DNA of 64,000 bases, from positions 1,671,684 to 1,735,683 of the forward strand of contig NZ_KQ758903.1 in NCBI RefSeq assembly GCF_001466665.1, written 5' to 3'. Positions 1 to 64,000 of the stretch are shown here, one piece after another (the first letter of the stretch is position 1; the number at the start of each line of letters is the position of its first letter). The stretch is from Dehalogenimonas alkenigignens (GTDB lineage Bacteria > Chloroflexota > Dehalococcoidia > Dehalococcoidales > Dehalococcoidaceae). The notes under the pieces were generated by a model that did no database searches, had not been told where the DNA came from, and saw only the letters and a program-made list of their open reading frames with translations. A program made the translations under genes and the position numbers.

Positions 1-1
1 T

Positions 2-202
2 CTCGAAAGCGACGAAGGAGGCTCGATCATCGTCATGGAGTTCAACTGGGAAAGCCTGGACCATTGGAAAGCCTGGAAAGCTTCACAGGTACAGAAACAA
101 ATCCTGGAAGATGCCGCCGGTTTACTGCTGGACCGCCCTAAGATGAGCGTTTATAAAGTGGTGCCTCTGAGCGGCTGGCCGACGGGAGGTTCGTTGCCTT
201 GA
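2..202 (+). CDS. C-terminal part of an antibiotic-biosynthesis-monooxygenase-like (ABM) protein, cut by window start
   Basis: An open frame enters from the left edge and ends at TGA 200-202, leaving 66 residues. The visible part contains the pattern FNWESLDHWKAWKAS followed by a short amphipathic segment. This resembles the C-terminal half of small dimeric ABM-fold proteins, where a conserved W-S-x-x-x-W-W-type stretch precedes the last helix. The N-terminus lies outside the window, so length and function cannot be judged. The gene reads into the bidirectional hairpin at 280-310. The family assignment rests on overall resemblance only; catalytic activity is not implied. Confidence 0.5.
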   Translation, partial: LESDEGGSIIVMEFNWESLDHWKAWKASQVQKQILEDAAGLLLDRPKMSVYKVVPLSGWPTGGSLP

Positions 203-279
203 TCTCCACCGAGTACGCGCCGCGGTCGGCAAACCGGATTTAGCCTGGCCGCACATGGGTTGCATTTTGTTTGAAAACC

Positions 280-310
280 AAACAGGCGCCTCTTAAAGAG
301 GCGCCTGTTT
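280..310. terminator. Bidirectional Rho-independent terminator
   Basis: A perfect 15-bp inverted repeat (AAACAGGCGCCTCTT / AAGAGGCGCCTGTTT) with an almost closed loop and T-runs on both sides lies between the rightward partial gene and the leftward hydrogenase operon. It probably ends both transcripts. Confidence 0.85.
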
Positions 311-333
311 TTGTTCCATAAGGCAGCGCTGCT

Positions 334-1605
334 TTAGTGCACCGAACAGGAGATACAGGGGTCGTATGCACGCACCAGCATTTCCAGGGTGTGCCTGATT
401 TCATCCACCGGCTTGTCCAGGATGGCCGGGGCTAAAGCGTCGAAATCATGCTGGATAGAGGCGTGGTTCTGGCCGGTAGGGATGATGCAGTTAGCCGAGA
501 CAATCTCACCGGCATCGTTATAAGTGTAGTCATGGATGAGCATGCCGCGCGGCGCTTCGACGATACCCACGCCGCGGCCGGCGCGAGGCTTTACCTTGAC
601 CTCTTCATCATGCAGACCCCGTGCCAGCAGCCTGTCGATGATGTTGATGGCATCTTCAACGCAGTGAACCGTTTCCACCGCCTGGGCAACAGAGATGAAG
701 AAGGGATTGTGGATGGGGGCTTTCATGCCCAGGGAAGCAGCCGCTTTTTTGGCGCGAGGCAGCAGTTGTTCCGAACTCAGGTTGAAGCGAGCCAGCGCGC
801 CGACCTGATATGACGCCCGCGCATGCCTGGTATATTTAGCCGAGGACTGAGGCACGCAGAACTCGTTGGTGATCTTCTGGTAGTCCTCCAGCGGAAAGGT
901 GCCGCCGTCGGAGGAGGCGATCTTGCCGGTGATAAAAGCGTACTCCTTGGAATCCTTGAGCGCTACGTATTCGGTGGGACGGTTGAAGTTGGGGATCATC
1001 GGGGCGAGCGATTTAACGACGGCCACCATGGTTTCGGCGTCGTCCAGGCACTTGACCAGTCTCTCGCGGACATCACGCAGGGCGTCGGCGTCGGGAAGCT
1101 TGCTCCAGCCGCCGACAATGGGAGTGATGGGGTGGGTCTTCCGGCCGGCCAGTATCTCGGCCAGGTTATAGGCCAGCTTTTTCATCCTGACGGCCATGAC
1201 GATAACATCACCGTGGGTCGCGACAAGCGGGATGACCGAGTCTGCGCCAAGGAAATCCGGGGCGATAAGGAAAAGCACGTGCAGAACATGACTCTCGAGC
1301 AGTTCGGCATCGTAAAGCAGCTTCCTGAGGAGCCAGGCTTGCTCCGTCAGTTTGATACCAAAGGCGGCTTCGGTAGCCTGGAGCGACGCGGTAGTATGGG
1401 CGATTGAGCAGATGCCGCAAATACGCGATGAGATGGTGGAGACGTCGTCATAGTTGCGGCCCTTAAGCATCCATTCAAAGAAGCGGGGGGATTCGGTAAC
1501 TTCCCAGAGGACCTTTTCAAGCTTGCCGTCTGAAGCCTCCAGGTGGATGTTGCCGTGTCCCTCGACGCGAGTAAGCTGGTTGACCTTGATCTTTATTTCT
1601 GGCAC
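334..1605 (-). CDS. hydA: Cytoplasmic NiFe hydrogenase (group 3b-like) large subunit
   Basis: This is the catalytic subunit that binds the NiFe(CN)2CO centre and interconverts H2 with protons and electrons. Length is 423 aa. The N-terminal Ni ligand motif RICGICSIAH (Cys63, Cys66) and the C-terminal motif DPCISCSVH (Cys417, Cys420) are both intact. The protein stops exactly at the His of the C-terminal motif, so the peptide that a maturation endopeptidase normally removes is absent. The start overlaps the small-subunit gene by 13 bp. Gene order (beta/gamma fusion, delta, alpha) resembles sulfhydrogenase/NAD(P)-linked group 3b operons; the exact subgroup is inferred. There is no Tat signal, consistent with a cytoplasmic enzyme. 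Confidence 0.93.
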   Translation of the reverse strand: MPEIKIKVNQLTRVEGHGNIHLEASDGKLEKVLWEVTESPRFFEWMLKGRNYDDVSTISSRICGICSIAHTTASLQATEAAFGIKLTEQAWLLRKLLYDAELLESHVLHVLFLIAPDFLGADSVIPLVATHGDVIVMAVRMKKLAYNLAEILAGRKTHPITPIVGGWSKLPDADALRDVRERLVKCLDDAETMVAVVKSLAPMIPNFNRPTEYVALKDSKEYAFITGKIASSDGGTFPLEDYQKITNEFCVPQSSAKYTRHARASYQVGALARFNLSSEQLLPRAKKAAASLGMKAPIHNPFFISVAQAVETVHCVEDAINIIDRLLARGLHDEEVKVKPRAGRGVGIVEAPRGMLIHDYTYNDAGEIVSANCIIPTGQNHASIQHDFDALAPAILDKPVDEIRHTLEMLVRAYDPCISCSVH

Positions 1606-2342
1606 TGCGATACCTCCGAATAGGAGTTGTAGATTTTAAAGCGCTCGAGAATCTGGTCAAGCGTCAGACCGTAGCGGGCAAGGACGTCCTTGGCCGAGTT
1701 AGTGTTGGGGTCATCTACCAGACCGCGACAGCCCCAGCAGAAGCGTCCGGATGATACGCACAGGGCGTCACAGCCGGCGCGGGTTACCGGGCCGATGCAG
1801 GTGCCCCCCCGCTGAAAGACGCAGACGTTACCGGCGATGCGGCACTCGGTGCAGACGGGGTAATTGGGAATATCCGGCCGTTTGCCTAAAAGGGCTGCTT
1901 TGACCACTTTGAGAAATTCTGAAGTCGTCGGGGGGCAGCCGCGAATATAGGCGTCCACCGGTACGACGGCGCTGACCGGCCGGGCTGGAATGGTGTTGTA
2001 ATATGAAGCACATTCACCGTAAACGCCCTTTAACAATTCGTCAGCAGTATAGGCGTTCTTCAAGCAGTTGACGCCGCCGGTACAGGCGCAGGCGCCCAGG
2101 GCGACGAGAACCTTGGCCTGCTTGCGGATGGCCTCGATCCGGGGTATTTCCGACTCCTTGGTGATGGAACCCTCGATAAAGGCGATGTCGTAGTCATCCG
2201 ACCGGTCAGTCTTGACCTCGCGGAAGTTGACGATGTCCACCGCGCCGAGGAGCCCCAGCACCTCGCCGACATCCAAGTTTAAAGCGTCAAGCTGGCAGCC
2301 TTCGCAGGAGGTGAAGTCAAAAAAGGCGACTTTAGGTTTCAT
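1593..2342 (-). CDS. hydD: NiFe hydrogenase small subunit (20-kDa NADH:ubiquinone oxidoreductase family)
   Basis: This 249-aa protein carries Fe-S clusters that pass electrons between the NiFe site and the flavin subunit. The proximal-cluster motif CEGCQLD (Cys13, Cys16) is near the N-terminus. Further conserved Cys occur in GACACTGG and RGCPPT, and a Cys-rich C-terminal half (CTECR, GCDALC, CWGCRG) suits additional clusters. No Tat signal is present, unlike the periplasmic HupS at 46 kb. The gene starts immediately after the stop of the upstream fusion gene (2343) and overlaps hydA by 13 bp, so the three genes are probably translationally coupled. Confidence 0.92.
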   Translation of the reverse strand: MKPKVAFFDFTSCEGCQLDALNLDVGEVLGLLGAVDIVNFREVKTDRSDDYDIAFIEGSITKESEIPRIEAIRKQAKVLVALGACACTGGVNCLKNAYTADELLKGVYGECASYYNTIPARPVSAVVPVDAYIRGCPPTTSEFLKVVKAALLGKRPDIPNYPVCTECRIAGNVCVFQRGGTCIGPVTRAGCDALCVSSGRFCWGCRGLVDDPNTNSAKDVLARYGLTLDQILERFKIYNSYSEVSQCQK

Positions 2343-4661
2343 TTAGATAGCCTCCCTTAGAGTCCGCAGCCGGGTCAGGTTGAATACCGGACCCTCCTGG
2401 CAGACGTATACACCATTGATCTGGCAATTGCCGCACTTGCCGACGCCGCACTTCATCTTGCGCTCCAGGGAAACGATGATGTTGTCGTCGGCCAGGTCGC
2501 GTTTTTTAAGCTCGTTGATGACAAAGCGGTACATGATCGGCGGGCCGACCACCACAGTGACCGTTTTCTTCGGGTCGAACTGAACCTTGGGGATTAGGGT
2601 GGTGATGACGCCGACATTGCCTGTCCAGCTTTCATCGCCTTTGTCAACAGTCTCCATAAAGGTCACATCCGGCGCTTTCGACCATTCCGCCATCTCGCCG
2701 GCAAAGACGCGCTCCGCCGGCGACCGGGCGCCGAAAAGGAGATTGATCTTGCCGTAGTTCTCACGTTTGTCCAGGACATATTGAATGAGCGATCGCAGCG
2801 GGAAGATGCCGATGCCCCCAGCGATGAAGAGCAGGTCTTTTCCTTCCATCTGCTCCAGGGGGAAGCCGTTGCCGAATGGCCCCCGGATGCCGACGGGGGC
2901 GCCGGCTTCCATGCGGTGCAGAGCACCGGTAACGTTGCCGACGTTGCGCACAGCGACTTCGAAGGTGTGGTCCCGGGTAGGGGATGAGGTCAGCGAGATG
3001 GGCGACTCGCCGATGCCAAAGACGTACACTTCAACGAACTGCCCGGGCCGGTGGCCCAGCTTGTGACCGTCTTTTAGCCTGAATTCAAATAAAGTTTCGC
3101 GACTGGAAAGAGGAGTTGTCTTTACGATACTGGCCAGGTGCGGAAGATAAAGTTCCGGCTGCGGCCGGGTATTGGTGATGGTGCGCCGGGCTTTTTCCCG
3201 TGCCGTTTCCGAGGCGGCAATGGCATTGTAGGCCTCCAGGGGCGAGGCGATCTCAGCCAGGCAGGTGACAGAACAGCGGCCGCAGCCGACACAGCCGAAT
3301 TTCCCGTAGCGGTCCAGGATATATTTACCTTTATGGTACATCCGGTGGCGGAACCGGGAAACTTTATCGCCGCGGAAGTTGGCGCCGGCGGCCACCCGGG
3401 AAAAATCCACCAGCATGCAGCCGTCCGGCTTTCTGATCCTTTCGCCGTCTGTCAAATTGAGGGAGACATCGTCCTGGACATCAAAACAAAAGCAGGTTGG
3501 GCAGACCATAATGCAGGAACCGCAGTTGAGGCAGGTCTCCGACCGCATCTTCCAGTAAGGATTGTCGTAATTGTTTTCCAGGAGGTTGGGTATCTTGTCC
3601 CGGGACATATCTAAAAAGAGGCGGTATTTAGACAGCGCCTCATCTCTGACCTGTTTCTGACGGGCGGTCTCGGCGACGGTCGGTTCGCGTACTTGAGCAT
3701 ATTTAGCCAGCACCTGAGCGCCGGCCTCTGATCCCACGGTCACCATATACGAAGAGTTGCCGATATCAGTCAGCAGCAGGTCGTAGCCGCTTTCCGCGGT
3801 ATAAGAACCCATGCTGGGGGCGAACGAAGACGGCAGGGGAGTCAGCACATCCACACCGATAATCAGCGTGTTCTGGCGGCGCGCCGCATAATTGGGATCA
3901 GGATTGCCGGTCATGAAAACTTCATCGAGGAGGTTGATAGCGTTGATATCATCCGGGTGGACGCCGATAAGGACGCGGGGTGTGGTGTCTGTCACCGGGG
4001 TGATTTCCGGAGTGGGACCAAGCTTGTAGCGCAGGATTGTCTCGCAGGCGGGGATGAAGAAAGCGGTGGGCGGGTTGACGGTGACGTCGTAATCCAGCGC
4101 CAGGTCATCGAAATTCTTGACCTTATCGTAAACAAATTTACCCTGCCTGGCCCTGACACCGATGGCTTCTCTCTCTTTAATAAGGCTATTGACTAAATTC
4201 TTGAGACTGTCGCGGGAAATGACGAAAGTGGCCTGGTAGGAAATCCTGGCAGGAGTCTGTTTGGCTTTAATTTGGACGTGAACCGTTTTCTGCTTGCTGG
4301 CTGACTTGATGGTGTCTTTTACCAGTTTTTCCAGGTCCTGGGGCGAAAAAGGCTTCACCAGGTAGTCCACCGCGCCCTGCTTCAGCGCTTCAGTGGCTGA
4401 TTCGACAGACGGGTGGTCGGTGGTAACTATCGCCTGGAGCCAGGGACGCTTCACCTTGACTTCCCGCAGCACGCCCAGTCCGTGTTTACCGGGCAGTCGC
4501 ATATCCAGCAGCATGACGCTGAAGTCCTGGTTGTCAATCAGCGACAGCGCTTCCTCGCCGGTGGCGGCGGTGGCAACCTTGAAACCCGCGCCCTTGAGCC
4601 AGGCGGCGGTTTCGCGGGACGCGGGATCGGAGTCAACGATGAGTACTGAGTTTTCCGGCAT
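2343..4661 (-). CDS. Response-regulator receiver domain fused to hydrogenase beta (4Fe-4S) and gamma (FAD/NAD(P)) subunits
   Basis: This 772-aa protein joins three modules usually encoded separately. Residues about 5-115 form a receiver domain with the acidic pair Asp10/Asp12, phosphoacceptor Asp53 (LLDMRLPG), Thr80 and Lys103 all in place. Residues about 125-480 resemble the hydrogenase beta subunit, with 4Fe-4S motifs at Cys377/380/383/387 and Cys457/460/463/467. Residues about 505-772 form a ferredoxin-reductase-like module with FAD-binding RPGQFVEV, nucleotide-binding AGGIGIFPL (613-621) and a C-terminal 2Fe-2S set at Cys738/743/746/754. It would link H2 oxidation to NAD(P). The start has a strong GGGGGAG site. 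No histidine kinase is adjacent. A read-through artefact is unlikely because one uninterrupted frame spans all modules. Confidence 0.9.
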   Translation of the reverse strand: MPENSVLIVDSDPASRETAAWLKGAGFKVATAATGEEALSLIDNQDFSVMLLDMRLPGKHGLGVLREVKVKRPWLQAIVTTDHPSVESATEALKQGAVDYLVKPFSPQDLEKLVKDTIKSASKQKTVHVQIKAKQTPARISYQATFVISRDSLKNLVNSLIKEREAIGVRARQGKFVYDKVKNFDDLALDYDVTVNPPTAFFIPACETILRYKLGPTPEITPVTDTTPRVLIGVHPDDINAINLLDEVFMTGNPDPNYAARRQNTLIIGVDVLTPLPSSFAPSMGSYTAESGYDLLLTDIGNSSYMVTVGSEAGAQVLAKYAQVREPTVAETARQKQVRDEALSKYRLFLDMSRDKIPNLLENNYDNPYWKMRSETCLNCGSCIMVCPTCFCFDVQDDVSLNLTDGERIRKPDGCMLVDFSRVAAGANFRGDKVSRFRHRMYHKGKYILDRYGKFGCVGCGRCSVTCLAEIASPLEAYNAIAASETAREKARRTITNTRPQPELYLPHLASIVKTTPLSSRETLFEFRLKDGHKLGHRPGQFVEVYVFGIGESPISLTSSPTRDHTFEVAVRNVGNVTGALHRMEAGAPVGIRGPFGNGFPLEQMEGKDLLFIAGGIGIFPLRSLIQYVLDKRENYGKINLLFGARSPAERVFAGEMAEWSKAPDVTFMETVDKGDESWTGNVGVITTLIPKVQFDPKKTVTVVVGPPIMYRFVINELKKRDLADDNIIVSLERKMKCGVGKCGNCQINGVYVCQEGPVFNLTRLRTLREAI

Positions 4662-4738
4662 GAACTCCCCCCTTTATGGCGGATTATCCGGCGAGGCCGC
4701 CGGTACTATTTTGAGACTAACAATAAAAAGGCGAGATG

Positions 4739-4767
4739 AGTATATCATAAGTATTAGTACTTGACTA
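4739..4767 (-). promoter_or_regulatory. Candidate promoter of the group-3b hydrogenase operon
   Basis: On the minus strand, TAGTCA and TATACT are separated by 17 bp, and the spacer contains GTACTAATAC (4751-4760). The same 10-mer lies upstream of the hup operon. The -35 box is weak (4/6). Confidence 0.4.
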
Positions 4768-4842
4768 GCATAACAGGCCGCGAAATCATTCGTATATCTG
4801 AAATTCTTTGAGACAATGAATATATATTTCTAATGAAGAGCT

Positions 4843-4871
4843 TTGCCCCCTTCCTGAGGCTATGTTATATT
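4843..4871 (+). promoter_or_regulatory. Candidate argJ promoter giving a very short leader
   Basis: TTGCCC and TATATT are spaced 17 bp apart, with the -10 box ending 13 bp before the argJ ATG. No Shine-Dalgarno sequence lies before that ATG, so the mRNA may be nearly leaderless. Confidence 0.35.
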
Positions 4872-4884
4872 CTATCATCGTATT

Positions 4885-6090
4885 ATGGACACCAGACTCA
4901 AGGTCATCCCCGATGGGTCGATCAGCTCGACGCCGGGCTTCCGCGCCGGGGCCGTCGCCGCCGGCATTAAAAAAGTTGCCGGCGCCCTTGACCTGGGTGT
5001 GGTAACGGCTGACAGACCTTGTACCGCGGCAGCCGTCTTCACCAGCAACCGTTTCAAAGCGGCGCCGGTAGTGCTGTCTCAAAGGCATCTTGCGTCAGGT
5101 AATGTCCGGGCAATCATTGTCAATGCCGGCTGCGCCAACGCAGGCACCGGGAAAATCGGCTACAACAACGCCTCGGCCATGACCGAGACGGCAGCCCATA
5201 AACTGGGCATTGACCAGAAAAGCGTCCTGGCGGCTTCCACCGGCGTCATTGGGGTTCAGCTGCCGATCGAAAAAATTCGCGCCGGGATTGACCGGTTAGA
5301 GCTTTCGACCGGCGGGGGTCATGATTTCGCCCGAGCCATCATGACTACAGATACGATTCCCAAGGAATCAGCCGTCACCTCGCCCGAATATGGCTTCACC
5401 GTCGCCGGCTGCGCTAAGGGTTCCGGCATGATCCACCCGGACATGGCCACGATGTTGGGCTTTATTACCACCGATGCCGCCATAGGCGCCGCTAACCTCC
5501 AGCGGCTGCTCAAACGGGCGGTCGATAAGTCTTTCAACGTCATCTCCGTCGACGGCGACACGTCCACCAATGACTGCGTCTTCCTGCTGTCCAGCGGCGC
5601 CGCCGGCATCGAACTAAAGCCCGGCGCCGCCGCCTACCGGGCCTTCAGAGAAGCCCTGGACTACGTCTGCGTCCATCTTGCCAGGGGTATCGCCCGCGAC
5701 GGCGAGGGCGCCACCAAGCTTATCGAAATGACAGTAACCGGCGCTGCTTCGGCCGCCGACGCCCGCAAGGTAACTCGCACAGTGCTGTCTTCGCCGCTGG
5801 TCAAAACAGCGGTCCACGGAGCCGACCCAAACTGGGGCAGAATCGTCGCCGCCGCCGGCCGCAGCGGGGCAAAATTCGACTTCGACCGGGCAAACCTGAA
5901 GATCGGCGAAGTGGAAGTATTGAAAAACGGCGCCCCGCTGCCGTTCGACAAGAAACTTGCCTCAGCCCAGTTCGCCGGAAAGGACGTCCACATCCGGCTC
6001 GACCTCGGGCTGGGCGGGGCCTCGGTCACCGGCTGGGGCTGCGATATGAGTACCGAATATGTCCGCATCAATGCCGACTACACAACGTAG
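4885..6090 (+). CDS. argJ: Bifunctional ornithine acetyltransferase / N-acetylglutamate synthase
   Basis: ArgJ transfers the acetyl group from N-acetylornithine to glutamate and so recycles acetyl in arginine synthesis. Bifunctional forms also use acetyl-CoA. Length, 401 aa, is normal. The autoproteolysis site is visible in GMIHPDMATML, giving cleavage between Ala188 and Thr189, with Thr189 as the nucleophile of the beta chain. It heads a rightward run argJ-argB-argD, and its end overlaps argB. No Shine-Dalgarno site is seen upstream of the ATG. Whether the enzyme is mono- or bifunctional cannot be told from sequence alone. No argA-like gene is in the window. Confidence 0.96.
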   Translation: MDTRLKVIPDGSISSTPGFRAGAVAAGIKKVAGALDLGVVTADRPCTAAAVFTSNRFKAAPVVLSQRHLASGNVRAIIVNAGCANAGTGKIGYNNASAMTETAAHKLGIDQKSVLAASTGVIGVQLPIEKIRAGIDRLELSTGGGHDFARAIMTTDTIPKESAVTSPEYGFTVAGCAKGSGMIHPDMATMLGFITTDAAIGAANLQRLLKRAVDKSFNVISVDGDTSTNDCVFLLSSGAAGIELKPGAAAYRAFREALDYVCVHLARGIARDGEGATKLIEMTVTGAASAADARKVTRTVLSSPLVKTAVHGADPNWGRIVAAAGRSGAKFDFDRANLKIGEVEVLKNGAPLPFDKKLASAQFAGKDVHIRLDLGLGGASVTGWGCDMSTEYVRINADYTT

Positions 6091-6895
6091 AGAAAACGCC
6101 GACAATATCGTCGTCGTCAAACTCGGCGGCTCCGTTCTGGGCAGCCGCGACACCTCTCTGGAAGATGTCGCCCGTCTCAAAAAAGAGGGTTATCTCCCGG
6201 TGGTCGTCCATGGCGGCGCGGCTGCTGTCAACAACTGGCTGAAACGCCTCAACATCACTCCAAAAATCGTCCAGGGCGAGCGCGTCACCGATAAGGACAC
6301 TCTGGATGTAGTAGCGGCCGTCTTAGCCGGACTGGTCAATAAGGAAACGGTAGCCATGCTCCTCGACCTCGGGATCAAGGCGGTTGGCCTGTCCGGTGTT
6401 GACGCAGGAATGATCCGCGGTCGAACCCGCGGCGCCGATTGGGGCTATATGGGCGACGCCACGGGAGTCGATCCCTCCGTCATCGCCACTTTGCTGGAGG
6501 ATGGCTTCGTACCGGTGGTGTCTCCGGTTTCGCTGAACAAGGCCGACAACCCGGTGCGCCTTCTTAACATCAATGGCGACCCGGTCGCCGGCGAACTGGC
6601 GGCAGCTCTCCAGGCGGAGCGATTGGTTTTTCTCACCGACGTTCCGGGCATCAGGGACAGCGGCGGCGAAGTCATCAATACGTTATCCGCGGCCGAAGCG
6701 GAATACCTGGTTAATACCGGCGTAGCCACCGGCGGCATGGTGCCCAAGATACGTGCGGCGGTCCGTGCTTCGGCGGCGGGCACGGTCACCAGCATCGTCG
6801 ACGGCAGGCAGCCCCATATTCTGTATAATGAGATCACCCGCGGCGGGTCCGGGACATCAATTTCCGCTTTGGGTCAAAGGGCAACATATGACTAA
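6059..6895 (+). CDS. argB: Acetylglutamate kinase
   Basis: ArgB phosphorylates N-acetylglutamate, the second step of arginine synthesis. The 278-aa protein has the amino-acid-kinase glycine loop VVVKLGGSVLG near residue 20, the substrate loop VVVHGGAAAVN, and GGMVPKIRAA towards the C-terminus. The chosen ATG overlaps argJ by 32 bp. A second ATG at 6071 would overlap by 20 bp and cannot be excluded, since neither has a clear ribosome site; coupling to argJ translation is likely. The end overlaps the argD start by 8 bp. Confidence 0.95.
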   Translation: MSASMPTTQRRENADNIVVVKLGGSVLGSRDTSLEDVARLKKEGYLPVVVHGGAAAVNNWLKRLNITPKIVQGERVTDKDTLDVVAAVLAGLVNKETVAMLLDLGIKAVGLSGVDAGMIRGRTRGADWGYMGDATGVDPSVIATLLEDGFVPVVSPVSLNKADNPVRLLNINGDPVAGELAAALQAERLVFLTDVPGIRDSGGEVINTLSAAEAEYLVNTGVATGGMVPKIRAAVRASAAGTVTSIVDGRQPHILYNEITRGGSGTSISALGQRATYD

Positions 6896-8087
6896 CTGGA
6901 AGGAACTGGAAAAAAAGTATTTCATGCGCACGCTGGTGCGGGCGCCGCTGACCATCGTCAAGGGTCAGGGCAGCTATGTCTGGGACGAGTCCGGCCGCAA
7001 ATACCTGGACTTCGTCGCCGGCTGGGCGGTTAATTCGCTCGGTCACTGCCACCCGGCTGTGGTCGAAGCCGTCAAGCGCCAGGTCGGTGAGCTAATCCAG
7101 ACATCGAACCATTATTACACCCTCCCGCAGCTGCAGTTGGCTCAGCTGCTGGTTGAAAACAGCTCCCTGAACAAAGTCTTCCTGTGCAACTCGGGCGCCG
7201 AAGCCGCCGAGGGAGCCGTCAAGCTGGCGCGCCGCTACGGCAAGTTGCATCTAAACGGCGCCTACGAGGTCATCACCGCCACCGGCTCGTTCCACGGCCG
7301 GACGCTGGCAATGGTCTCCGCTTCCGGGCAGCTCAAACACCAGCAGCCCTACACCCCATTGCCCGCCGGCTTTATCAATGTGGCATACAACAGCATCGGA
7401 GCCATCATGGAGGCGACAACCAGCACCGTCTGCGCCGTGATGCTGGAACCGGTCCAGGGCGAAGGCGGCGTCAACGTTCCGTCGCCCAATTACCTTAAAG
7501 AAGTCCGCCGCTGGTGCGACGAAAAAGGCATCGTCCTGATTCTGGACGAAATCCAAACCGGCATCGGCCGAACCGGTTCACTTTTTGCACACCAGATTTA
7601 CGGGATTGAACCTGACGTGATGACGCTGGCCAAGGGGCTCGGCGGCGGTTTGCCGATCGGCGCCATCATGGCCAAAGACAAGTTTTCGGTCTTTACCGCC
7701 GGTGAGCATGGCTCAACTTTCGGCGGCAACCCGGTGACCTGCGCCGCAGCCTACGCCGCGCTGGCATTTATAATTGAAAACGATATTCCCCGCAACGCTT
7801 ACGACATGGGAAACCGCCTTACCGATGGACTCAAACGCATCAAAGAGCGCTGGCCGGCACTGATCACCGAAATCCGCGGCAAAGGTTTGCTCCTGGCGGT
7901 TGAGTTCTCCGACGTTATCGCCAAGGAACTGACGCAGAAATGTCTTGAGAACGGTCTTCTGGTAAACGATGTCAAGCCAAACGCCCTCAGGCTGATGCCG
8001 GCGCTCAACATCACCGGGGACGAAGTAGAAGAAGCGCTAAGCCTCCTTGAGATGGCTTTGTGCCGGCTGCGCTCTTGCCAGGGATAA
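6888..8087 (+). CDS. argD: Acetylornithine aminotransferase (class III PLP enzyme)
   Basis: ArgD converts N-acetylglutamate semialdehyde to N-acetylornithine using glutamate. I start it at ATG 6888, which gives MTNWKELEKKYF and 399 aa, the usual family length. The frame is open further upstream but that stretch is low-complexity shadow of argB. The PLP-binding features are LDEIQTGIGRTG (Asp220 contacts the pyridine nitrogen) and the Schiff-base lysine in TLAKGLGGG (Lys249). The start codon overlaps the argB stop in ATGACTAA, a typical coupled junction. Confidence 0.95.
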   Translation: MTNWKELEKKYFMRTLVRAPLTIVKGQGSYVWDESGRKYLDFVAGWAVNSLGHCHPAVVEAVKRQVGELIQTSNHYYTLPQLQLAQLLVENSSLNKVFLCNSGAEAAEGAVKLARRYGKLHLNGAYEVITATGSFHGRTLAMVSASGQLKHQQPYTPLPAGFINVAYNSIGAIMEATTSTVCAVMLEPVQGEGGVNVPSPNYLKEVRRWCDEKGIVLILDEIQTGIGRTGSLFAHQIYGIEPDVMTLAKGLGGGLPIGAIMAKDKFSVFTAGEHGSTFGGNPVTCAAAYAALAFIIENDIPRNAYDMGNRLTDGLKRIKERWPALITEIRGKGLLLAVEFSDVIAKELTQKCLENGLLVNDVKPNALRLMPALNITGDEVEEALSLLEMALCRLRSCQG

Positions 8088-8094
8088 CGGGCTC

Positions 8095-8970
8095 ATGCTG
8101 ATCTTCCTCCTGATCGCCGGGATCCTTTCAGTCCTGGTGTTTTTGAGCTGGCAGGTGCCGGAACCAGGTCTGATGCGGCGGGCTTACAACGCCGCGCCTC
8201 TGACGGAAGCCGATTTAGAATCCGTCCCTCGAGATGTTCGAGAAGATGCCGAAACCACCGCCGGGCAGCTCCACCGGCGCAACCGGGCAAAAAAAAACCG
8301 GCTGTTGCGCGATATGCTGGCAACATATCAGGCGCTGCGCCACTCAGACATCCTGATACTCTTTAACTCCGGGGGCTATGGTTGGACGGCGCTCGATAAA
8401 GCCTCCGGATACGCCACCATCGTTAGCGCCATCGAAGATGAACTGGTAGCCCGCCGCTGCCGGGTGATGGTGTTGAATTACCAGCGGGCTTACCGTTCTT
8501 TGCGCGGTTATGTCAGCGAGATATTAAATGCCGGAGCCAAGTCCATCGCCAAGCCGGCTGAGTTAGCGACGCGTTTGCGTTTCCTGTGGCGCCACTTGCC
8601 GGGCCTGCGCGTCCTGATGGCAGCCGAAAGCAACGGCACGGTGATGTCCAACCAGGTGATGCGCCTGCTGCCCGATGAGGCTCGGCTGTTTTCAATCGAG
8701 CTTGGGCCGCCTTTCTGGTATCAGAGTTTCCAGAACGAACGCGTTATCAACCTGCGTTCGAATGGAACCACGCCTGATGCCTTCAGCTATGGGCAATGGC
8801 GGCGGGCTTTCAAAGCCAACTGGGATGCCTTACGCGGCCGCCATCCCGCGGCGCCAGGTAATGTCCTGCTCTACATCGGCGCGCCGGGTCACGATTATAA
8901 TTGGGATAGCTACCCGTTAATCCGGGATACTATCCGTGATTTTATAAAAAAACATTTCAGCCGCTGTTAG
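8095..8970 (+). CDS. Membrane-anchored alpha/beta-hydrolase-like protein of unknown function
   Basis: I do not recognise a named family. The 291-aa protein starts at ATG 8095, eight bases after argD, with a hydrophobic N-terminal anchor (residues 1-19). The middle has a strand-like LILFNSGGYGW, then AAESNG (Ser179 in a small-x-Ser-x-Gly elbow), and the C-terminus has PGHDYNWD, a plausible late His/Asp. These are the marks of an alpha/beta-hydrolase fold, but catalytic residues are inferred. It sits inside the arginine gene run between argD and argG; no role in arginine synthesis is evident. The frame is open upstream to 8047, but that segment overlaps argD. Confidence 0.75.
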   Translation: MLIFLLIAGILSVLVFLSWQVPEPGLMRRAYNAAPLTEADLESVPRDVREDAETTAGQLHRRNRAKKNRLLRDMLATYQALRHSDILILFNSGGYGWTALDKASGYATIVSAIEDELVARRCRVMVLNYQRAYRSLRGYVSEILNAGAKSIAKPAELATRLRFLWRHLPGLRVLMAAESNGTVMSNQVMRLLPDEARLFSIELGPPFWYQSFQNERVINLRSNGTTPDAFSYGQWRRAFKANWDALRGRHPAAPGNVLLYIGAPGHDYNWDSYPLIRDTIRDFIKKHFSRC

Positions 8971-9065
8971 TTCCGGCCCCGGTTGCCTTCCGCGACCGGC
9001 ATTGGCGGCGCCAGCCCTGTTTGTAGCATAATATGTCCTATCCGCGATTAAGAGAAAGGTCTTCT

Positions 9066-10268
9066 ATGGCTGAAAAAGTAGTCCTGGCATATTCCGGCGG
9101 CATTGACACCTCGGCGGCCATCCCGTGGCTCAAAGAGAATTACGGCATGGATGTCATCACCCTGACTATTGACGTCGGCAACGAGCGTGATTTCACCGTC
9201 ATCCGCGATAAGGCGCTCAAAGTCGGCGCCGTAAAGGCACTGGTTGTGGACGCAAGGAAAGAATTCGTCGAGGATTATATCTGGAAGGCGCTGGCAGCCG
9301 GCGCCCTGTATGAGAGTGAGTACCCTCTGGCCACCGCCCTGGGCCGGCCACTCATCGCCAAGCTGCTGGTAGACGTCGCCCTGGCGGAAGGCGCCTCCGC
9401 CATCGCCCACGGCTGCACTGGCAAAGGCAACGACCAGGTACGCTTCGACGTGGCTACCGCCGCCCTGGCGCCTCAATTGAAAGTCATCGCCCCTGCCCGG
9501 GAATGGGGCATGACCCGCCAGCAGACCATCGAGTACTGCAAGAAATACCGCATTCCCCTGCCCGTAACAGCCCGCAGCCCTTACTCCATTGACGAAAATC
9601 TCTGGGGCCGGTCATGCGAGTGCGGCGTGCTGGAAGACCCCTGGACGGAGCCCCCGGCTGATGTCTTTGCCTGGACGCGGGAGGTCAAGGACACGCCGGA
9701 GAAACCGGCTTACGTCACTATTGGATTCCGCCGCGGTGTGCCGGTGACGCTGAATAATCGCCGCCTGGACGGCGTCGCCATGGTATCGGCGCTTAATGAA
9801 ATCGCCGGCGCCCACGGCATCGGGCGCATCGACCACGTCGAGAACCGACTCGTCGGCATCAAATCGAGAGAGATCTACGAGGCTCCGGCGGCTGTCATCC
9901 TGCTCAAAGCGCACGCCGCGCTGGAAGCGATGACCCTAGCTAAGGACCAGGCGCGCTTCAAGGCCAGGGTGGCCCAGGAGTACGCCGATCTCATCTACAA
10001 CGGCCTATGGTTCTCCGCCCACAAGACTGACCTCGATGCTTATCTCAAGAACAGCCAAAAATACGTTACCGGCACGGTGCGCCTCAAGCTGGAGCGCGGC
10101 GCGTTCCGCGTCGTCGGCCGCAAGTCGCCCTATTCCCTTTACAGTCACGGCCTGGCCACTTACGAGACAGGCGATAAATTCGACGCCTCAGCCGCCGTCG
10201 GCTTTATCAAACTCTGGGGTCTGCCGGTCAGGACGCAGGCGCGGGCGCAAACACTTAAAACCGAATAG
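9066..10268 (+). CDS. argG: Argininosuccinate synthase
   Basis: ArgG condenses citrulline and aspartate with ATP. I start at ATG 9066, preceded by AGAAAGG, giving MAEKVVLAYSGGIDTS and 400 aa, the standard length. The N-terminal PP-loop SGGIDTS binds ATP; HGCTGKGNDQVRFD and TARSPYSIDENLWGRS are the substrate-binding segments of this family. The frame is open upstream to 9033, but that extension is not family-like. It is followed after 95 bp by argH. No argC or argF is in the window, so the pathway is incomplete here. Confidence 0.96.
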   Translation: MAEKVVLAYSGGIDTSAAIPWLKENYGMDVITLTIDVGNERDFTVIRDKALKVGAVKALVVDARKEFVEDYIWKALAAGALYESEYPLATALGRPLIAKLLVDVALAEGASAIAHGCTGKGNDQVRFDVATAALAPQLKVIAPAREWGMTRQQTIEYCKKYRIPLPVTARSPYSIDENLWGRSCECGVLEDPWTEPPADVFAWTREVKDTPEKPAYVTIGFRRGVPVTLNNRRLDGVAMVSALNEIAGAHGIGRIDHVENRLVGIKSREIYEAPAAVILLKAHAALEAMTLAKDQARFKARVAQEYADLIYNGLWFSAHKTDLDAYLKNSQKYVTGTVRLKLERGAFRVVGRKSPYSLYSHGLATYETGDKFDASAAVGFIKLWGLPVRTQARAQTLKTE

Positions 10269-10363
10269 CCAGTTCACAATAACCAAGCATTTGAACTTTA
10301 TTGTTCAGGGAAGGTTCGAGATTTAGTGTTCGGCTCCCGGCTGTCGGTTAAGAGGGGGAAATC

Positions 10364-11737
10364 ATGAGTCACGTTCGAAGCCGTTTCGACAAACCCGCTG
10401 ACGAACTGGTCATCAAATATACTACTTCTTTGCCGTTTGACTGGCGGCTATATCGCGAAGATATCCGCGGTTCTATTGCCCATGCCAGGATGCTGGCCAA
10501 GCAGGGGATTATCGACCCGGAAGACGCTCTGGCAATCATCAAGGGTCTTGTCGAGATCGAACTCGAAATCACCGACGGCAAGTTCGAGTTCAAGCCGGAG
10601 ATGGAAGACATACATATGGCCGTCGAAGCGCGCCTCAAAGCGAAAATCGGCGAAGCCGCCGGGCGCCTGCATACCGCCAGATCCCGCAACGACCAGGTTG
10701 CCACCGACCTGCGGCTCTATTTGAAAGACGTGCTGACCTGGACGATCGAGTCAGCTAAATCGCTCCAGGAGGCTTTTGTAGGCCTGGCCGAAAAACATAT
10801 CGGCGTTGCCCTGCCCGGCTACACCCATCTCCAACCCGCCCAGCCGATACTGCTGGCCCACCACTACCTGGCCTACTTCGAAATGTTCCAGCGCGACCGG
10901 GAGCGTTTCACCGACTGCCTGGAGCGTACCGATGTCCTGCCGCTGGGGTCCGGCGCTCTTGCCGGTGTAGCTTACGACATCGACCGCGGGTTTGTCGCCA
11001 GGGAACTTGGATTTAGATCCATCAGCCGGAACAGCCTTGATGCCGTGTCCGATCGGGATTTTGTGGTTGAGTTTATGGCGGCGGCTTCGCTGGCGATGAT
11101 GCACCTTTCCAGGCTATCCGAAGAACTGGTCATCTGGAGCGGCGCGGAGTTCGGCTTTATCGAGATAGATGACGCCTATGCCACCGGTTCTTCCATTATG
11201 CCACAGAAGAAGAATCCTGACGTAGCTGAGCTCTGCCGCGGCAAGACCGGCCGGGTCTACGGCCACCTCATGGCTCTGCTGACAATGCTCAAAGGCTTGC
11301 CCCTGGCCTACAACCGCGACCTCCAGGAAGACAAGGAGGCAGTTTTCGACACTGCCGATACGCTCCTTCTGTCACTCAAGGTCGTGACCGGCATGATGCA
11401 GACCATCAAGGTAAAACCGGATAGAATGCTGAAATCGGTTGACCGCAGTTTTCTGTTAGCCACCGACCTGGCGGACTACCTGGTGAAGAGAGGCGAGGTC
11501 TTCCGAAACGCGCACGGAATCGTTGGCCGGCTGGTGAGCTACTGCGTAAAAGAAGGCAAGACCTTCCCAGAGCTTACCCTCGACGAATACCGCCTGTTTT
11601 CGCCGCTCTTTTGCGAGGACGTCTTCGAGCTTACCGCGGGTACCTCGATTGACTCTAAAGACAACCCCGGCGGCACGGCACGGCGGCGGGTCGAGGAGGC
11701 GATTGCGGCGGCAAGAACGCTGCTGGAGGAATCCTAA
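10364..11737 (+). CDS. argH: Argininosuccinate lyase
   Basis: ArgH splits argininosuccinate into arginine and fumarate, the last step of the pathway. It is 457 aa with a strong GAGGGGG site before the ATG. The lyase superfamily signature GSSIMPQKKNPD (residues 275-286) carries the catalytic serine on a flexible loop, and THLQPAQP (around His155) is the second conserved region. LHTARSRNDQVATD near residue 102 is the first. A terminator follows at 11772. All three conserved regions are intact, so an active enzyme is expected. Confidence 0.97.
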   Translation: MSHVRSRFDKPADELVIKYTTSLPFDWRLYREDIRGSIAHARMLAKQGIIDPEDALAIIKGLVEIELEITDGKFEFKPEMEDIHMAVEARLKAKIGEAAGRLHTARSRNDQVATDLRLYLKDVLTWTIESAKSLQEAFVGLAEKHIGVALPGYTHLQPAQPILLAHHYLAYFEMFQRDRERFTDCLERTDVLPLGSGALAGVAYDIDRGFVARELGFRSISRNSLDAVSDRDFVVEFMAAASLAMMHLSRLSEELVIWSGAEFGFIEIDDAYATGSSIMPQKKNPDVAELCRGKTGRVYGHLMALLTMLKGLPLAYNRDLQEDKEAVFDTADTLLLSLKVVTGMMQTIKVKPDRMLKSVDRSFLLATDLADYLVKRGEVFRNAHGIVGRLVSYCVKEGKTFPELTLDEYRLFSPLFCEDVFELTAGTSIDSKDNPGGTARRRVEEAIAAARTLLEES

Positions 11738-11771
11738 ACATCACAGTGCAAAAAGGATACCTTATAAATAA

Positions 11772-11799
11772 AAACTGCCGCTGAGATCAGCGGCAGTTT
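11772..11799. terminator. Bidirectional terminator between argH and rpmB
   Basis: A 13-bp perfect inverted repeat (AAACTGCCGCTGA / TCAGCGGCAGTTT) lies between the convergent argH and rpmB genes, flanked by A- and T-rich runs. Confidence 0.8.
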
Positions 11800-11820
11800 G
11801 CTTCTCGACTGGCTGGTGTC

Positions 11821-12006
11821 TTACGCCACAGCCATTTTGGACAAAGTACGCAGGCAGCGGGTGCACAGCGACAGCCGGGTGGACTTGCCGTCCAGGAGAA
11901 CCCGCGCCGGATGGCAGTTGGGCTCAGAGCGGCGGTTGGTGCGCCGTTTTGAATGGGACACGTTATGACCGTATTGAGGGGTTTTTCCGCAATAATCGCA
12001 TTTCAT
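11821..12006 (-). CDS. rpmB: 50S ribosomal protein L28, zinc-binding form
   Basis: This 61-aa basic protein begins MKCDYCGKTPQYGHNVSHS, the standard L28 N-terminus, and ends with LSLCTRCLRTLSK. The two Cys pairs (Cys3/Cys6 and Cys48/Cys51) mark the C-plus, zinc-coordinating form of L28. It is transcribed away from fakA. An rpmB next to a fakA (yloV) homolog and recG is a neighbourhood also seen in Firmicutes, which supports the identification of both flanking genes. Confidence 0.95.
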   Translation of the reverse strand: MKCDYCGKTPQYGHNVSHSKRRTNRRSEPNCHPARVLLDGKSTRLSLCTRCLRTLSKMAVA

Positions 12007-12109
12007 GGGCTGGATGTGGACTCCTTTGACTATTCATTTGACGATAATATACAATGCCGTTCGGTAAATATAACATATCCCTACTCAGAGTTACAAATTA
12101 ACAAACGAC

Positions 12110-12128
12110 GGCGCCTCTCTCAGGCGCC
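12110..12128 (+). other. Hairpin in the fakA leader
   Basis: GGCGCCT and AGGCGCC form a 7-bp stem with a 5-nt loop about 17 bases before the fakA start codon. There is no T-run, so it is not a canonical terminator. The role is unknown. Confidence 0.35.
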
Positions 12129-12145
12129 TCCAGAGGTGTAAGATT

Positions 12146-13777
12146 ATGTCAGCCCACGCGACCATGTCCGGACAGGAAATGCGCGATATGCTGGCCGCCG
12201 CCGCCGCTTGGCTGGAAAAAAGCGCTTCCGATATCGATGCTCTGAACGTTTTCCCGGTGCCCGACGGAGACTGCGGCACCAATATGCTCCTCACCCTCCG
12301 CTCCGCAGTAGAAGAAGCCGGCAAGGTCACGGCCAGCGATATCGGAGCAATATCCAGCGCTGTTGCCAAGGGAGCTCTCATGGGCGCGCGCGGCAACTCC
12401 GGCGTCATTTCCTCACAGATATGGCGCGGCGTAGCCATTGTCTTCAAAGACAAAGAGGCTGCCACCGCCAGTGATTGGGCTGCGGCCTGGGAGCAGGCTG
12501 TCGAGACTGCTTACAAGGGTCTGTCCAATCCCGTTGAAGGTACCATACTCACGGTTCTGAAAGATGTCGCCGCCGCCGCCCGGATTTCAGCCGAGCAAGA
12601 TAATTCGATCGTTCGCCTGGTTGAAAACTCAATGAACGCCGCCTGCGAATCGGTTGCCCGGACGCCGAGCCTGCTGCCGGCGCTGCGGGATGCCGGAGTC
12701 GTTGACGCCGGCGGACAAGGCCTGTATACGGTACTGGAAGGCATGCTCCATTTCCTCCGGGGCGAGACCGAGCAGATGCAGTTCAAGAAATCACACGTTA
12801 TCGCTTCATCAGTACCGGTGTCGGCCAAAGCGGTGCGTTTATCTCCAACCGATGAAGAGCCTTTCGGCTACTGCACGGAGTTCCTCCTGAAAGGAGAGAA
12901 CCTGGAACTGGAAAAGATCCGCGCCAGGCTCAAGCGCAAAGGTCAATCGCTCATCGTCGTCGGCGACGCCTCGACTATCCGGGTCCACATCCATGCCATT
13001 GCGCCGGGCAGGGTCCTGAATTACGCGACCAAGCTGGGCACAGTCCACAAGGTATCGATCCGGAATATGGACGAACAGCACGAGGATTTCCTGGCGCTGC
13101 AGAAAGACCGGCAGCCGATGATTGACATCGCCATTGTGGCGATCGTAGCCGGCGATGGTTTCGCCGATGTCTTTGCCTCACTCGGCGCCGCGGGAATCGT
13201 CCCCGGGGGCCAGACGATGAATCCATCCACCAAGGAGATCTATCAGGCGGTTGAAGCGGCCGCATCTGATAAAGTCATCATTTTGCCCAATAATAAAAAC
13301 ATCATACCTGCTGCCGAACAGGTCAAGCATCTTTCAGGGAAGACTCTGGCGATCATTCCCACCGAGACGCTGCCCCAGGGCGTGGCGGCGCTGCTGGCGT
13401 TCGATTATGAAGCTGATTTTGATACCAACGTCAGCCGCATGAACGACGCCAAGTCTCACGTCCGGACGGTGGAGATCACCCATGCCGTCCGTGACACCAA
13501 GATCAACGGTTTCGTGATAAAAAAACACCAGGCTATCGGCCTTCTGGACGGCCATCTGGCCGCGGTGGACGAAGTGTCCGAAAAAGTTCTGGCCGACCTG
13601 CTGGCCAAATCAGATCTTTCCAGGGTGGAAGTCATGACCCTGTATTACGGCGCCAGCACCACCGAGGCGGCGGCGCGCGCCATGGCTGACAACCTCGCTG
13701 CAAAATATCCCGGGCGTCAAGTTGAAGTCGTTTCCGGCGGCCAGCCGCATTACGATTACATTGTATCTCTGGAGTAA
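12146..13777 (+). CDS. fakA: Fatty acid kinase FakA-like (DAK2-domain / YloV) protein
   Basis: FakA phosphorylates fatty acids held by a FakB (DegV-family) partner, feeding exogenous fatty acids into phospholipids. This 543-aa protein has an N-terminal DhaL/DAK2 kinase domain with the metal/nucleotide motif NVFPVPDGDCGTNM (Asp40, Asp42), then GALMGARGNSGVISSQ and VDAGGQGL. Middle and C-terminal DegV-like domains follow. It begins after an AGAGGTG site. Two degV genes follow directly, matching the FakA/FakB pairing. The kinase role is taken from characterised Gram-positive homologs and not shown here. Confidence 0.9.
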   Translation: MSAHATMSGQEMRDMLAAAAAWLEKSASDIDALNVFPVPDGDCGTNMLLTLRSAVEEAGKVTASDIGAISSAVAKGALMGARGNSGVISSQIWRGVAIVFKDKEAATASDWAAAWEQAVETAYKGLSNPVEGTILTVLKDVAAAARISAEQDNSIVRLVENSMNAACESVARTPSLLPALRDAGVVDAGGQGLYTVLEGMLHFLRGETEQMQFKKSHVIASSVPVSAKAVRLSPTDEEPFGYCTEFLLKGENLELEKIRARLKRKGQSLIVVGDASTIRVHIHAIAPGRVLNYATKLGTVHKVSIRNMDEQHEDFLALQKDRQPMIDIAIVAIVAGDGFADVFASLGAAGIVPGGQTMNPSTKEIYQAVEAAASDKVIILPNNKNIIPAAEQVKHLSGKTLAIIPTETLPQGVAALLAFDYEADFDTNVSRMNDAKSHVRTVEITHAVRDTKINGFVIKKHQAIGLLDGHLAAVDEVSEKVLADLLAKSDLSRVEVMTLYYGASTTEAAARAMADNLAAKYPGRQVEVVSGGQPHYDYIVSLE

Positions 13778-13812
13778 CCGGACCGATCCGGAATATCCTT
13801 GAAGGTGAGCCC

Positions 13813-14655
13813 ATGAGCGTCAAGATCGTAACCGACTCAACTTCCGACCTCACCCCGGCGCTGGCGAAGGAGTTCGATATCAGCGTCGTGCCGCTGACGG
13901 TCTCTTTCGGCCGAGAGTCGTTCCTTGACCGGGTCGAGATTTCCACTGACGAATTTTACCGCCGGTTATCTACTGAAGAGACCTTTCCCCATACCACCCA
14001 GCCCTCACCTAACGCTTTCTTAAATGTCTATAAAAAGCTCTGCGCCGACGGCGAGGGCGTTTTGGTCATCACCATCTCCAAAAAACTGTCGGGAACATTT
14101 GATTCCGCCTTGTCCGCCGCCCAACTACTGGAAAAACCGAAATGCCGCGTTGAGGTGATCAACTCTGAAGTGACCGCTGCTGCTTTAGGGTTGCTGGCTA
14201 TCTGGGCGGCCAAAAAGGCTGCCGCTGGTCTGAGTCTGGACGAACTAAAAAAAGCCGTGACCGAACAGGCTGTCTGCACCAAGCCGGTGATGGCATTCGA
14301 TACTCTGAAATATCTGGCACGGGGCGGCCGTATCGGCAAGGCTCAGGGACTGCTGGGTTCCTTGCTCTCGGTTAAGCCGGTTCTGACGATGAGCGACGGT
14401 CAGGTGGCGCCGCTAACGCGGGTACGCTCAATGAACGCCGCCATCGATGTGCTGTACAACTTTGCCGCCGGCCACCGGCAGATTGACGAAATGGCCGTGG
14501 AATACGCCACCACGCCGGAGATGGCTGACGCCCTGATAGACCGCCTGTCAGACCTTCACCCCAGGGAAAGGATTTACCGGACAACCGTCAGTCCGGTCTT
14601 AGGCGCCTACATGGGCCCCAGCGTGCTCTCGGTCTCTGTGATGGGCAAGACTTAG
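13813..14655 (+). CDS. degV: DegV family fatty-acid-binding protein (FakB-like), copy 1
   Basis: DegV/FakB proteins bind one fatty acid in a deep pocket and present its carboxylate to FakA. This 280-aa copy begins VKIVTDSTSDLTPALAKEF, contains the conserved TTQPSP segment after the first helix pair, and FDTLKYLARGGRIGKAQ in the C-terminal lobe. A GAAGGTGAG site precedes the ATG. It lies 35 bp after fakA and 31 bp before a paralog, so the three are probably cotranscribed. Chain-length preference cannot be read from the sequence. Confidence 0.92.
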   Translation: MSVKIVTDSTSDLTPALAKEFDISVVPLTVSFGRESFLDRVEISTDEFYRRLSTEETFPHTTQPSPNAFLNVYKKLCADGEGVLVITISKKLSGTFDSALSAAQLLEKPKCRVEVINSEVTAAALGLLAIWAAKKAAAGLSLDELKKAVTEQAVCTKPVMAFDTLKYLARGGRIGKAQGLLGSLLSVKPVLTMSDGQVAPLTRVRSMNAAIDVLYNFAAGHRQIDEMAVEYATTPEMADALIDRLSDLHPRERIYRTTVSPVLGAYMGPSVLSVSVMGKT

Positions 14656-14686
14656 GGGCCCGGGAAACACCCCCTAGGCGACTCGG

Positions 14687-15544
14687 ATGCGCATCAAGAT
14701 CATCACCGATTCCACCGCCGATCTGCCGATAAACCTCGTAGGCGACCTGGGTATCACCGTGGTACCGGTCTATGTCCGTTTCGGTAATGAAGTTTTCCGC
14801 GACGGCGTGGACATCACCCAGGAGGAGGTGTACCGCCGCCTGCTGGCGGGTGAAGTGCCGCCGGCCACTTCTCAGCCGCCGCCCGCCGACTTTGCTGCAT
14901 ATTACCGGGAGGCGCTCAAAAACTACGATGAAGTCATCTCCATCCACCTTTCCAGCAAGCTCTCCGGCACCTTTAATTCAGCTTTATCCGGGCGTGATCT
15001 GCTGCCGGAAAAAGCCCGTATCACCGTGCTTGATTCTCTGTCGCTTTCTATGGGTTTAGGACTGGCCGCGGTCACCGCGGCGCGCCTCTGCCTGGCAGGC
15101 GCCAGTAAGGAAGCTATTGTGGAATCAGTCAAACAGACAGCGCCGCTGACCCGCATCATTGCGATGTTCGACACCTTGAAATACGCTTTCCGCAGCGGCC
15201 GCCTGGGCGCCGCCAAGTCGCTCATCGGCGGCATCCTGAACGTTAAACCGCTGCTGACATTAAGAGATGGCTCCTTCTGGCCGGTCGGCATTGCCCGGAC
15301 CCGAGTCCGGGCTTTCGACACTATGGTCGACCTGGTCAGAAAGACCCCTGATATCGCCGATGTCGCCGTCGTCTACGCCACCACTCCGGACGAGGCCGAA
15401 ACACTCAAAGAACGTCTTTCGGCATTCGTTGAAAAGACACGAATCCACATCTCCCGGTTGGGACCGGCGCTGGGCGCCCACGGCGGACCGGGCATCATGG
15501 CCGTATTTATCAGGCAACAGCCGGCAGCCCTACCCTTGGCGTAA
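14687..15544 (+). CDS. degV: DegV family fatty-acid-binding protein (FakB-like), copy 2
   Basis: This is a 285-aa paralog of the preceding gene. It begins MRIKIITDSTADLPINL, has the conserved TSQPPP segment and the C-terminal FDTLKYAFRSGRLGAAK. Compared with copy 1 the GGR of the RGGRIG motif is changed to SGR, which may alter pocket or partner contacts. The two copies are clearly diverged, so each may bind a different class of fatty acid. It ends 62 bp before recG. A third copy lies at 33.8 kb. Confidence 0.92.
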   Translation: MRIKIITDSTADLPINLVGDLGITVVPVYVRFGNEVFRDGVDITQEEVYRRLLAGEVPPATSQPPPADFAAYYREALKNYDEVISIHLSSKLSGTFNSALSGRDLLPEKARITVLDSLSLSMGLGLAAVTAARLCLAGASKEAIVESVKQTAPLTRIIAMFDTLKYAFRSGRLGAAKSLIGGILNVKPLLTLRDGSFWPVGIARTRVRAFDTMVDLVRKTPDIADVAVVYATTPDEAETLKERLSAFVEKTRIHISRLGPALGAHGGPGIMAVFIRQQPAALPLA

Positions 15545-15606
15545 ACAGCATTACTGTCACCTGGTTCCCGTGCCGCATCCAGTGTTTTCCGGTATAATCA
15601 GGTCAA

Positions 15607-18102
15607 ATGTCCCAATCTCTGGAAAAACTGAAAGCCGTTATCAGCCTTGAAAAGAAGAAAGGCTGCCTGGATACGGCCGTGATCGGGGGGCTGGATAAGT
15701 TCCTGGCTAACTGGGCTCCGGAGGCTTCGGCCGGCATCGCCAACCGGACTCAATTGTCCCGGTTCAATCAATTTATCGGCGCTTTTAACTACGCCGGTTC
15801 GCCAGCCGCGGCGCGGCCCGCTGCCCTCGACCGGTTGATCGAATTCGCCGAGGAGCTAGAGGCAGCGGCAAAGGTTACCGTCGCCAGCAAGTTATCGCCG
15901 GAATCAGGTGAGCCGGATTTTACCGTAGCTGAATCCGCTCCGAAATACAGGCGCAAACCGGTCTCTGCAAAAAAAGCGGCAACTCCCCCGGTATCGTCCC
16001 TGGAATTGCCGGTTACCGCTTTCAAAGGCGTTTCTGACGCCACCGCCGCCAAGTTGAAAAAACTTGGTATCGAGAATGTCCGCGACCTGCTGTACCATTT
16101 CCCGGCCCGTCACGTTGATTACTCTCATACCGCCAGGATTTCGTCTTTGTCACCCGGCCCGGATCAGACCATTGTCGCCAATGTCTGGGAGGTGCGGCCG
16201 ACCACTCCAGGCGGCCGCAGGTCCACCGAGGCGATCCTGGGCGACGAGACCGGTAATATCCGTGCCCTGTGGTTCAACAATCCTTACCTAGCCCGGCAGA
16301 TCAAGAACGGCGATCGTCTGGTGATTTCCGGCCGGGTGAGCGCCTGGAAGGGTATGCTGGTCTTCGAATCGCCGGAATGGGAAAAACTGGAGGAAAAAGA
16401 ACTCGTCCACACAGGGCGGTTGGTGCCGGTATATCCCTTGACCGCCGGCCTTTACCCCCGCGCCCTGCGAAAATTGATGAAGGAGGTGGTCGACGGCTTC
16501 GCCCCGGCGCTGGAGGACTACCTACCCGCCGACATTAAAGAGCGAAGGCGATTGGCCGATCTGCCGCAATCCGTAGCCCAGGCCCATTTTCCGGCCCACG
16601 AACCGTCTTACAATGCGGCCAGGATGCGTCTTGCCTTCGATGAATTGTTCTTCCTCCAGCTCGGAGTGTTAGCGCGCAAACGCGCCTGGCAGCATTCACA
16701 ACCAGCGGCGAGCATCACCGCCGACCAGGCACTGCTCACCCGATTCGTTGATTCATTGCCGTTCAAACTCACCGGAGCCCAGCGGCGGTCACTCGACGAG
16801 ATACTGGCCGATCTCAAACGCACCGAAGCCATGAGCCGCCTACTTCAGGGTGAGGTCGGCTCGGGCAAAACGGTAGTAGCCACTGCTGCGATTCTGATGG
16901 CTGTCAACGCCGGTTTCCAGGCGGCTTTCATGGCCCCGACGGAGATTTTGGCCGAGCAACACTTCTGCTCGGTGACCGCCATGCTCGATCGCCTGGCGGT
17001 GCAGAAGCAGCAAGGTGAGCATTCGGTCAGCTATTTTGGCATCGTGTCGGACCGGCCGCTCACCGTGGCTTTACTCATCGGTGACGCCAAGGAGTCAGGC
17101 AAGTCAGCCGTCCGCGACCTGGTGAGAAACGGTGGGATCGATCTGATCATCGGCACCCACGCTTTGATTCAGAAATCAATGAAGTTCAAAAGACTTGGCA
17201 TGGCTGTTATTGATGAGCAGCACCGCTTCGGCGTGGAGCAGCGGCAAAGTCTGCGGCAGAAAGGCAGCAATCCGCACATCCTGGTGATGACGGCTACGCC
17301 AATACCCCGAACGCTGGCGCTCACCCTATACGGCGATCTCGATCTTTCTGTCATTGACGAGCTGCCGCCGGGACGCCAAATCATCAAGACGCGGTGGCTC
17401 AAGCCGGAGCAGCGGGGCAGCGCCTACGCCTTCATCAAGAAACAGCTCGCCATGAAACAGCAAGCCTTCATCGTCTGCCCGCTGGTGGAAGAGTCAGAGG
17501 CTGTGCAAGCACGGGCGGCTACCGCCCAATACGAGAACCTTAAAATGGAGGTCTTTCCAGAGTACCGGCTCGGCCTGTTGCATGGCCGTTTGACCGCCGC
17601 GGAGAAAGACTCGGTCATGGGCGCCTTCAAGGACGGCAAACTGGATATTCTCGTTTCGACACCGGTTATCGAGGTCGGCATTGACGTGCCCAACGCCACG
17701 GTGATGCTCATTGAGTCCGCCGACCGCTTCGGCCTGTCTCAGCTCCATCAGTTCCGGGGCAGGGTGGGGCGCGGCTCTGAACAGAGCTACTGCATGCTGC
17801 TGGCTGAAAACCCTTCTGAAATCGCCAACGCCCGCCTTGGGGTCATCGAGAAAACCCAGGACGGATTTATCCTGGCGGAGGAAGACCTGAAGCTCCGCGG
17901 CCCCGGCGAGTTTTTCGGCACCCGCCAGTCCGGGCTGCCGGACCTTAAGATGGCCAAGCTCTCTGACGTTCCCATCCTCGAAATGGCCCGCGAGGAAGCC
18001 ACACGCCTGTTCGCAGAAGATCCCAAGCTTCAGAAACCGGAGCACCGCGCCCTCTATAAGGAACTAATCCGTATCTGGCCACAGACGGGAGAATGGAGCT
18101 AG
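15607..18102 (+). CDS. recG: ATP-dependent DNA helicase RecG
   Basis: RecG remodels stalled replication forks and branch-migrates Holliday junctions. The 831-aa protein is longer than the usual 680-700 aa because of an N-terminal extension of about 130 residues before the wedge/OB domain (VANVWEVRP onwards). Walker A is GEVGSGKTVVA (about residue 415) and the DExH box is DEQH (536-539). MTATPIPRTL, the TPVIEVGIDVPNA segment and QLHQFRGRVGRG are the later helicase motifs. A TATAAT box ends 9 bp before the ATG and no ribosome site is seen, which suggests a leaderless message. Confidence 0.96.
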   Translation: MSQSLEKLKAVISLEKKKGCLDTAVIGGLDKFLANWAPEASAGIANRTQLSRFNQFIGAFNYAGSPAAARPAALDRLIEFAEELEAAAKVTVASKLSPESGEPDFTVAESAPKYRRKPVSAKKAATPPVSSLELPVTAFKGVSDATAAKLKKLGIENVRDLLYHFPARHVDYSHTARISSLSPGPDQTIVANVWEVRPTTPGGRRSTEAILGDETGNIRALWFNNPYLARQIKNGDRLVISGRVSAWKGMLVFESPEWEKLEEKELVHTGRLVPVYPLTAGLYPRALRKLMKEVVDGFAPALEDYLPADIKERRRLADLPQSVAQAHFPAHEPSYNAARMRLAFDELFFLQLGVLARKRAWQHSQPAASITADQALLTRFVDSLPFKLTGAQRRSLDEILADLKRTEAMSRLLQGEVGSGKTVVATAAILMAVNAGFQAAFMAPTEILAEQHFCSVTAMLDRLAVQKQQGEHSVSYFGIVSDRPLTVALLIGDAKESGKSAVRDLVRNGGIDLIIGTHALIQKSMKFKRLGMAVIDEQHRFGVEQRQSLRQKGSNPHILVMTATPIPRTLALTLYGDLDLSVIDELPPGRQIIKTRWLKPEQRGSAYAFIKKQLAMKQQAFIVCPLVEESEAVQARAATAQYENLKMEVFPEYRLGLLHGRLTAAEKDSVMGAFKDGKLDILVSTPVIEVGIDVPNATVMLIESADRFGLSQLHQFRGRVGRGSEQSYCMLLAENPSEIANARLGVIEKTQDGFILAEEDLKLRGPGEFFGTRQSGLPDLKMAKLSDVPILEMAREEATRLFAEDPKLQKPEHRALYKELIRIWPQTGEWS

Positions 18103-18230
18103 CGACAATCCAGTCACTTGTAGCCTTTCTCATTGAATTGACGAATCAGGATCAGCGGACGGCTGCTTTGACGTCTTCTACCCAATTGCGCCATTACAAC
18201 TTATAATTTACCCAAGGAGCGCCACTTAAA

Positions 18231-19337
18231 TTGTCCAGATCGCGTTTCATCGCCACCATTATCATCGTCACCGCGCTCATCGGCGGCGGGCTGCTGTGGT
18301 GGAACTTCCTAGCCCGACGCTCCATCCCGCCGCCTCCCGACGGCAATTCGCAGATTGCTTCAGCCGTCGTCGAGGGTCTGGAGATTCCCTGGGAATTTGC
18401 CTTTTTACCAGACGGCGCCATCCTGCTTACCGAACGCCCGGGCCGAGTCCGCTATATCGACTCGTCGGGCGCCCTTCGGGCTGATCCGCTGCCGGGCGTT
18501 GAGGGCGTGGCCGCCGTCGGCGAGGGCGGCCTGCTGGGATTAGCCCTCCATCCTGGTTTCGATTACAACCGCTGGATTTATCTTTACCATACTTACCGCG
18601 TTGGCGGCGGGCTGGCCAACCGGGTCGTCCGCTATACTTTAGGGAATAACCTGACGCTGTCCGGATATACCGTCATAATCGACGGCATACCGGGCGGCAA
18701 TGTTCATAACGGCGGTCGAATTAAGTTTTGCCCGGACGGGCTGCTGTATATCGGTACCGGCGACTCAGGTATTGATACCCTGGCGCAGGACCTGAACTCG
18801 CTGGCCGGCAAGATACTCCGGCTAAACGATGACGGCTCGATCCCTTCAGGCAACCCCTTCCCTAACTCGGCGGTCTATTCCTACGGCCACCGCAACGTTC
18901 AAGGTTTAGCCTGGGACAGCTTCGGCCAGCTGTGGGCGACAGAGCACGGCTCCAATAATTTCGACGAGTTGAATCTCATTGAAGCCGCCAACAATTACGG
19001 CTGGCCAGTCGTCCGCGGCGAAACCACGGCTCCCGGCATGACCGGCCCCAAACTGCATAGCGGCAACGACACCTGGGCGCCTTCAGGCCTGACTTTTTTT
19101 CAGGGTTCGCTTTATTTTACCGGTCTTCGGGGTCAAAGCATTTTTGAGTACAACCTTCAAACCGGGGGGTTGACGCGTTATTTGAACGGCATTTTCGGCA
19201 GGCTCAGGGACATTGTCAACGGCCCTGACGGCTACCTGTATGTCATTACCAACAATCTTGACGGCCGCGGCATTCCGCTGGCTGGCGACGACCATCTGAT
19301 CCGGATCAATCCGGCCAGGCTGGCGGAAACCGCCTGA
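18231..19337 (+). CDS. PQQ-type glucose/sorbosone dehydrogenase-like protein, membrane-anchored
   Basis: This 368-aa protein starts at TTG with AAGGAG about 12 bases upstream. A hydrophobic segment (residues 7-24) acts as signal or anchor, so the domain is outside the membrane. The rest is a six-bladed beta-propeller of the glucose/sorbosone dehydrogenase family (soluble aldose dehydrogenase type): EIPWEFAFLPDG, GLLGLALHP, NVHNGGRIKFCPDGLLYIGTGD, YGHRNVQGLAWD, TEHGSNNFDELN. Family members bind PQQ and oxidise sugars, but no PQQ synthesis gene is visible here. The true substrate is unknown. It stands alone between recG and argS. Confidence 0.85.
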   Translation: MSRSRFIATIIIVTALIGGGLLWWNFLARRSIPPPPDGNSQIASAVVEGLEIPWEFAFLPDGAILLTERPGRVRYIDSSGALRADPLPGVEGVAAVGEGGLLGLALHPGFDYNRWIYLYHTYRVGGGLANRVVRYTLGNNLTLSGYTVIIDGIPGGNVHNGGRIKFCPDGLLYIGTGDSGIDTLAQDLNSLAGKILRLNDDGSIPSGNPFPNSAVYSYGHRNVQGLAWDSFGQLWATEHGSNNFDELNLIEAANNYGWPVVRGETTAPGMTGPKLHSGNDTWAPSGLTFFQGSLYFTGLRGQSIFEYNLQTGGLTRYLNGIFGRLRDIVNGPDGYLYVITNNLDGRGIPLAGDDHLIRINPARLAETA

Positions 19338-19420
19338 ACACCCATAACACCGCGTAAACGCCGCCGCAGCCGGGTGTGTTATAATCTAACCCATTCTAAA
19401 AACAGGCTGGAGATACATAG

Positions 19421-21094
19421 TTGAACGGAATCCTCGGAATAAAAGGGTTGATTACCGACCTGCTGGCTCGCTCAATTGCCGGGGCGCAAGCCGGCGGCAG
19501 ACTTCCGGCGGTAGCGATGCCTCAGATTATCCTTGAGCACCCTCAGAATCCCTCGCACGGCGATTATGCCACCAGCCTGCCGCTGAAGATGTCACGTTCC
19601 ACCGGCATGAAACCGATGGAAATTGCCTCGGTTTTGACCGAATATATCCCCGCCGTCGCAGAAATCAAGAGTGTCGCTGTGGCCCATCCGGGTTTCCTGA
19701 ACTTCACCATCTCGGACGACTGGATTACCGAGCAGGTCGAGGAGATCATTCGCTCCGGCGAGTGCTACGGCAATATCGATACCGGCTGCGGCCGGAAGAT
19801 CCAGATAGAATATGTCTCGGCCAATCCTACCGGCCCCATCCATGTCGGTCACGGCCGGGGCGCCGTGCTTGGCAGTTCGCTTGCCCTTGCCCTCAAAGCT
19901 GCCGGATTTGAGGTACAGCAGGAATATTATGTCAACGACGCCGGCAACCAGGTGCTGTCATTCAAGCGGTCGCTCCTGGCCCGCTACCTCCAGCAGCTCG
20001 GTATCGATGCCGAAATGCCGGCGGAAGGTTATTTCGGCAGTTATATGACAGATCTGGCGCGCGATATCCTCCAGGAAGAAGGCGACCGCTTCCGTGATCT
20101 CCCGCCGACCGAAGCGCTGGAACAGCTCGGTACCATCGGGCTGAGAAAAATGCTGGGTCTTGTTCGGGAAGACCTGGCCGCCCTGGGAGTGAGCTTCGAC
20201 CGCTGGTTTTCCGAGCAGAGCCTTTACGACAGCGGCGAGTTCGCCCGAGTCATCGAATTGCTGCAAAAAGCCGGCTACGTCGTGGATAAGGAAGGCGCCA
20301 CCTGGTTCGCATCCACAGCGCTGGGCGAGAGCAAGGACAACGTCATCATCAGGAGCGACGGCACGCCGACTTATTTCGCCTCAGACATCGCCTACCATTA
20401 TGACAAGTTCATCCGCCGCGGTTTCGATTTAGGCATAAACATCTGGGGCGCCGACCACCAGGGCCACGTCTCCCGGATGAAGGCAGTGCTGCAAGCCCTG
20501 GGCATCGACCCGGCGCGTCTGCACGTCATCATCTCCCAATTGGTAACCCTGCGCCGCGGCGAGGAGCTGGTCAGGCTTTCCAAACGTACCGGCGAGATCA
20601 TTACCCTCCGGGAAGTTCTGGACGAGGTCGGCGCCGATGCCTGTCGTTTCAACTTCCTGTCCAGAAGCGCTGATTCCCAGATGGACTTCGACCTGGAGCT
20701 GGCGAAGAAGCAGTCTGCCGAGAATCCGGTTTACTACGTTCAATACGCCCATGCCCGCATCTGCTCTATTATAAGTTTGGCCAGAGATAAACAGATTGAA
20801 TACGCCGCGGGCGACGTTACTAAACTCGTCGAACCGGCGGAACTCGAACTGCTGCGGAAAATGCTACTCCTGCCGGAGGTTATCTCTCAGGTGGCTGAAA
20901 GCTTCGAGCCGCACCATCTGGCCCATTACGCCGGGGTGTTGGCTGCCGCTTTCCACCAATTTTACAAGGACTGCCGTGTCGTATCCGCCGATCTGCCCCT
21001 GTCACAGGCACGCCTCAAGCTGTCTATGGCGGCGCGTACGGTGCTAGCCCGCACCCTCCACCTTATGGGCATGTCGGCGCCGGAGTGCATGTAG
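19421..21094 (+). CDS. argS: Arginyl-tRNA synthetase
   Basis: ArgS charges tRNA-Arg. It is 557 aa with a TTG start after GGAG. The HIGH motif appears as HVGHGRG (residues 141-147). The KMSKS region is the degenerate LSKRTGEI type, as usual for class I ArgRS. EYVSANPTGPIHVGHG and the anticodon-binding C-terminus (HHLAHYAGVLAAAFHQFY) complete the family pattern. A strong terminator follows. Its presence near the arginine biosynthesis genes is probably coincidental. Confidence 0.97.
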   Translation: MNGILGIKGLITDLLARSIAGAQAGGRLPAVAMPQIILEHPQNPSHGDYATSLPLKMSRSTGMKPMEIASVLTEYIPAVAEIKSVAVAHPGFLNFTISDDWITEQVEEIIRSGECYGNIDTGCGRKIQIEYVSANPTGPIHVGHGRGAVLGSSLALALKAAGFEVQQEYYVNDAGNQVLSFKRSLLARYLQQLGIDAEMPAEGYFGSYMTDLARDILQEEGDRFRDLPPTEALEQLGTIGLRKMLGLVREDLAALGVSFDRWFSEQSLYDSGEFARVIELLQKAGYVVDKEGATWFASTALGESKDNVIIRSDGTPTYFASDIAYHYDKFIRRGFDLGINIWGADHQGHVSRMKAVLQALGIDPARLHVIISQLVTLRRGEELVRLSKRTGEIITLREVLDEVGADACRFNFLSRSADSQMDFDLELAKKQSAENPVYYVQYAHARICSIISLARDKQIEYAAGDVTKLVEPAELELLRKMLLLPEVISQVAESFEPHHLAHYAGVLAAAFHQFYKDCRVVSADLPLSQARLKLSMAARTVLARTLHLMGMSAPECM

Positions 21095-21111
21095 ACTGTC
21101 GAATCGCATAT

Positions 21112-21152
21112 GAAACAAAAAGGGCAAACTGGAAGCTTGCCCTTTTTGTTTC
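21112..21152. terminator. Bidirectional terminator between argS and the RND transporter
   Basis: A perfect 16-bp inverted repeat (GAAACAAAAAGGGCAA / TTGCCCTTTTTGTTTC) with a 9-nt loop separates convergent genes. It has U-rich arms in both directions. Confidence 0.9.
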
Positions 21153-21164
21153 TTCCACTGCGGG

Positions 21165-23456
21165 TTAGCCGGCGGCAGCCTTCGCCAGCTTTCTTTCCTT
21201 CCTCAAATCAATGGCCACAATGATCGTCGGCAGTACCACCAGGCTGGAGACCAGGGCGAAGCCGACGTTGATCATCGTTACCGCGCCGAAGTCGGTCAGG
21301 ATGGGAAAATCGCGGGCAAAAAGCAGCGCGCCGAAACCGCCGACTACGGTTAGGCCTGAGGTGATGACCGCCCGGCCGATTTTAGTCATCGCGGTAGTCA
21401 TGGCCGCCCCCGGAGCAGCGCCTTTTTGCCGCTCCTCCTGGTAACGCATCATCATCAGAATAGTGAATTCAACGCCGATACCGATGATAAGTGAACCCAA
21501 AGTGGCGGTCAAAGCTGTGTATTTGATGCCGCCAAAATACATCACCACGCTCGACCAGCCGATGATCATGGCGATGGGTAAAGTGGCAATTAAAGCCTTC
21601 GCCGCGTTGAACCTGAACAGCACAAACAGGCCAAGGAACACCAGTCCGATGCCCAGCAATGTCATCTCCACTCGGCCGGTAGTCAGCGAATCCATAAGTT
21701 CGATACCTATCACTCCCTGGCCGGTGACCACTGCGGTAACGCCCGCGGGCGGCGAGCTGAGATAAGTATCCACCGTTTCCCGCAGCCCGCGAAGGTCCTC
21801 CGTCGAAAGGCCGGGGGCGGTCATGACGGTGACGTTAGCCAGAGTCTTAGCGCCGGTCAGCAGATTGGCTTTAGCCAGTTCAGGTACAAACTCCAGAATC
21901 TGGTTAACCGCTGCCTGAGCCGATGGCAACCCCCCTCCGGCGGCCTGGGCTACCACGCCGGCGATGCTGTCCACACGAAGCACCGGCACCACCGACTGGC
22001 TGAGCAGCCGTCCTTCCAGCGTCTGCATCCATTCCAGCACCTCCAACTCGGTAACATCATCAGCCCGGATCATTATATTGAACGCGGTTGAACCGCCGGA
22101 CAATGCCGCCAGGTCGTTAAAATCCTTCATCAGCGGCAGGTCCTGGGAGATATACTTGTTTTCATCCGTCTCTGTTTCGATACGGCTGTCCAGCCCGATT
22201 CCGATGACGGTGAATACCGCGGCGACGGAGATGATGAGTACGGGATTGCGGATTATCCGTGGCGCCAGTTTCGCCAGGGCGCGTTCGACAATCCCAACCT
22301 CGCTTCCGTCTTTCGGCGATGCCGTTTTCGATGCCGCTTTCTTACGCCGATCGTGTGAGTATAAGACTGGCAGCAGGATGAACAGCGAGACTAAATAACA
22401 GGCGATAACGCCGATAATCAGGATCATGCCGAATTGACGAATCATGGGCACGGGAGATAGGAACAGAGCGGCAAATCCCAGGCAAGCGGCGATGATGGCG
22501 ATGAGGATAGCCGGGCCGATGTGGGTTACCGAATCGATGATCGCCTCAGCTACCGTTTCACCGCGGCGGGCTTCCTCGTCATAACGGTTATGAAACTGGA
22601 CGGCATAATCCACCCCCAGTCCGATCAGGATTGGCAGGATGGCCATCGTGACCATAGTGATCGGTACAGACAGCCAGCCCATCATGCCGAAAGCGTAAAT
22701 GCTGCCGATGATCACCGCCCCCAGCGGCAGCCAGCGCCAGGCGAAAAAGCCGCGGACAGCAAATACTGCAGCCAGGATTATCAGCATCAATAGCATGGAA
22801 ATGCCTATCATGGTGCTCATGCTCTGGGTCATGAGTTCTTCCATCTTGGCGAAGATAACCGAGGCGCCGGTGACCGAGGCTTCAATGCCGTTGAATGATA
22901 CCCTCCCGATAGCCGCCCTGGCGGCGTCGACCACCGCGCTGACTTGATCCAGGCTCGTTCCGCCCTCCATGGTGATGATGACGATGCCGAAATTGTCGGT
23001 GGGAAAGAAATGCTTCATTTCCGACCGAAGTGCCCTGCTGTCGAGCATTATCACTTCGAGCGTTGCCTGGTCGGGCGGCAATACCGGCGCGCCGGCAATC
23101 TGTGCCATCGCCTGCCGCAAAGCGAATCCGGGACCGACGACCGACAACACGCCGGCTTCTTTGCTCAACTGCTGCTCGATCGAATCAACAGCGGTGAGAT
23201 TATCAAGGTCAACCAGGTTTGCCAGCCCTTCTGCCCGGGCGAGAATGATGACGGTCTCAGCGCCGAAGTTTTTGTTGAACTCCTGGTAGTCTCGATAAAC
23301 TTGGGAATCTGTCGAGATCATGGTTTCGATACCAGTGGCGAAGCTTAATCGCGAGGCGCCTACCAACGCCGCTAAAAGCAGCAGAACACTGGCGGCGATA
23401 ACCAGGCCGCGCTTGACTTCGATGAACAATCCTAATTTCCTGAAAAAACCGTTCAT
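21165..23456 (-). CDS. MMPL/RND-superfamily (HAE3-type) transporter
   Basis: This 763-aa inner-membrane protein has the RND layout: one N-terminal transmembrane helix, a large extracytoplasmic loop, six helices with GIGLVDYAVQFHNRY-like sterol-sensing/MMPL motif (GLGVDYAVQFHNRY), a central cytoplasmic junction near residue 375, then a second set of helices with GIGVEFTILMMMRY. It is probably driven by the proton gradient and moves lipids or hydrophobic compounds, as in HAE3 exporters. No membrane-fusion protein or outer-membrane partner is adjacent, consistent with a monoderm-like envelope. It is divergent from the acyl-CoA dehydrogenase region and followed downstream by argS's terminator. 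Confidence 0.92.
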   Translation of the reverse strand: MNGFFRKLGLFIEVKRGLVIAASVLLLLAALVGASRLSFATGIETMISTDSQVYRDYQEFNKNFGAETVIILARAEGLANLVDLDNLTAVDSIEQQLSKEAGVLSVVGPGFALRQAMAQIAGAPVLPPDQATLEVIMLDSRALRSEMKHFFPTDNFGIVIITMEGGTSLDQVSAVVDAARAAIGRVSFNGIEASVTGASVIFAKMEELMTQSMSTMIGISMLLMLIILAAVFAVRGFFAWRWLPLGAVIIGSIYAFGMMGWLSVPITMVTMAILPILIGLGVDYAVQFHNRYDEEARRGETVAEAIIDSVTHIGPAILIAIIAACLGFAALFLSPVPMIRQFGMILIIGVIACYLVSLFILLPVLYSHDRRKKAASKTASPKDGSEVGIVERALAKLAPRIIRNPVLIISVAAVFTVIGIGLDSRIETETDENKYISQDLPLMKDFNDLAALSGGSTAFNIMIRADDVTELEVLEWMQTLEGRLLSQSVVPVLRVDSIAGVVAQAAGGGLPSAQAAVNQILEFVPELAKANLLTGAKTLANVTVMTAPGLSTEDLRGLRETVDTYLSSPPAGVTAVVTGQGVIGIELMDSLTTGRVEMTLLGIGLVFLGLFVLFRFNAAKALIATLPIAMIIGWSSVVMYFGGIKYTALTATLGSLIIGIGVEFTILMMMRYQEERQKGAAPGAAMTTAMTKIGRAVITSGLTVVGGFGALLFARDFPILTDFGAVTMINVGFALVSSLVVLPTIIVAIDLRKERKLAKAAAG

Positions 23457-23488
23457 TTATACTGATTCTCCGTTATACCTCGTACCAC

Positions 23489-23743
23489 CTATTGAAGCGG
23501 CTCTTCCGCCGCCAGCTCAAGAGCCCGAAGCATCTCCGAAGCCCGTGCCAGAAACCCGGTGATATGCTCCGCTTTGACAACCATCAGTCCGCCCGGGCTG
23601 CCGAACACCAGCAGCTTGGCTGATGGGGTTAACTGGAAATCTTTACGCGCCTCTACCGGTATGACCATCTGGCCGCGTTCGCCGATCGTGGTCGCGCCAT
23701 AGAACTTGGGAACCCAGACTTCGTCGAACTTTTTGTCAGTCAT
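23489..23743 (-). CDS. AbrB/SpoVT-like swapped-hairpin DNA-binding regulator
   Basis: The 84-aa protein contains GATTIGERGQMVIPVEARK, the AbrB-type swapped-hairpin sequence, at residues 16-34. A hydrophobic strand (KLLVFGSPGGLMVV) and a C-terminal helix follow. Such proteins act as dimeric transcription regulators or antitoxins. No toxin gene is adjacent, so a regulator is more likely. It lies 32 bp upstream of the RND transporter and probably forms an operon with it, suggesting control of that exporter. Tandem TATGATATA repeats in its own promoter region are possible binding sites. Confidence 0.85.
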   Translation of the reverse strand: MTDKKFDEVWVPKFYGATTIGERGQMVIPVEARKDFQLTPSAKLLVFGSPGGLMVVKAEHITGFLARASEMLRALELAAEEPLQ

Positions 23744-23763
23744 CAGAGTCTACCTCATATAAG

Positions 23764-23781
23764 TATGATATATATGATATA
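23764..23781 (-). promoter_or_regulatory. Tandem 9-bp repeat upstream of the AbrB-type gene
   Basis: Two head-to-tail copies of TATGATATA lie 21 bp before the regulator start codon, in the promoter zone. They could form an autoregulatory site or a -10 region; sequence alone does not decide. Confidence 0.4.
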
Positions 23782-23898
23782 TTTCATCCTGAGTTTTGTC
23801 TACCGGTTTGTTAGACTTGAACAACCCTTCAACGAAGCCTATAATACCGCCAGCTTGATTGAACAATTGCTCAAATAGCCCTGAACGAGGAGTTAAAC

Positions 23899-25047
23899 GT
23901 GGAGTACTTCCTGAATGAGCTTCAAACAACGGTCCGCGATCTTGCCCGCGGCATTGCCGAAGAGAAGGTTCTGCCAGTACGTGCCGAACTCGATGAAAAA
24001 GAGGAGTTCCCCTGGGCTATCGTCAGGGAGATCGCCGCCTCCGGCCTGTACGGAATCGCCATCCCGGAGGAATACGGCGGCATCGGCGGCGGCTCCTTCG
24101 AGCTGGTGCTGGCCGCCGAACAGCTTGCCCGTGTCTGCGGCGGCGTTGCGGTAACTTACGCCGCCAATTTCCTGGGTTCGGATATTCTGATTGACAACGG
24201 CTCGCCGGAGCAGAAAGCCCGCTTTCTGCCGGACATCGCCAGCGGCGAGAAGCTGTGTGCCTTCGCCATCACCGAGGAGACCGCCGGTTCGGACGCCGGT
24301 GCGGTGAAGACGACAGCGACAAAAACCGTCGACGGCTATGTCATTAACGGCAGCAAGCGTTTCATCACCAACGGCGGCGACGCCGCCATCTATACCATCA
24401 TCGCCCGCACCGAACCGGGCAAGAGCGCCCGCGGTCTGTCAGCCTTCATCGTGGAAAAAGGTACGCCCGGCTTTTCCTTCGGCCGCAAGGAGAAAAAGAT
24501 GGGCATACGCACATCTTCGACCCGGGAACTCCTATTCGACGACTGCCTCATTCCCCGGGAGAATCTCATCGGCAAAGAAGGCATGGGCTTTTTCTATGCC
24601 ATGAAGTTGTTCGAAAAATCCCGCCCTGGCATCGGCGCCCAGGCGCTCGGCATTGCCCAGGGAGCCTTTGAAGCGGCTTACGCCCATGCCAAGGAGCGCG
24701 TTCAATTCGGGGAGGCGGTCCTGTCCTTCCAGGCCATTCAGCACATGCTGGCCAATATGGCCATGGACATCGAGGCAGCTAGGGCGCTCATCTACGCCTC
24801 CGCCCGCACCATTGACTCCGGTCTGCAGAAAAGCGGCAACATGGAGTCCTCGATGAGCAAGGTTTTCGCCTCGGATATGGCGATGCGCGTCACCACCGAC
24901 GCGGTGCAGATTATGGGCGGCGTCGGCTACATGCGGGATTATCCGGCTGAAAAATTCATGCGCGATGCCAAAATCACCCAGATGTACGAAGGCACCAACC
25001 AGATCCTGCGCAACATCATTGCGAACGAATTGAAGAAACGGTATTAA
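23899..25047 (+). CDS. Acyl-CoA dehydrogenase (short/medium-chain type)
   Basis: This FAD enzyme introduces a trans-2 double bond into acyl-CoA, passing electrons to an electron-transfer flavoprotein. It is 382 aa from a GTG start after GAGG. Visible motifs are FAITEETAGSDAG and the flavin-side ITNGGDAAIY. KMGIRTSSTREL and QIMGGVGYMRDYPAEKFMRDAK follow, and then MYEGTNQILRN, whose Glu364 aligns with the usual catalytic base. No ETF, thiolase or ligase genes are adjacent, so substrate and pathway are unclear. It may serve amino-acid or fatty-acid turnover. Confidence 0.93.
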   Translation: MEYFLNELQTTVRDLARGIAEEKVLPVRAELDEKEEFPWAIVREIAASGLYGIAIPEEYGGIGGGSFELVLAAEQLARVCGGVAVTYAANFLGSDILIDNGSPEQKARFLPDIASGEKLCAFAITEETAGSDAGAVKTTATKTVDGYVINGSKRFITNGGDAAIYTIIARTEPGKSARGLSAFIVEKGTPGFSFGRKEKKMGIRTSSTRELLFDDCLIPRENLIGKEGMGFFYAMKLFEKSRPGIGAQALGIAQGAFEAAYAHAKERVQFGEAVLSFQAIQHMLANMAMDIEAARALIYASARTIDSGLQKSGNMESSMSKVFASDMAMRVTTDAVQIMGGVGYMRDYPAEKFMRDAKITQMYEGTNQILRNIIANELKKRY

Positions 25048-25100
25048 TGAGTCGCCGCTCTTTCCACCCGGCGTGATCTAACGGGCAACGGAACTAAAGG

Positions 25101-25298
25101 TCAGGTTTTGGTTTCTGCTGTTTGATCAACGACTGGCGCCGAAGGCGCATTGCTGATAACAGAATTGATACCGTTGACCGCGCTGTCTCTGGACTGATAT
25201 CCTTCCGCAGAATCGGCGATTATATTACCGTTCTGGTGGCGCAGCCGCCAGCGGTATTCCCCGCCTTTATCTTTAAAAAGTTCGAATGTCGCCGCCAT
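25101..25298 (-). CDS. DUF1508 (YegP-like) small protein
   Basis: This 65-aa protein carries one DUF1508 domain: FELFKDKGGEYRWRLRHQNGNIIADSAEGY followed by a Ser-rich turn and GINSVISN. The domain folds as a small beta-rich unit; its function is not established. A closely similar second gene lies 43 bp upstream, clearly a tandem duplication, and shares RWRLRHQNGNIIADSAEGY exactly. The C-terminal tail here is short, unlike the anchored paralog. Confidence 0.85.
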   Translation of the reverse strand: MAATFELFKDKGGEYRWRLRHQNGNIIADSAEGYQSRDSAVNGINSVISNAPSAPVVDQTAETKT

Positions 25299-25341
25299 AT
25301 CTTTACCTCTCTCATTTCTAATTCAGGAAACGGTTACAGAA

Positions 25342-25731
25342 CTACGCTGCCAGCAGGATTACACCGATCCCAAGCACAAACCAGGCTACCGCGATCAATG
25401 CTGCGATGGCAGCGCCGCTCATGCCGTCACCGGATGAAACAGCGTTATTCGCTTTCCAGGCGGGAGCAGAACTTGCAGTTGCCGCAGGCGCCGACTGGGA
25501 TACTGCCGCTGAAGCCGGTGGGGAGGCCTGGCGGGAGATAACCTGTCCGGTTTCGCTGTCCTTTGTTGAAGCCATGCCGACGTTATTCTTAACGGACTCG
25601 ATGCCGTTTATCGCGCTGGATTTGGAAGTATAACCTTCAGCCGAATCGGCGATGATATTCCCGTTCTGGTGACGGAGCCGCCAGCGGTACTCGCCGGCTT
25701 TATCCTGGAATAATTCGAATTTTGCCGCCAT
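25342..25731 (-). CDS. DUF1508 protein with C-terminal membrane anchor
   Basis: The 129-aa protein has an N-terminal DUF1508 domain (residues 1-50) nearly identical to its neighbour. A low-complexity Ala/Ser/Pro linker (about 60-97) and a single C-terminal transmembrane helix (about 105-128, AAIAALIAVAWFVLGIGVILL) follow. With no signal peptide, the DUF1508 domain probably faces the cytoplasm on a tail anchor. The pairing of a soluble and an anchored copy suggests related roles at the membrane, but nothing is known of the function. Confidence 0.82.
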   Translation of the reverse strand: MAAKFELFQDKAGEYRWRLRHQNGNIIADSAEGYTSKSSAINGIESVKNNVGMASTKDSETGQVISRQASPPASAAVSQSAPAATASSAPAWKANNAVSSGDGMSGAAIAALIAVAWFVLGIGVILLAA

Positions 25732-26035
25732 ACTGCGCTCCTTTATGTTTTTAAATCCGGTTTGTTACTGCGTTCTCCAATTATAGGTGCAACAGGCGTT
25801 TATGGGATTGCTAATATCGTCCCTCCTTCCGTTCATTTATTCCATAGTACGATTTAAGACAGGCAAGCGCAATATGTTTTTCAACCCGGAGAAAAATAAA
25901 GTCCGATCTGTAAACCAAGGTAGAACAGGCCTACGTCTTAAGTCATATCATTCCTAGCCTCAAGGCTATTGTAAAAAAGATCGCCTGGGGGTACACTGGT
26001 TAGCATTTTTCTAATATATATTTGGTAATAATCAA
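25732..26035. other. 304-bp intergenic region between DUF1508 pair and MFS gene
   Basis: This AT-rich stretch separates divergent genes and should hold both promoters. I see only a short GCCTCAAGGC palindrome near 25959 and AT-rich candidate -10 boxes near 26010-26030. No gene or structured RNA is recognised. Confidence 0.5.
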
Positions 26036-27313
26036 TTGCCGGATTCGAATCTAATGCTCAACAGCCCGCAAAAGGGGTTATTCAGCCACCCTATTTTCCG
26101 GCGTTTCCCGCCGGGTGTCTGGATGGTCACTTTTATCGGACTCCTCAATTCGGCGGGTTTTTCGGTGTCGCTGCCGTTCTTGTCGCTTTATCTCTACCAG
26201 CAGCGGGATGTGTCGATGACCATGGTCGGGCTGATCATTCTGGGCAGCGGATTGATCGCCGCGGCCGCCCAGATGCTTTCCGGGATGCTGTCCGACAGGA
26301 TCGGCCGGCGGCCGGTAATCCTGGGCAGCACGGCGCTGGCGGCGGTTCTGTTCATCGTCATGGCACTGTTGATAAGCTCGACCGCCCCGGTATGGGCAAT
26401 CGTCAGCGCCTACGTCCTGGTACGCTGCGGTTTGATGTCCGCCCGCCCGGCGACTTCGGCGCTGATCGTTGACCTGATGCCTAAAGCCAGATTGGCCGAA
26501 GGCTACGGCATCCTCAGGATGGGGCAAAACCTGGGGTTCGGCTTCGGACCGGCTATCGGAGGTTACTTCTGGGCGGTCACCTCCTACGGCTGGCTTTTCG
26601 CCGCGGCGGCGGTCATCAGCCTGCTCTGCCTGTTTTTGGTCTACCGTTTCCTTAAGGAGAGTTTCGGCGGCTCCAACGGCGAGAAGGTCAACCTCCAGGC
26701 TGTCCTGGCCACCGCCCGCGACCAGACCTTCCTGGGATTCACCGTTATCTCCGTCATCGCCTTCATGGGCCTCGGGCAGTTCATCAGCACCCTGTCGGTT
26801 TACACCGTTGACCGGGTGGGTTTTTCCACGGTGCAATACGGGTCGCTGCTCACCCTGAACGCGGTGACGGTGGTATTGCTGCAGTATCCGGCGGCGCGCT
26901 GGATCGGCCGGTTCAAACGGGCCGAAGCACTGTTCCTCGGCATGGCGGTTTACTCGGTCGGCTACCTGTCGATGGGCTTCGTCGGTCCCTACGGGCTGGC
27001 GCTGGGGGCGATGGGTGTCATCACCATCGGTGAGATCTTATTTTCGCCCGTCTCAATGACCGTCGTCGGCGAATTGTCCCCCAAAAACCAGCGCGGCCGC
27101 TACCAGGGTTTTTACGGCCTGGCGGAGACCCTGGGCATTTCCCTCGGACCGACCCTGGGCGGGGCGCTCCTGGACGCTTCGGCGCCGGACGGGCGCCTCG
27201 CCGTCTGGCTGCCGATAGCCTCGGTAATCCTGGCGGCGGGACTGGCCTTCTACGTCTGGGGGAAACGGCGCTACCGGCCGTTGCCGGAAGCCAGCGCCAT
27301 CGAAGCGGCTTAA
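26036..27313 (+). CDS. MFS family transporter (12 TM, drug/metabolite efflux type)
   Basis: This 425-aa membrane protein has two six-helix halves. The loop 2-3 signature GMLSDRIGRRPVILGS is the major-facilitator motif A, and MGVITIGEILFSP and GRYQGFYGLAETLGISLGPTLGG lie in the C-terminal half. The most upstream start is TTG 26036; an ATG at 26054 would shorten it by six residues. Neither start has a clear ribosome site. Substrate is unknown; multidrug or small-molecule export is typical of this subgroup. No regulator is adjacent. Confidence 0.9.
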   Translation: MPDSNLMLNSPQKGLFSHPIFRRFPPGVWMVTFIGLLNSAGFSVSLPFLSLYLYQQRDVSMTMVGLIILGSGLIAAAAQMLSGMLSDRIGRRPVILGSTALAAVLFIVMALLISSTAPVWAIVSAYVLVRCGLMSARPATSALIVDLMPKARLAEGYGILRMGQNLGFGFGPAIGGYFWAVTSYGWLFAAAAVISLLCLFLVYRFLKESFGGSNGEKVNLQAVLATARDQTFLGFTVISVIAFMGLGQFISTLSVYTVDRVGFSTVQYGSLLTLNAVTVVLLQYPAARWIGRFKRAEALFLGMAVYSVGYLSMGFVGPYGLALGAMGVITIGEILFSPVSMTVVGELSPKNQRGRYQGFYGLAETLGISLGPTLGGALLDASAPDGRLAVWLPIASVILAAGLAFYVWGKRRYRPLPEASAIEAA

Positions 27314-27337
27314 ATCGTGCGCCAGTATAAACAGCCA

Positions 27338-27366
27338 TTGAATCATGCCATGATTGCGCCTATAAT
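27338..27366 (+). promoter_or_regulatory. Promoter of cvpA, predicting a leaderless transcript
   Basis: TTGAAT and TATAAT are separated by exactly 17 bp. The expected start point, six or seven bases after the -10 box, coincides with the cvpA ATG at 27373. Confidence 0.6.
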
Positions 27367-27372
27367 GGCGCC

Positions 27373-27861
27373 ATGAACTGGCTTGATATCGCTCTCTTGG
27401 TCTTCTTTGCTTTCCAGGTTTTTTCGGGTCTTTCCCAGGGTCTGATCAAGACGCTCGGCGGTTTACTCGGGCTTATTGTCGGGATTTTCCTGGCCGGCCG
27501 CTTCTATGAGAGTCTGGGCGGCAGCGTCTTCAGCTTTATCAGCAACGAGGATATCGCCAACGCCGCCGCCTTCGCAGCGGTGTTGATCGTTACCTGGATT
27601 GTCTTCAGCATCGTCGCCGGCCTGCTGACCAAGCTGGTGTCGGTAGTGCTGCTGGGTTGGGTCAACCGGCTGGCCGGGGCGATCTTCGGACTGTTCATGG
27701 GCACGCTTATCGCCGGAGCGGCGCTGGCCGTCTGGGCTCAGTTCTTCGGCGGCGAGTCGCTGGCGGACTCAACCATCGCGACTTTCCTGCTGGACAAATT
27801 CCCGCTGGTGCTGTCGCTGCTGCCATCGCAGTTCGATTCCATCAAAGAATTCTTCCAGTAG
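27373..27861 (+). CDS. CvpA family membrane protein
   Basis: The 162-aa protein has four predicted transmembrane helices and the CvpA-type N-terminus NWLDIALLVFFAFQVFSGLSQGL. The conserved glycines of helix 2 (GGLLGLIVGIFLAGRFY) follow. CvpA is named for colicin V production in E. coli, but its molecular function is unclear; links to envelope homeostasis have been described. It stands alone, with a near-consensus promoter overlapping its start and a strong terminator behind it. Confidence 0.88.
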   Translation: MNWLDIALLVFFAFQVFSGLSQGLIKTLGGLLGLIVGIFLAGRFYESLGGSVFSFISNEDIANAAAFAAVLIVTWIVFSIVAGLLTKLVSVVLLGWVNRLAGAIFGLFMGTLIAGAALAVWAQFFGGESLADSTIATFLLDKFPLVLSLLPSQFDSIKEFFQ

Positions 27862-27876
27862 CCAATAGGCTTCAAT

Positions 27877-27916
27877 AAAGAAGGAAGCCGGGGGAATTCC
27901 CCCGGCTTCCTTCTTT
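27877..27916. terminator. Bidirectional terminator between cvpA and rdhA
   Basis: A 40-bp perfect palindrome (AAAGAAGGAAGCCGGGGGAA and its complement) sits between the convergent genes. It lies only 20 bp downstream of the rdhA stop codon, so no rdhB gene fits there. Confidence 0.92.
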
Positions 27917-27935
27917 TCGATGTTGCTAGTATTGC

Positions 27936-29489
27936 CTAGTATCCCATGTGGCGGGCCATCATGGTTGAAGAGAAGCCGTTTGACGGCAGGGACATGTTCC
28001 ACCACTCTTCAACATCCTCGCCGTGCTTCATGCCGTAACCCATCGGTTCATGCATGGCGGCAAAGAAAGCGTTGAACAGCGGCGTGATGGAAGCCGTACC
28101 TTTGACCACCTGGTGAATCATGGCGCCGTTGGCGCCGTTGAAAACGCAGTTGCCCCAGCAGACGTTGCAGGTATCAACCGATCTTTGATAGATCTGGCTG
28201 CCTGGCATGTCGGTCCAATAGGTCTTGCGGCCGAGTTTGTGCCACTCGCCCGATTCGCGCATGCCGGGTAGCGGCGGGTCTTTGGGAGTGATATGGCTCG
28301 GCCGGACTTCATAGGAGGGTTCAGCCTCGCCCTTCTTGGTGATCGAGCCGGAGGGGCAAAGGTCGGCGCACAGGCCGCAGCTGTGGCAGAAACGCCACAT
28401 GCCGGCGTCGATGGGTTTGGTCGGCGCGAGTTCCAGGTCGGTCAGCATATCAAAGTAGCCGCCGAAAGCGCCGACTTCCGGGCTGAGGGTCATGATGGAA
28501 TGGCGGGCGTTCTCGCCCAAGCCGCCCAGCACGATACCGGGGCCGGAAGGCAGGACGCGGTAAGGCACATCGGCCATGCTCTGGTAGCCGATGCCGGTGA
28601 TGAAGTCCTGGGTGCAGGTGGTGGTCTCGCGGCGCAAGCGATAGCGCGTTTGAGTCGTCCTGCCAAGCACCGTCGGCCGCCGCAGGTTAAGTTCCTGGTG
28701 CTGAGGAATCAGGTAAGTGACGGCCCAGAGGGGAATATTCGGAACGTAAGTGATGTTTTTCGCCTGATCCCAGGTGAAGGTCGGCTGGTCAGCGAAGACC
28801 ACCGGCTTGGTGACAGTTGTCGGCGCCTTGTCGATATTGGGGTAGTATTGAGTGCCGATGTTGTCGCCGGTCAAACCGACAAAGTTCTTGTGATGGTCAT
28901 CGAGTTCACCGACGCCGAGGTTGGCAGCGCCGAAGAAGACCATGACGGCGCGCAGCATTTTGGTGGCTTCCTCAGGGGTACCGGTCCACTTGGGAACGCC
29001 GCGCTGTTCGGGGGTCTGGACCTTCTTGCGGCCGAATTTATCGGCTTCGCAGGTCGGGATGACGCCGCCGACGGCGCCGGGGCTGCCGGCCAGGGAGATC
29101 CCGGAAAAGACGCCGCCGTTGGCCGCGCCGAGCGCCGCGTCGCGCAGTCTGTAGCCCGGTTCGTTGTCCTTCATGCGGTCAGCGTCGGATTTTCCTGATT
29201 TGGTCATGGCATTGTACGCCTCGAGGCCGGGGTAGCGGGCTACGACCGCGGCTGATTGCGTGCTGTGTCCGCCGTGATGGCGTTTGACCAGCGCCCAGTC
29301 AATTTCTACGGTTGGTTCGTCGACTTCCTTGACGAACCAGGCACGCTTGCGGGTGGATTCGGCGGCGGAGATAACCTCATCCAGGTCATGGAACGCCGGC
29401 GTGACGGCGGCTGCGCCGCCGATGCCGCCGACCAGACCCAAGCCCTTCATGAAATCGCGGCGGGAGACAGTGCTGTGAAATAATGACAT
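27936..29489 (-). CDS. rdhA: Reductive dehalogenase catalytic subunit (Tat-exported, corrinoid/Fe-S)
   Basis: RdhA reductively removes halogen from organohalides at the outer face of the membrane, using a corrinoid and two 4Fe-4S clusters. I start it at ATG 29489, giving MSLFHSTVSRRDFMKGLGL and 517 aa; the frame is open further upstream but that part is not family-like. The Tat motif has Arg10-Arg11. The first cluster motif is CHSCGLCADLCP (Cys368/371/374/378). The second is CNVCWGNC (Cys441/444/448), with only three Cys visible. No rdhB membrane anchor follows. Sequence alone does not give the substrate. Confidence 0.95.
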   Translation of the reverse strand: MSLFHSTVSRRDFMKGLGLVGGIGGAAAVTPAFHDLDEVISAAESTRKRAWFVKEVDEPTVEIDWALVKRHHGGHSTQSAAVVARYPGLEAYNAMTKSGKSDADRMKDNEPGYRLRDAALGAANGGVFSGISLAGSPGAVGGVIPTCEADKFGRKKVQTPEQRGVPKWTGTPEEATKMLRAVMVFFGAANLGVGELDDHHKNFVGLTGDNIGTQYYPNIDKAPTTVTKPVVFADQPTFTWDQAKNITYVPNIPLWAVTYLIPQHQELNLRRPTVLGRTTQTRYRLRRETTTCTQDFITGIGYQSMADVPYRVLPSGPGIVLGGLGENARHSIMTLSPEVGAFGGYFDMLTDLELAPTKPIDAGMWRFCHSCGLCADLCPSGSITKKGEAEPSYEVRPSHITPKDPPLPGMRESGEWHKLGRKTYWTDMPGSQIYQRSVDTCNVCWGNCVFNGANGAMIHQVVKGTASITPLFNAFFAAMHEPMGYGMKHGEDVEEWWNMSLPSNGFSSTMMARHMGY

Positions 29490-29914
29490 ACTTACTCTCT
29501 TTCTTATCTGCTGGTTATAATTCTGGACGCTGGTGGTCTGTTCCCCCGCCAACCGGTCTCTCCCGATTGTCATCACCCCGGCTTCACCTCCTGTGCTCGC
29601 GAAACATACGAAAAAGCAGGATGGACCTGACACTGCTCACTGAGTTTCCAAAGACCTTACAAATTGGCGTCGGCGTAAGAATAACAGGCTCTAAATATAT
29701 TTAATATTTTTATGTGCATATAATATTGCCTAATTGGCCAAAAGGCATCGTCCTTTAGTACTAGTACCATGCTGATTTATATTCGTTAATGCGGTATTTA
29801 TTCGAGATGCATTAACAACTCTTAATCTATATTTTGTATATTTCCCCGGGTAATGGCGCCTCCGCCCCGACTATTGACACGGGCATTTCCTGCGCCTAAA
29901 CTGGGGACTGGAAT
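29490..29914. other. Upstream region of rdhA
   Basis: This AT-rich divergent region of about 425 bp contains no gene I can support and no rdhB-like hydrophobic frame. A perfect 10-bp palindrome GTACTAGTAC lies at 29758-29767; read towards rdhA it gives GTACTAGTACTAA, sharing GTACTAA with motifs before both hydrogenase operons. A/T-rich blocks at 29695-29740 could hold the promoter. No MarR or two-component regulator gene is adjacent. Confidence 0.5.
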
Positions 29915-30334
29915 ATGAATTGCCCCAAGGACCACAGCCCGATGATCGTGGTTGAGCACGACCGGATAGCGCTGGACTATTGCCCGGAATGTCGCGGCGT
30001 GTGGTTTGACCGGGGTGAACTCGAGCTGCTGATGGAGCTGGCTTGCGGCGGTGAAGCGGATGCCTGTACTGCCGATCTTTTAACCCGACCGGAAGCGACA
30101 ACCGCCGAAGCCCGGCGCCGCTGCCCCATCTGCAACCACAATATGCGTAAAGAACACATCGGACAGCAGCCGGCGGTGTTGATAGACTCCTGCGGCCGGG
30201 GCGACGGTCTTTGGTTCGACGGCGGGGAACTGCACCAGGTGCTGTCGCAGTTCCAGGCCGGCGTCGAAGGCAATCAGGACGCCAGGTTACTGGATTTTCT
30301 CAAAGAGACTCTCAAGGCTGATATCAACGAATAA
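29915..30334 (+). CDS. Double zinc-ribbon (TFIIB-type) small protein
   Basis: This 139-aa protein has two similar halves. The first half begins MNCPKDHSPM with a second Cys pair in YCPECRGVWFDRGELELL. The second has RRCPICNHNMRK and a matching SCGRGDGLWFDGGELHQVL, in which the second Cys pair is reduced to one Cys. This is the zf-TFIIB family pattern (WFD-x-GEL after the ribbon). The second ribbon may therefore not bind zinc fully. It lies 9 bp upstream of lemA and precedes htpX. Its role is unknown; membrane-protease neighbours suggest an envelope context. Confidence 0.85.
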   Translation: MNCPKDHSPMIVVEHDRIALDYCPECRGVWFDRGELELLMELACGGEADACTADLLTRPEATTAEARRRCPICNHNMRKEHIGQQPAVLIDSCGRGDGLWFDGGELHQVLSQFQAGVEGNQDARLLDFLKETLKADINE

Positions 30335-30343
30335 GGAGGAAAT

Positions 30344-30907
30344 ATGGTAGGACTGCTCATCGCCTTAGGTATCATCGTCGTCCTGTTTCTTATTTTTATC
30401 GGCATCTACAATGCCCTGGTGGGTCTCCGCAACCAGGTTAAAAACGCCTGGGCGCAGATTGACGTACAACTCAAACGGCGGTATGACCTCATCCCCAACC
30501 TGGTTGAGACGGTCAAGGGGTACGCCAAACACGAACGCGAGGTTTTTGAGAACGTCACCAAAGCCCGCAACCTGGCCCAGCAAGTATCGTCGTCAGCGCC
30601 CCACATCCGGGCTCAGGCGGAGGGTGAGTTGTCCGCTGTCCTGGGGCGCCTGCTGGCGGTGGCTGAAGCTTATCCTGACCTTAAGGCCAATCAGAATTTC
30701 CTGGCCTTGCAGGAAGAACTGGCTTCAACCGAAAACAAGATCTCGTTCTCCCGCCAGTTTTACAATGATTCGGTTTTAACCTACAACAACAAGATCCAGA
30801 TGTTCCCTTCCAACATCATCGCCGGCATGTTCGGCTTCACCATGAGTGAATTCTTCGAACTGAAAGTAGAAGCCGAGCGCGTCGCCCCCAAGGTCAGCTT
30901 CAGCTAA
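30344..30907 (+). CDS. lemA: LemA family protein
   Basis: The 187-aa protein has one N-terminal membrane helix (residues 3-24) followed by the LemA coiled domain: [33 protein letters not shown] is the family hallmark, and [21 protein letters not shown]-type sequence ([18 protein letters not shown]) closes it. A strong AAGGAGGA site precedes the ATG. LemA proteins often neighbour M48 proteases, as here with htpX. The biochemical function is not settled. Confidence 0.93.
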
Positions 30908-30924
30908 ATCCAAATGTCGTTCAG

Positions 30925-30950
30925 GCAGGGGCGCGGCGCCGCGCCCCTGC
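30925..30950. repeat. 26-bp perfect GC palindrome between lemA and htpX
   Basis: GCAGGGGCGCGGC and its exact complement meet at 30937/30938. It can form a very stable hairpin, yet lacks a T-run, so it may tune expression between the two genes and is not expected to terminate fully. Confidence 0.6.
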
Positions 30951-30973
30951 ATTCGTGTACCAGAGATAGAGTT

Positions 30974-32176
30974 ATGTGGGAACAGATCAGCGCCAACCGC
31001 ACCCGTTCGGCCGTCCTGGTCATCATGATGGGCGCCGTGCTCATCATACTGGGCTACGCTGTCGGCATTTACTTTCTGGATGAGCCCTGGGGCGGCGTTG
31101 CCGTGGCCGCCGCGGTTTGGATCATCATGACCCTGGTGGCTTATTTTCAGGGCGACAGCATCCTCCTGGCGACCGCCGGGGCCAAGAAGATCGAGAAGAA
31201 GGATCACCCTCGCCTGTTCAACATCGTCGAGGAGATGACCATCGCCTGCGGCCTGCCCCGGATGCCGGATGTCTATATCATTGACGATCCGGCGCTCAAT
31301 GCCTTCGCCGTCGGCCGCGACCCCAGCAAGTCAGCGGTTGCCATCACCTCAGGCCTGCTGCAGAAGTTGAACCGCGACGAACTTCAAGGGGTCATGGCTC
31401 ACGAGATGGCGCACGTCAAGAACCGCGACGTGCTGCTCATGTCAATGGCCGCCGTTCTGCTTGGCACTATCGTCATTATTTCCTATTACGCCTCGCGAAT
31501 GCTCTTCTACTCCGGCGGCCGCGGCTCGCGGCGCTCTTCGGATTCAGGAGGCGGCGGCGCTATTATCGCATTGATCGGACTGGTTTTCATGATCCTGGCG
31601 CCGATCTTTGCCCAGCTCATCTATTTCGCCATCTCCCGGCGGCGGGAATATCTGGCCGATGCCTCGGCCGCCCTGTTCACCCGGTATCCGGAGGGTCTGG
31701 CTTCGGCGCTGGAGAAGCTGGGCGCTTCCACCAATCAGATCAGGGGCGCCAATCAGGCCACAGCGCCGATGTACACCGTCAATCCATTCCGAGAAGAAGG
31801 AAGAAAGGCCGCCGACCTTACCAGCACCCACCCGCCGATCTCGGAACGAGTGAAAATCCTGAGGCGGATGGGCCACTCCGCCTCATACCAGGCTTACGAA
31901 CGAGCCGCCGAAGAGACCTCTAAAAAACATGTCATTCCTGCCTCGGCGCTCACCGGAGCCGATTCGGTTCCAGTTCGGGCGCCTTCCGCGGAAGGCGCCG
32001 TCGGCGAACCGGACAAGTTCGCCCGGACGCGCGAGACGCAGAATATGCTCTTCGGCATGGCCAATTACCGCCAGCTGAACTGCGCCAACTGCGGTACCAC
32101 GCTCCGGCTGCCGCCCAACTTCACCGCCCCGGCGGTCCGCTGCCCGCATTGCGGGACGGTGAACAAAACCGCCTGA
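30974..32176 (+). CDS. htpX: M48 family membrane metalloprotease (HtpX-like) with C-terminal zinc ribbon
   Basis: HtpX-type proteases degrade misfolded membrane proteins at the cytoplasmic face. I start at ATG 30974 (MWEQISANRTRSA), giving 400 aa; the frame is open upstream to 30914 but includes the GC palindrome. Two N-terminal helices are followed by the zinc motif HEMAH (143-147) and the third ligand region (RRREYLADASAAL). Two further helices lie between them. The C-terminus adds a ribbon, LNCANCGTTLRL and VRCPHCGTV, not part of the classic HtpX core of about 290 aa. This matches the zinc-ribbon gene at the head of the cluster. Confidence 0.92.
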   Translation: MWEQISANRTRSAVLVIMMGAVLIILGYAVGIYFLDEPWGGVAVAAAVWIIMTLVAYFQGDSILLATAGAKKIEKKDHPRLFNIVEEMTIACGLPRMPDVYIIDDPALNAFAVGRDPSKSAVAITSGLLQKLNRDELQGVMAHEMAHVKNRDVLLMSMAAVLLGTIVIISYYASRMLFYSGGRGSRRSSDSGGGGAIIALIGLVFMILAPIFAQLIYFAISRRREYLADASAALFTRYPEGLASALEKLGASTNQIRGANQATAPMYTVNPFREEGRKAADLTSTHPPISERVKILRRMGHSASYQAYERAAEETSKKHVIPASALTGADSVPVRAPSAEGAVGEPDKFARTRETQNMLFGMANYRQLNCANCGTTLRLPPNFTAPAVRCPHCGTVNKTA

Positions 32177-32398
32177 CATTAGGGACAGCTACCGATTAAG
32201 CGTCAGATTTTCCCTTCTTGTTCCCAAGGGATTTGTATTGATACCCACTGTCACTGTATAATTTATGTAAAACAAGTGGATTTATCCTTATTTTGATTGC
32301 GCCGTTCCTCCCTTCCAGTTTAGCCTGTTCTCACAACGTTCATAGTCGCGCCGACCGTGTCTTTTCCAGCCAAACCAAAAATATACTATAGGAAAACA

Positions 32399-33640
32399 AT
32401 GACTTTCGATTCTTTTAATCTTCACCCTGCCGTCATGAGCGGCGTCAAAGCCGTCGGTTATACCGAACCCACCCCCATCCAGGCCCAGGCCATCCCGCCG
32501 GCGCTTGAAGGTAAAGACATCATCGGCCTGGCCCAGACCGGGACCGGCAAGACCGCCGCCTTCGTCATCCCCATACTGCAGCGACTGCTAAAGGGCCCGG
32601 CCGGGAAGCTGAGGGCACTTATAATTTCTCCGACGCGGGAGCTGGCCGAGCAGATCTACGACACCATCAAGGGGCTTTCTTACTACACCAACCTGCGCGC
32701 CATGGCTATCTACGGCGGCGTCGGCATGGAACCGCAAAAATCCAAGATACGCACCGGCGTGGACATCGTTGTCGCCTGTCCCGGCCGACTTTTAGATCAC
32801 GTCTGGCAGGGCACTATCGACTTCACTGACGTGGAACTGCTGGTTATCGACGAGGCGGACAGGATGTTCGACATGGGTTTCCTGCCCGACGTGAGAAAAA
32901 TATTAAAATGCCTGATGCACCAGCGTCAGACACTGCTCTTCTCCGCCACAATGCCGGATGATGTCCGCAAGCTGGTGCGCGAGATCCTCAAGGACCCGGT
33001 GACAGTGCAGATAGGCACGGTAGCGCCAGCCAACACGGTGGCTCATGCCCTTTACCCGGTGCGCCAGGACCTGAAGACACCGCTGCTGAAAGCGGTGCTG
33101 AAACAGATCGACACCGGTTCCGTCCTGGTCTTCACCCGCACCAAACACCGCACCGAACGGGTAGCCCTGGCGCTGGCCCAGGCCGGCCACTCGGTCGCCT
33201 CCATCCAGGGTAATCTGTCCCAGTACCGCCGTCAGGAAGCTCTTGACGGCTTTAAGGACGGCAAATACAAGGTGCTCGTAGCCACCGATATCGCTTCCCG
33301 CGGCATCGACGTTTCCGACGTTTCCCACGTAATTAATTACGATATGCCGGACACCGCTGACGCCTACATCCACCGCATCGGCCGCACCGGCCGCATCGGC
33401 AAGACCGGAGACGCCTTCACCTTCGTCACCGCCGAAGATGAGCTAATGGTTAAATCACTCGAAAAATTACTTAAGGCTCCCATTGAACGGCGAATTGTTG
33501 ATGGTTTCAAGTACGACGCCCCCGAACCCGTTAAGACTGAATTCGCCCGTCCGCCACGGCGTCACACCCGGCCGCAGACGGCAGCGCCGAATGTCGACCG
33601 AAGCCGCCGGAGGCGTCCAGCGCCGGGTCAAGCGGCTTAG
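32399..33640 (+). CDS. DEAD-box ATP-dependent RNA helicase
   Basis: This protein unwinds RNA duplexes in ribosome assembly or RNA decay. I start at ATG 32399 (MTFDSFNLHP) after AGGAAAA, giving 413 aa; a GTG start at 32357 is less likely. Motifs in order: Q motif (PTPIQAQAIP), I AQTGTGKT (45-52), II DEAD in LLVIDEADRMFDMGF, III SAT in LFSATMPDD, V ATDIASRGIDV and VI HRIGRTGR. A basic C-terminal tail of about 45 residues may bind RNA. It is flanked by an AT-rich upstream region of about 220 bp typical of cold-inducible helicases, though regulation is not shown. Confidence 0.94.
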   Translation: MTFDSFNLHPAVMSGVKAVGYTEPTPIQAQAIPPALEGKDIIGLAQTGTGKTAAFVIPILQRLLKGPAGKLRALIISPTRELAEQIYDTIKGLSYYTNLRAMAIYGGVGMEPQKSKIRTGVDIVVACPGRLLDHVWQGTIDFTDVELLVIDEADRMFDMGFLPDVRKILKCLMHQRQTLLFSATMPDDVRKLVREILKDPVTVQIGTVAPANTVAHALYPVRQDLKTPLLKAVLKQIDTGSVLVFTRTKHRTERVALALAQAGHSVASIQGNLSQYRRQEALDGFKDGKYKVLVATDIASRGIDVSDVSHVINYDMPDTADAYIHRIGRTGRIGKTGDAFTFVTAEDELMVKSLEKLLKAPIERRIVDGFKYDAPEPVKTEFARPPRRHTRPQTAAPNVDRSRRRRPAPGQAA

Positions 33641-33809
33641 CTTAAATTACTATTCCCCTCAGCAAGATATTTCCACCACGGAACTTTTGATCTACGCTTA
33701 TTGAAGTTAACCCCCTGGCCGGCAATCCGGGTTCGAGAACCATAGCTAAAAAGCTTTGGATGGGGTATACTTGGCGCTGAACGGGGAACAAAATCAAAGG
33801 AGCGCCAAG

Positions 33810-34652
33810 ATGGTCATTAAAGTAGTCACCGATTCTACTTCCGACATTCCGGCGCCGCTGGCGTCAGAGCTCGGCATCACCTCGGTTCCCCTTTATGTTC
33901 AGTTCGGCAGCGAATCTTTCCGTGACCGGGCAGACATCACCGAAAACGAGTTTTACACCCGGCTGGTGACCGATCCGGTGCACCCTACCACCGCCCAACC
34001 CTCGCCCCAGGATTTCGCCGCCGCCTATGACAGCATCGCAGGCGGCGCAGACGGCATACTGTCAATTCATATCTCGGAAAAAATGAGCGGCACCATCAAT
34101 TCGGCACAACAAGGCGCCAAACTGATGAAACATTTCGTACCGGTGGAAGTCGTTGACTCCAAGTTCACCTCAATGGCCCAGGGCCTGGTTGTCCTCGCCG
34201 CGGCGCGGCTGGCCAGAACGGCGAAGGACTTGAAATCGGCCGCCGCTGCGGCCCGCGGTTTCGTCGATGACATTCATCTGCTGGTCCTTTTCGACACCCT
34301 CAAATATATCGCCCGCGGCGGTCGCATCGGCAGAGCCAAAGCGCTGTTGGGTTCCATCCTGAACGTCAAACCGCTGCTGTCCATCAAGGACGGCGAGTTC
34401 GTACCGGTCGGCCAGGTCAGAAGCCGGGTCAAGGGCATTGACCGGCTGTTTGAACTGGCCAGGAATGCCTCAAATAATATCGCGGAACTGGCGGTCATCC
34501 ATTCCACCACGCCTGACGAAGCCCAGATGCTGGCCAACCGCATCGGAGAATTCCTGCCGGCAGATAAAATCCACATCGCCCGTTTTGGGCCGGTGCTCGG
34601 CGTTCACGGCGGGCCTGGAGTAATAGCCGTAGCTTTCAGGCTTAAAGCCTGA
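33810..34652 (+). CDS. degV: DegV family fatty-acid-binding protein (FakB-like), copy 3
   Basis: This third FakB-like protein is 280 aa from ATG 33810, which has AAAGGAG nine bases upstream; an earlier in-frame ATG at 33756 has no such site. It begins MVIKVVTDSTSDIPAPLASELG and has TTAQPSP and FDTLKYIARGGRIGRAK, like copy 1. It stands apart from fakA by 20 kb, followed by a MarR gene. Likely it works with the same FakA on another fatty acid class; this is inferred. Confidence 0.92.
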   Translation: MVIKVVTDSTSDIPAPLASELGITSVPLYVQFGSESFRDRADITENEFYTRLVTDPVHPTTAQPSPQDFAAAYDSIAGGADGILSIHISEKMSGTINSAQQGAKLMKHFVPVEVVDSKFTSMAQGLVVLAAARLARTAKDLKSAAAAARGFVDDIHLLVLFDTLKYIARGGRIGRAKALLGSILNVKPLLSIKDGEFVPVGQVRSRVKGIDRLFELARNASNNIAELAVIHSTTPDEAQMLANRIGEFLPADKIHIARFGPVLGVHGGPGVIAVAFRLKA

Positions 34653-34690
34653 CCTCAAGAGCCCTTCGGTCGATATTGACGGGTGATTAT

Positions 34691-34717
34691 TAAGGTGCTA
34701 AATTATTTAGCACCTTA
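34691..34717 (+). promoter_or_regulatory. Operator palindrome before marR
   Basis: A 27-bp perfect inverted repeat (TAAGGTGCTAAAT, one central T, ATTTAGCACCTTA) lies 9 bp upstream of the marR ATG. Size and position fit a MarR-dimer operator for autorepression. A following T-run means the same sequence could also terminate degV. Confidence 0.75.
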
Positions 34718-34726
34718 TATTTTTTT

Positions 34727-35167
34727 ATGGAAGACCGCGAAAGACAAATCGAGCAGCTCATGGAAAAGCTGCACTCGTTGAAACGGCTGATGACCCCGGA
34801 AAGCCACGGCCCCGGCTGCCATCAGGAGTTAGCCCCGTCCCAATGGCTGGTGCTTCACCTGGTCAGCCACCAGGAAGGCATCGGCATCAAAGACCTAGCC
34901 TCGCAGCTCGGTATTACTTCTTCAGCGGCGACTCAAGTCGTCAATGGACTGGTCAACAAGGGTTTCCTGGTCCGCCAAGCCTCGCCGGATGACCGGCGGG
35001 CGCTTTGTCTCAGTCTTCCGGAGGAAGGCCGCCGCCGGGTGGAGGCCGCCAAGAAGCAGCGACTGGAACGCATTGCTTCAATTTTCAAAGTTCTGTCAGA
35101 AGAAGAACTGCGTACATTCATAGACCTTGCGGACAGGGTCTGCAGCCGCAATCATTTAAAGGAGTAG
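34727..35167 (+). CDS. MarR family transcriptional regulator
   Basis: This 146-aa winged-helix protein has a recognition region in GIGIKDLASQLGITSSAATQVVNGLVNKGF and the wing DDRRALCLSLPEEGRR. An N-terminal segment holds HGPGCHQ, a Cys/His pair that might sense metal or oxidant, but this is speculative. It lies next to an efflux pump with a one-base gap and behind a perfect operator palindrome. This points to ligand-relieved autorepression of a marR-efflux operon. Confidence 0.93.
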   Translation: MEDRERQIEQLMEKLHSLKRLMTPESHGPGCHQELAPSQWLVLHLVSHQEGIGIKDLASQLGITSSAATQVVNGLVNKGFLVRQASPDDRRALCLSLPEEGRRRVEAAKKQRLERIASIFKVLSEEELRTFIDLADRVCSRNHLKE

Positions 35168-35168
35168 T

Positions 35169-36851
35169 ATGTCATCCACCCTTAAAACTCCTCTGGTACT
35201 GGCCGGCATGATGCTGTCGATGATCCTGGCGTCCCTTGATCAAACCATCGTCGCCACAGCCATGCCCCGCATTGTTCAGGAGTTCCAGGGCCTTTCCCAC
35301 CTGTCGTGGGTTTTCACCGCCTACATGCTGGCTTCGGCGGTAACTGTGCCGATATACGGCAAGCTGACCGATCTTTTCGGCCGCCGCCGGCTGCTTATTA
35401 TTGCCGTGCTTATTTTCCTGGGCGGCTCGATGCTTTCCGGCCTGGCCCAGAACATGACGCAGCTGATTTTCTTCCGCGGCATTCAGGGTGTCGGCGCCGG
35501 CGCCATCATGGTGAATGCTTTTGCCATCGTCGCCGACTTATTTCCGCCGGCGCAGCGCGGCAAAGTCCAGGGTCTCTTCGGCGCGGTCTTCGGCATCACC
35601 TCAGTCGCTGGCCCGCTGCTGGGCGGCTGGCTCACCGACAGTTTTTCCTGGCGCTGGATATTTTATGTTAATGTCCCGATCGGGGTGGTCGCCCTGGCAG
35701 TGATCTTCGCCGGCATGCCCAGGCACGCCGCTGCCGCCCACGGCAACGGGGAGAGATCTATTGACTACTTCGGCGCCGTCCTGCTGACCGCTACCCTGGT
35801 GCCGCTCCTGCTGGCGCTGGTTTGGGGCGGCAGCCAGTATCCCTGGGGTTCTCCCGAAATCATCACCCTGCTGGCTGTTTCCGCGGTTGCCTTGCTCGGT
35901 TTCCTGTGGCGCGAGACCAAAGCCCGGGACCCCATCGTCACCCTGAGCCTGTTTAGAAATCGGGTTTTTACCATATCGGTTATCGCTACTTTTCTTGCTT
36001 CACTTGGCATGTTCGGTTCAATTTTGTTCATCCCCGTTTTTGCCCAGGGCGTGGCCGGATTTTCCGCCACCAACTCCGGTTTGATTATGATGCCGATGAT
36101 GCTGGCCATTGTCGCCGGCTCTATGTTTGCCGGTCAGGTGATGTCGCGCACCGGTAAATACAAAGTCCTGGCCGTCTCCGGCCTGGGTATCGCGACCCTT
36201 GGTATGGCGCTGTTTTCTCAGGTAGGCGAATCGACTTCTCAGTTTGATCTCATCATACGGATGGTTGTCATGGGCGTAGGCCTGGGGTTCACCATGCCCA
36301 TCTTCACCGTGGCGGTACAGAACGCCTTCAGCCACAGCCGCATCGGCGAAGTTACCGCCGGTATCCAGTTGTTCCGGACGGTGGGAGGCACCGTCGGCGG
36401 CGCGGTTCTCGGCGGCGTCATGAACGCCCAGCTCGCTTCCAAGCTAATAGGCATCGAAAACCATCCGTTCATTGTCGCGGCCAAACAGGTCAGTCCCGGC
36501 ACGCCGGTGGTGATCGACGGCAATACCATTCAGACATTTCTGTCCAATGACGGTCAGGCACAGATCCGCGCGCTGATCGCCCAGGCACCGGAGGCTATCC
36601 GGGAGCAAATTTCCGCTGCTTTCGACCAGTTTCTCGAGATCCTGAAGACCGCCTTCAGCCAGTCGATCGACTACGTTTTTATCATCGGCGCCGCGCTCAT
36701 GGTCGTTGCATTCGCGGCGTCGTTTTTCCTGCCGCAGCTTCCTTTGCGAAAGAGCCACCGCCCGGCGGCTGAGGAACTCGGTGTCGAGCTGGATGCGGCC
36801 ATGGGTCAGTCTGATAAGAGGCACGAGCCGGACATCCTGGGTAAAGTGTAA
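35169..36851 (+). CDS. EmrB/QacA (DHA2, 14-TM) MFS multidrug transporter
   Basis: The 560-aa membrane protein has 14 predicted helices. The DHA2 marks are LDQTIVATAMPRIVQEF in helix 1, YGKLTDLFGRRRLLI (motif A), GAIMVNAFAIVADLFPPAQRGKVQG, and GITSVAGPLLGGWLTD (motif C of exporters). A large loop near residues 440-500 is outside the membrane. It is preceded by AAAGGAG and lies one base after marR, so both share the operator-controlled promoter. Proton-driven export of lipophilic drugs or metabolites is expected. No EmrA partner is seen. Confidence 0.94.
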   Translation: MSSTLKTPLVLAGMMLSMILASLDQTIVATAMPRIVQEFQGLSHLSWVFTAYMLASAVTVPIYGKLTDLFGRRRLLIIAVLIFLGGSMLSGLAQNMTQLIFFRGIQGVGAGAIMVNAFAIVADLFPPAQRGKVQGLFGAVFGITSVAGPLLGGWLTDSFSWRWIFYVNVPIGVVALAVIFAGMPRHAAAAHGNGERSIDYFGAVLLTATLVPLLLALVWGGSQYPWGSPEIITLLAVSAVALLGFLWRETKARDPIVTLSLFRNRVFTISVIATFLASLGMFGSILFIPVFAQGVAGFSATNSGLIMMPMMLAIVAGSMFAGQVMSRTGKYKVLAVSGLGIATLGMALFSQVGESTSQFDLIIRMVVMGVGLGFTMPIFTVAVQNAFSHSRIGEVTAGIQLFRTVGGTVGGAVLGGVMNAQLASKLIGIENHPFIVAAKQVSPGTPVVIDGNTIQTFLSNDGQAQIRALIAQAPEAIREQISAAFDQFLEILKTAFSQSIDYVFIIGAALMVVAFAASFFLPQLPLRKSHRPAAEELGVELDAAMGQSDKRHEPDILGKV

Positions 36852-36932
36852 ACCTGGTCTGGGTCTTCCGGCGATGAAGTTCAGCCAAACGGTGCTATAA
36901 TTTTGGTGAACGAAACCCCCAAGGAGTCCATC

Positions 36933-37325
36933 ATGCCCCTCAGACCAGCCGAAGGCGCCCCGGAAAAATTGATCCCGGTATTCCAGGAGCTTAAAAAACT
37001 GCTTGTGCCTTTCGCCGCCGGTCTAAAGGTGACTGACGAACCGCGGCATTACGCCCTGACCGGTCCGTCGACGCCGGCAAGCCGAGGCAAAGAGGTCTGG
37101 TTCGGCGGAGCCGTGGTGGCCAAACGATACGTCAGCTTCCACCTGATGCCGGTCTATGCCTTCCCTGATCTGCTGCGGAACGTCTCCCCGGCGCTCAAAC
37201 AGAGGATGCAGGGCAAGAGCTGCTTCAATTTCACCAGGATCGATCCTGAACTGATATCCGAGCTAAAAAGATTGGTGAAATCAGGCTACGCCCGTTTCAA
37301 AAAAGAAGGCCTGATCTCAAGCTAG
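36933..37325 (+). CDS. DUF1801-like small protein of unknown function
   Basis: I start at ATG 36933, with AAGGAG eight bases upstream, giving 130 aa; an upstream TTG at 36903 lacks a ribosome site. The central part YVSFHLMPVYAFPDLL and GKSCFNFTRIDPELI resemble DUF1801/YdhG proteins, which have an alpha-beta fold of unknown role. TATAAT at 36896-36901 suits its promoter. It is a single gene converging with the DUF454 gene. Confidence 0.7.
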   Translation: MPLRPAEGAPEKLIPVFQELKKLLVPFAAGLKVTDEPRHYALTGPSTPASRGKEVWFGGAVVAKRYVSFHLMPVYAFPDLLRNVSPALKQRMQGKSCFNFTRIDPELISELKRLVKSGYARFKKEGLISS

Positions 37326-37379
37326 TCCTTGACAGCCCTTGTGGCGGCAATCTCGTATGTCCGGCTTGAGAGAAGTCGC

Positions 37380-37751
37380 TCAGTTTTTGATGGTACGCAG
37401 GCTGAGCAGGTGGATGGTTACCCCGGCGGCGATAACACCAAGGAGCAGCCGAATCCACACCACATCTACCACCGTGATGCTCAAGCCGATGGCGAGCCAG
37501 AGTACCACTATCGCAGAGACCTTAACCTTGAACTTGATAGCCCGGTTCTCCCGGTAATTGCGGATATATTCCCCCAGCCAGTGATGATGTATCAGCCAGT
37601 GGTAGAATCGCGGTGATGAGCGGGCGTAGCAGGCGGCAGCCAGCAGCAGGAAAGGCGTCGTCGGCAGCAGCGGCAGGAAAACCCCCAGGACGCCCAGGGC
37701 GAGCGCCAGGGTCCCAATGCCAATGAGAATGATTCGACGGCCGTGTTTCAT
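37380..37751 (-). CDS. YbaN/DUF454 family inner-membrane protein
   Basis: This 123-aa protein has the DUF454 pattern: an N-terminal helix with LGVLGVFLPLLPTTPFLLLAAACYARSSPRFYHWLIHHHWLGEYIRNYREN and a C-terminal helix pair. I show the run only as positions 18-68; key parts are PTTPF, ARSSPRF and YRENRAI. Family members are small membrane proteins of unknown function. It lies 34 bp downstream of the histidine kinase gene on the same strand and may be cotranscribed. Confidence 0.86.
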   Translation of the reverse strand: MKHGRRIILIGIGTLALALGVLGVFLPLLPTTPFLLLAAACYARSSPRFYHWLIHHHWLGEYIRNYRENRAIKFKVKVSAIVVLWLAIGLSITVVDVVWIRLLLGVIAAGVTIHLLSLRTIKN

Positions 37752-37785
37752 CTAATCAACTGATCAACAAAAGAGCTTGAGTATA

Positions 37786-39201
37786 TCACGGCCGAAGTGG
37801 TAATCCCGAATGGTCAGGTTTATCTGATAGCGGAAAGAGCACAGTGAAATTGCTCCCCTGGCCGGGTTCGCTCTTCACCTCGATGCGTCCCCCGTGGGCT
37901 TCTGCAATCTGGCGGCAGATGGCAAGACCCAATCCCGAACCCCCTTCAGCCCTCGAACGCGCCTTATCCACCCGGTAAAACCGGTCGAAGATGTGAGCCA
38001 GGTTTTCTTTGGGAATCCCTATGCCAGTATCGGTCACAGATACCTCGGCAAAGCCGTCACGTATCGCAGCCGACAGCGTAACGCTGCCTCCCGGCGGGGT
38101 ATAGCGTATGGCATTATCGTAGAGGTTGATGAACAGCCGCCGCAGTTCCAGCCTGTCGCCAAGGACCTTGACCGGTTCCAATCTGTCGATTCGGCAGGCC
38201 AACTGCCTGGATAGGCACAGCGGGTTGAATTCCTCGGCCAGGTCTTTCAGCAGCCTGTCAAGCTCAATTTCCTCAAGTTTTAGAGGCTGGCCGGAATCGC
38301 TGCGGGACACCGAAAGCAGCTTGTCGATCAGCCCCGCCATATGCTCGGATTCACGGCTGATTACCTCCAGAGAGGACCGGTATTCCTCGGGATTACGGCT
38401 CTTGCTTAAAGCCAGGGTGGATTCTGCCTGAATTATAGCCGCCGGCGTCCGGAGCTCATGTGAAGCGTCGGCGGTGAAGCGGCGCTGCGCCGTGAACGAC
38501 TGGTCCAGTCGGCCGATCATCTGGTTCAGTGTTTCGGCAAGTTTCCCAAGTTCGTCGTTTGCGCTGACCTCGATCCGCCTTGACAGGTCGGTGCTGCTGA
38601 TCTCCCGCGCCGTCCTGGTCATTTCATCAACAGGTTTCAACGCCCGGTTAGCCATGAACAGGCCGCCGGCGCCGGCCAACAGCAGTGTGATCAGTCCACC
38701 GATTACGTGAACTACGGCAAGCTGGTCCAGCACCTGGGACACTGAGGCGGTTGATCGCCCGATCAAGAGGATACCTGAGTTTGAGTCGCCAGCGGCGGGT
38801 GACAGAAAAATTCTTGTCGGCTCCCGCCCGGGCCGGTTCATCGTCGCAAAGACTGCATTTTCCGCGGTGGCATCGGCCAGCAGCCCCTCGAGACCGGGGA
38901 TAGTAAAGGCATCGCCCATGACCTGCAGCTGGGTTCCCGAGGCATCGAAGAGCATCAGCAGTTCAAGCGACTGTGTCTCAAAAAACACCGTCGGATTCTC
39001 CTCCAGTACCGGGCTTCCATTTATGATCGATATATTGACTCTGATGTTATTCGCTGTCGTTTCCAGTGAATCATCAAAACTGGAATTCAGGCTGTTGGAT
39101 AGATAAACGTACGAGATTGATATAAAAAATAGCAGCAGGGCGCCTAATACGAAAAGGTACCATATCGTCAGCAGGAATTTGACGCTCTTGAAGAGAGTCA
39201 T
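37786..39201 (-). CDS. Sensor histidine kinase (HAMP-HisKA-HATPase)
   Basis: This 471-aa membrane kinase has TM helices near 11-34 and 163-184 around an extracytoplasmic sensor of about 125 residues. A HAMP domain (186-238) follows, then the HisKA phosphoacceptor DASHELRTP with His248. The ATP-binding N box is NLYDNAIRYTP; G boxes are DTGIGIP and GGSGLGLAI. The sensor is not a family I recognise. Its start overlaps the response-regulator gene by 4 bp (ATGA), so the two form a two-component pair. Confidence 0.94.
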   Translation of the reverse strand: MTLFKSVKFLLTIWYLFVLGALLLFFISISYVYLSNSLNSSFDDSLETTANNIRVNISIINGSPVLEENPTVFFETQSLELLMLFDASGTQLQVMGDAFTIPGLEGLLADATAENAVFATMNRPGREPTRIFLSPAAGDSNSGILLIGRSTASVSQVLDQLAVVHVIGGLITLLLAGAGGLFMANRALKPVDEMTRTAREISSTDLSRRIEVSANDELGKLAETLNQMIGRLDQSFTAQRRFTADASHELRTPAAIIQAESTLALSKSRNPEEYRSSLEVISRESEHMAGLIDKLLSVSRSDSGQPLKLEEIELDRLLKDLAEEFNPLCLSRQLACRIDRLEPVKVLGDRLELRRLFINLYDNAIRYTPPGGSVTLSAAIRDGFAEVSVTDTGIGIPKENLAHIFDRFYRVDKARSRAEGGSGLGLAICRQIAEAHGGRIEVKSEPGQGSNFTVLFPLSDKPDHSGLPLRP

Positions 39202-39869
39202 TTCCCCTCCATGCGATACCCGGCGCCTCGAATCGTTTTTATCAGGCTGGGTTGACCCGGCTGGTCGATTTTATTCCGCAGCTTCTTGATGTAAACGTCG
39301 ATCACGTTGGACAAGCGGTCGCTCTGGTAGTCCCAGACCCGCTCTTCCAGCATGGTGCGTGTGATCAGGATACCAGGGTGGCGCATTAAATATTCCAGTA
39401 TGGCGTACTCCCGGCTGGTCAACTCGATTCTCCGACCGCCCCGAACGGCGGTCCTGGTGGCTGTGTCCAGTTCCAGGTCTGCGACGGCTAACGGCGATGA
39501 GTTCAAGGGGGCGCCCCGCCTGAGCAAAGCCCTGACCCTGGCGAGCAGTTCCGAAAAGGCAAAGGGCTTGATCATGTAGTCGTCGGCCCCGGCATCCAGG
39601 CCGGCCACCCGGTCTTCGACGGCATCCCGCGCCGTCAGCATCAAAACGGGGGTGCCGATTTTCCGATTCCGCAATTCAAGGCATGTCTTAATACCGTCCT
39701 GTTTAGGCAGCATCACGTCCAGAATTATCAGGTCGTAGGACGCGCTTTCAGCCAGTGCCTGCCCTTCCAGGCCGTCAAACGCGCTGTCGACGGCATAGCC
39801 CGCTTCTTCCAGGCCGCGCTTGATTATCTGGGCCAGGCGCCTTTCATCTTCAACGACCAGGATTCTCAC
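39198..39869 (-). CDS. OmpR/PhoB-family response regulator
   Basis: I start at GTG 39869, which has GGAGG five bases upstream; a TTG four codons earlier is possible. The 223-aa protein has a receiver domain (VVEDERRL acidic pair, Asp51 in LIILDVMLP, Lys in DYMIKPF) and a C-terminal winged-helix domain (ELTSREYAILEYLMRHPG, SNVIDVYIKKLRNKID, IKTIRGAGYRM). It is cotranscribed with its kinase. Target genes are unknown; the closest neighbours give no strong hint. Confidence 0.94.
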   Translation of the reverse strand: MRILVVEDERRLAQIIKRGLEEAGYAVDSAFDGLEGQALAESASYDLIILDVMLPKQDGIKTCLELRNRKIGTPVLMLTARDAVEDRVAGLDAGADDYMIKPFAFSELLARVRALLRRGAPLNSSPLAVADLELDTATRTAVRGGRRIELTSREYAILEYLMRHPGILITRTMLEERVWDYQSDRLSNVIDVYIKKLRNKIDQPGQPSLIKTIRGAGYRMEGK

Positions 39870-39942
39870 TGCGGCCTCCAACCCACTATTTTATTATACC
39901 CGAACCGAAGAGGAATCCCCGCAAAAAGCGTCAATCTCGTGA

Positions 39943-39972
39943 TTCACTAACTGCGCCCATTATTGCTATAAT
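39943..39972 (+). promoter_or_regulatory. Promoter of tRNA-Arg
   Basis: TTCACT and TATAAT are spaced 18 bp apart, with the -10 box ending 9 bp before the mature tRNA 5' end. Confidence 0.5.
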
Positions 39973-39981
39973 TCCGGGAGT

Positions 39982-40058
39982 GCCCCTGTAGCTCAGTAGG
40001 ATAGAGCAGCGGTTTCCTAAACCGCGTGTCGCGCGTTCGAATCGCGCCAGGGGTACCA
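39982..40058 (+). tRNA. tRNA-Arg (anticodon CCU)
   Basis: A complete cloverleaf can be drawn in 77 nt. The anticodon arm GCGGT-TTCCTAA-ACCGC has anticodon CCT, decoding AGG. The T arm is GCGCG-TTCGAAT-CGCGC, and a genomically encoded CCA follows discriminator A. The acceptor GCCCCTG pairs with CAGGGGT, so the first pair is G-U. No integrase or att-like repeat is seen beside it. Confidence 0.95.
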
Positions 40059-40066
40059 GTTCAATA

Positions 40067-40552
40067 ATGGAGGCCCTCCTGAGAATCCCATTCTGGATCC
40101 CGCTCGTTCTATTGCTGCTGATTATCAGTCTGGCACTGGGCATTCACTTTGATTTGATACAGTTTGAATCGGTGGTTGGACCTTATCTTCTCACCCACTG
40201 GATGGGCTGGATAGGCGTCGGTTTTTTGGCGGTCTCGGTGCCGGCTTACTCGATACTCAAGCGCTTCGTTAAACTGCGTTCAAAAGCCTTGCTGCCGGCC
40301 CATATCTTCGGCAATATTCTGGCCTTCGGCTTAATCACAATCCATTTCGCCCAACGTTTGCGGTTCCCTGATTTCGACACCGGCTTCCTGATGTACCTGA
40401 TGCTGTCCGGTCTCATCCTTACCGGCATGATTAAGAGATTTTGGTATTTACCCCGAATAAACGGCATCCTAAACTATCTCCATCCCGGGCTGGCCCTATC
40501 CCTGGCTCTCACCGTGCCGTTCCATATCGCCCGCAACCTGGGCTTGTTGTAA
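40067..40552 (+). CDS. Four-helix membrane protein, candidate heme b carrier (ferric-reductase-like)
   Basis: This 161-aa hydrophobic protein has four predicted helices. Histidines recur inside or near them: His27, His44, His79 (PAHIFGN), His93 (TIHFAQR), His139 (YLHPGLA) and His153 (PFHIARN). The spacing of two His pairs across helices 2-4 resembles ferric-reductase or cytochrome-b561-like heme proteins, but no named family signature is certain. It starts 8 bp after the tRNA, with no clear ribosome site, so the start is provisional. Confidence 0.65.
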   Translation: MEALLRIPFWIPLVLLLLIISLALGIHFDLIQFESVVGPYLLTHWMGWIGVGFLAVSVPAYSILKRFVKLRSKALLPAHIFGNILAFGLITIHFAQRLRFPDFDTGFLMYLMLSGLILTGMIKRFWYLPRINGILNYLHPGLALSLALTVPFHIARNLGLL

Positions 40553-40709
40553 ATCCTTCCGATATTTCCCCAGCCAAAGCCAGGCAAATCATCTGCTCAG
40601 AAAATTGGGTACCGGCGGCGTCTTTGCATGGCAGGCGGAATAAATGATGCTTACCTTGTGCCTTTCGCGGCGTTATACAATATAGAAATCCGAACCCGAA
40701 GAGAAAACA

Positions 40710-41975
40710 ATGAAAAAATTGCTCTTACCCATCGTTTTATCCGCCGCGCTGCTGTTTTCCGGCTGCGCCCGCCCGACCTATGGAGAAGAACTCAAATCGG
40801 GCAAGCCGCGGCTTTCCCCCAACGCTCCGGCCGCCGACGTTTCAGAACTCGTTGCCGGCAACAACGAATTCGCCCTGGCTCTCTATCAATTACTGAAGGC
40901 GGAGGATGGCAACATCTTCTATTCCCCTTACAGCATCTCGGCGGCGCTAGCCATGACCTACGGCGGCGCCCGCGGCGAGACAGAACGGCAGATGGCTGAC
41001 ACCCTGCGCTTCACCCTGGGGCAGTCCCGCCTCCATGCCGCTTTCAACGCTCTGGATACCGCCCTTAACTCCCGCGGTCAGGGGGCTAAAGGCAAGGACG
41101 ATGAACCTTTCGTTCTAAAGGTGGTCAACGCTCTCTGGGGCCAGCGGGACTTCAAGTTTGAGACAAGTTACCTCGATCTGCTGGCCGAGAATTACGGCGC
41201 CGGACTGCGCCTTGTCGATTTTATCAAGGACACCGAAAACTCCCGCCAGACGATCAACAGCTGGGTGGCTAAAGAGACGGAACAGCGGATTAAGGACCTC
41301 CTCCCCCAGGGCTCGGTCAATGATCTAACTCGTTTGGTGCTGACCAATGCCGTCTACTTTAACGGAGGCTGGCTAAACCCCTTTTCCGAAGATGCCACCC
41401 GAAGCGGCGCCTTTAATCTGCTGGACGGTCGTAAGGTCATCGTACCGATGATGTTCCAGAGTTCCGGTATGGGCTACGCCGTCGGGGATGGATATCAGGC
41501 AGTGGAGTTGAAATACGACGGCGGCGAACTCTCCATGGTCATCATCCTGCCAGCGGAAGGCGCCTTCGGCGCCTTCGAAACCAGCCTCGGCAGCGCTAAA
41601 CTGGCATCAATCCTGGCAGCCTTGAAGAACAATACCGTCAACCTGACCATGCCCAAATTCGAGTTCGATTCAGAGTTCGGCCTCAAGGAAACTCTGGCAG
41701 TCTTGGGCATGCCCGTCGCCTTTTCCGACAGCGCCGATTTTTCCGGCATGACCGGGCGGCGGGATTTGCAGATTCAGGACGTGGTGCATAAAGCCTTTAT
41801 ATCTGTCGATGAAGCCGGCACTGAAGCCGCCGCGGCCACCGGCGTCGTCGTCGGCACAACTTCGGTGCCGCTGGACCCGGCAACCGTCACCCTCGACCGC
41901 CCGTTCATTTTCCTCATTCGTGATATCGCCTCCGGGGCCATTATCTTCACCGGTCGTGTCGTGGACCCGTCGTAG
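40710..41975 (+). CDS. Serpin family protease inhibitor, lipoprotein
   Basis: This 421-aa protein has a lipoprotein signal (LLFSGC, Cys19), so it is anchored outside the membrane. The serpin core is complete: NIFYSPYSISAALAMTYGGARGETE, FFNGGWLNPF-like region (VYFNGGWLNPF), and the hinge EAGTEAAAATGVVVG of the reactive loop, rich in small residues as in inhibitory serpins. DRPFIFLIRD and GAIIFTGRVVDP close it. The scissile bond lies in the loop after the hinge but cannot be fixed. Target protease is unknown. No protease gene is adjacent. Confidence 0.94.
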   Translation: MKKLLLPIVLSAALLFSGCARPTYGEELKSGKPRLSPNAPAADVSELVAGNNEFALALYQLLKAEDGNIFYSPYSISAALAMTYGGARGETERQMADTLRFTLGQSRLHAAFNALDTALNSRGQGAKGKDDEPFVLKVVNALWGQRDFKFETSYLDLLAENYGAGLRLVDFIKDTENSRQTINSWVAKETEQRIKDLLPQGSVNDLTRLVLTNAVYFNGGWLNPFSEDATRSGAFNLLDGRKVIVPMMFQSSGMGYAVGDGYQAVELKYDGGELSMVIILPAEGAFGAFETSLGSAKLASILAALKNNTVNLTMPKFEFDSEFGLKETLAVLGMPVAFSDSADFSGMTGRRDLQIQDVVHKAFISVDEAGTEAAAATGVVVGTTSVPLDPATVTLDRPFIFLIRDIASGAIIFTGRVVDPS

Positions 41976-42039
41976 CGAAGAGTTTTTAGACTACTCACAC
42001 CCGTCTCGACACCGCTTGCCCGGCTTAAACCCGAGGCCG

Positions 42040-42070
42040 TTGATACCTGAAGCCTTTTCTGGGTTATAAT
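42040..42070 (+). promoter_or_regulatory. Promoter of the GT-C-like gene, leaderless type
   Basis: TTGATA and TATAAT are separated by a long 19-bp spacer. The -10 box ends 7 bp before the ATG at 42078, so the transcript probably begins at the start codon. Confidence 0.45.
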
Positions 42071-42077
42071 CTCACCA

Positions 42078-43442
42078 ATGGTCCGACAACCATCAACGGA
42101 ACCCCCCGTCCGGCGGCTGCTGGACGCCGCCGGTGTCAAGCTGATGATGCTTGCTTCAGACCGGTGGGCGAAGGCGGCTTTCATTTTGGTTTTTTTTACG
42201 GCTGCGGCGGCCAGGATTTTAGCGGCGCCGTTCTCAGCCACCCAGGACACGGCTCAGTTCTGGTCGTTCGCCCAGTTGTTTAAGCAGCACGGTCTTGATT
42301 TCTACAGTCATTATGCCGGCACCGACCCTGTCAACCCGTGGCAGGGCTGGGGATTCGTGTATCCTCCTATCTGGCTCCTGATTCTGGGCCTAGCGGCGGT
42401 AGCCGCCCCCGGTGCCGCCGCCGGGCAGGATTTCGTGGACACCGCGTGGCGCTTTGCCATGAAAATACCGATCATCACCGCCGACCTGGCGATCGGGATT
42501 ATCCTGTTTGCTGCCGTACCCGGTTCCGCCTGGAAAAAACTGCTTTTCGCTACACTGTGGCTGCTGAATCCGGCGGTATGGTACCAGTCTGCGGTTTTCG
42601 GCCAGTTCGACGCCATTGCCGCCGCTTTTTTGTTGGGCGCTTTGGTTCTTTTTGAAAAACAACATTACCGATGGGCTTTCGCCGCCGCTGCCGCGGCTGT
42701 CCTCACCAAGCAACACACTTTGATTCCGGTGGCTTTCATGATCGCGTCCGCCTTCAGAATGATGCCCCGGCGGCAGATTGTTGCCAACTTTGGCGTTTTT
42801 ACTGGGATTATCGCTGCGGTCTCGCTGCCGTTCATGGTTACCGGGAGCGGCGGAGAATACTTGAAAGCTGTCCTGCTGCCGGGTCAAGCGCCAGCCTATC
42901 AGGAGCCGATGGTCTACGCCTTTTCAGGCAGCGGGGCGCTGGTCACTTATCTCCACAACGCCTACGGTTGGGACACGGTGGGGTGGTTGAATATCAACAC
43001 CCCGGTAATGGTTTTGGGCATCATCGCGGGACTAGCGGCGACTTACTGGCTGAAACTGTCGCCCGCGCGTTCCATGCTGATCGGGATCCTCATATTCATC
43101 TCTACCTTTTACCGGATCAACTACCAGTACCTGGTGATTTTCATTCCGCTAGCGATCTATATCGCCGCGAGGTCTTCATATCTAACCGAGCGTTTATGGA
43201 GCGTTGCTTTAGCGCTTTTTCCAAGCCTGTGGCTCTGGTTCTTCAACGTTGCCTTCTGGTTCAACTACGTTTCGCCGGTCTATCCCGCCGCTTCGACAGT
43301 GCTTTCCCATTTCGGTTGGACCCAGGAAACATCCGGCGATATTGTATATGTTAGAATAGCTTTGGTGATCACCTTCCTCGCTTTTGGCTACTGCCTCCTG
43401 GCATTGACCCGGTGGCGAGCACCCCTAAAGAGCGTTGCGTGA
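42078..43442 (+). CDS. Multi-span GT-C-like glycosyltransferase / mannosyltransferase-like membrane protein
   Basis: The 454-aa protein has about ten membrane helices. A first extracytoplasmic loop holds FYSHYAGTDPVNPWQGWGF and YPPIW; an early acidic pair and this layout fit polyprenyl-phosphate-dependent GT-C enzymes (Gpi18/DUF2029-like). FGQFDAIAA and LTKQHTLIPV are other conserved spots of such proteins. It would add a sugar outside the membrane, to lipid or protein. The acceptor is unknown and the family assignment is by resemblance. Confidence 0.7.
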   Translation: MVRQPSTEPPVRRLLDAAGVKLMMLASDRWAKAAFILVFFTAAAARILAAPFSATQDTAQFWSFAQLFKQHGLDFYSHYAGTDPVNPWQGWGFVYPPIWLLILGLAAVAAPGAAAGQDFVDTAWRFAMKIPIITADLAIGIILFAAVPGSAWKKLLFATLWLLNPAVWYQSAVFGQFDAIAAAFLLGALVLFEKQHYRWAFAAAAAAVLTKQHTLIPVAFMIASAFRMMPRRQIVANFGVFTGIIAAVSLPFMVTGSGGEYLKAVLLPGQAPAYQEPMVYAFSGSGALVTYLHNAYGWDTVGWLNINTPVMVLGIIAGLAATYWLKLSPARSMLIGILIFISTFYRINYQYLVIFIPLAIYIAARSSYLTERLWSVALALFPSLWLWFFNVAFWFNYVSPVYPAASTVLSHFGWTQETSGDIVYVRIALVITFLAFGYCLLALTRWRAPLKSVA

Positions 43443-43476
43443 GACCAGTTGACGGTTCACGGAAGGACACGAAGAC

Positions 43477-44172
43477 TTGGGCAGCCTTTTTCGCGAAACG
43501 CTGATCGGGGTTGTTAAGGCGACCGCGCCGCTGATCGGCATCATCATTCTCTTGCAGGTGGTGTTTGTCCAGGCTTCGGGCGTCCTATTCCTCAAATTCG
43601 TTATCGGCACGTTACTGGTTATCGCCGGGATGGTATTGTTCCTCCTCGGCATCGAAATAGGCATCCTGCCAGCCGGCCGTTTGGTCGGTTCCGGCTTGAT
43701 CCAAAGCCGGTCTATCTGGCTGATCGCCGCGGTGGCTTTTTTAATCGGCTTCAGTACAACCATTGCCGAACCTGATGTGCTGGTGCTTTCGATGCAAGCT
43801 GAAGGGATTTCCGGCGGGGAGATAAACGGCAATTCTCTGGTTTATATTATTGGAATCGGGCTGGCGGTGTTTACCGTATTGGCCATGTTGCGCATCCTGG
43901 CTGGGATCAAAATGGCTTATTTGCTAGCCGCCAGCTATCTGGTGGTTATCTTACTGGCCGTCCTGACGCCTGCTGACTTCGTTCCGCTGGCCTTCGATTC
44001 AGGCAGTGTGACCACCGGAGCGCTGACCGCCCCGATCGTCATATCGCTGGGGATCGGCTTCAGTTCAGTCTTGGCCGGCCGTTCACCGGTCTCAGACGGC
44101 TTTGGCTTGATCGGCTTTGCTTCTATCGGCCCTATCATCGCGGTAATGATCATGGGGATAATTGCCGGTTGA
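43477..44172 (+). CDS. DUF1538 family membrane protein, first copy
   Basis: The 231-aa protein has six to seven predicted helices and a TTG start after GGAAGGA. DUF1538 proteins are usually encoded in pairs with a P-II-like protein, as here. The conserved segments GIEIGILPAGRLVG, FLIGFSTTIAEPDVLVLS and DSGSVTTGALTAPIVISLGIG are repeated in the second copy as GVQEGFLPFGYAIG, FILGFVTTRSEPAVRIL and DAGGVATGPVANTFLLGLGLG, showing that the two are homologous halves. A transporter or channel is probable; the substrate is unknown. Confidence 0.87.
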   Translation: MGSLFRETLIGVVKATAPLIGIIILLQVVFVQASGVLFLKFVIGTLLVIAGMVLFLLGIEIGILPAGRLVGSGLIQSRSIWLIAAVAFLIGFSTTIAEPDVLVLSMQAEGISGGEINGNSLVYIIGIGLAVFTVLAMLRILAGIKMAYLLAASYLVVILLAVLTPADFVPLAFDSGSVTTGALTAPIVISLGIGFSSVLAGRSPVSDGFGLIGFASIGPIIAVMIMGIIAG

Positions 44173-44903
44173 ATCTGCTGGATCTGTGGCAGACTTTCAT
44201 CATCACCGCAAGGGGTGTGGCTGAGGCGATCTTGCCTCTGCTTTTTATTTTGTTGGTTTTTCAAACCTTTTTCCTCCGGTTGCCGCCGAGGTATTTATTG
44301 AACCTGCTAAAAGGCGCTTTGCTTTCCGCGACGGGACTGCTGCTGTTCCTGCTTGGGGTCCAGGAAGGATTCCTGCCTTTTGGATATGCCATTGGCGAGG
44401 CATTTGATACCATGGATCACCGATGGCTGGTTATTCCCCTGGGTTTTATCCTCGGCTTTGTGACAACCAGAAGTGAACCGGCTGTCCGCATCCTGTGCAA
44501 TCAGGTAGAAAAAACATCAGCCGGTTCGATCCGGGCATCACTGATTCTATTTTCCGCCTGTTTCGGCGTCGGTGTGTTTGTCGCTCTGGGAATGGCAAGG
44601 ATAATCTACAGCATTCCCATTTTATACATATTGATCCCGGGGTACCTCATAGTTCTCCTGCTTCTCAGATTTACTCAGCCTGCCTTTATTTCGATTGCTT
44701 TTGACGCCGGCGGTGTTGCCACCGGTCCCGTTGCCAACACCTTTCTGCTGGGACTCGGGCTCGGTCTGGCATCAGCCGCCGGTTCCGGAGAAGCCGCCGT
44801 TTACGGCCTGGGACTGGTAGCTCTGATAGCCCTGGCTCCAATCATTTCAGTAATGGTACTCGGTATTATCATCAGGAATAAAAGCGCCACAGGAGGCAAC
44901 TAG
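44169..44903 (+). CDS. DUF1538 family membrane protein, second copy
   Basis: The 244-aa protein has six to seven predicted helices. Its TTG start overlaps the stop of the first copy in TTGA, so the two are translationally coupled and probably form a heterodimer. The acidic/glycine motif EPAVRIL and DAGGVATGPVANTF match the first copy. No transport substrate can be named. The P-II-like gene follows after one base, suggesting gating by a nitrogen- or nucleotide-sensing protein, by analogy with GlnK-Amt. Confidence 0.87.
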   Translation: MNLLDLWQTFIITARGVAEAILPLLFILLVFQTFFLRLPPRYLLNLLKGALLSATGLLLFLLGVQEGFLPFGYAIGEAFDTMDHRWLVIPLGFILGFVTTRSEPAVRILCNQVEKTSAGSIRASLILFSACFGVGVFVALGMARIIYSIPILYILIPGYLIVLLLLRFTQPAFISIAFDAGGVATGPVANTFLLGLGLGLASAAGSGEAAVYGLGLVALIALAPIISVMVLGIIIRNKSATGGN

Positions 44904-44904
44904 C

Positions 44905-45261
44905 ATGAGCGACGGATCGTTGATCATCACCATTGTCAACAAAGGATGGGGGGAACAGGCGATGCGTTCCGCGATGAAAGCAGGAGCGGAAGGCGGAACC
45001 ATAATCATGGGGCGCGGGGTAGGCATTCACGAAGAAAAGCAAAATATCCTGGGTATCCCGATCGAGCCCGAAAAGGAAATAGTCTTGTCTGTTACCTATC
45101 CAGACAAGACCCAAGCGATTCTGGACAGCGTTATTAATACTTGCGAGTTGGATGAACCAGGATCAGGCATCGCTTTCGTCGTACCAGTTGAAAAAGTAGT
45201 CGGCGTCTGTCACCTGAACTCGCCAAAGCCCACGGGAAACGAGGCGGCTGGTCAGGAGTAA
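44905..45261 (+). CDS. P-II-like signalling protein
   Basis: The 118-aa protein has the P-II ferredoxin-like fold: an N-terminal strand IITIVNKGWGEQAMRSAMKAGAEGGTII and the region SVTYPDKTQAILDSVINTC. The T-loop segment (around IHEEKQNILGIPIEPEK) lacks the canonical Tyr51 uridylylation site of GlnB. It would bind small molecules and could regulate the adjacent DUF1538 pair. A C-terminal tail from about 100 is unusual for GlnB. An AGGAGGC-like site precedes the ATG. Confidence 0.88.
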   Translation: MSDGSLIITIVNKGWGEQAMRSAMKAGAEGGTIIMGRGVGIHEEKQNILGIPIEPEKEIVLSVTYPDKTQAILDSVINTCELDEPGSGIAFVVPVEKVVGVCHLNSPKPTGNEAAGQE

Positions 45262-45270
45262 TCTTGTTTT

Positions 45271-45296
45271 CGGTCGCTGGCGATTGCCAGCGACCG
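45271..45296 (+). terminator. Terminator of the DUF1538/P-II operon
   Basis: CGGTCGCTGGC and GCCAGCGACCG form an 11-bp stem with a GATT loop; the tail CTTTGTTG is only moderately U-rich. Confidence 0.65.
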
Positions 45297-45399
45297 CTTT
45301 GTTGAGCCGATTTTCCGGGAAGGTTATCAGTTATTAAACAGTAATGTCCAAACTGGGTTATCTACGTTTATGTGGTACTAATACGTTATTATTTTTATC

Positions 45400-45428
45400 T
45401 TGACTAGTTCAAGCCCACGCTCTATCAT
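45400..45428 (+). promoter_or_regulatory. Promoter of the cytochrome-hup operon
   Basis: TTGACT and TATCAT are spaced exactly 17 bp apart upstream of the cytochrome TTG start. GTACTAATAC at 45375-45384 lies 15 bp before the -35 box, where an activator could bind. Confidence 0.6.
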
Positions 45429-45455
45429 TCATTTATCTCTTCAAGGAGGCTGGCT

Positions 45456-46076
45456 TTGCGGAAACACGACTCGAAGGTCAGTATCATTCCCGGAACTATT
45501 CTGGCTCTGCTGGTGCTTGTATTGCCGGTACTTGGAATCGGCGGCTGCACCGGGTCGACAACTGAGCCGACCGCAACCACAACTCCCCCGCCAACGACGG
45601 CAGACGGAACGCTGTTGCCGACAGTGGCCGGAGTTGACGCAACCCTCTTGTATTCCAGTAAATGCGCATCCTGCCACGGTACCAATCGTCAGGGAGGTGT
45701 GGCGCCGGCGCTTACCGACGTGAGTAACTTCAGCACCTCATTCTTAAGTTCCTTTTTCAGCGTCCATTTCACCGGTGTGGGTATGGCCGAACCGCTTCGC
45801 AACTCGCTCGCTAACTACCTTAAAACAAACTCTGTCGCCGCTCCGCCGCAAACAGGTCCGATCGACCCGGCGGCGGTCTACGCCGCCAATTGCTCGCTGT
45901 GCCACGGCGCTTTCCGCCAGGGCGGGTTGGCCGGACCCAATATCACTCCTAACCAAATCACCAACTTTACCACTGAAGCCAGGCTCAGCACTTTCATCTC
46001 CGCTCATCAGTCCGGGCAGAACCTGGACAAGGAACGGCGTGACCTGGTTGCAAAATGGTTAAAGGAAACCCCGTAA
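45456..46076 (+). CDS. Diheme c-type cytochrome lipoprotein
   Basis: This 206-aa protein starts at TTG after a strong AAGGAGG. The signal ends in GIGGC (Cys31), a lipobox, so it is anchored outside the membrane. A Thr/Pro linker leads to two cytochrome c domains: CASCH (Cys70-His74) and CSLCH (Cys146-His150). Met110 is a likely sixth ligand of the first heme; the same place in the second domain is Leu190, with a conserved His nearby (His104, His184). It sits directly before hupS-hupL and may take electrons from the hydrogenase. Where other Dehalococcoidia carry a ferredoxin-like HupX, here it appears replaced. Confidence 0.9.
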   Translation: MRKHDSKVSIIPGTILALLVLVLPVLGIGGCTGSTTEPTATTTPPPTTADGTLLPTVAGVDATLLYSSKCASCHGTNRQGGVAPALTDVSNFSTSFLSSFFSVHFTGVGMAEPLRNSLANYLKTNSVAAPPQTGPIDPAAVYAANCSLCHGAFRQGGLAGPNITPNQITNFTTEARLSTFISAHQSGQNLDKERRDLVAKWLKETP

Positions 46077-46122
46077 GATCCCAGAAAATAACCGCGGGAT
46101 GCCTCCCGCTACAGGAGATAGA

Positions 46123-47088
46123 ATGGATCTCGCAACTTTAGCCAGGCCTCAATTGAACCGCCGGGATTTTGTTAAGATCGCCAGCTTGACTGTAGCCGCG
46201 ATGGGACTGAGCCAGGCGCTGAATCCCCGGATTGTCGAGGCATTGGAGCAGGTCGCCCCGGCTAAACCTCCGGTCATCTGGCTCGAAGGCCAGGGCTGCA
46301 CCGGCTGCACCGAGTCTTTCCTCAATAATCTTGAGCCTTCCGCGGTCTCGATTCTCCTCGACACCATTTCATTGAGATACCATGAGACGGCAATGGCCGC
46401 CTCGGGTCACCAGGCAGACAAAGCCCTTACCGACACTATAAAAGCCGGGGGTTACGTTCTGGTGATCGAGGGTGCTATTCCCCTTGCCCAGAACGGCAAA
46501 TTCTGCACCATCGCCGGGAAAACGTTCGTCGATATTGTGCGTGAATCGGCTAAAAACGCGGCGGTGATCATCAATGTCGGCGCCTGTTCATCTTTTGGCG
46601 GCATTCCGCGCTCCGGCCCGACCGACGCTGTGGGTTACCTCTTCCGCGGTAAGGAACTTCATCATGTCTTTGACGATGTCGGCAACAAGCCGGTCATCAA
46701 CCTGCCGACCTGCCCGGTGCATAATGAGCGTTTGGTAGCCACCATCGTCTACTATCTGACCTTCGGCAAAGCGCCGGAAATGGATAATTACCATCGGCCT
46801 TTGGCTTTCTATGGAAAGCTGCAGCACGACAACTGCGCCCGCCGCGGCCAGTTCGAAGCCCGCCGCTTCGTTACCGATTTCAAAGACCCGGCCCAGCAGG
46901 GACGGTGCCTAATTCTGAAGGGCTGCAAGGGACCGATCGCCTTCCAGGATTGCTGGGAACGCCAATGGAATCAGCGGTCCAATTACTGCATCCAGGCGGG
47001 GGTTCCCTGCGTCGCCTGTTCCCAGCCTGAGTTCTATCAGGAAACCAGCCCTCTCTACGCCCATGACTATGACTTCGGCGTAAAGTAG
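46123..47088 (+). CDS. hupS: Periplasmic uptake NiFe hydrogenase small subunit
   Basis: HupS carries three Fe-S clusters between the NiFe centre and the membrane electron acceptor. I start at ATG 46123, preceded by CAGGAG, giving 321 aa; an ATG at 46099 is less supported. The Tat signal has NRRDFVK (Arg13-Arg14), so the enzyme is exported with HupL. The proximal cluster is GCTGCTES (Cys59, Cys62), GACSSFGG follows, and PTCPVHNER, GCKGP and CVACSQPEF supply distal and medial ligands. No C-terminal anchor helix is seen, unlike many uptake hydrogenases. Group 1a-like is inferred. Confidence 0.94.
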   Translation: MDLATLARPQLNRRDFVKIASLTVAAMGLSQALNPRIVEALEQVAPAKPPVIWLEGQGCTGCTESFLNNLEPSAVSILLDTISLRYHETAMAASGHQADKALTDTIKAGGYVLVIEGAIPLAQNGKFCTIAGKTFVDIVRESAKNAAVIINVGACSSFGGIPRSGPTDAVGYLFRGKELHHVFDDVGNKPVINLPTCPVHNERLVATIVYYLTFGKAPEMDNYHRPLAFYGKLQHDNCARRGQFEARRFVTDFKDPAQQGRCLILKGCKGPIAFQDCWERQWNQRSNYCIQAGVPCVACSQPEFYQETSPLYAHDYDFGVK

Positions 47089-47137
47089 TGTCCCTGGGAG
47101 TGAAGATTCAAAATACGCTTGGAAAGGGAATTCTAGA

Positions 47138-48748
47138 ATGACCCGAGTAGTCGTTGACCCGTTAACCAGAATTGAAGGTCACCTCAGGATAGAAGTCGAA
47201 GTCAACAACGGCGTCATTACCGATGCCTGGTCAGCCGGCACCATGGCGCGCGGCATCGAAATCCTGCTCAAGAACCGCGACCCCTGGGACGCCCCGTACG
47301 TCACCAGCCGGTTGTGCGGCGTTTGCGAAGGTGTCCACGCCATCGCCTCGGCGCAGGCGCTGGAAGATGCCTTTGATATCGAACTGACCGAAGCCGGCCG
47401 GCTGATGCGCAACGTCTTCTGCGCTGGGTACTACGTTCACGACCACTACGTTCATTTCTATGTCTTATCCGCCCTAGACTACCTGGATATCATGGCTATC
47501 GCCAACTATAAAGGGAGCGATCCCGGGTTGCTCGGTATCAAGGACAAAATCGTCGGGCTGGTGGTCAAGGGTGATACATCGCCGTTCACCCCCCGCTATG
47601 AACCGGACGCCTTCACCGTCAACGATCCGGAAACGGTAACCACCCTGGTCTCTCATTACATCAAAGCCATCGAGATGAAGGCTAAGTCCCAGAAGATGTT
47701 GAACTTCATCACCGGCATCCAGCCTCATCCCAACACCGTAATGGTCGGCGGCTGCGTCGCTACCCCGTCCCGGGAACAACTCCTGGCCTTGCGCGACCTG
47801 TGGCTGGAACAGAAGGAGTTCGTCGATAACGTTTACCTGCCGGACGTGCTGGCTGTCGGCACCGGCCCGCTTTTCCCGTTAGCCAAGCTGGCTATCGGCG
47901 CCACCGACGGCAACTATTTAGCTTACCCCATGCTGCCGCAGGACGGAGCCGCCAAGACGGAAGACATTTCCTTCGGCGGATCAAACCACCTGTTCAAAGG
48001 CGGCGTGGTCAACGCTTCCGGCGCCCGCGGCACGCTTTCCGACATCGCCGGGATAAATGTAGCGCCGGTGGATTACTCCAAGATCACCGAGTCCGTTACC
48101 AGTTCCTGGTATAACTACCCTCAGGGGAGCACCGCGCTGCATCCTTCGGTGGGCGTGACCGAGTTCAACCTCAATAAAACCGGCGCTTACTCCTACTTCA
48201 AATCCCCGAGGTACAGCAGCAAACCGATGGAAGTCGGCCCGCTGGCCCGCGGCCTGGTCAACAAATTCCCGGCGCTGGTGGACTTTTTCAAAGCCGGCGG
48301 CCGAGAGGGCGTCGTGGCCAGGCACCTGTGCCGCGCCCTGATCACCAAGTCCATCGTTGACCAGGGGATTGCCTGGATCGACCGGCTGATCGAGCTCAGG
48401 ACGGCCGGCCCGCTGGTGGGCATGAACGAGAAGGCGGTGCCCCGCAACGCCAAGGGCTTCGGCGTGTGGGACGCTCCCCGCGGCGCTCTGGGCCACTGGG
48501 TGGAGATCGAGAATCACCGCATCAAGAACTACCAGATGGTGGTGCCTTCCACCTGGAACGCCGGCCCCCGGGACGAGAACGGCGTCAAAGGCCCGTACGA
48601 GCAGTCTCTCATCGGGGCGCCGGTGCCGGACACCGAGAACCCGATCAACGTGGTGCGCATCATCCGGTCGTTCGACCCGTGCATCGCCTGCGGCGTCCAC
48701 GTCATCGACGGGCGGACCGGCAAGGTCAAGGTCATCAACCTCCAGTAG
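47138..48748 (+). CDS. hupL: Periplasmic uptake NiFe hydrogenase large subunit
   Basis: HupL holds the NiFe active site that oxidises H2. It is 536 aa. The N-terminal ligand motif is RLCGVCEGVH (Cys60, Cys63) and the C-terminal one is DPCIACGVH (Cys515, Cys518). After His521 there are 15 more residues, the peptide normally cut off by a maturation protease, encoded next door. Contrast hydA at 0.3 kb, which lacks this tail. It is cotranscribed with hupS (49-bp gap). H2-oxidation here would feed dehalorespiration. Confidence 0.96.
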   Translation: MTRVVVDPLTRIEGHLRIEVEVNNGVITDAWSAGTMARGIEILLKNRDPWDAPYVTSRLCGVCEGVHAIASAQALEDAFDIELTEAGRLMRNVFCAGYYVHDHYVHFYVLSALDYLDIMAIANYKGSDPGLLGIKDKIVGLVVKGDTSPFTPRYEPDAFTVNDPETVTTLVSHYIKAIEMKAKSQKMLNFITGIQPHPNTVMVGGCVATPSREQLLALRDLWLEQKEFVDNVYLPDVLAVGTGPLFPLAKLAIGATDGNYLAYPMLPQDGAAKTEDISFGGSNHLFKGGVVNASGARGTLSDIAGINVAPVDYSKITESVTSSWYNYPQGSTALHPSVGVTEFNLNKTGAYSYFKSPRYSSKPMEVGPLARGLVNKFPALVDFFKAGGREGVVARHLCRALITKSIVDQGIAWIDRLIELRTAGPLVGMNEKAVPRNAKGFGVWDAPRGALGHWVEIENHRIKNYQMVVPSTWNAGPRDENGVKGPYEQSLIGAPVPDTENPINVVRIIRSFDPCIACGVHVIDGRTGKVKVINLQ

Positions 48749-48749
48749 T

Positions 48750-49220
48750 ATGGAGGAAACCGCCGCGACGCTGATCCTCGGCGTGGGGAACGTGGCGCTG
48801 GGCGACGAAGGCTTCGGCATACACGTCGCCAGGCGGATCAAGGAAATCGGGGTTTCGGATAATGTGAAGGTCGAGGCCGGCGGAGTCGCCGGGTTCGACC
48901 TTCTTGGTTTACTGCCGGGCGTCGAGCGGCTGGTGATCGTCGATGTGATGGACGCCGACATGCCGCCGGGCGAGATCGGCTGGTTCGAGCTCGATAAAGA
49001 CTTCAAGTCGTCGGAGGCGTCGAAACTGTCGTTCCACCAGGTCGGGGTCGTCGAGCTGCTGCAGATCGCGGGGGTGATCGGGTTAAAGCCGAAGGTGGAG
49101 TTCCTGGTGACCCGCCCGACGCGCATCGAGTGGAGCTTTGAGCTGTCCGCCGACGTCCAGCAGGCGGCTGACAAGGCGGTGCAGCACCTCCAGCGGCTCT
49201 TTCCCCGGCGCGCCGCCTGA
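48750..49220 (+). CDS. hupD: Hydrogenase maturation endopeptidase
   Basis: The 156-aa protein is a HyaD/HupD-type protease that removes the C-terminal peptide of HupL after nickel insertion. The conserved start is LILGVGNVALGDEGFGIHVARRI, with GDEG holding a nickel-sensing acidic residue; VDVMDADMPPG and FHQVG complete the metal-binding set. It starts one base after the hupL stop, consistent with a dedicated role. Only hupL, not hydA, needs it. Confidence 0.94.
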   Translation: MEETAATLILGVGNVALGDEGFGIHVARRIKEIGVSDNVKVEAGGVAGFDLLGLLPGVERLVIVDVMDADMPPGEIGWFELDKDFKSSEASKLSFHQVGVVELLQIAGVIGLKPKVEFLVTRPTRIEWSFELSADVQQAADKAVQHLQRLFPRRAA

Positions 49221-49551
49221 TTTTTCCTCACAGCCTCATCGCAAAAACGAAAGGAACGATTCTCTGCCGCATAACGCCGGGGCGGCACCTGTCCAGCAAA
49301 TACACGGGTGAAGTTCATAGGCGGGTATTATAGCACAGGTGTTCCCTATGGCCGTCAAGCGAGTTTTGTCGTTTTTGGCGGTCCGGGGAAAATATATTTT
49401 GGGACCCCCGGCGCCGGGCGAAGGGCAGCCCTGCCGCGGAGGAGGTGGGACGGATACCAAAGTGGGATGAGCCCACTGTCCCACCGGAGGAAGCGTAAAG
49501 AAAGGGGAGGGGCCGAAGCCCCTCCCCTTTTCCATTGTTGAACGGCCGTAG
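49221..49551. other. 331-bp convergent intergenic region with hairpins
   Basis: No gene is supported here. A nested hairpin lies at 49444-49485: GGTGGGAC pairs with GTCCCACC, with AGTGGG-ATGAG-CCCACT inside. A strong terminator stem lies at 49501-49530. A CCCGGCGCCGGG palindrome is at about 49407-49418. Confidence 0.6.
49501..49531. terminator. Terminator between hupD and the surface-protein gene
   Basis: AAAGGGGAGGGGC and GCCCCTCCCCTTT form a 13-bp stem with a CGAA loop, followed by T residues on one strand and preceded by A residues. It can serve either of the convergent genes. Confidence 0.85.
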
Positions 49552-52500
49552 TTAGCTGTTGGTGACAACCAACGTTACGATTACCGAGCAGCCTCCATAG
49601 TTCTCACCGTCACCACTGTAGGTGATCTTGATGTACCACGTCCCGGCGGACGTCGGGGTGAATGACACGCCGCCATTGAACGGCATGTCGTTGACTGCCC
49701 CGGAGCCGACGGTGATGGTCTTGTTAGCGCCGTTGGGGAACTTGGAGTCCTTGGAGGCGATGACCGTGAAGGTGCCGCCAGCCGCGCCGACATCGTTAAC
49801 GGTGTTCAGAGTGAAGGTGATGTTAACCGGAGTATTCTTCACTACGGACGCAGGCAGGGCTGCGACGACAAGGCTGGTCTGGATATTGCAGTCGGCGAAG
49901 CCGATGTTGGCGAGGGCTTTAGCCTGCTGCGGGTTGGCCTTGCCGGTCGAACCCAGGATGGGATCCAGGGCGACATCGTCACCGTCCTCGTTGTAGGCGC
50001 CGAGCACCGAGCCGAGCATCTTGATGGCCGGAATATCGGTACCACCGAGGATAGCAGCGATCTCAGCCGGGCTGTAGCCAGCGGGCAACGGAGCTCCGCC
50101 GGGCATGGCAGCGTTCAGCAGGGCAGCGAGAGCCTGGTTAGAAGCGATGATCCTGGCCTGACACAGAGCGCTGCGGTTGGAACCGTCGGAGTTCTTGGCG
50201 TTGTTAGCCCAGAATACACCCATCAGGTCGTTAATGTTGGTGATCTGGCGCCAACCGAGATCAATGAAACCAACATTATCGTTATCAACCTCATCACCGG
50301 TGTAGTTGTCGAAGATCATCTCGGTGAAGTCAAGGTGGGTTGACCAGAAGCCCTGAGTACGAGTGGCCTCATTGACCTCAACGAAGACCTCGGCGTACTC
50401 AGACTGGTACTGCGGGTAGTCAACGGTGTTGCCGAACGGATCCTCGCCGTGGCCCCAGGTGGAGAAGGTGGTGTCCTGGGTGATGGTCACGTAGACGATC
50501 CAGGTCCAGGTTTCACCTGGCTCAAAGATGCCGTCGCCGTCATCACCGGAAGTCGGGGTAGAGATCGGCGAGAACGGGTATTCGACATCATTAGCCAGCA
50601 GATGAACATGGGCATCGGTCAGGTTGACATCGCCGTCGTTGGTGTCCGAGATAGTCAGGGTGACGTTGCCGTCAGCAGTGGTCTCCCAGACAAAGTCGAA
50701 CAGGGTCATAGTGGTGTGCGGCCAGTAGTTGCCGAAGTGGTTGTTGTTGTCAATCTGGCTGGAAACCAGGGTGACCGCATGACCGTTCGCGCCCAGCAGT
50801 TCAGTGCCGGTATTCAAGCCGCCGGCCAGAACCGGGGTAGCGGGGTAGGACTGGTAGTACGGCGTACCCAGTTTGTCCTGCATGACTTCAACGACGATGT
50901 ACTTGCCGGGATTGACGGTGAAGGAGTAGGCGCCGTTGACGTCGGTCACATCAGTGAACAACGGGCCAGCGTCATACTCAGCCTGGTCAAGCAAGCCGTT
51001 ACCGTTGGTGTCTTCGTAGATGCGGATGGTCCAGCCTGAAAGCAGGACTTCATCATCGGCGTTGCCGAGGATGTTATCCACGCCGTCAGCATCACGTACA
51101 CCATCAGCGTCGTACTTATCGTTGAACTTGTAGCCGGACTTTTCAGCCGTGGTCCAGTTGCCAAAGTCGTTGCCCGTCAGGGCAGCGCCGGAGGTGAAGG
51201 TCTCTTCGTGATAGCCGGAGACCGGGTAGGACTGCGTCCAGCCAGCCTGGGCTACTTCCTTGACCTTCCAGGTGCCAGGATTGATGCCGGTGATGGTGTA
51301 GGTGCCATCAGCGGCGGTGGTGGCAAAGGGCTCATTAGCGTCCTTGACGCCGTTGTCGTTGTAGTCGACGTAGATCACCCAGCCAGCCAGACCGGTATCT
51401 TCGGCGTCCTTGTCACCGTCGGCATTCATGTCTTCAAACTTCATGCCGCTCTTCGAAGCCGTGGTCCAGTTGCCAAAGTCGTTGCCGGAATAAGTTTGAC
51501 CGCCAACGAAAGTCTCCTCGTGGTAACGGCCAAACGCATCTGATGTAGCCGGATATGAGGCAAACCAGCCAGCCTGGAGTACCTCTCTAACTCTCCAGGT
51601 TCCCGGAGCGACGTTGTTGATGGAATAGGTGCCGTCACCCGCGGTTACAGCGGAGGGTTCCGTGGCGGCGTCGAACACGCCGTTGTTGTTGTAGTCAACA
51701 TAGATGGTCCAACCGCCGAGGCCGGGTTCGCCGTTGTCCCAGACCCCGTTGGCGTTCAGGTCATGGAACTTGGTACCAGTCTTAGTGGCGAAGGACACAT
51801 TGCCGAAGTTGACGTTGTGCTGCATAGGCGCAGCGTCGGTTAGGGAAACAATCCAGCCCCATTCGGCCAAATGAGCAGGGCCGATAGCGGCCTTAATATT
51901 ATTCGGGAAATTGTCGATGAGGGAAGAGTTAGCGCCCGGTGGGACGTTTCCAACGTTATAAGGAAACGTCTGTGTCCAACCCGCAAGGGGTGGATCACCA
52001 GGACCCACATGCTCGCCAATGTACCATATCCCTTCGGTCAGGTTAGGGAATGAGTAAAAACCATTGGCGTCTGTGGTTTCGTGGACATCAATAACGATTC
52101 CACCTTCAAGGACCGAATACATATGAATGTCCCAACCCGGAATAGCGGGTTCACCAGGATCCCAAATATGATCAGCATCCCGGTCCTCGAATTTGTAACC
52201 GTCAATCAACCCCACCGGCTTGGGCGGGATGGGGATGGGAACGTCCTGCTGGCCGGTGCCCTCAACTTCCAGGTGCATATGCCCGGACGAGCCCGGTTGA
52301 TAACCTGAGCCGTTCTGCACGGAAGTGGGCCAGGCGTCGGTGGCATAGAGGTAACCGCCCCACTTTGCCAGGTCAGCATCGGTGGCATAGAAATCTTGCA
52401 GAGCGTTAGACCAGACGAAGGTGCGAGACAGGTGCGCCTGGTAGTAGATAACGATAGTGTTGGAATCTACGGTGACACCGCCCTTACCGAGGATGTCACT

Positions 52501-53073
52501 GGGGTGAATAATGAAAACGTGCTTGTCGGTCCCCGGTGCGACATCAAGATCGCCGAGGGGGACCAGGCTGCGGTTAACCTGTTCATTTGGCAGGTTAAGC
52601 AACGCGAAGTTGGTCCACGCCCACTCATCTGGATCATTCTGACCCAGCTGGGCGCCAGCGATATTATTCGCCTGGGGGCCGCCTCCAGAAGTTGGGAACC
52701 CCTGAAGGTCAGTCAGGTCGGTGGTGCCAACCTGGATGCCCCTGATGAGATCAACGAACATACCGTTGGCATCGTGGAAGTCAAAGGAAAGCACGATGTC
52801 GGGGAAATTGGCCAAACCAGGGTAATTTGTCTGGACGTTAGTAATGACGAGTTTGTAAGGTACCCACTCGCCCTCCGCCCATTGGTTACCAAGGTTGCCG
52901 CCGGTCCAGCCGGCACTATAAGCGCCACCGCCACCTACAGTCACGCGGTAACCATTAAGACTGAAGTTGGTGGCCTGTGCGCTTACCGGCACTGCCAGCG
53001 CGGGAACGAGTACCGCCGCCACGGCGGCCAGTACCCCCGCAAATACAAGGAATTTCTTAAAGACCCTTTTCAT
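49552..53073 (-). CDS. Large secreted SdrD-B-repeat surface protein (adhesin-like)
   Basis: This 1173-aa protein has a signal peptide (residues 1-32, ending AVPVSAQA) and no other membrane helix. After an N-terminal domain of about 250 residues come four SdrD-B-type Ca2+-binding repeats (about 285-765) marked by GxKFxDxNAxGxxDxGE-type openings and YSxxxxxPGxWxVxE-type ends. A beta domain (about 800-900), a TQGFWSTH-led domain (from about 909) and an Ig-like C-terminal domain (about 1075-1173) follow. No LPXTG or other sorting tail is visible, so attachment is unclear. Expression is probably under the tandem c-di-GMP-II riboswitches in its leader. It could aid attachment or biofilm formation. 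Confidence 0.88.
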   Translation of the reverse strand: MKRVFKKFLVFAGVLAAVAAVLVPALAVPVSAQATNFSLNGYRVTVGGGGAYSAGWTGGNLGNQWAEGEWVPYKLVITNVQTNYPGLANFPDIVLSFDFHDANGMFVDLIRGIQVGTTDLTDLQGFPTSGGGPQANNIAGAQLGQNDPDEWAWTNFALLNLPNEQVNRSLVPLGDLDVAPGTDKHVFIIHPSDILGKGGVTVDSNTIVIYYQAHLSRTFVWSNALQDFYATDADLAKWGGYLYATDAWPTSVQNGSGYQPGSSGHMHLEVEGTGQQDVPIPIPPKPVGLIDGYKFEDRDADHIWDPGEPAIPGWDIHMYSVLEGGIVIDVHETTDANGFYSFPNLTEGIWYIGEHVGPGDPPLAGWTQTFPYNVGNVPPGANSSLIDNFPNNIKAAIGPAHLAEWGWIVSLTDAAPMQHNVNFGNVSFATKTGTKFHDLNANGVWDNGEPGLGGWTIYVDYNNNGVFDAATEPSAVTAGDGTYSINNVAPGTWRVREVLQAGWFASYPATSDAFGRYHEETFVGGQTYSGNDFGNWTTASKSGMKFEDMNADGDKDAEDTGLAGWVIYVDYNDNGVKDANEPFATTAADGTYTITGINPGTWKVKEVAQAGWTQSYPVSGYHEETFTSGAALTGNDFGNWTTAEKSGYKFNDKYDADGVRDADGVDNILGNADDEVLLSGWTIRIYEDTNGNGLLDQAEYDAGPLFTDVTDVNGAYSFTVNPGKYIVVEVMQDKLGTPYYQSYPATPVLAGGLNTGTELLGANGHAVTLVSSQIDNNNHFGNYWPHTTMTLFDFVWETTADGNVTLTISDTNDGDVNLTDAHVHLLANDVEYPFSPISTPTSGDDGDGIFEPGETWTWIVYVTITQDTTFSTWGHGEDPFGNTVDYPQYQSEYAEVFVEVNEATRTQGFWSTHLDFTEMIFDNYTGDEVDNDNVGFIDLGWRQITNINDLMGVFWANNAKNSDGSNRSALCQARIIASNQALAALLNAAMPGGAPLPAGYSPAEIAAILGGTDIPAIKMLGSVLGAYNEDGDDVALDPILGSTGKANPQQAKALANIGFADCNIQTSLVVAALPASVVKNTPVNITFTLNTVNDVGAAGGTFTVIASKDSKFPNGANKTITVGSGAVNDMPFNGGVSFTPTSAGTWYIKITYSGDGENYGGCSVIVTLVVTNS

Positions 53074-53161
53074 GTTTCAAACCTCCTCCGTTTGCTCGTG
53101 TCTCGGGTCAGGGGCTGCCGTTTTGTGCCGTGTACCTCACCTGCTTCCTCTAAGAAAATAG

Positions 53162-53255
53162 AAAAACCGACCTTTAATCCCAGGCCGGTTTCACTACTGG
53201 CTCCCCGTCCTCCAAGTGACCAGTTACGGAGGGGCGGATTATCGCTTCCTGTCAG
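53162..53255 (-). promoter_or_regulatory. Cyclic di-GMP-II riboswitch, gene-proximal copy, with terminator
   Basis: On the minus strand the core reads CTGGTCACTTGGAGG and later AGCCAGTAGTGAAACCGGCC. This matches the c-di-GMP-II aptamer, whose known core is GGGCACUUG followed by AGUAGUGCAACCGACC. The loop GGTCACT can pair with AGTGAAACC to form the family pseudoknot, with a G-C pair changed to U-A (covariation). P1 is CAGG (53248-53251) with CCTG. AACCGGCC then pairs with GGTCGGTT before five T, making a terminator whose 5' arm overlaps P1 and the pseudoknot. The gene start is 89 bases downstream. Confidence 0.82.
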
Positions 53256-53348
53256 GCGGATATATGCAGTCAAATCCCTTTGTGCCGGTTCTCCCCCTTA
53301 TACTTCAGGATTGTAACGGGCGGTAAAGGCTTTGCGGTATCCGTATGT

Positions 53349-53382
53349 TTACGTAATTTCGCATATGCGGTTACGTAATTTC
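53349..53382. repeat. Direct repeat TTACGTAATTTC, 22-bp period, between the two riboswitches
   Basis: Two identical 12-mers at 53349-53360 and 53371-53382 flank a CGCATATGCG palindrome at 53360-53369. A period of two helical turns suggests a protein-binding site. No known operator is recognised. Confidence 0.6.
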
Positions 53383-53420
53383 CATAGATGCCGCGGGCGG
53401 CGGTTTGTCCTCCTCCAAAA

Positions 53421-53511
53421 GAAAAACCGGCCTCTCCCAAGCCGGTTTCACTGTTGGCTCGCCGGGCCCCAAGTGACCAAATTGGGGGGCGCCGGGTCAC
53501 AGCCTCCTGGA
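53421..53511 (-). promoter_or_regulatory. Cyclic di-GMP-II riboswitch, distal copy, with terminator
   Basis: The minus strand carries TTTGGTCACTTGGGG and later GAGCCAACAGTGAAACCGGC, the same conserved core as the gene-proximal copy. The stem CCGG-C-GCCCC / GGGGC-CCGG closes the central hairpin, GGTCACT can form the pseudoknot with AGTGAAACC, and P1 is CCAGG with CTTGG. The terminator AACCGGC...GCCGGTTTTT overlaps the 3' strand of P1. Folding of the bound aptamer should disrupt the terminator, an ON switch. The transcript start predicted from the promoter falls at the aptamer's 5' end. Confidence 0.82.
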
Positions 53512-53517
53512 TATTCC

Positions 53518-53546
53518 ATACTAAGGCTGCGTATAGGTGAAGTCAA
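53518..53546 (-). promoter_or_regulatory. Promoter of the riboswitch-controlled surface-protein gene
   Basis: On the minus strand TTGACT and TAGTAT are separated by exactly 17 bp. The expected start point near 53511 coincides with the first bases of the distal aptamer. Confidence 0.6.
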
Positions 53547-53886
53547 GATGACTAAACCTCACCAATCCTTACTTTTTGAGGGTATTTTCAGAAAGGGGCT
53601 GATAATCTGATGGTTTATACCTGGTAGTTATTACAATACGTTATTGTTTATCGGGTTGCGGGGGTATGAAACAAGCATTTGAGGAAGGGGGGAGGGGATG
53701 GGTGGTGGGCTACGGTGTACGACAGACAGAACTCCGGTGTTTGAGATAGTGTTCGATGCCCTATAGCAAGCCGGTTCGAGTCATGCTTATGCGGAGCCCG
53801 AGGAACAATAGGTAGTCCTGAAAAGAGTATTTGAACACAATTTCTACCTGACGATTTTGGATTTCATGACATGGTCGAGATTGTTT
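53547..53886. other. 340-bp intergenic region upstream of the surface-protein promoter
   Basis: No gene is supported. CAATACGTTATTG, a near-palindrome, lies at about 53634-53646; AATACGTTATT also occurs at 45381-45391 before the cytochrome-hup promoter. The region marks the step from typical composition to AT-rich island DNA. Confidence 0.4.
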
Positions 53887-54717
53887 TCAAAATCCGGGCA
53901 ATGTCCTTGTGCCGGTTGCAGAGTGGTGAATTGCCTTTTGCCAAAAATCTTGCCCCCTAGGGTGTTTTGTCGCAAAAACCATGTAATATAGGGGCACATT
54001 TTTGGTGTTGACCACGGAAACTTCAGTCGGATACTGCTGACCAAGATAACCTAAAGACGAGAGTTGATGCCGATAATGATCTAAAAGTGACCTTGTGCGT
54101 TGATTAGGCAAAGCGTTAGCTACTAGTTTTCGCCATTTCCCATCGTCCCCAAAAAATTGATCCAATGAGGTCGTGTTCGACTCGATCGCCCGTTTAATCC
54201 CTCCGATTTGGAATACGAGGATGATGTCCACACGGCGGGATCCTGTTAGAGCCCGAAGTGTCTTAAAATCTATATCCCACGTGAATGGGTCGATGAAGGC
54301 CAGACATAAAGCATTCGGTGGGATGAAATTGACGATCTTGTTTATGATTTCACTATTATTACAATTCCCTGGAAGGATTAGTTTTTCACTGGCTGCGTTA
54401 ATGGACTGGGATCGGGCGTTCAACGAATTGATATGACTCTCATCTGAATCGACAAAAACATAATGTGTAAAAGGAGGCATTTGGCTCAGAGCAATCATTG
54501 GCGATCCTTGAATTGTTTCCCCGGTACCGCGAACAGTACACAATCCGGGTCCGGCAAATAGGTCTAAATAGACCGTCTCAGGCCACCGGCTTTTCATGCC
54601 GTTCGTAAACAATGAAGAATAGTACCTTAAGTAGTGGAGTTTATTTTTTGCCCATGGGCCCAATTCTAAGAGGGGGTAGCCGTCTGAATTTGGTTTTGAC
54701 TTACAGCGATCGCACAC
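53887..54717 (-). CDS. tcmP: Three-Cys-motif partner protein TcmP
   Basis: The 276-aa protein begins MCDRCKSKPNSDGYPLLELGPWAKNKLHYL and contains VYLDLFAGPGLC, the methyltransferase-like glycine motif of TcmP. CLAFIDPFTWDIDFKTLRAL and DIILVFQIGGIKRAI follow. TcmP genes occur beside three-Cys-motif (Gp37/Gp68) genes, as here. The fold resembles a Rossmann methyltransferase, but activity is unproven. The pair may act in mobile-element or phage-related biology. GC is lower than in the core genome. Confidence 0.87.
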   Translation of the reverse strand: MCDRCKSKPNSDGYPLLELGPWAKNKLHYLRYYSSLFTNGMKSRWPETVYLDLFAGPGLCTVRGTGETIQGSPMIALSQMPPFTHYVFVDSDESHINSLNARSQSINAASEKLILPGNCNNSEIINKIVNFIPPNALCLAFIDPFTWDIDFKTLRALTGSRRVDIILVFQIGGIKRAIESNTTSLDQFFGDDGKWRKLVANALPNQRTRSLLDHYRHQLSSLGYLGQQYPTEVSVVNTKNVPLYYMVFATKHPRGQDFWQKAIHHSATGTRTLPGF

Positions 54718-54747
54718 GATTCCTCCAGACGTCGTTCTTTTTATTGG

Positions 54748-55476
54748 CTACGATTTCATCAAGAGAATTTCGGGTAATTCCTTCCACAACTGGCCATCCA
54801 ATAGTGCAAGTTGTTCACCTCGTTTGTTCCTGGTACCACCAAGCTGTTTAAGAAAAAACGGGAGCTTGACCAGGGAGCATTGATCGCGTATCTCCCTTAC
54901 CCAGTTCAAATCCATAGTGCGTGCGCCAGGCCCACTCTCCCCTCCTACTATCACCCAATCCAAATCCTCAAGTGGCAAATTCAGTTGACCTAACAATGGC
55001 TCACAAGACACAAATTTCACTGCAGCCGGTACTTTTTTCAGCTTCTCAAGGCGCCAAATATAATCCTGATTCTCGACGGTTACGCCCATCAAGAGATTAC
55101 TTGGCCATGATAAATAGGGTGAGATTTCTAAAAGACGTGACGCCCGTTTCGTAAGTATCTGAAACCTGTGCCAAGAAGCAGTACGGATCGTTGTAAATAC
55201 AGCTTCGATAAATTCGAGAGGTATTTGCTCGTGGAAAAGGTCAGACATGGAATTGACAAAAATCTGAGTTGGGCGCTTCCAACTCAGGGGGAGGCCAATT
55301 AAATCATCATGCAGGGTAACCCGAAAACCATTTGTGTATCTTGGGTTACCCATACATTTTAATCGATTGGCGAACCTTGCGGCATAGCAATGGGCGCAAC
55401 CGGGTGATATCTCAGAACATCCGGTCACCGGATTCCAAGTCGCCTGTGTCCATTCGATAGATGACTCAAAAGACAT
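54748..55476 (-). CDS. Gp37/Gp68 family (DUF5131) three-Cys-motif protein
   Basis: I start at ATG 55476 after AAGGCGG, giving 242 aa; a longer frame extends to 55527. The N-terminus SSIEWTQATWNPVTGCSEISPGCAHCYA carries the three-Cys motif (C-x6-C-x2-C-Y), which resembles a radical SAM-like cluster-binding site. IFVNSMSDLFHEQIP, RFQILTKRASRL and PLLGQLNLPLEDLDWVIVGGESG are other family marks. It is encoded 30 bp before tcmP, as usual. Function is unknown; members are found in phages and prophages. Confidence 0.87.
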   Translation of the reverse strand: MSFESSIEWTQATWNPVTGCSEISPGCAHCYAARFANRLKCMGNPRYTNGFRVTLHDDLIGLPLSWKRPTQIFVNSMSDLFHEQIPLEFIEAVFTTIRTASWHRFQILTKRASRLLEISPYLSWPSNLLMGVTVENQDYIWRLEKLKKVPAAVKFVSCEPLLGQLNLPLEDLDWVIVGGESGPGARTMDLNWVREIRDQCSLVKLPFFLKQLGGTRNKRGEQLALLDGQLWKELPEILLMKS

Positions 55477-55596
55477 TAATACCGCCTTGATCAATCGAGC
55501 CATTTTAACACTTAAAGGGACAGCCACGCTAAACCTTGGGGCCGTACCTTCATCGGCAGTGATTGTTAAGTCAATCGCCCCGAATCTTATCGTTCG

Positions 55597-55785
55597 CTAA
55601 TCCTCAGGGGGTGTTTTATGTAGACACCTTGGACCGGTTTTTGGATACTTACGCGCGACTTTAACCATTGCCAAATAATAACTACATTGTTGTCTTGCTT
55701 GCTTAGTAGCCTCATTTTCCATGCATGTACGACAATTCGGCATGTCAAGACATGTGCAACCTCCGGGGTGATTTTTCCCAGCCAT
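55597..55785 (-). CDS. 62-aa Cys-rich small protein
   Basis: A short frame with TTGGAG seven bases before its ATG encodes a protein with six Cys (10, 12, 18, 21, 34, 54), including CTC and NCRTC patterns. The spacing suggests a small metal- or Fe-S-binding unit. A competing overlapping frame (55587-55802) lacks this regularity. It lies between the unknown 151-aa gene and the three-Cys gene; a link to the latter is possible. I do not recognise a family. Confidence 0.5.
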   Translation of the reverse strand: MAGKNHPGGCTCLDMPNCRTCMENEATKQARQQCSYYLAMVKVARKYPKTGPRCLHKTPPED

Positions 55786-55808
55786 ATTTCTCCAAGTCCC
55801 AATTACGA

Positions 55809-56264
55809 CTAAGTGCGTCCTCTTCGATTAAGAGTTCTGAACCATGAGGAGAATTCTTGTCTCGTCATCGTAGAATTGATGGTTTGTACAGGAGCAGAGG
55901 CCGTTGCGTCTACATTTTGAACTTCCATCAATAGAACTTGATCTTCGCATGAAGTGCCAGCTTTTGAGTAGTTTACAAGAAATAATTTGGCCCCAATGAC
56001 TTGCGAAAGTTTCCAAAGAGATATAAATTTCATTGAATTTTTCATGAAATACCTGTTAGGATGGCTAGATAAAGGTGTAATCCCTCTTGTTGATTGTTTT
56101 TCCTCACAAAGTAGAAATTCCACAATGACATAGCGTTTATTTTCATGATCCCATTGAATTCGATCAAAATTGATTGCGTATGTCGGATCGCCAGCCAACA
56201 TTTCTTTTACAAATTCAACAGCGCTAGAATCTTCAGATCCTAATGGTTTACTTTCATTTACCAT
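55809..56264 (-). CDS. Hypothetical protein, 151 aa, possible nuclease-like core
   Basis: No family is recognised. I start at ATG 56264, with GAGGG upstream; an ATG at 56279 lacks such a site. YAINFDRIQWDHENKRYVIVE followed by CEEKQ has the order Asp - strand - Glu/Lys seen in some PD-(D/E)XK nucleases, and KLSQVIGAKLFLVNYSK looks like a following helix-strand pair. This is only a suggestion. The gene is AT-rich compared with its surroundings and lies 67 bp downstream of the restriction gene. Confidence 0.6.
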   Translation of the reverse strand: MVNESKPLGSEDSSAVEFVKEMLAGDPTYAINFDRIQWDHENKRYVIVEFLLCEEKQSTRGITPLSSHPNRYFMKNSMKFISLWKLSQVIGAKLFLVNYSKAGTSCEDQVLLMEVQNVDATASAPVQTINSTMTRQEFSSWFRTLNRRGRT

Positions 56265-56331
56265 TCTATAATCCCTCATTGAATATCATTTAGGATAATG
56301 CGAATATGAGTTGATGTGATTTAGGTTCTTT

Positions 56332-59307
56332 TCAACCATGTTTCATTAGATCATCGATCGTTCTAGCTACAACGAATCTCGCTGGGTTATCAATAACCGC
56401 AATAGAATCAAAATGTACTTTACCACACTCAATCTTGGCGCTTTCTTTGTCGCGTAAGTCCTCTGTAAAAAGGCTGCCCTTGGTTTCGACCACAAAGTAG
56501 AGACGTTCGGTGTCATCTTTATCAACTAACACAGCCCAGTCCGGGTTGTAGCTGCCCAAGGGAGTCGGGACTTTGAACCAACCAGGAAGTTTGGCGTAGA
56601 CTTTCACGGCTTCATTCTTTTCAAGACCTTCGGCGAAAGTGCGTTCGACGCCGGATGAGCTATAAACGACGTGCTCATAAACCGACTTCTCGGAAGCCAA
56701 CATGTTTTTGAGATACCCGGTCAGTTCTTCTCGTTCAAAGAGCTCCTGAGCGTAATAGTATTCGTTTCCTAGCCGCCGGTATTTTATACCATCCACCAAG
56801 GCCAAACGCTTAGTGTGATTGATCGAATCAGTCGCTAGCTCAATGAACTGCTGAGGATTGTGTTTAAAATCATCCAGACGGCCACTGTTGGTCAAGATGC
56901 GCACCAGACTTCGGCGAGTTAGCTGCGTCTTGTCCTGAAGGTCCGTCAACAGGTCAGGTAATTCGATATCTCTTTCTTCAATTGTGATCGGTGCCGCGGC
57001 AGCCGTTTCCTCCGATAAGACGCCACCTCGACCGATAGCTATGTCGGCCTTACGAATTTGAACTCTCGTCCTAGTAATTGGTGGGCAGTCTGCGAGCGCC
57101 CTTGCACATTCCGTCACCAAGTTATTGTTATCAAAATGCACTCGATAGGTGGTCTTGTGCTTAATGCGATCCCAAAGAGCCTGAAACTCTTCGCTATGAA
57201 GGACAGCCTGACGCGTCTTCACCTGCATACGTTCGTCCGCATTCTTGATATCCAGTTTGCCTGCCAGTTTCCGCAGGATATCCTTTACTTGTGCGAGATG
57301 CGGTTGAAACGGTTCAGGGAGCTCCAGCGTATCCTCTTTTAGCACGATACGCAGGGAGTCCTGAACTTGCCCTTTGGCGTCCACATACCCGGCTTCCTTC
57401 AAATGTAACCAGAGGATTTCGGATTGTGCTACACCAAGCGCCGCAGTTCGTCCATCTTTGTCCATAATCGGGAGAGCGGCGAACTGATGCTTCTCCACGG
57501 TACCAAAACGGATACCGGTGTCCTGCTCAATTTCCTTTTGGAGATTTTCGGCGAACTGCTCATATCCTTCTGTGGCGATGACGGTAAGTGTGTTGATGTC
57601 AAAACCGCGCAGGCGCTCGCCTTGCTGGTTCACGCATAGGCGCAATCCGCGTCCGATTGTCTGGCGACGTTCTCGCTCGGTACCAATATCACGTATGGCG
57701 CAAATCTGGAAGACATTCGGGTTATCCCAGCCTTCCCGCAGTGCGGAGTGAGAAAAGATAAATTTCAGCTTCGTGTCAAGACTTAATAGCTTCTCTTTTT
57801 CCTTCATAATAAGGTTGTAGGCACGTTCAGCATTTTCACGGTTGCCTTGGTTGTTTTCGGCGGTATCTGTCCATGTTCCCTTCTTATCAATGGAAAAATA
57901 ACCGTCGTGTACTTCGGTAGCCTCCGATTCTAAATCCACGTCACGAAAAAGTGTGCGGTATTTCGGTTTTGCGACAGCCTTGCGATATTCTTCTTCGAAC
58001 GTGACGGCATACTTGCCCTTAACCGGTTCGCCATCGTCGTTGTATCTGCGGTAATATTCAACCCTATCGATGAAGAACAAAGTCAGGACTTTGATCCCCT
58101 GCGGTCGCAAGCGTAGTTCCTTGTCCAGATGTTCCTCTATAGTACGGCGAATCATGAGCCGTTTGACTTCATCGCTCGCGATATCCCCGATGACTTCGCC
58201 AGGGCGCAACGGTTTCTCCAAGTTGCTCAGTTCGAGGTATTCGTCGCCGATTTTGCATCCAATGTTTTGTACCAAACAATCCGCATATACAGCTCGGCCT
58301 GCAACCTGCTGAAGATCATCACCCGGCTTGACACTAACTTCTTTCCGACTCACTCCCGTCAGTTCCTGCACGTCAAGTTCGACTCTAGCGGTAAAGAACC
58401 CTCGTTTGTTACTCGTGGATATCAATTTTACGTAACCCCGGTTGTGACCGCCTTCAACCTGGAGGGAGGCTACTTCGATTTGCTTGACTAATTTCCGCTC
58501 ATAAGCGTCGACCGCGTCCAGACGGTACACCATGTGATGCTTATCAACGTGAGTGGCAGAATACCTCAATGTGCTTAGGGGGTTCATGGCTCCCAATGCC
58601 TCTTTGCCGCGCCCCTCCAGGCCACCGTCCACGCTTTGAGGCTCATCCACGATTAGGATCGGCCGGGTAGCCTTGATGAGGTCAATAGGCTTCTCTCCGC
58701 CAGTCTTCTCGCTGTCCTTGTAGAGATTATTCACATCTTTCTTATTGATTGCGCCTACCGTTACCACCATAATCTGGATATGGGGACTGGTCGCAAAATT
58801 CCGCACCTGGCCGAGCTTGCTGGAGTCATAGAGGAAGTATTCAAATGGAGTATTGGCAAAAAGGCTTTGAAAATGCTCTTCAGTTATCTGCAGCGTCTTG
58901 TACACACCCTCTTTAATGGCTACAGACGGGACGACGATGACAAATTTAGTGAAACCATACCGCCGATTCAACTCAAAAATCGTGCGTAGGTAGACATATG
59001 TTTTTCCGGTGCCAGTCTCCATTTCAACCGTGAAATCGCCAGAGGCCAGAATCGGAGATGGTCTGAGACCATTCCGAAGTTGGATATCTCCCAGATTCCT
59101 TAGTATTTCGTCATCCAGGAGTTGGAGACGGTTGCCTATACCTAACTCATTCTCCATTCCTGGCAAGCCCAGTTGATCGGTCGCAATTTCCCGGGTAACG
59201 GTAAACTCAGTACGACAGATTTCTTGGCCGCGGAATAAATCGCATACTGCTTCGATAGCATCATGCTGATAGTCTAGGTTTGGCTCGAATTGAAGTTTCA
59301 TCATCAT
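56332..59307 (-). CDS. res: Type III restriction-like DEAD/DEAH helicase-nuclease (Res)
   Basis: This 991-aa protein pairs with the Mod protein encoded just upstream. Walker A is FTVEMETGTGKTYV (about 92-105), motif II is LIVDEPQSV (about 215), and motif VI is RRQTIGRGLRLCVN. The C-terminal nuclease has YNPDWAVLV and YFVVETKGS, the PD-(D/E)XK catalytic pattern, so cleavage is plausible. The start lies 4 bases after the mod stop, consistent with coupling. Type III R-M enzymes translocate and cut between opposed sites. All catalytic motifs look intact. Confidence 0.93.
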   Translation of the reverse strand: MMMKLQFEPNLDYQHDAIEAVCDLFRGQEICRTEFTVTREIATDQLGLPGMENELGIGNRLQLLDDEILRNLGDIQLRNGLRPSPILASGDFTVEMETGTGKTYVYLRTIFELNRRYGFTKFVIVVPSVAIKEGVYKTLQITEEHFQSLFANTPFEYFLYDSSKLGQVRNFATSPHIQIMVVTVGAINKKDVNNLYKDSEKTGGEKPIDLIKATRPILIVDEPQSVDGGLEGRGKEALGAMNPLSTLRYSATHVDKHHMVYRLDAVDAYERKLVKQIEVASLQVEGGHNRGYVKLISTSNKRGFFTARVELDVQELTGVSRKEVSVKPGDDLQQVAGRAVYADCLVQNIGCKIGDEYLELSNLEKPLRPGEVIGDIASDEVKRLMIRRTIEEHLDKELRLRPQGIKVLTLFFIDRVEYYRRYNDDGEPVKGKYAVTFEEEYRKAVAKPKYRTLFRDVDLESEATEVHDGYFSIDKKGTWTDTAENNQGNRENAERAYNLIMKEKEKLLSLDTKLKFIFSHSALREGWDNPNVFQICAIRDIGTERERRQTIGRGLRLCVNQQGERLRGFDINTLTVIATEGYEQFAENLQKEIEQDTGIRFGTVEKHQFAALPIMDKDGRTAALGVAQSEILWLHLKEAGYVDAKGQVQDSLRIVLKEDTLELPEPFQPHLAQVKDILRKLAGKLDIKNADERMQVKTRQAVLHSEEFQALWDRIKHKTTYRVHFDNNNLVTECARALADCPPITRTRVQIRKADIAIGRGGVLSEETAAAAPITIEERDIELPDLLTDLQDKTQLTRRSLVRILTNSGRLDDFKHNPQQFIELATDSINHTKRLALVDGIKYRRLGNEYYYAQELFEREELTGYLKNMLASEKSVYEHVVYSSSGVERTFAEGLEKNEAVKVYAKLPGWFKVPTPLGSYNPDWAVLVDKDDTERLYFVVETKGSLFTEDLRDKESAKIECGKVHFDSIAVIDNPARFVVARTIDDLMKHG

Positions 59308-59311
59308 GGTT

Positions 59312-61240
59312 TTAGAGACTCCTCACGTTTTCCAGACCATATTGATCGAGAATCGCAGTGAGGTTTGTTTTTGACACGTCGTCAGCGAAGGCACTATCAC
59401 GGAAAACAATTTGGACTTCGCCCGCCGGCGCTAGTTGCTGGTGCCACTCCACGATACCGAGCGAAAGCGGCTCGACTTCGGCGGATGTGATTTGGGTATC
59501 TAGGCAGACAATCAGCGTGCCAGCGCCGATACTATGTACTGTCTTCCCCGCAATGGTTTTATGCTCGATTGGCACAGTTAGGTCAAGCCCGAGCTTTAGC
59601 AGCAACTCGAACAGGATATCCTGCTCAGTACGATCGGTTTTGATGTGTTCAGCATGCGCTTCTAAAGTCGCCGCCAGGTTGTCACGGTCCGGTTCCCATG
59701 CCCGGATATTGCTTGAATCGAGTTTGAACACGCGGAAGCCTAAGTCACCCATAAAAAGGGGGGCCTCGTCTCGTATTTTTTTCGCGGTTCGACGAAGCCG
59801 TTCTTTTGTAAGTTCTGCGATATTGTGTGGCTTCGCAAGCTTGTCACAGAAATTCGCAGCGATTTTTTGGCCATTTTCTTGAGGATTAAGCGCTTCGGGC
59901 AGCTGGATAAGAATATATCGACGCATACCATTATCATTTGCGTTCTGAGCCATGACCGCGTGGCCAGTTGTTCCGGAGCCTGCAAAGAAATCAAGGACAA
60001 CGGCATCTTTATCGGCAAAATCCAATATCCGTTGAACTAAGCGTGTTTGTTTAGGATTGTCGAAAACTTTCTTCTGCTCAAAAAGGGCAAGAACTTCTTT
60101 CGAGCTACTTGTCGGTAAGTCAAACCATATATCGTTAAGTAGAACACTATCAGAAGGTGGAACGTAATGCTCTGGATTTCCATTCGATGAAAGCCTGATG
60201 AAGTCCAAGTCATCATCAATTCGTTCCATATAGTACGTATCAATTTCTTCTTGTGTTATCGCTTCTTCGGTCTTTCCAATTGTTGATAACATCTCTTGAA
60301 AATTACGAACTGCGATTTCACTGCGTGATTGTGACCAACGCCATTGTCCAGTCTCAGGTGTTATCCCGAGAAGTTGGTAGCGCATAGTTGGACGATCAGT
60401 TCCTCGCCAGTGATTATTCCAGCTCCCAGAGCGTGTTTCGTCCAATGGTCTGCGCATTTGTGGGAATCGATAGTCTGAACATTTGGAATATATTAAGATA
60501 AACTCGTATCCACTACCCAATTTGTCCCAGGTGTTAAACTGGGCTTGAACGGACTTCGCTCCCCTCCGAATAACCACCATATTACGGTAGTTCTCTTCTC
60601 CAAAAATGTCATCACACATTTTCCTCAGGTTTGCTATTTCATTATCATCGATGCTAATAAATATCATCCCGTCATCCCTGAGTAAATTCCGAGCCAACCT
60701 CAGGCGCGGATACATCATGTTGAGCCAATCGGTATGCCACCGCCCAGATGCTTCGGTGTTGCTTGTGTTCTTCCGGCCGTCCGATTCCATTTGTCCAGTT
60801 CGCATGAGATAGTTTTTGATGTTGTCCTGAAAATCATCAGGATAAACAAAGTCGCTACCAGTGTTATAGGGCGGATCAATGTAAATTAGCTTCACTTTCC
60901 TGGCATAGCTCTTCTGAAGAAGTTTGAGAACTTCGAGATTGTCGCCTTCTATCATGAGATTTTGTGTAGTTTCCCAGTCAACGCTATCCCCCGGGCACGG
61001 ACGAAGGGTGCCTGAAGAAGGAGTCAAGGCAATTTGGCGGGACCTGCGCTTGCCAAGCCAGTTGAGACCGTATTTCTCCTCGGTTTCATCGACCTTACCG
61101 CCGAGGAGTTGCTTGAGCACGTTGAGATCAACATTGCCCTCTGTGAGGGCTTCAGGGAAAAGGGTTTTTAGCTCGGCGATATTCCATTTGATGATATCAG
61201 TCGATTTGGTTTCGGAATCCTGGGTGGTCAGTTTCTTCAT
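59312..61240 (-). CDS. mod: Type III-like site-specific DNA methyltransferase (Mod)
   Basis: This 642-aa beta-class methyltransferase has the catalytic motif IDPPYNTGSDF (Asp122-Pro-Pro-Tyr125) before the SAM motif VLDFFAGSGTTGHAVM (about residue 410). The order IV...I is typical of Mod. It modifies a short recognition site, probably at adenine. The target recognition domain lies between the two motifs. It is one base after the DUF4391 gene and directly before res. Confidence 0.94.
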   Translation of the reverse strand: MKKLTTQDSETKSTDIIKWNIAELKTLFPEALTEGNVDLNVLKQLLGGKVDETEEKYGLNWLGKRRSRQIALTPSSGTLRPCPGDSVDWETTQNLMIEGDNLEVLKLLQKSYARKVKLIYIDPPYNTGSDFVYPDDFQDNIKNYLMRTGQMESDGRKNTSNTEASGRWHTDWLNMMYPRLRLARNLLRDDGMIFISIDDNEIANLRKMCDDIFGEENYRNMVVIRRGAKSVQAQFNTWDKLGSGYEFILIYSKCSDYRFPQMRRPLDETRSGSWNNHWRGTDRPTMRYQLLGITPETGQWRWSQSRSEIAVRNFQEMLSTIGKTEEAITQEEIDTYYMERIDDDLDFIRLSSNGNPEHYVPPSDSVLLNDIWFDLPTSSSKEVLALFEQKKVFDNPKQTRLVQRILDFADKDAVVLDFFAGSGTTGHAVMAQNANDNGMRRYILIQLPEALNPQENGQKIAANFCDKLAKPHNIAELTKERLRRTAKKIRDEAPLFMGDLGFRVFKLDSSNIRAWEPDRDNLAATLEAHAEHIKTDRTEQDILFELLLKLGLDLTVPIEHKTIAGKTVHSIGAGTLIVCLDTQITSAEVEPLSLGIVEWHQQLAPAGEVQIVFRDSAFADDVSKTNLTAILDQYGLENVRSL

Positions 61241-62008
61241 CTATTCGTCCTTTAGGCTCGCAACGATGGCGGCCAATTCCGTTTCCATCCGCTGGATTTC
61301 AAGATTCAATGTCACGCGGCGGCTAACCTGCTTTTCTTTTTCTGCCTGGGCTCGAAAGAGGCCAATATTATGTTGGATTCGAGTTAATTCATCGAGGCTC
61401 TTACGCAGGTTGGCCGCCTTCACACCGAAGATCGGGCGCACGAATTCGCCGGTTTGGCGGGCAGCCTCCATTGCAGAGACACAGTCGAGCCATCCTTGAT
61501 ATAAGGTAAACAGATTGTGACCGGGCAGACTCGACAATGCCAGACTGGCTAAGAACGCGGATTCGTCACCGGTAAGCTCGTCCGGCTTGAAAGGTGCGGT
61601 GCGGCGTAAATCTTCGATAACGACTTTGCCTATCTCACCTTGAGACCAGCGCTTATGGGCGAGTGAAAGATCGATAGCCTCGTCCTGTGAAGCGACAAGC
61701 ACTACTGGATATGGAATGGCCCGATGGATCAACTCGACAAGGCGGGGCGCTTTGGCGGATACGCGGAGTTTAACCGAGAGAATGGCGATTTCAAGATATT
61801 CGCGAACATCATCCCGAAATGAAGGAACCCCGATATTAGTTGGCTTTAGGGCCGCAACCCAGAAGAGTTCGTCGATGCCATCTTGAATCAGGCGTTTATC
61901 CGCGACAGTTGGGAAATCCTGTTCCAGCAGCAGTTTTTTAGGCACCCGCTGGTCAAGGCGGGCTTCGGATGGTATCGAGAAAGCGTTGATAACCGCGGTC
62001 AAGCTCAT
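61241..62008 (-). CDS. DUF4391 domain protein in an expanded restriction-modification locus
   Basis: This 255-aa protein has the DUF4391 pattern: an N-terminal part with IPSEARLDQRVPKKLLLEQ, the strand region YPVVLVASQDEAIDLSLAHKRW, and a C-terminal coiled-coil-like segment from about 200. Its function is unknown. It overlaps the helicase gene by 4 bp and directly precedes mod, so it is a fixed part of the operon. A link protein between helicase and methyltransferase is possible. Confidence 0.82.
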   Translation of the reverse strand: MSLTAVINAFSIPSEARLDQRVPKKLLLEQDFPTVADKRLIQDGIDELFWVAALKPTNIGVPSFRDDVREYLEIAILSVKLRVSAKAPRLVELIHRAIPYPVVLVASQDEAIDLSLAHKRWSQGEIGKVVIEDLRRTAPFKPDELTGDESAFLASLALSSLPGHNLFTLYQGWLDCVSAMEAARQTGEFVRPIFGVKAANLRKSLDELTRIQHNIGLFRAQAEKEKQVSRRVTLNLEIQRMETELAAIVASLKDE

Positions 62009-64000
62009 TTGCTCGGATTCTCCGGAACCACGACAAGGAACGCGATCACCTCGAAATCATTGATGCCCTGGAATTCGCCTTTGATGGCATACGTACCGCC
62101 TGGTATGAACAGGCTGGCTAGGGCACGTTCTTCTTTTTTCCCGACAATGGAGGCGATGGCCGCCGACAGCAACCCCTGGGCAACTCTCATGTCAAAGCCG
62201 TTTTTGGTTGCCTTTTCATATGCCGAGCAGGAGACGGCATCGGGAAGATCCCGGCCGATACAAAGCCGTTTCAATCGGTCGAGGACCTGGCGGGCTTGCG
62301 TGAACGGAAGCAGAACCGCTCCGTCCTCCCCTACATGAACAACATAGTTGGGTGCAAGCGGATAACCGGGCTCGATGGATTTTAATGCGTTATCGCCGAC
62401 AACTCGCAGACAGAATATGATACCCGGGGGTATAGACGCCTCCCCAACCTCCTGGGAGGTGGTAACCGCCATCGCCCCAAAAGGATAGGTGTCCAGTTTG
62501 CCGGGGTGATCTTTCATGAAATCGGCCAGATCGGTGCGAAAATCGTTGAGAGTGAGGTCGGCGATAGAAACGCCGCTACTGAGGTCTTCGAGGTCAATCA
62601 CCGCGTCTTGTAGCTTGAGGAGCTGCTTGCGGCGGTATTCGAGGTCGTTCATCTGGTTGCCTGACTGATGCTCGATGATGTTCTCTTCTCCGGTAGCTGA
62701 AATATCCAGCAGTACCATACGCCCGCTGACGCGCTGTTCGAGGTTGATATATTCCTCCAACTCCATGTTGGGCCAGAAATTGACCAGCTGGATAACCTCG
62801 TTTGAAGAGCCGATGCGGTCGATACGGCCGAAGCGTTGGATGATGCGAACGGGATTCCAGTGGATATCGTAATTAACGACGGTATCGCAATCCTGGAGAT
62901 TCTGACCTTCGCTGATGCAATCGGTCGCTATTAGTAAATCTATATCGCCCTCGCAGGCGAAGTCTACCGGACGTTCCTTGGAGCGCGGTGAAAAGGCGGT
63001 GATGATGCTGGTGAAATCCTTGCGGAGCCCTGGGAGAGTGGCCTGATTATGGCCAGCACCTGTGACAAGGGCTGACTGCAGCCCCAATTCCTCTTGGGCC
63101 CAACTCGAGAGTTCTTCGTAAAGATAGTGCGCGGTGTCCGCGAAGGCAGTGAACACGATGATCTTCTTATTACCGTGGTTCAGTGGCCGTCTGCATTTAT
63201 TCTCGATCACTTCCCGAAGCGCCTTAAGCTTGGCGTCGCGCGCGGAATCCACCTGCTTGGCGGCCGAAACGAGTGTGGCCAATCGGTTGCGGTCCTCGAT
63301 GAGATCCTGTTTCCAGCGGATCAGGTCAACGTCCTGTAGGAGTACTTTTACTTTCCTTCCGACTAGCAAACTCTCGAATGAAGTGTCGTCCATATCCACA
63401 TCTTCGATATCGATTTCATCGATCGCTCTCTCATGATTGTCAATCTTGGCTAATGTTGCGTTTACGTCTTCGATCTGGCGAGAAACGGTAAGCGCGAACG
63501 AAGTTACGGAACTCTCCATACGTTTGAGAACATTAATACGGAGCAAATGCACCAGGCTCTCTTCCCGGTCGACCTGGCGGAAGAAGCTCTCGCCCCCACG
63601 TATGCGTGTACTGTACTTGGCGTCATAAGCTGCCTGTTTATGTGGTAGTACGTAGCGCAATGGTGCATAGGCGGCGAGTGTGAGACGCCGAATTTCGTCA
63701 TTGATCTCTCGGATCGACCTAAATTCACCCGCGCTGTCGACGTCCGGCTTTATGTTGATCGGTTTTAGCCGTTCCGGGAAACGACCGGTCTCGTCAATGC
63801 CGTAGTATTTTTGTATATGTTTTCGCGAACGAGCAATCGTGAGTAGGTCAAGGAGCTTAAAATAATCGAAACCGAGCATGTCGATAAGCAGCGAAGGCCT
63901 GCGCTTGTTTTCTTCTAGACCCAGCCAACGATTGAATTGGAATTGCGCCTTCCCTACCGTATTCTCGATGCTGGAGATGCCGTGTGTCGATAGCGCCATA
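62005..64000 (-). CDS. SNF2-family helicase (C-terminal two-thirds; 5' end beyond window)
   Basis: An open frame of 664 codons runs to the right edge and continues out of view; the Met at 63999 is probably internal. The C-terminal helicase lobe has KIIVFTAFADTAHYLYEEL, DLLIATDCISEGQNLQ and IIQRFGRIDRIGS (motifs IV-VI), after a region FDYFKLLDLLTIARSRKH typical of SNF2/RapA-like proteins. The ATP-binding lobe should lie outside. It heads the operon with DUF4391, mod and res. Confidence 0.9.
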   Translation of the reverse strand, partial: MALSTHGISSIENTVGKAQFQFNRWLGLEENKRRPSLLIDMLGFDYFKLLDLLTIARSRKHIQKYYGIDETGRFPERLKPINIKPDVDSAGEFRSIREINDEIRRLTLAAYAPLRYVLPHKQAAYDAKYSTRIRGGESFFRQVDREESLVHLLRINVLKRMESSVTSFALTVSRQIEDVNATLAKIDNHERAIDEIDIEDVDMDDTSFESLLVGRKVKVLLQDVDLIRWKQDLIEDRNRLATLVSAAKQVDSARDAKLKALREVIENKCRRPLNHGNKKIIVFTAFADTAHYLYEELSSWAQEELGLQSALVTGAGHNQATLPGLRKDFTSIITAFSPRSKERPVDFACEGDIDLLIATDCISEGQNLQDCDTVVNYDIHWNPVRIIQRFGRIDRIGSSNEVIQLVNFWPNMELEEYINLEQRVSGRMVLLDISATGEENIIEHQSGNQMNDLEYRRKQLLKLQDAVIDLEDLSSGVSIADLTLNDFRTDLADFMKDHPGKLDTYPFGAMAVTTSQEVGEASIPPGIIFCLRVVGDNALKSIEPGYPLAPNYVVHVGEDGAVLLPFTQARQVLDRLKRLCIGRDLPDAVSCSAYEKATKNGFDMRVAQGLLSAAIASIVGKKEERALASLFIPGGTYAIKGEFQGINDFEVIAFLVVVPENPSK

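Follow-up and report, generated by a model that had tools for sequence, protein, structure and literature searches.

Can a receiver domain of a two-component system control a hydrogenase from within the same polypeptide? The control of hydrogenases has mostly been described at the transcriptional level. An earlier note on the window analyzed here, a 64,000-nucleotide stretch of the Dehalogenimonas alkenigignens genome, had claimed that a single frame joins a complete response-regulator receiver to hydrogenase beta and gamma modules, and that phosphorylation of this receiver could gate electron flow between H2 and NAD(P). The gene (positions 2343 to 4661) lies on the minus strand, as do the other features of the window described below, and runs uninterrupted from an ATG at 4661 to a stop codon at 2343, encoding a REC-HydB-HydG fusion protein of 772 amino acids (aa). 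An RBS-like GGGGGGAG (AGGGGGGAG-type), read from the sequence, is located at positions 4666 to 4673, just upstream of the ATG.

The N-terminal receiver (or pseudo-receiver, see below) covers residues 1 to 118 (positions 4308 to 4661), matches Pfam Response_reg at residues 6 to 114 (E value, 9e-24), and adopts a (beta-alpha)5 fold in the AlphaFold model, mostly at a pLDDT of 83 to 95. It is followed by a variable linker at residues 119 to 147 (positions 4221 to 4307), of which residues 124 to 136 are disordered in the model (pLDDT <50). The HydB-like Fe-S module at residues 148 to 480 (positions 3222 to 4220) includes a Fer4_22 4Fe-4S dicluster match (residues 376 to 471; E value, 5e-30), and the HydG-like FAD/NAD(P)/2Fe-2S module at residues 501 to 772 (positions 2346 to 3161) matches FAD_binding_6 (residues 512 to 598), NAD_binding_1 (residues 612 to 714), and DHODB_Fe-S_bind (residues 733 to 765). 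Both modules were recognized by Pfam, NCBIfam, and PDB sequence and fold matches and were folded confidently in the model. The best PDB sequence matches were the gamma (8.5e-59) and beta (4e-41) subunits of Pyrococcus furiosus sulfhydrogenase 1, which were also the best fold matches, with TM scores of 0.86 to 0.90 on the target. The frame, the Pfam assignments, and the PDB and fold matches thus confirm the claimed fusion. The pTM of the model is 0.52, so the relative placement of the domains is uninformative and yields no trustworthy docking geometry.

The ATG of a HydD-like small [NiFe] hydrogenase subunit gene (positions 1593 to 2342) follows immediately after the fusion stop codon, and a HydA-like large [NiFe] subunit gene (positions 334 to 1605) overlaps hydD by 13 bases. 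HydA carries both Ni-ligand Cys pairs (RICGIC and DPCISC), as read from the sequence. The Fe-S beta, FAD/NAD(P) gamma, small delta, and large alpha modules are therefore found together in a complete operon, which is classed by sequence as a group 3b-like [NiFe] hydrogenase of the sulfhydrogenase type. All four parts missed the NCBIfam equivalog cutoffs for HydA/B/G/D and ShyA/B/C/D with far lower scores (for example, 207.8 bits versus a cutoff of 650 for HydG and 203.9 versus 690 for ShyB) and are classed as homologs rather than equivalogs of these proteins. The four modules, their gene order, and the Ni-ligand motifs are shared with the P. furiosus soluble hydrogenase/sulfhydrogenase 1 (HydBGDA; PDB 9nez and 9nf0), at 27% to 38% identity across the fold matches, whereas in Dehalogenimonas HydB and HydG form one polypeptide with an N-terminal receiver. 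With its NAD-binding and FAD folds, the HydG-like module may link H2 oxidation or production to NAD(P). Three hydrogenase types are described in PMC13390414 as common to all Dehalogenimonas genomes; one of these, a "coenzyme F420-reducing hydrogenase homolog," is probably the operon at positions 334 to 4661, and the account of this homolog seen in that paper does not mention a receiver domain. The host genome is a single contig of 1.85 Mb with about 30 reductive-dehalogenase matches.

As a separate observation, the Dehalogenimonas HydA (positions 334 to 1605 of the window; loci L031, L060 to L063, and L165) stops exactly at DPCISCSVH and lacks the approximately 7-residue C-terminal tail of most relatives, a tail normally cleaved by a maturation protease. 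A protease-like gene lies inside the hydrogenase cluster of genomes G050, G187, and G099, and none was seen in the operon of the window.

The fusion was found in all eight genomes of the genus searched, at 85% to 100% identity, and in 11 other Dehalococcoidia genomes at 57% to 64% identity, one copy being truncated at a contig end. This conservation of a receiver and an enzyme in one polypeptide across 19 genomes and several families, together with purifying selection, rules out an assembly artifact or a chance fusion. The fusion was absent from three genomes of the sister genus, presumably Dehalococcoides, and hydB and hydG are split in sister lineages within the class. On a HydB tree of 132 rows, the receiver-bearing copies formed a single clade (SH-aLRT, 100); its only members with a receiver-free HydB-HydG are the nested pair G054 and G024, where the rest of the operon is intact. 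Receiver presence required 2 changes on this tree versus 17.2 with shuffled labels, which fits one gain and one loss. No receiver joined to HydB was present among the 80 relatives listed from other lineages and phyla, where rarer fusions of this kind are possible. A search of viral contigs found no relative, and the relatives found on the plasmids searched were only about 35% identical and all without a receiver.

The receiver itself was examined with an active-site register set by alignment to CheY and the 18 fused orthologs, which places the conserved quintet at D10, S11, D53, T81, and K103. The earlier note had listed Asp10, Asp12, Asp53, Thr80, and Lys103 as a complete set; its Asp12 and Thr80 are neighbors of the true positions 11 and 81, and the five-residue site (DD, D, T/S, K) is incomplete in Dehalogenimonas, since the second acidic residue (DD2), the Mg-binding Asp of canonical receivers, is Ser11 (codon at 4629 to 4631). 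The phospho-acceptor position, Asp53 (codon at 4503 to 4505), is invariant in all 19 fused copies, so the loss of this residue in most orthologs was not seen. Lys103 (codon at 4353 to 4355) is kept in 18 of 19 copies (Arg in G187), as is the switch residue Thr81 (Ala in G297), which is followed by Asp82 at the T+1 position, normally Ala or Gly (codons at 4416 to 4421). Position 11 is Ser or Ala in 8/8 Dehalogenimonas copies (Ala in two genomes), Asp in 7/7 canonical-type copies, and Ser in the four copies of the G297 family, which have Glu at position 10. Among the 19 fused copies, T+1 is Asp only in Dehalogenimonas, where Asp12 and Asp82 are invariant. The full quintet is kept in 6/7 canonical-type genomes of other Dehalococcoidia.

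A pseudo-receiver is defined by Bourret et al. (PMC12632262) as a receiver missing at least one of the five conserved residues. The Dehalogenimonas domain, which matches PF00072 and has the receiver fold, is formally a pseudo-receiver by this definition and by its aligned residues. According to the same study, DD2 binds the metal directly and is non-acidic in about 80% of pseudo-receivers, and T+1 is generally small. Like the pseudo-receivers and atypical response regulators described there, the Dehalogenimonas domain lacks DD2, has a T+1 residue that is not small, and has no kinase nearby; unlike them, it keeps D, T, and K and is attached to an enzyme instead of a DNA-binding domain.

The active-site erosion could mean that the receiver is a passive fusion remnant or a solubility tag without a regulatory role, and its secondary loss in G054 and G024 from an otherwise intact operon points the same way. 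The pattern of selection argues against this reading. Among seven Dehalogenimonas sequences, pN/pS was 0.131 for the receiver, 0.126 for HydB, 0.107 for HydG, and 0.280 for the linker, values that are rough because synonymous sites are near saturation and that count as a comparison between domains. The receiver is thus under purifying selection as strong as that on HydB, the linker is twice as relaxed, and the receiver persists throughout the genus (8/8 genomes) and in several families. A passive remnant is the least probable of the readings considered here. Conservation within the receiver is uneven. Overall receiver identity is 86% within Dehalogenimonas versus 69% among canonical fused receivers, whereas identity at the helix alpha-1 face is 54% versus 95%. 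In alpha-1, where canonical copies read IVRESI, one residue is deleted before Trp21, while alpha-2, alpha-4, and beta-5 are 96% to 100% kept; the drop relative to canonical fused receivers lies chiefly in the acidic-pair loop and alpha-1. Since alpha-1 is the kinase-docking face and alpha-4-beta-5 part of the output face in typical response regulators, this pattern fits a loss of the kinase contact with retention of the output surface.

The relatives suggest where the domain came from. On a tree, the fused receivers group with stand-alone receivers (support, 98/92). The genes of the latter immediately precede the fusion gene in G056, G784, and G099; in G050, their neighbors are Mvh/Hdr-type genes. 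The gene order in G056 is histidine kinase (HisKA-HATPase), receiver, REC-HydB-HydG, HydD, and HydA, and the relatives mostly keep canonical receivers, several of them beside a kinase or twin receiver. No kinase gene adjoins the operon in the window or in the Dehalogenimonas neighborhoods examined.

The reading we favor, at a probability of roughly 0.55, is that the fused domain is a regulatory or docking domain derived from a hydrogenase-linked two-component system, ancestrally gated by phosphorylation and probably phosphorylation independent in Dehalogenimonas. The fusion would constitute the diaphorase arm, made up of the beta and gamma modules, in a soluble group 3b-like [NiFe] hydrogenase, and a two-component system whose genes formerly lay at this locus would have supplied its receiver. 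The ancestral receiver, canonical and probably phosphorylated by the locus-encoded kinase, may have changed its packing on HydB/HydG upon phosphorylation and so tuned H2/NAD(P) electron flow. The present Dehalogenimonas receiver has kept the phospho-Asp, Thr, Lys, and alpha-4-beta-5 face, and its metal-binding acidic residue, T+1, and kinase-docking helix have changed; tethered by the flexible linker, it may pack on the HydB/HydG arm and, most likely free of phosphorylation, dock, hold, or allosterically tune it. A counterpoint is that Asp53, Thr81, and Lys103 are all retained, although a domain with a purely structural role could do without them.

This counterpoint leads to the alternative that phosphorylation still gates the Dehalogenimonas enzyme, with a distant kinase or acetyl phosphate acting on Asp53. 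The near invariance of the three residues among the fused copies (19/19, 18/19, and 18/19) is in its favor; the genus-wide Asp12 or Asp82, or both, might rebuild the metal site in place of the missing ligand, and, with 19 HisKA matches elsewhere in the host genome, it is possible that a kinase encoded there acts on the receiver. The lost residue, however, is a direct metal ligand, at a position that is non-acidic in about 80% of pseudo-receivers (PMC12632262), an Asp at T+1 should crowd or repel the phosphodonor, alpha-1 has diverged, and the Dehalogenimonas loci examined hold no kinase, so that continued gating by this route is unlikely. The gating claimed by the earlier note is accordingly doubtful in Dehalogenimonas because of the incomplete quintet (DD2 Ser/Ala, 8/8), the T+1 Asp, the residue loss and variation in alpha-1, and the missing locus kinase, and it is plausible in other Dehalococcoidia, where 6/7 canonical-type copies have the full quintet and some lie alongside a kinase or twin receiver.

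A second Chloroflexota class was also scanned, in which 44 of 298 genomes have a hydrogenase of this kind. The genomes G906 and G1047, both from the same family, encode HydB C-terminal to a complete REC-HisKA-HATPase (L181:2582-4819 and L180:547-2793; 746 and 749 aa, 70% identical) that has the residues of the REC quintet and of the H-box (THELQ). In G906, the fusion gene comes after genes for a Cache-HAMP sensor kinase and a single stand-alone receiver, and in a third genome, G991, a shortened REC-HK gene overlaps a separate hydB. Given the REC-HydB-HydG and REC-HisKA-HATPase-HydB fusions, two-component parts have joined this hydrogenase type in at least two ways.

The kinase fusion raises the possibility of a signal running in reverse, in which the hydrogenase informs a two-component system of H2 or redox state and the receiver serves as a tethered phosphate sink or anti-kinase. 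An electron-transfer subunit behind a complete REC-HisKA-HATPase could drive the kinase, and FixT is a characterized kinase-inhibiting receiver (PMC7078487). For Dehalogenimonas this is quite improbable: its locus has no partner kinase, the helix that would dock one is the most variable part of the receiver, and the kinase-HydB fusion, whose HydB is of another lineage, may have its own mode of action. The phosphorylation-independent docking or regulatory domain stays the preferred reading for Dehalogenimonas. More broadly, at somewhat less than even odds, Chloroflexota group 3b-like hydrogenases are wired to two-component signaling at the protein level, through kinase-switched canonical fused receivers in several Dehalococcoidia lineages, through REC-HisKA-HATPase-HydB in another class, where the hydrogenase may feed the kinase, and through a phosphorylation-free derivative in Dehalogenimonas. 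Signaling appears to have been wired into the hydrogenase and later remodeled in this genus.

Response regulators with enzymatic outputs are known, such as REC-thioredoxin reductase and REC-pyruvate phosphate dikinase (PMC5847659). The Dehalogenimonas receiver is likewise joined to a metabolic enzyme, but its output is the electron-transfer arm of a multisubunit hydrogenase. No receiver-hydrogenase fusion and no description of the kinase-HydB fusion were found in the open-access literature searched; receiver-enzyme fusions and this hydrogenase type were known already, and their combination is new to that literature. If a receiver or kinase domain does tune H2/NAD(P) electron flow, it would represent posttranslational control of a hydrogenase by two-component signaling, in organisms whose H2 use matters for the clean-up of chlorinated pollutants. 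The series across relatives, from a canonical receiver beside a kinase through partly degenerate and pseudo-receiver forms to loss, also provides a natural test set for how pseudo-receivers work.

Other regulatory genes were observed around these hydrogenases. Histidine kinases and receivers are among the genes that a recent neighborhood survey records close to [NiFe] hydrogenases (PMC12727194). Among other-lineage contigs with enough flank, 10 of 50 carry a short stand-alone receiver and a histidine kinase 3.4 to 4.5 kb past hydB, in Chloroflexota (L102, L108, L131, L134, L137, L145, and L152), Aminicenantes (L121 and L126), and Spirochaetales (L142); Hdr-like genes come next in L137. In the G297 family, the operon comes after genes for an NtrC-type regulator and for a kinase containing an [FeFe]-hydrogenase-like domain. 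The 649-aa kinase protein (L055:5916-7865 in G297; L162:139-2088 in G836), which combines an [FeFe]-hydrogenase large-subunit domain with HisKA-HATPase upstream of the REC-hydrogenase operon, is possibly an H2-sensing kinase. As a partner of the Dehalogenimonas receiver it was rejected, since PF02906, which G297, G836, and G187 have, was found in 0/8 Dehalogenimonas genomes. In the split hydBGDA operon of G184, the gene immediately ahead of hydB encodes a small CBS-domain-like protein (L064:6710-7129), identified by eye. On the Paraburkholderia phytofirmans plasmid pOLGA1 (L169), a cyclic-nucleotide-binding-domain gene lies between the hydB-like and hydG-like genes, an arrangement suggestive of a further regulatory input to hydrogenases of this type.
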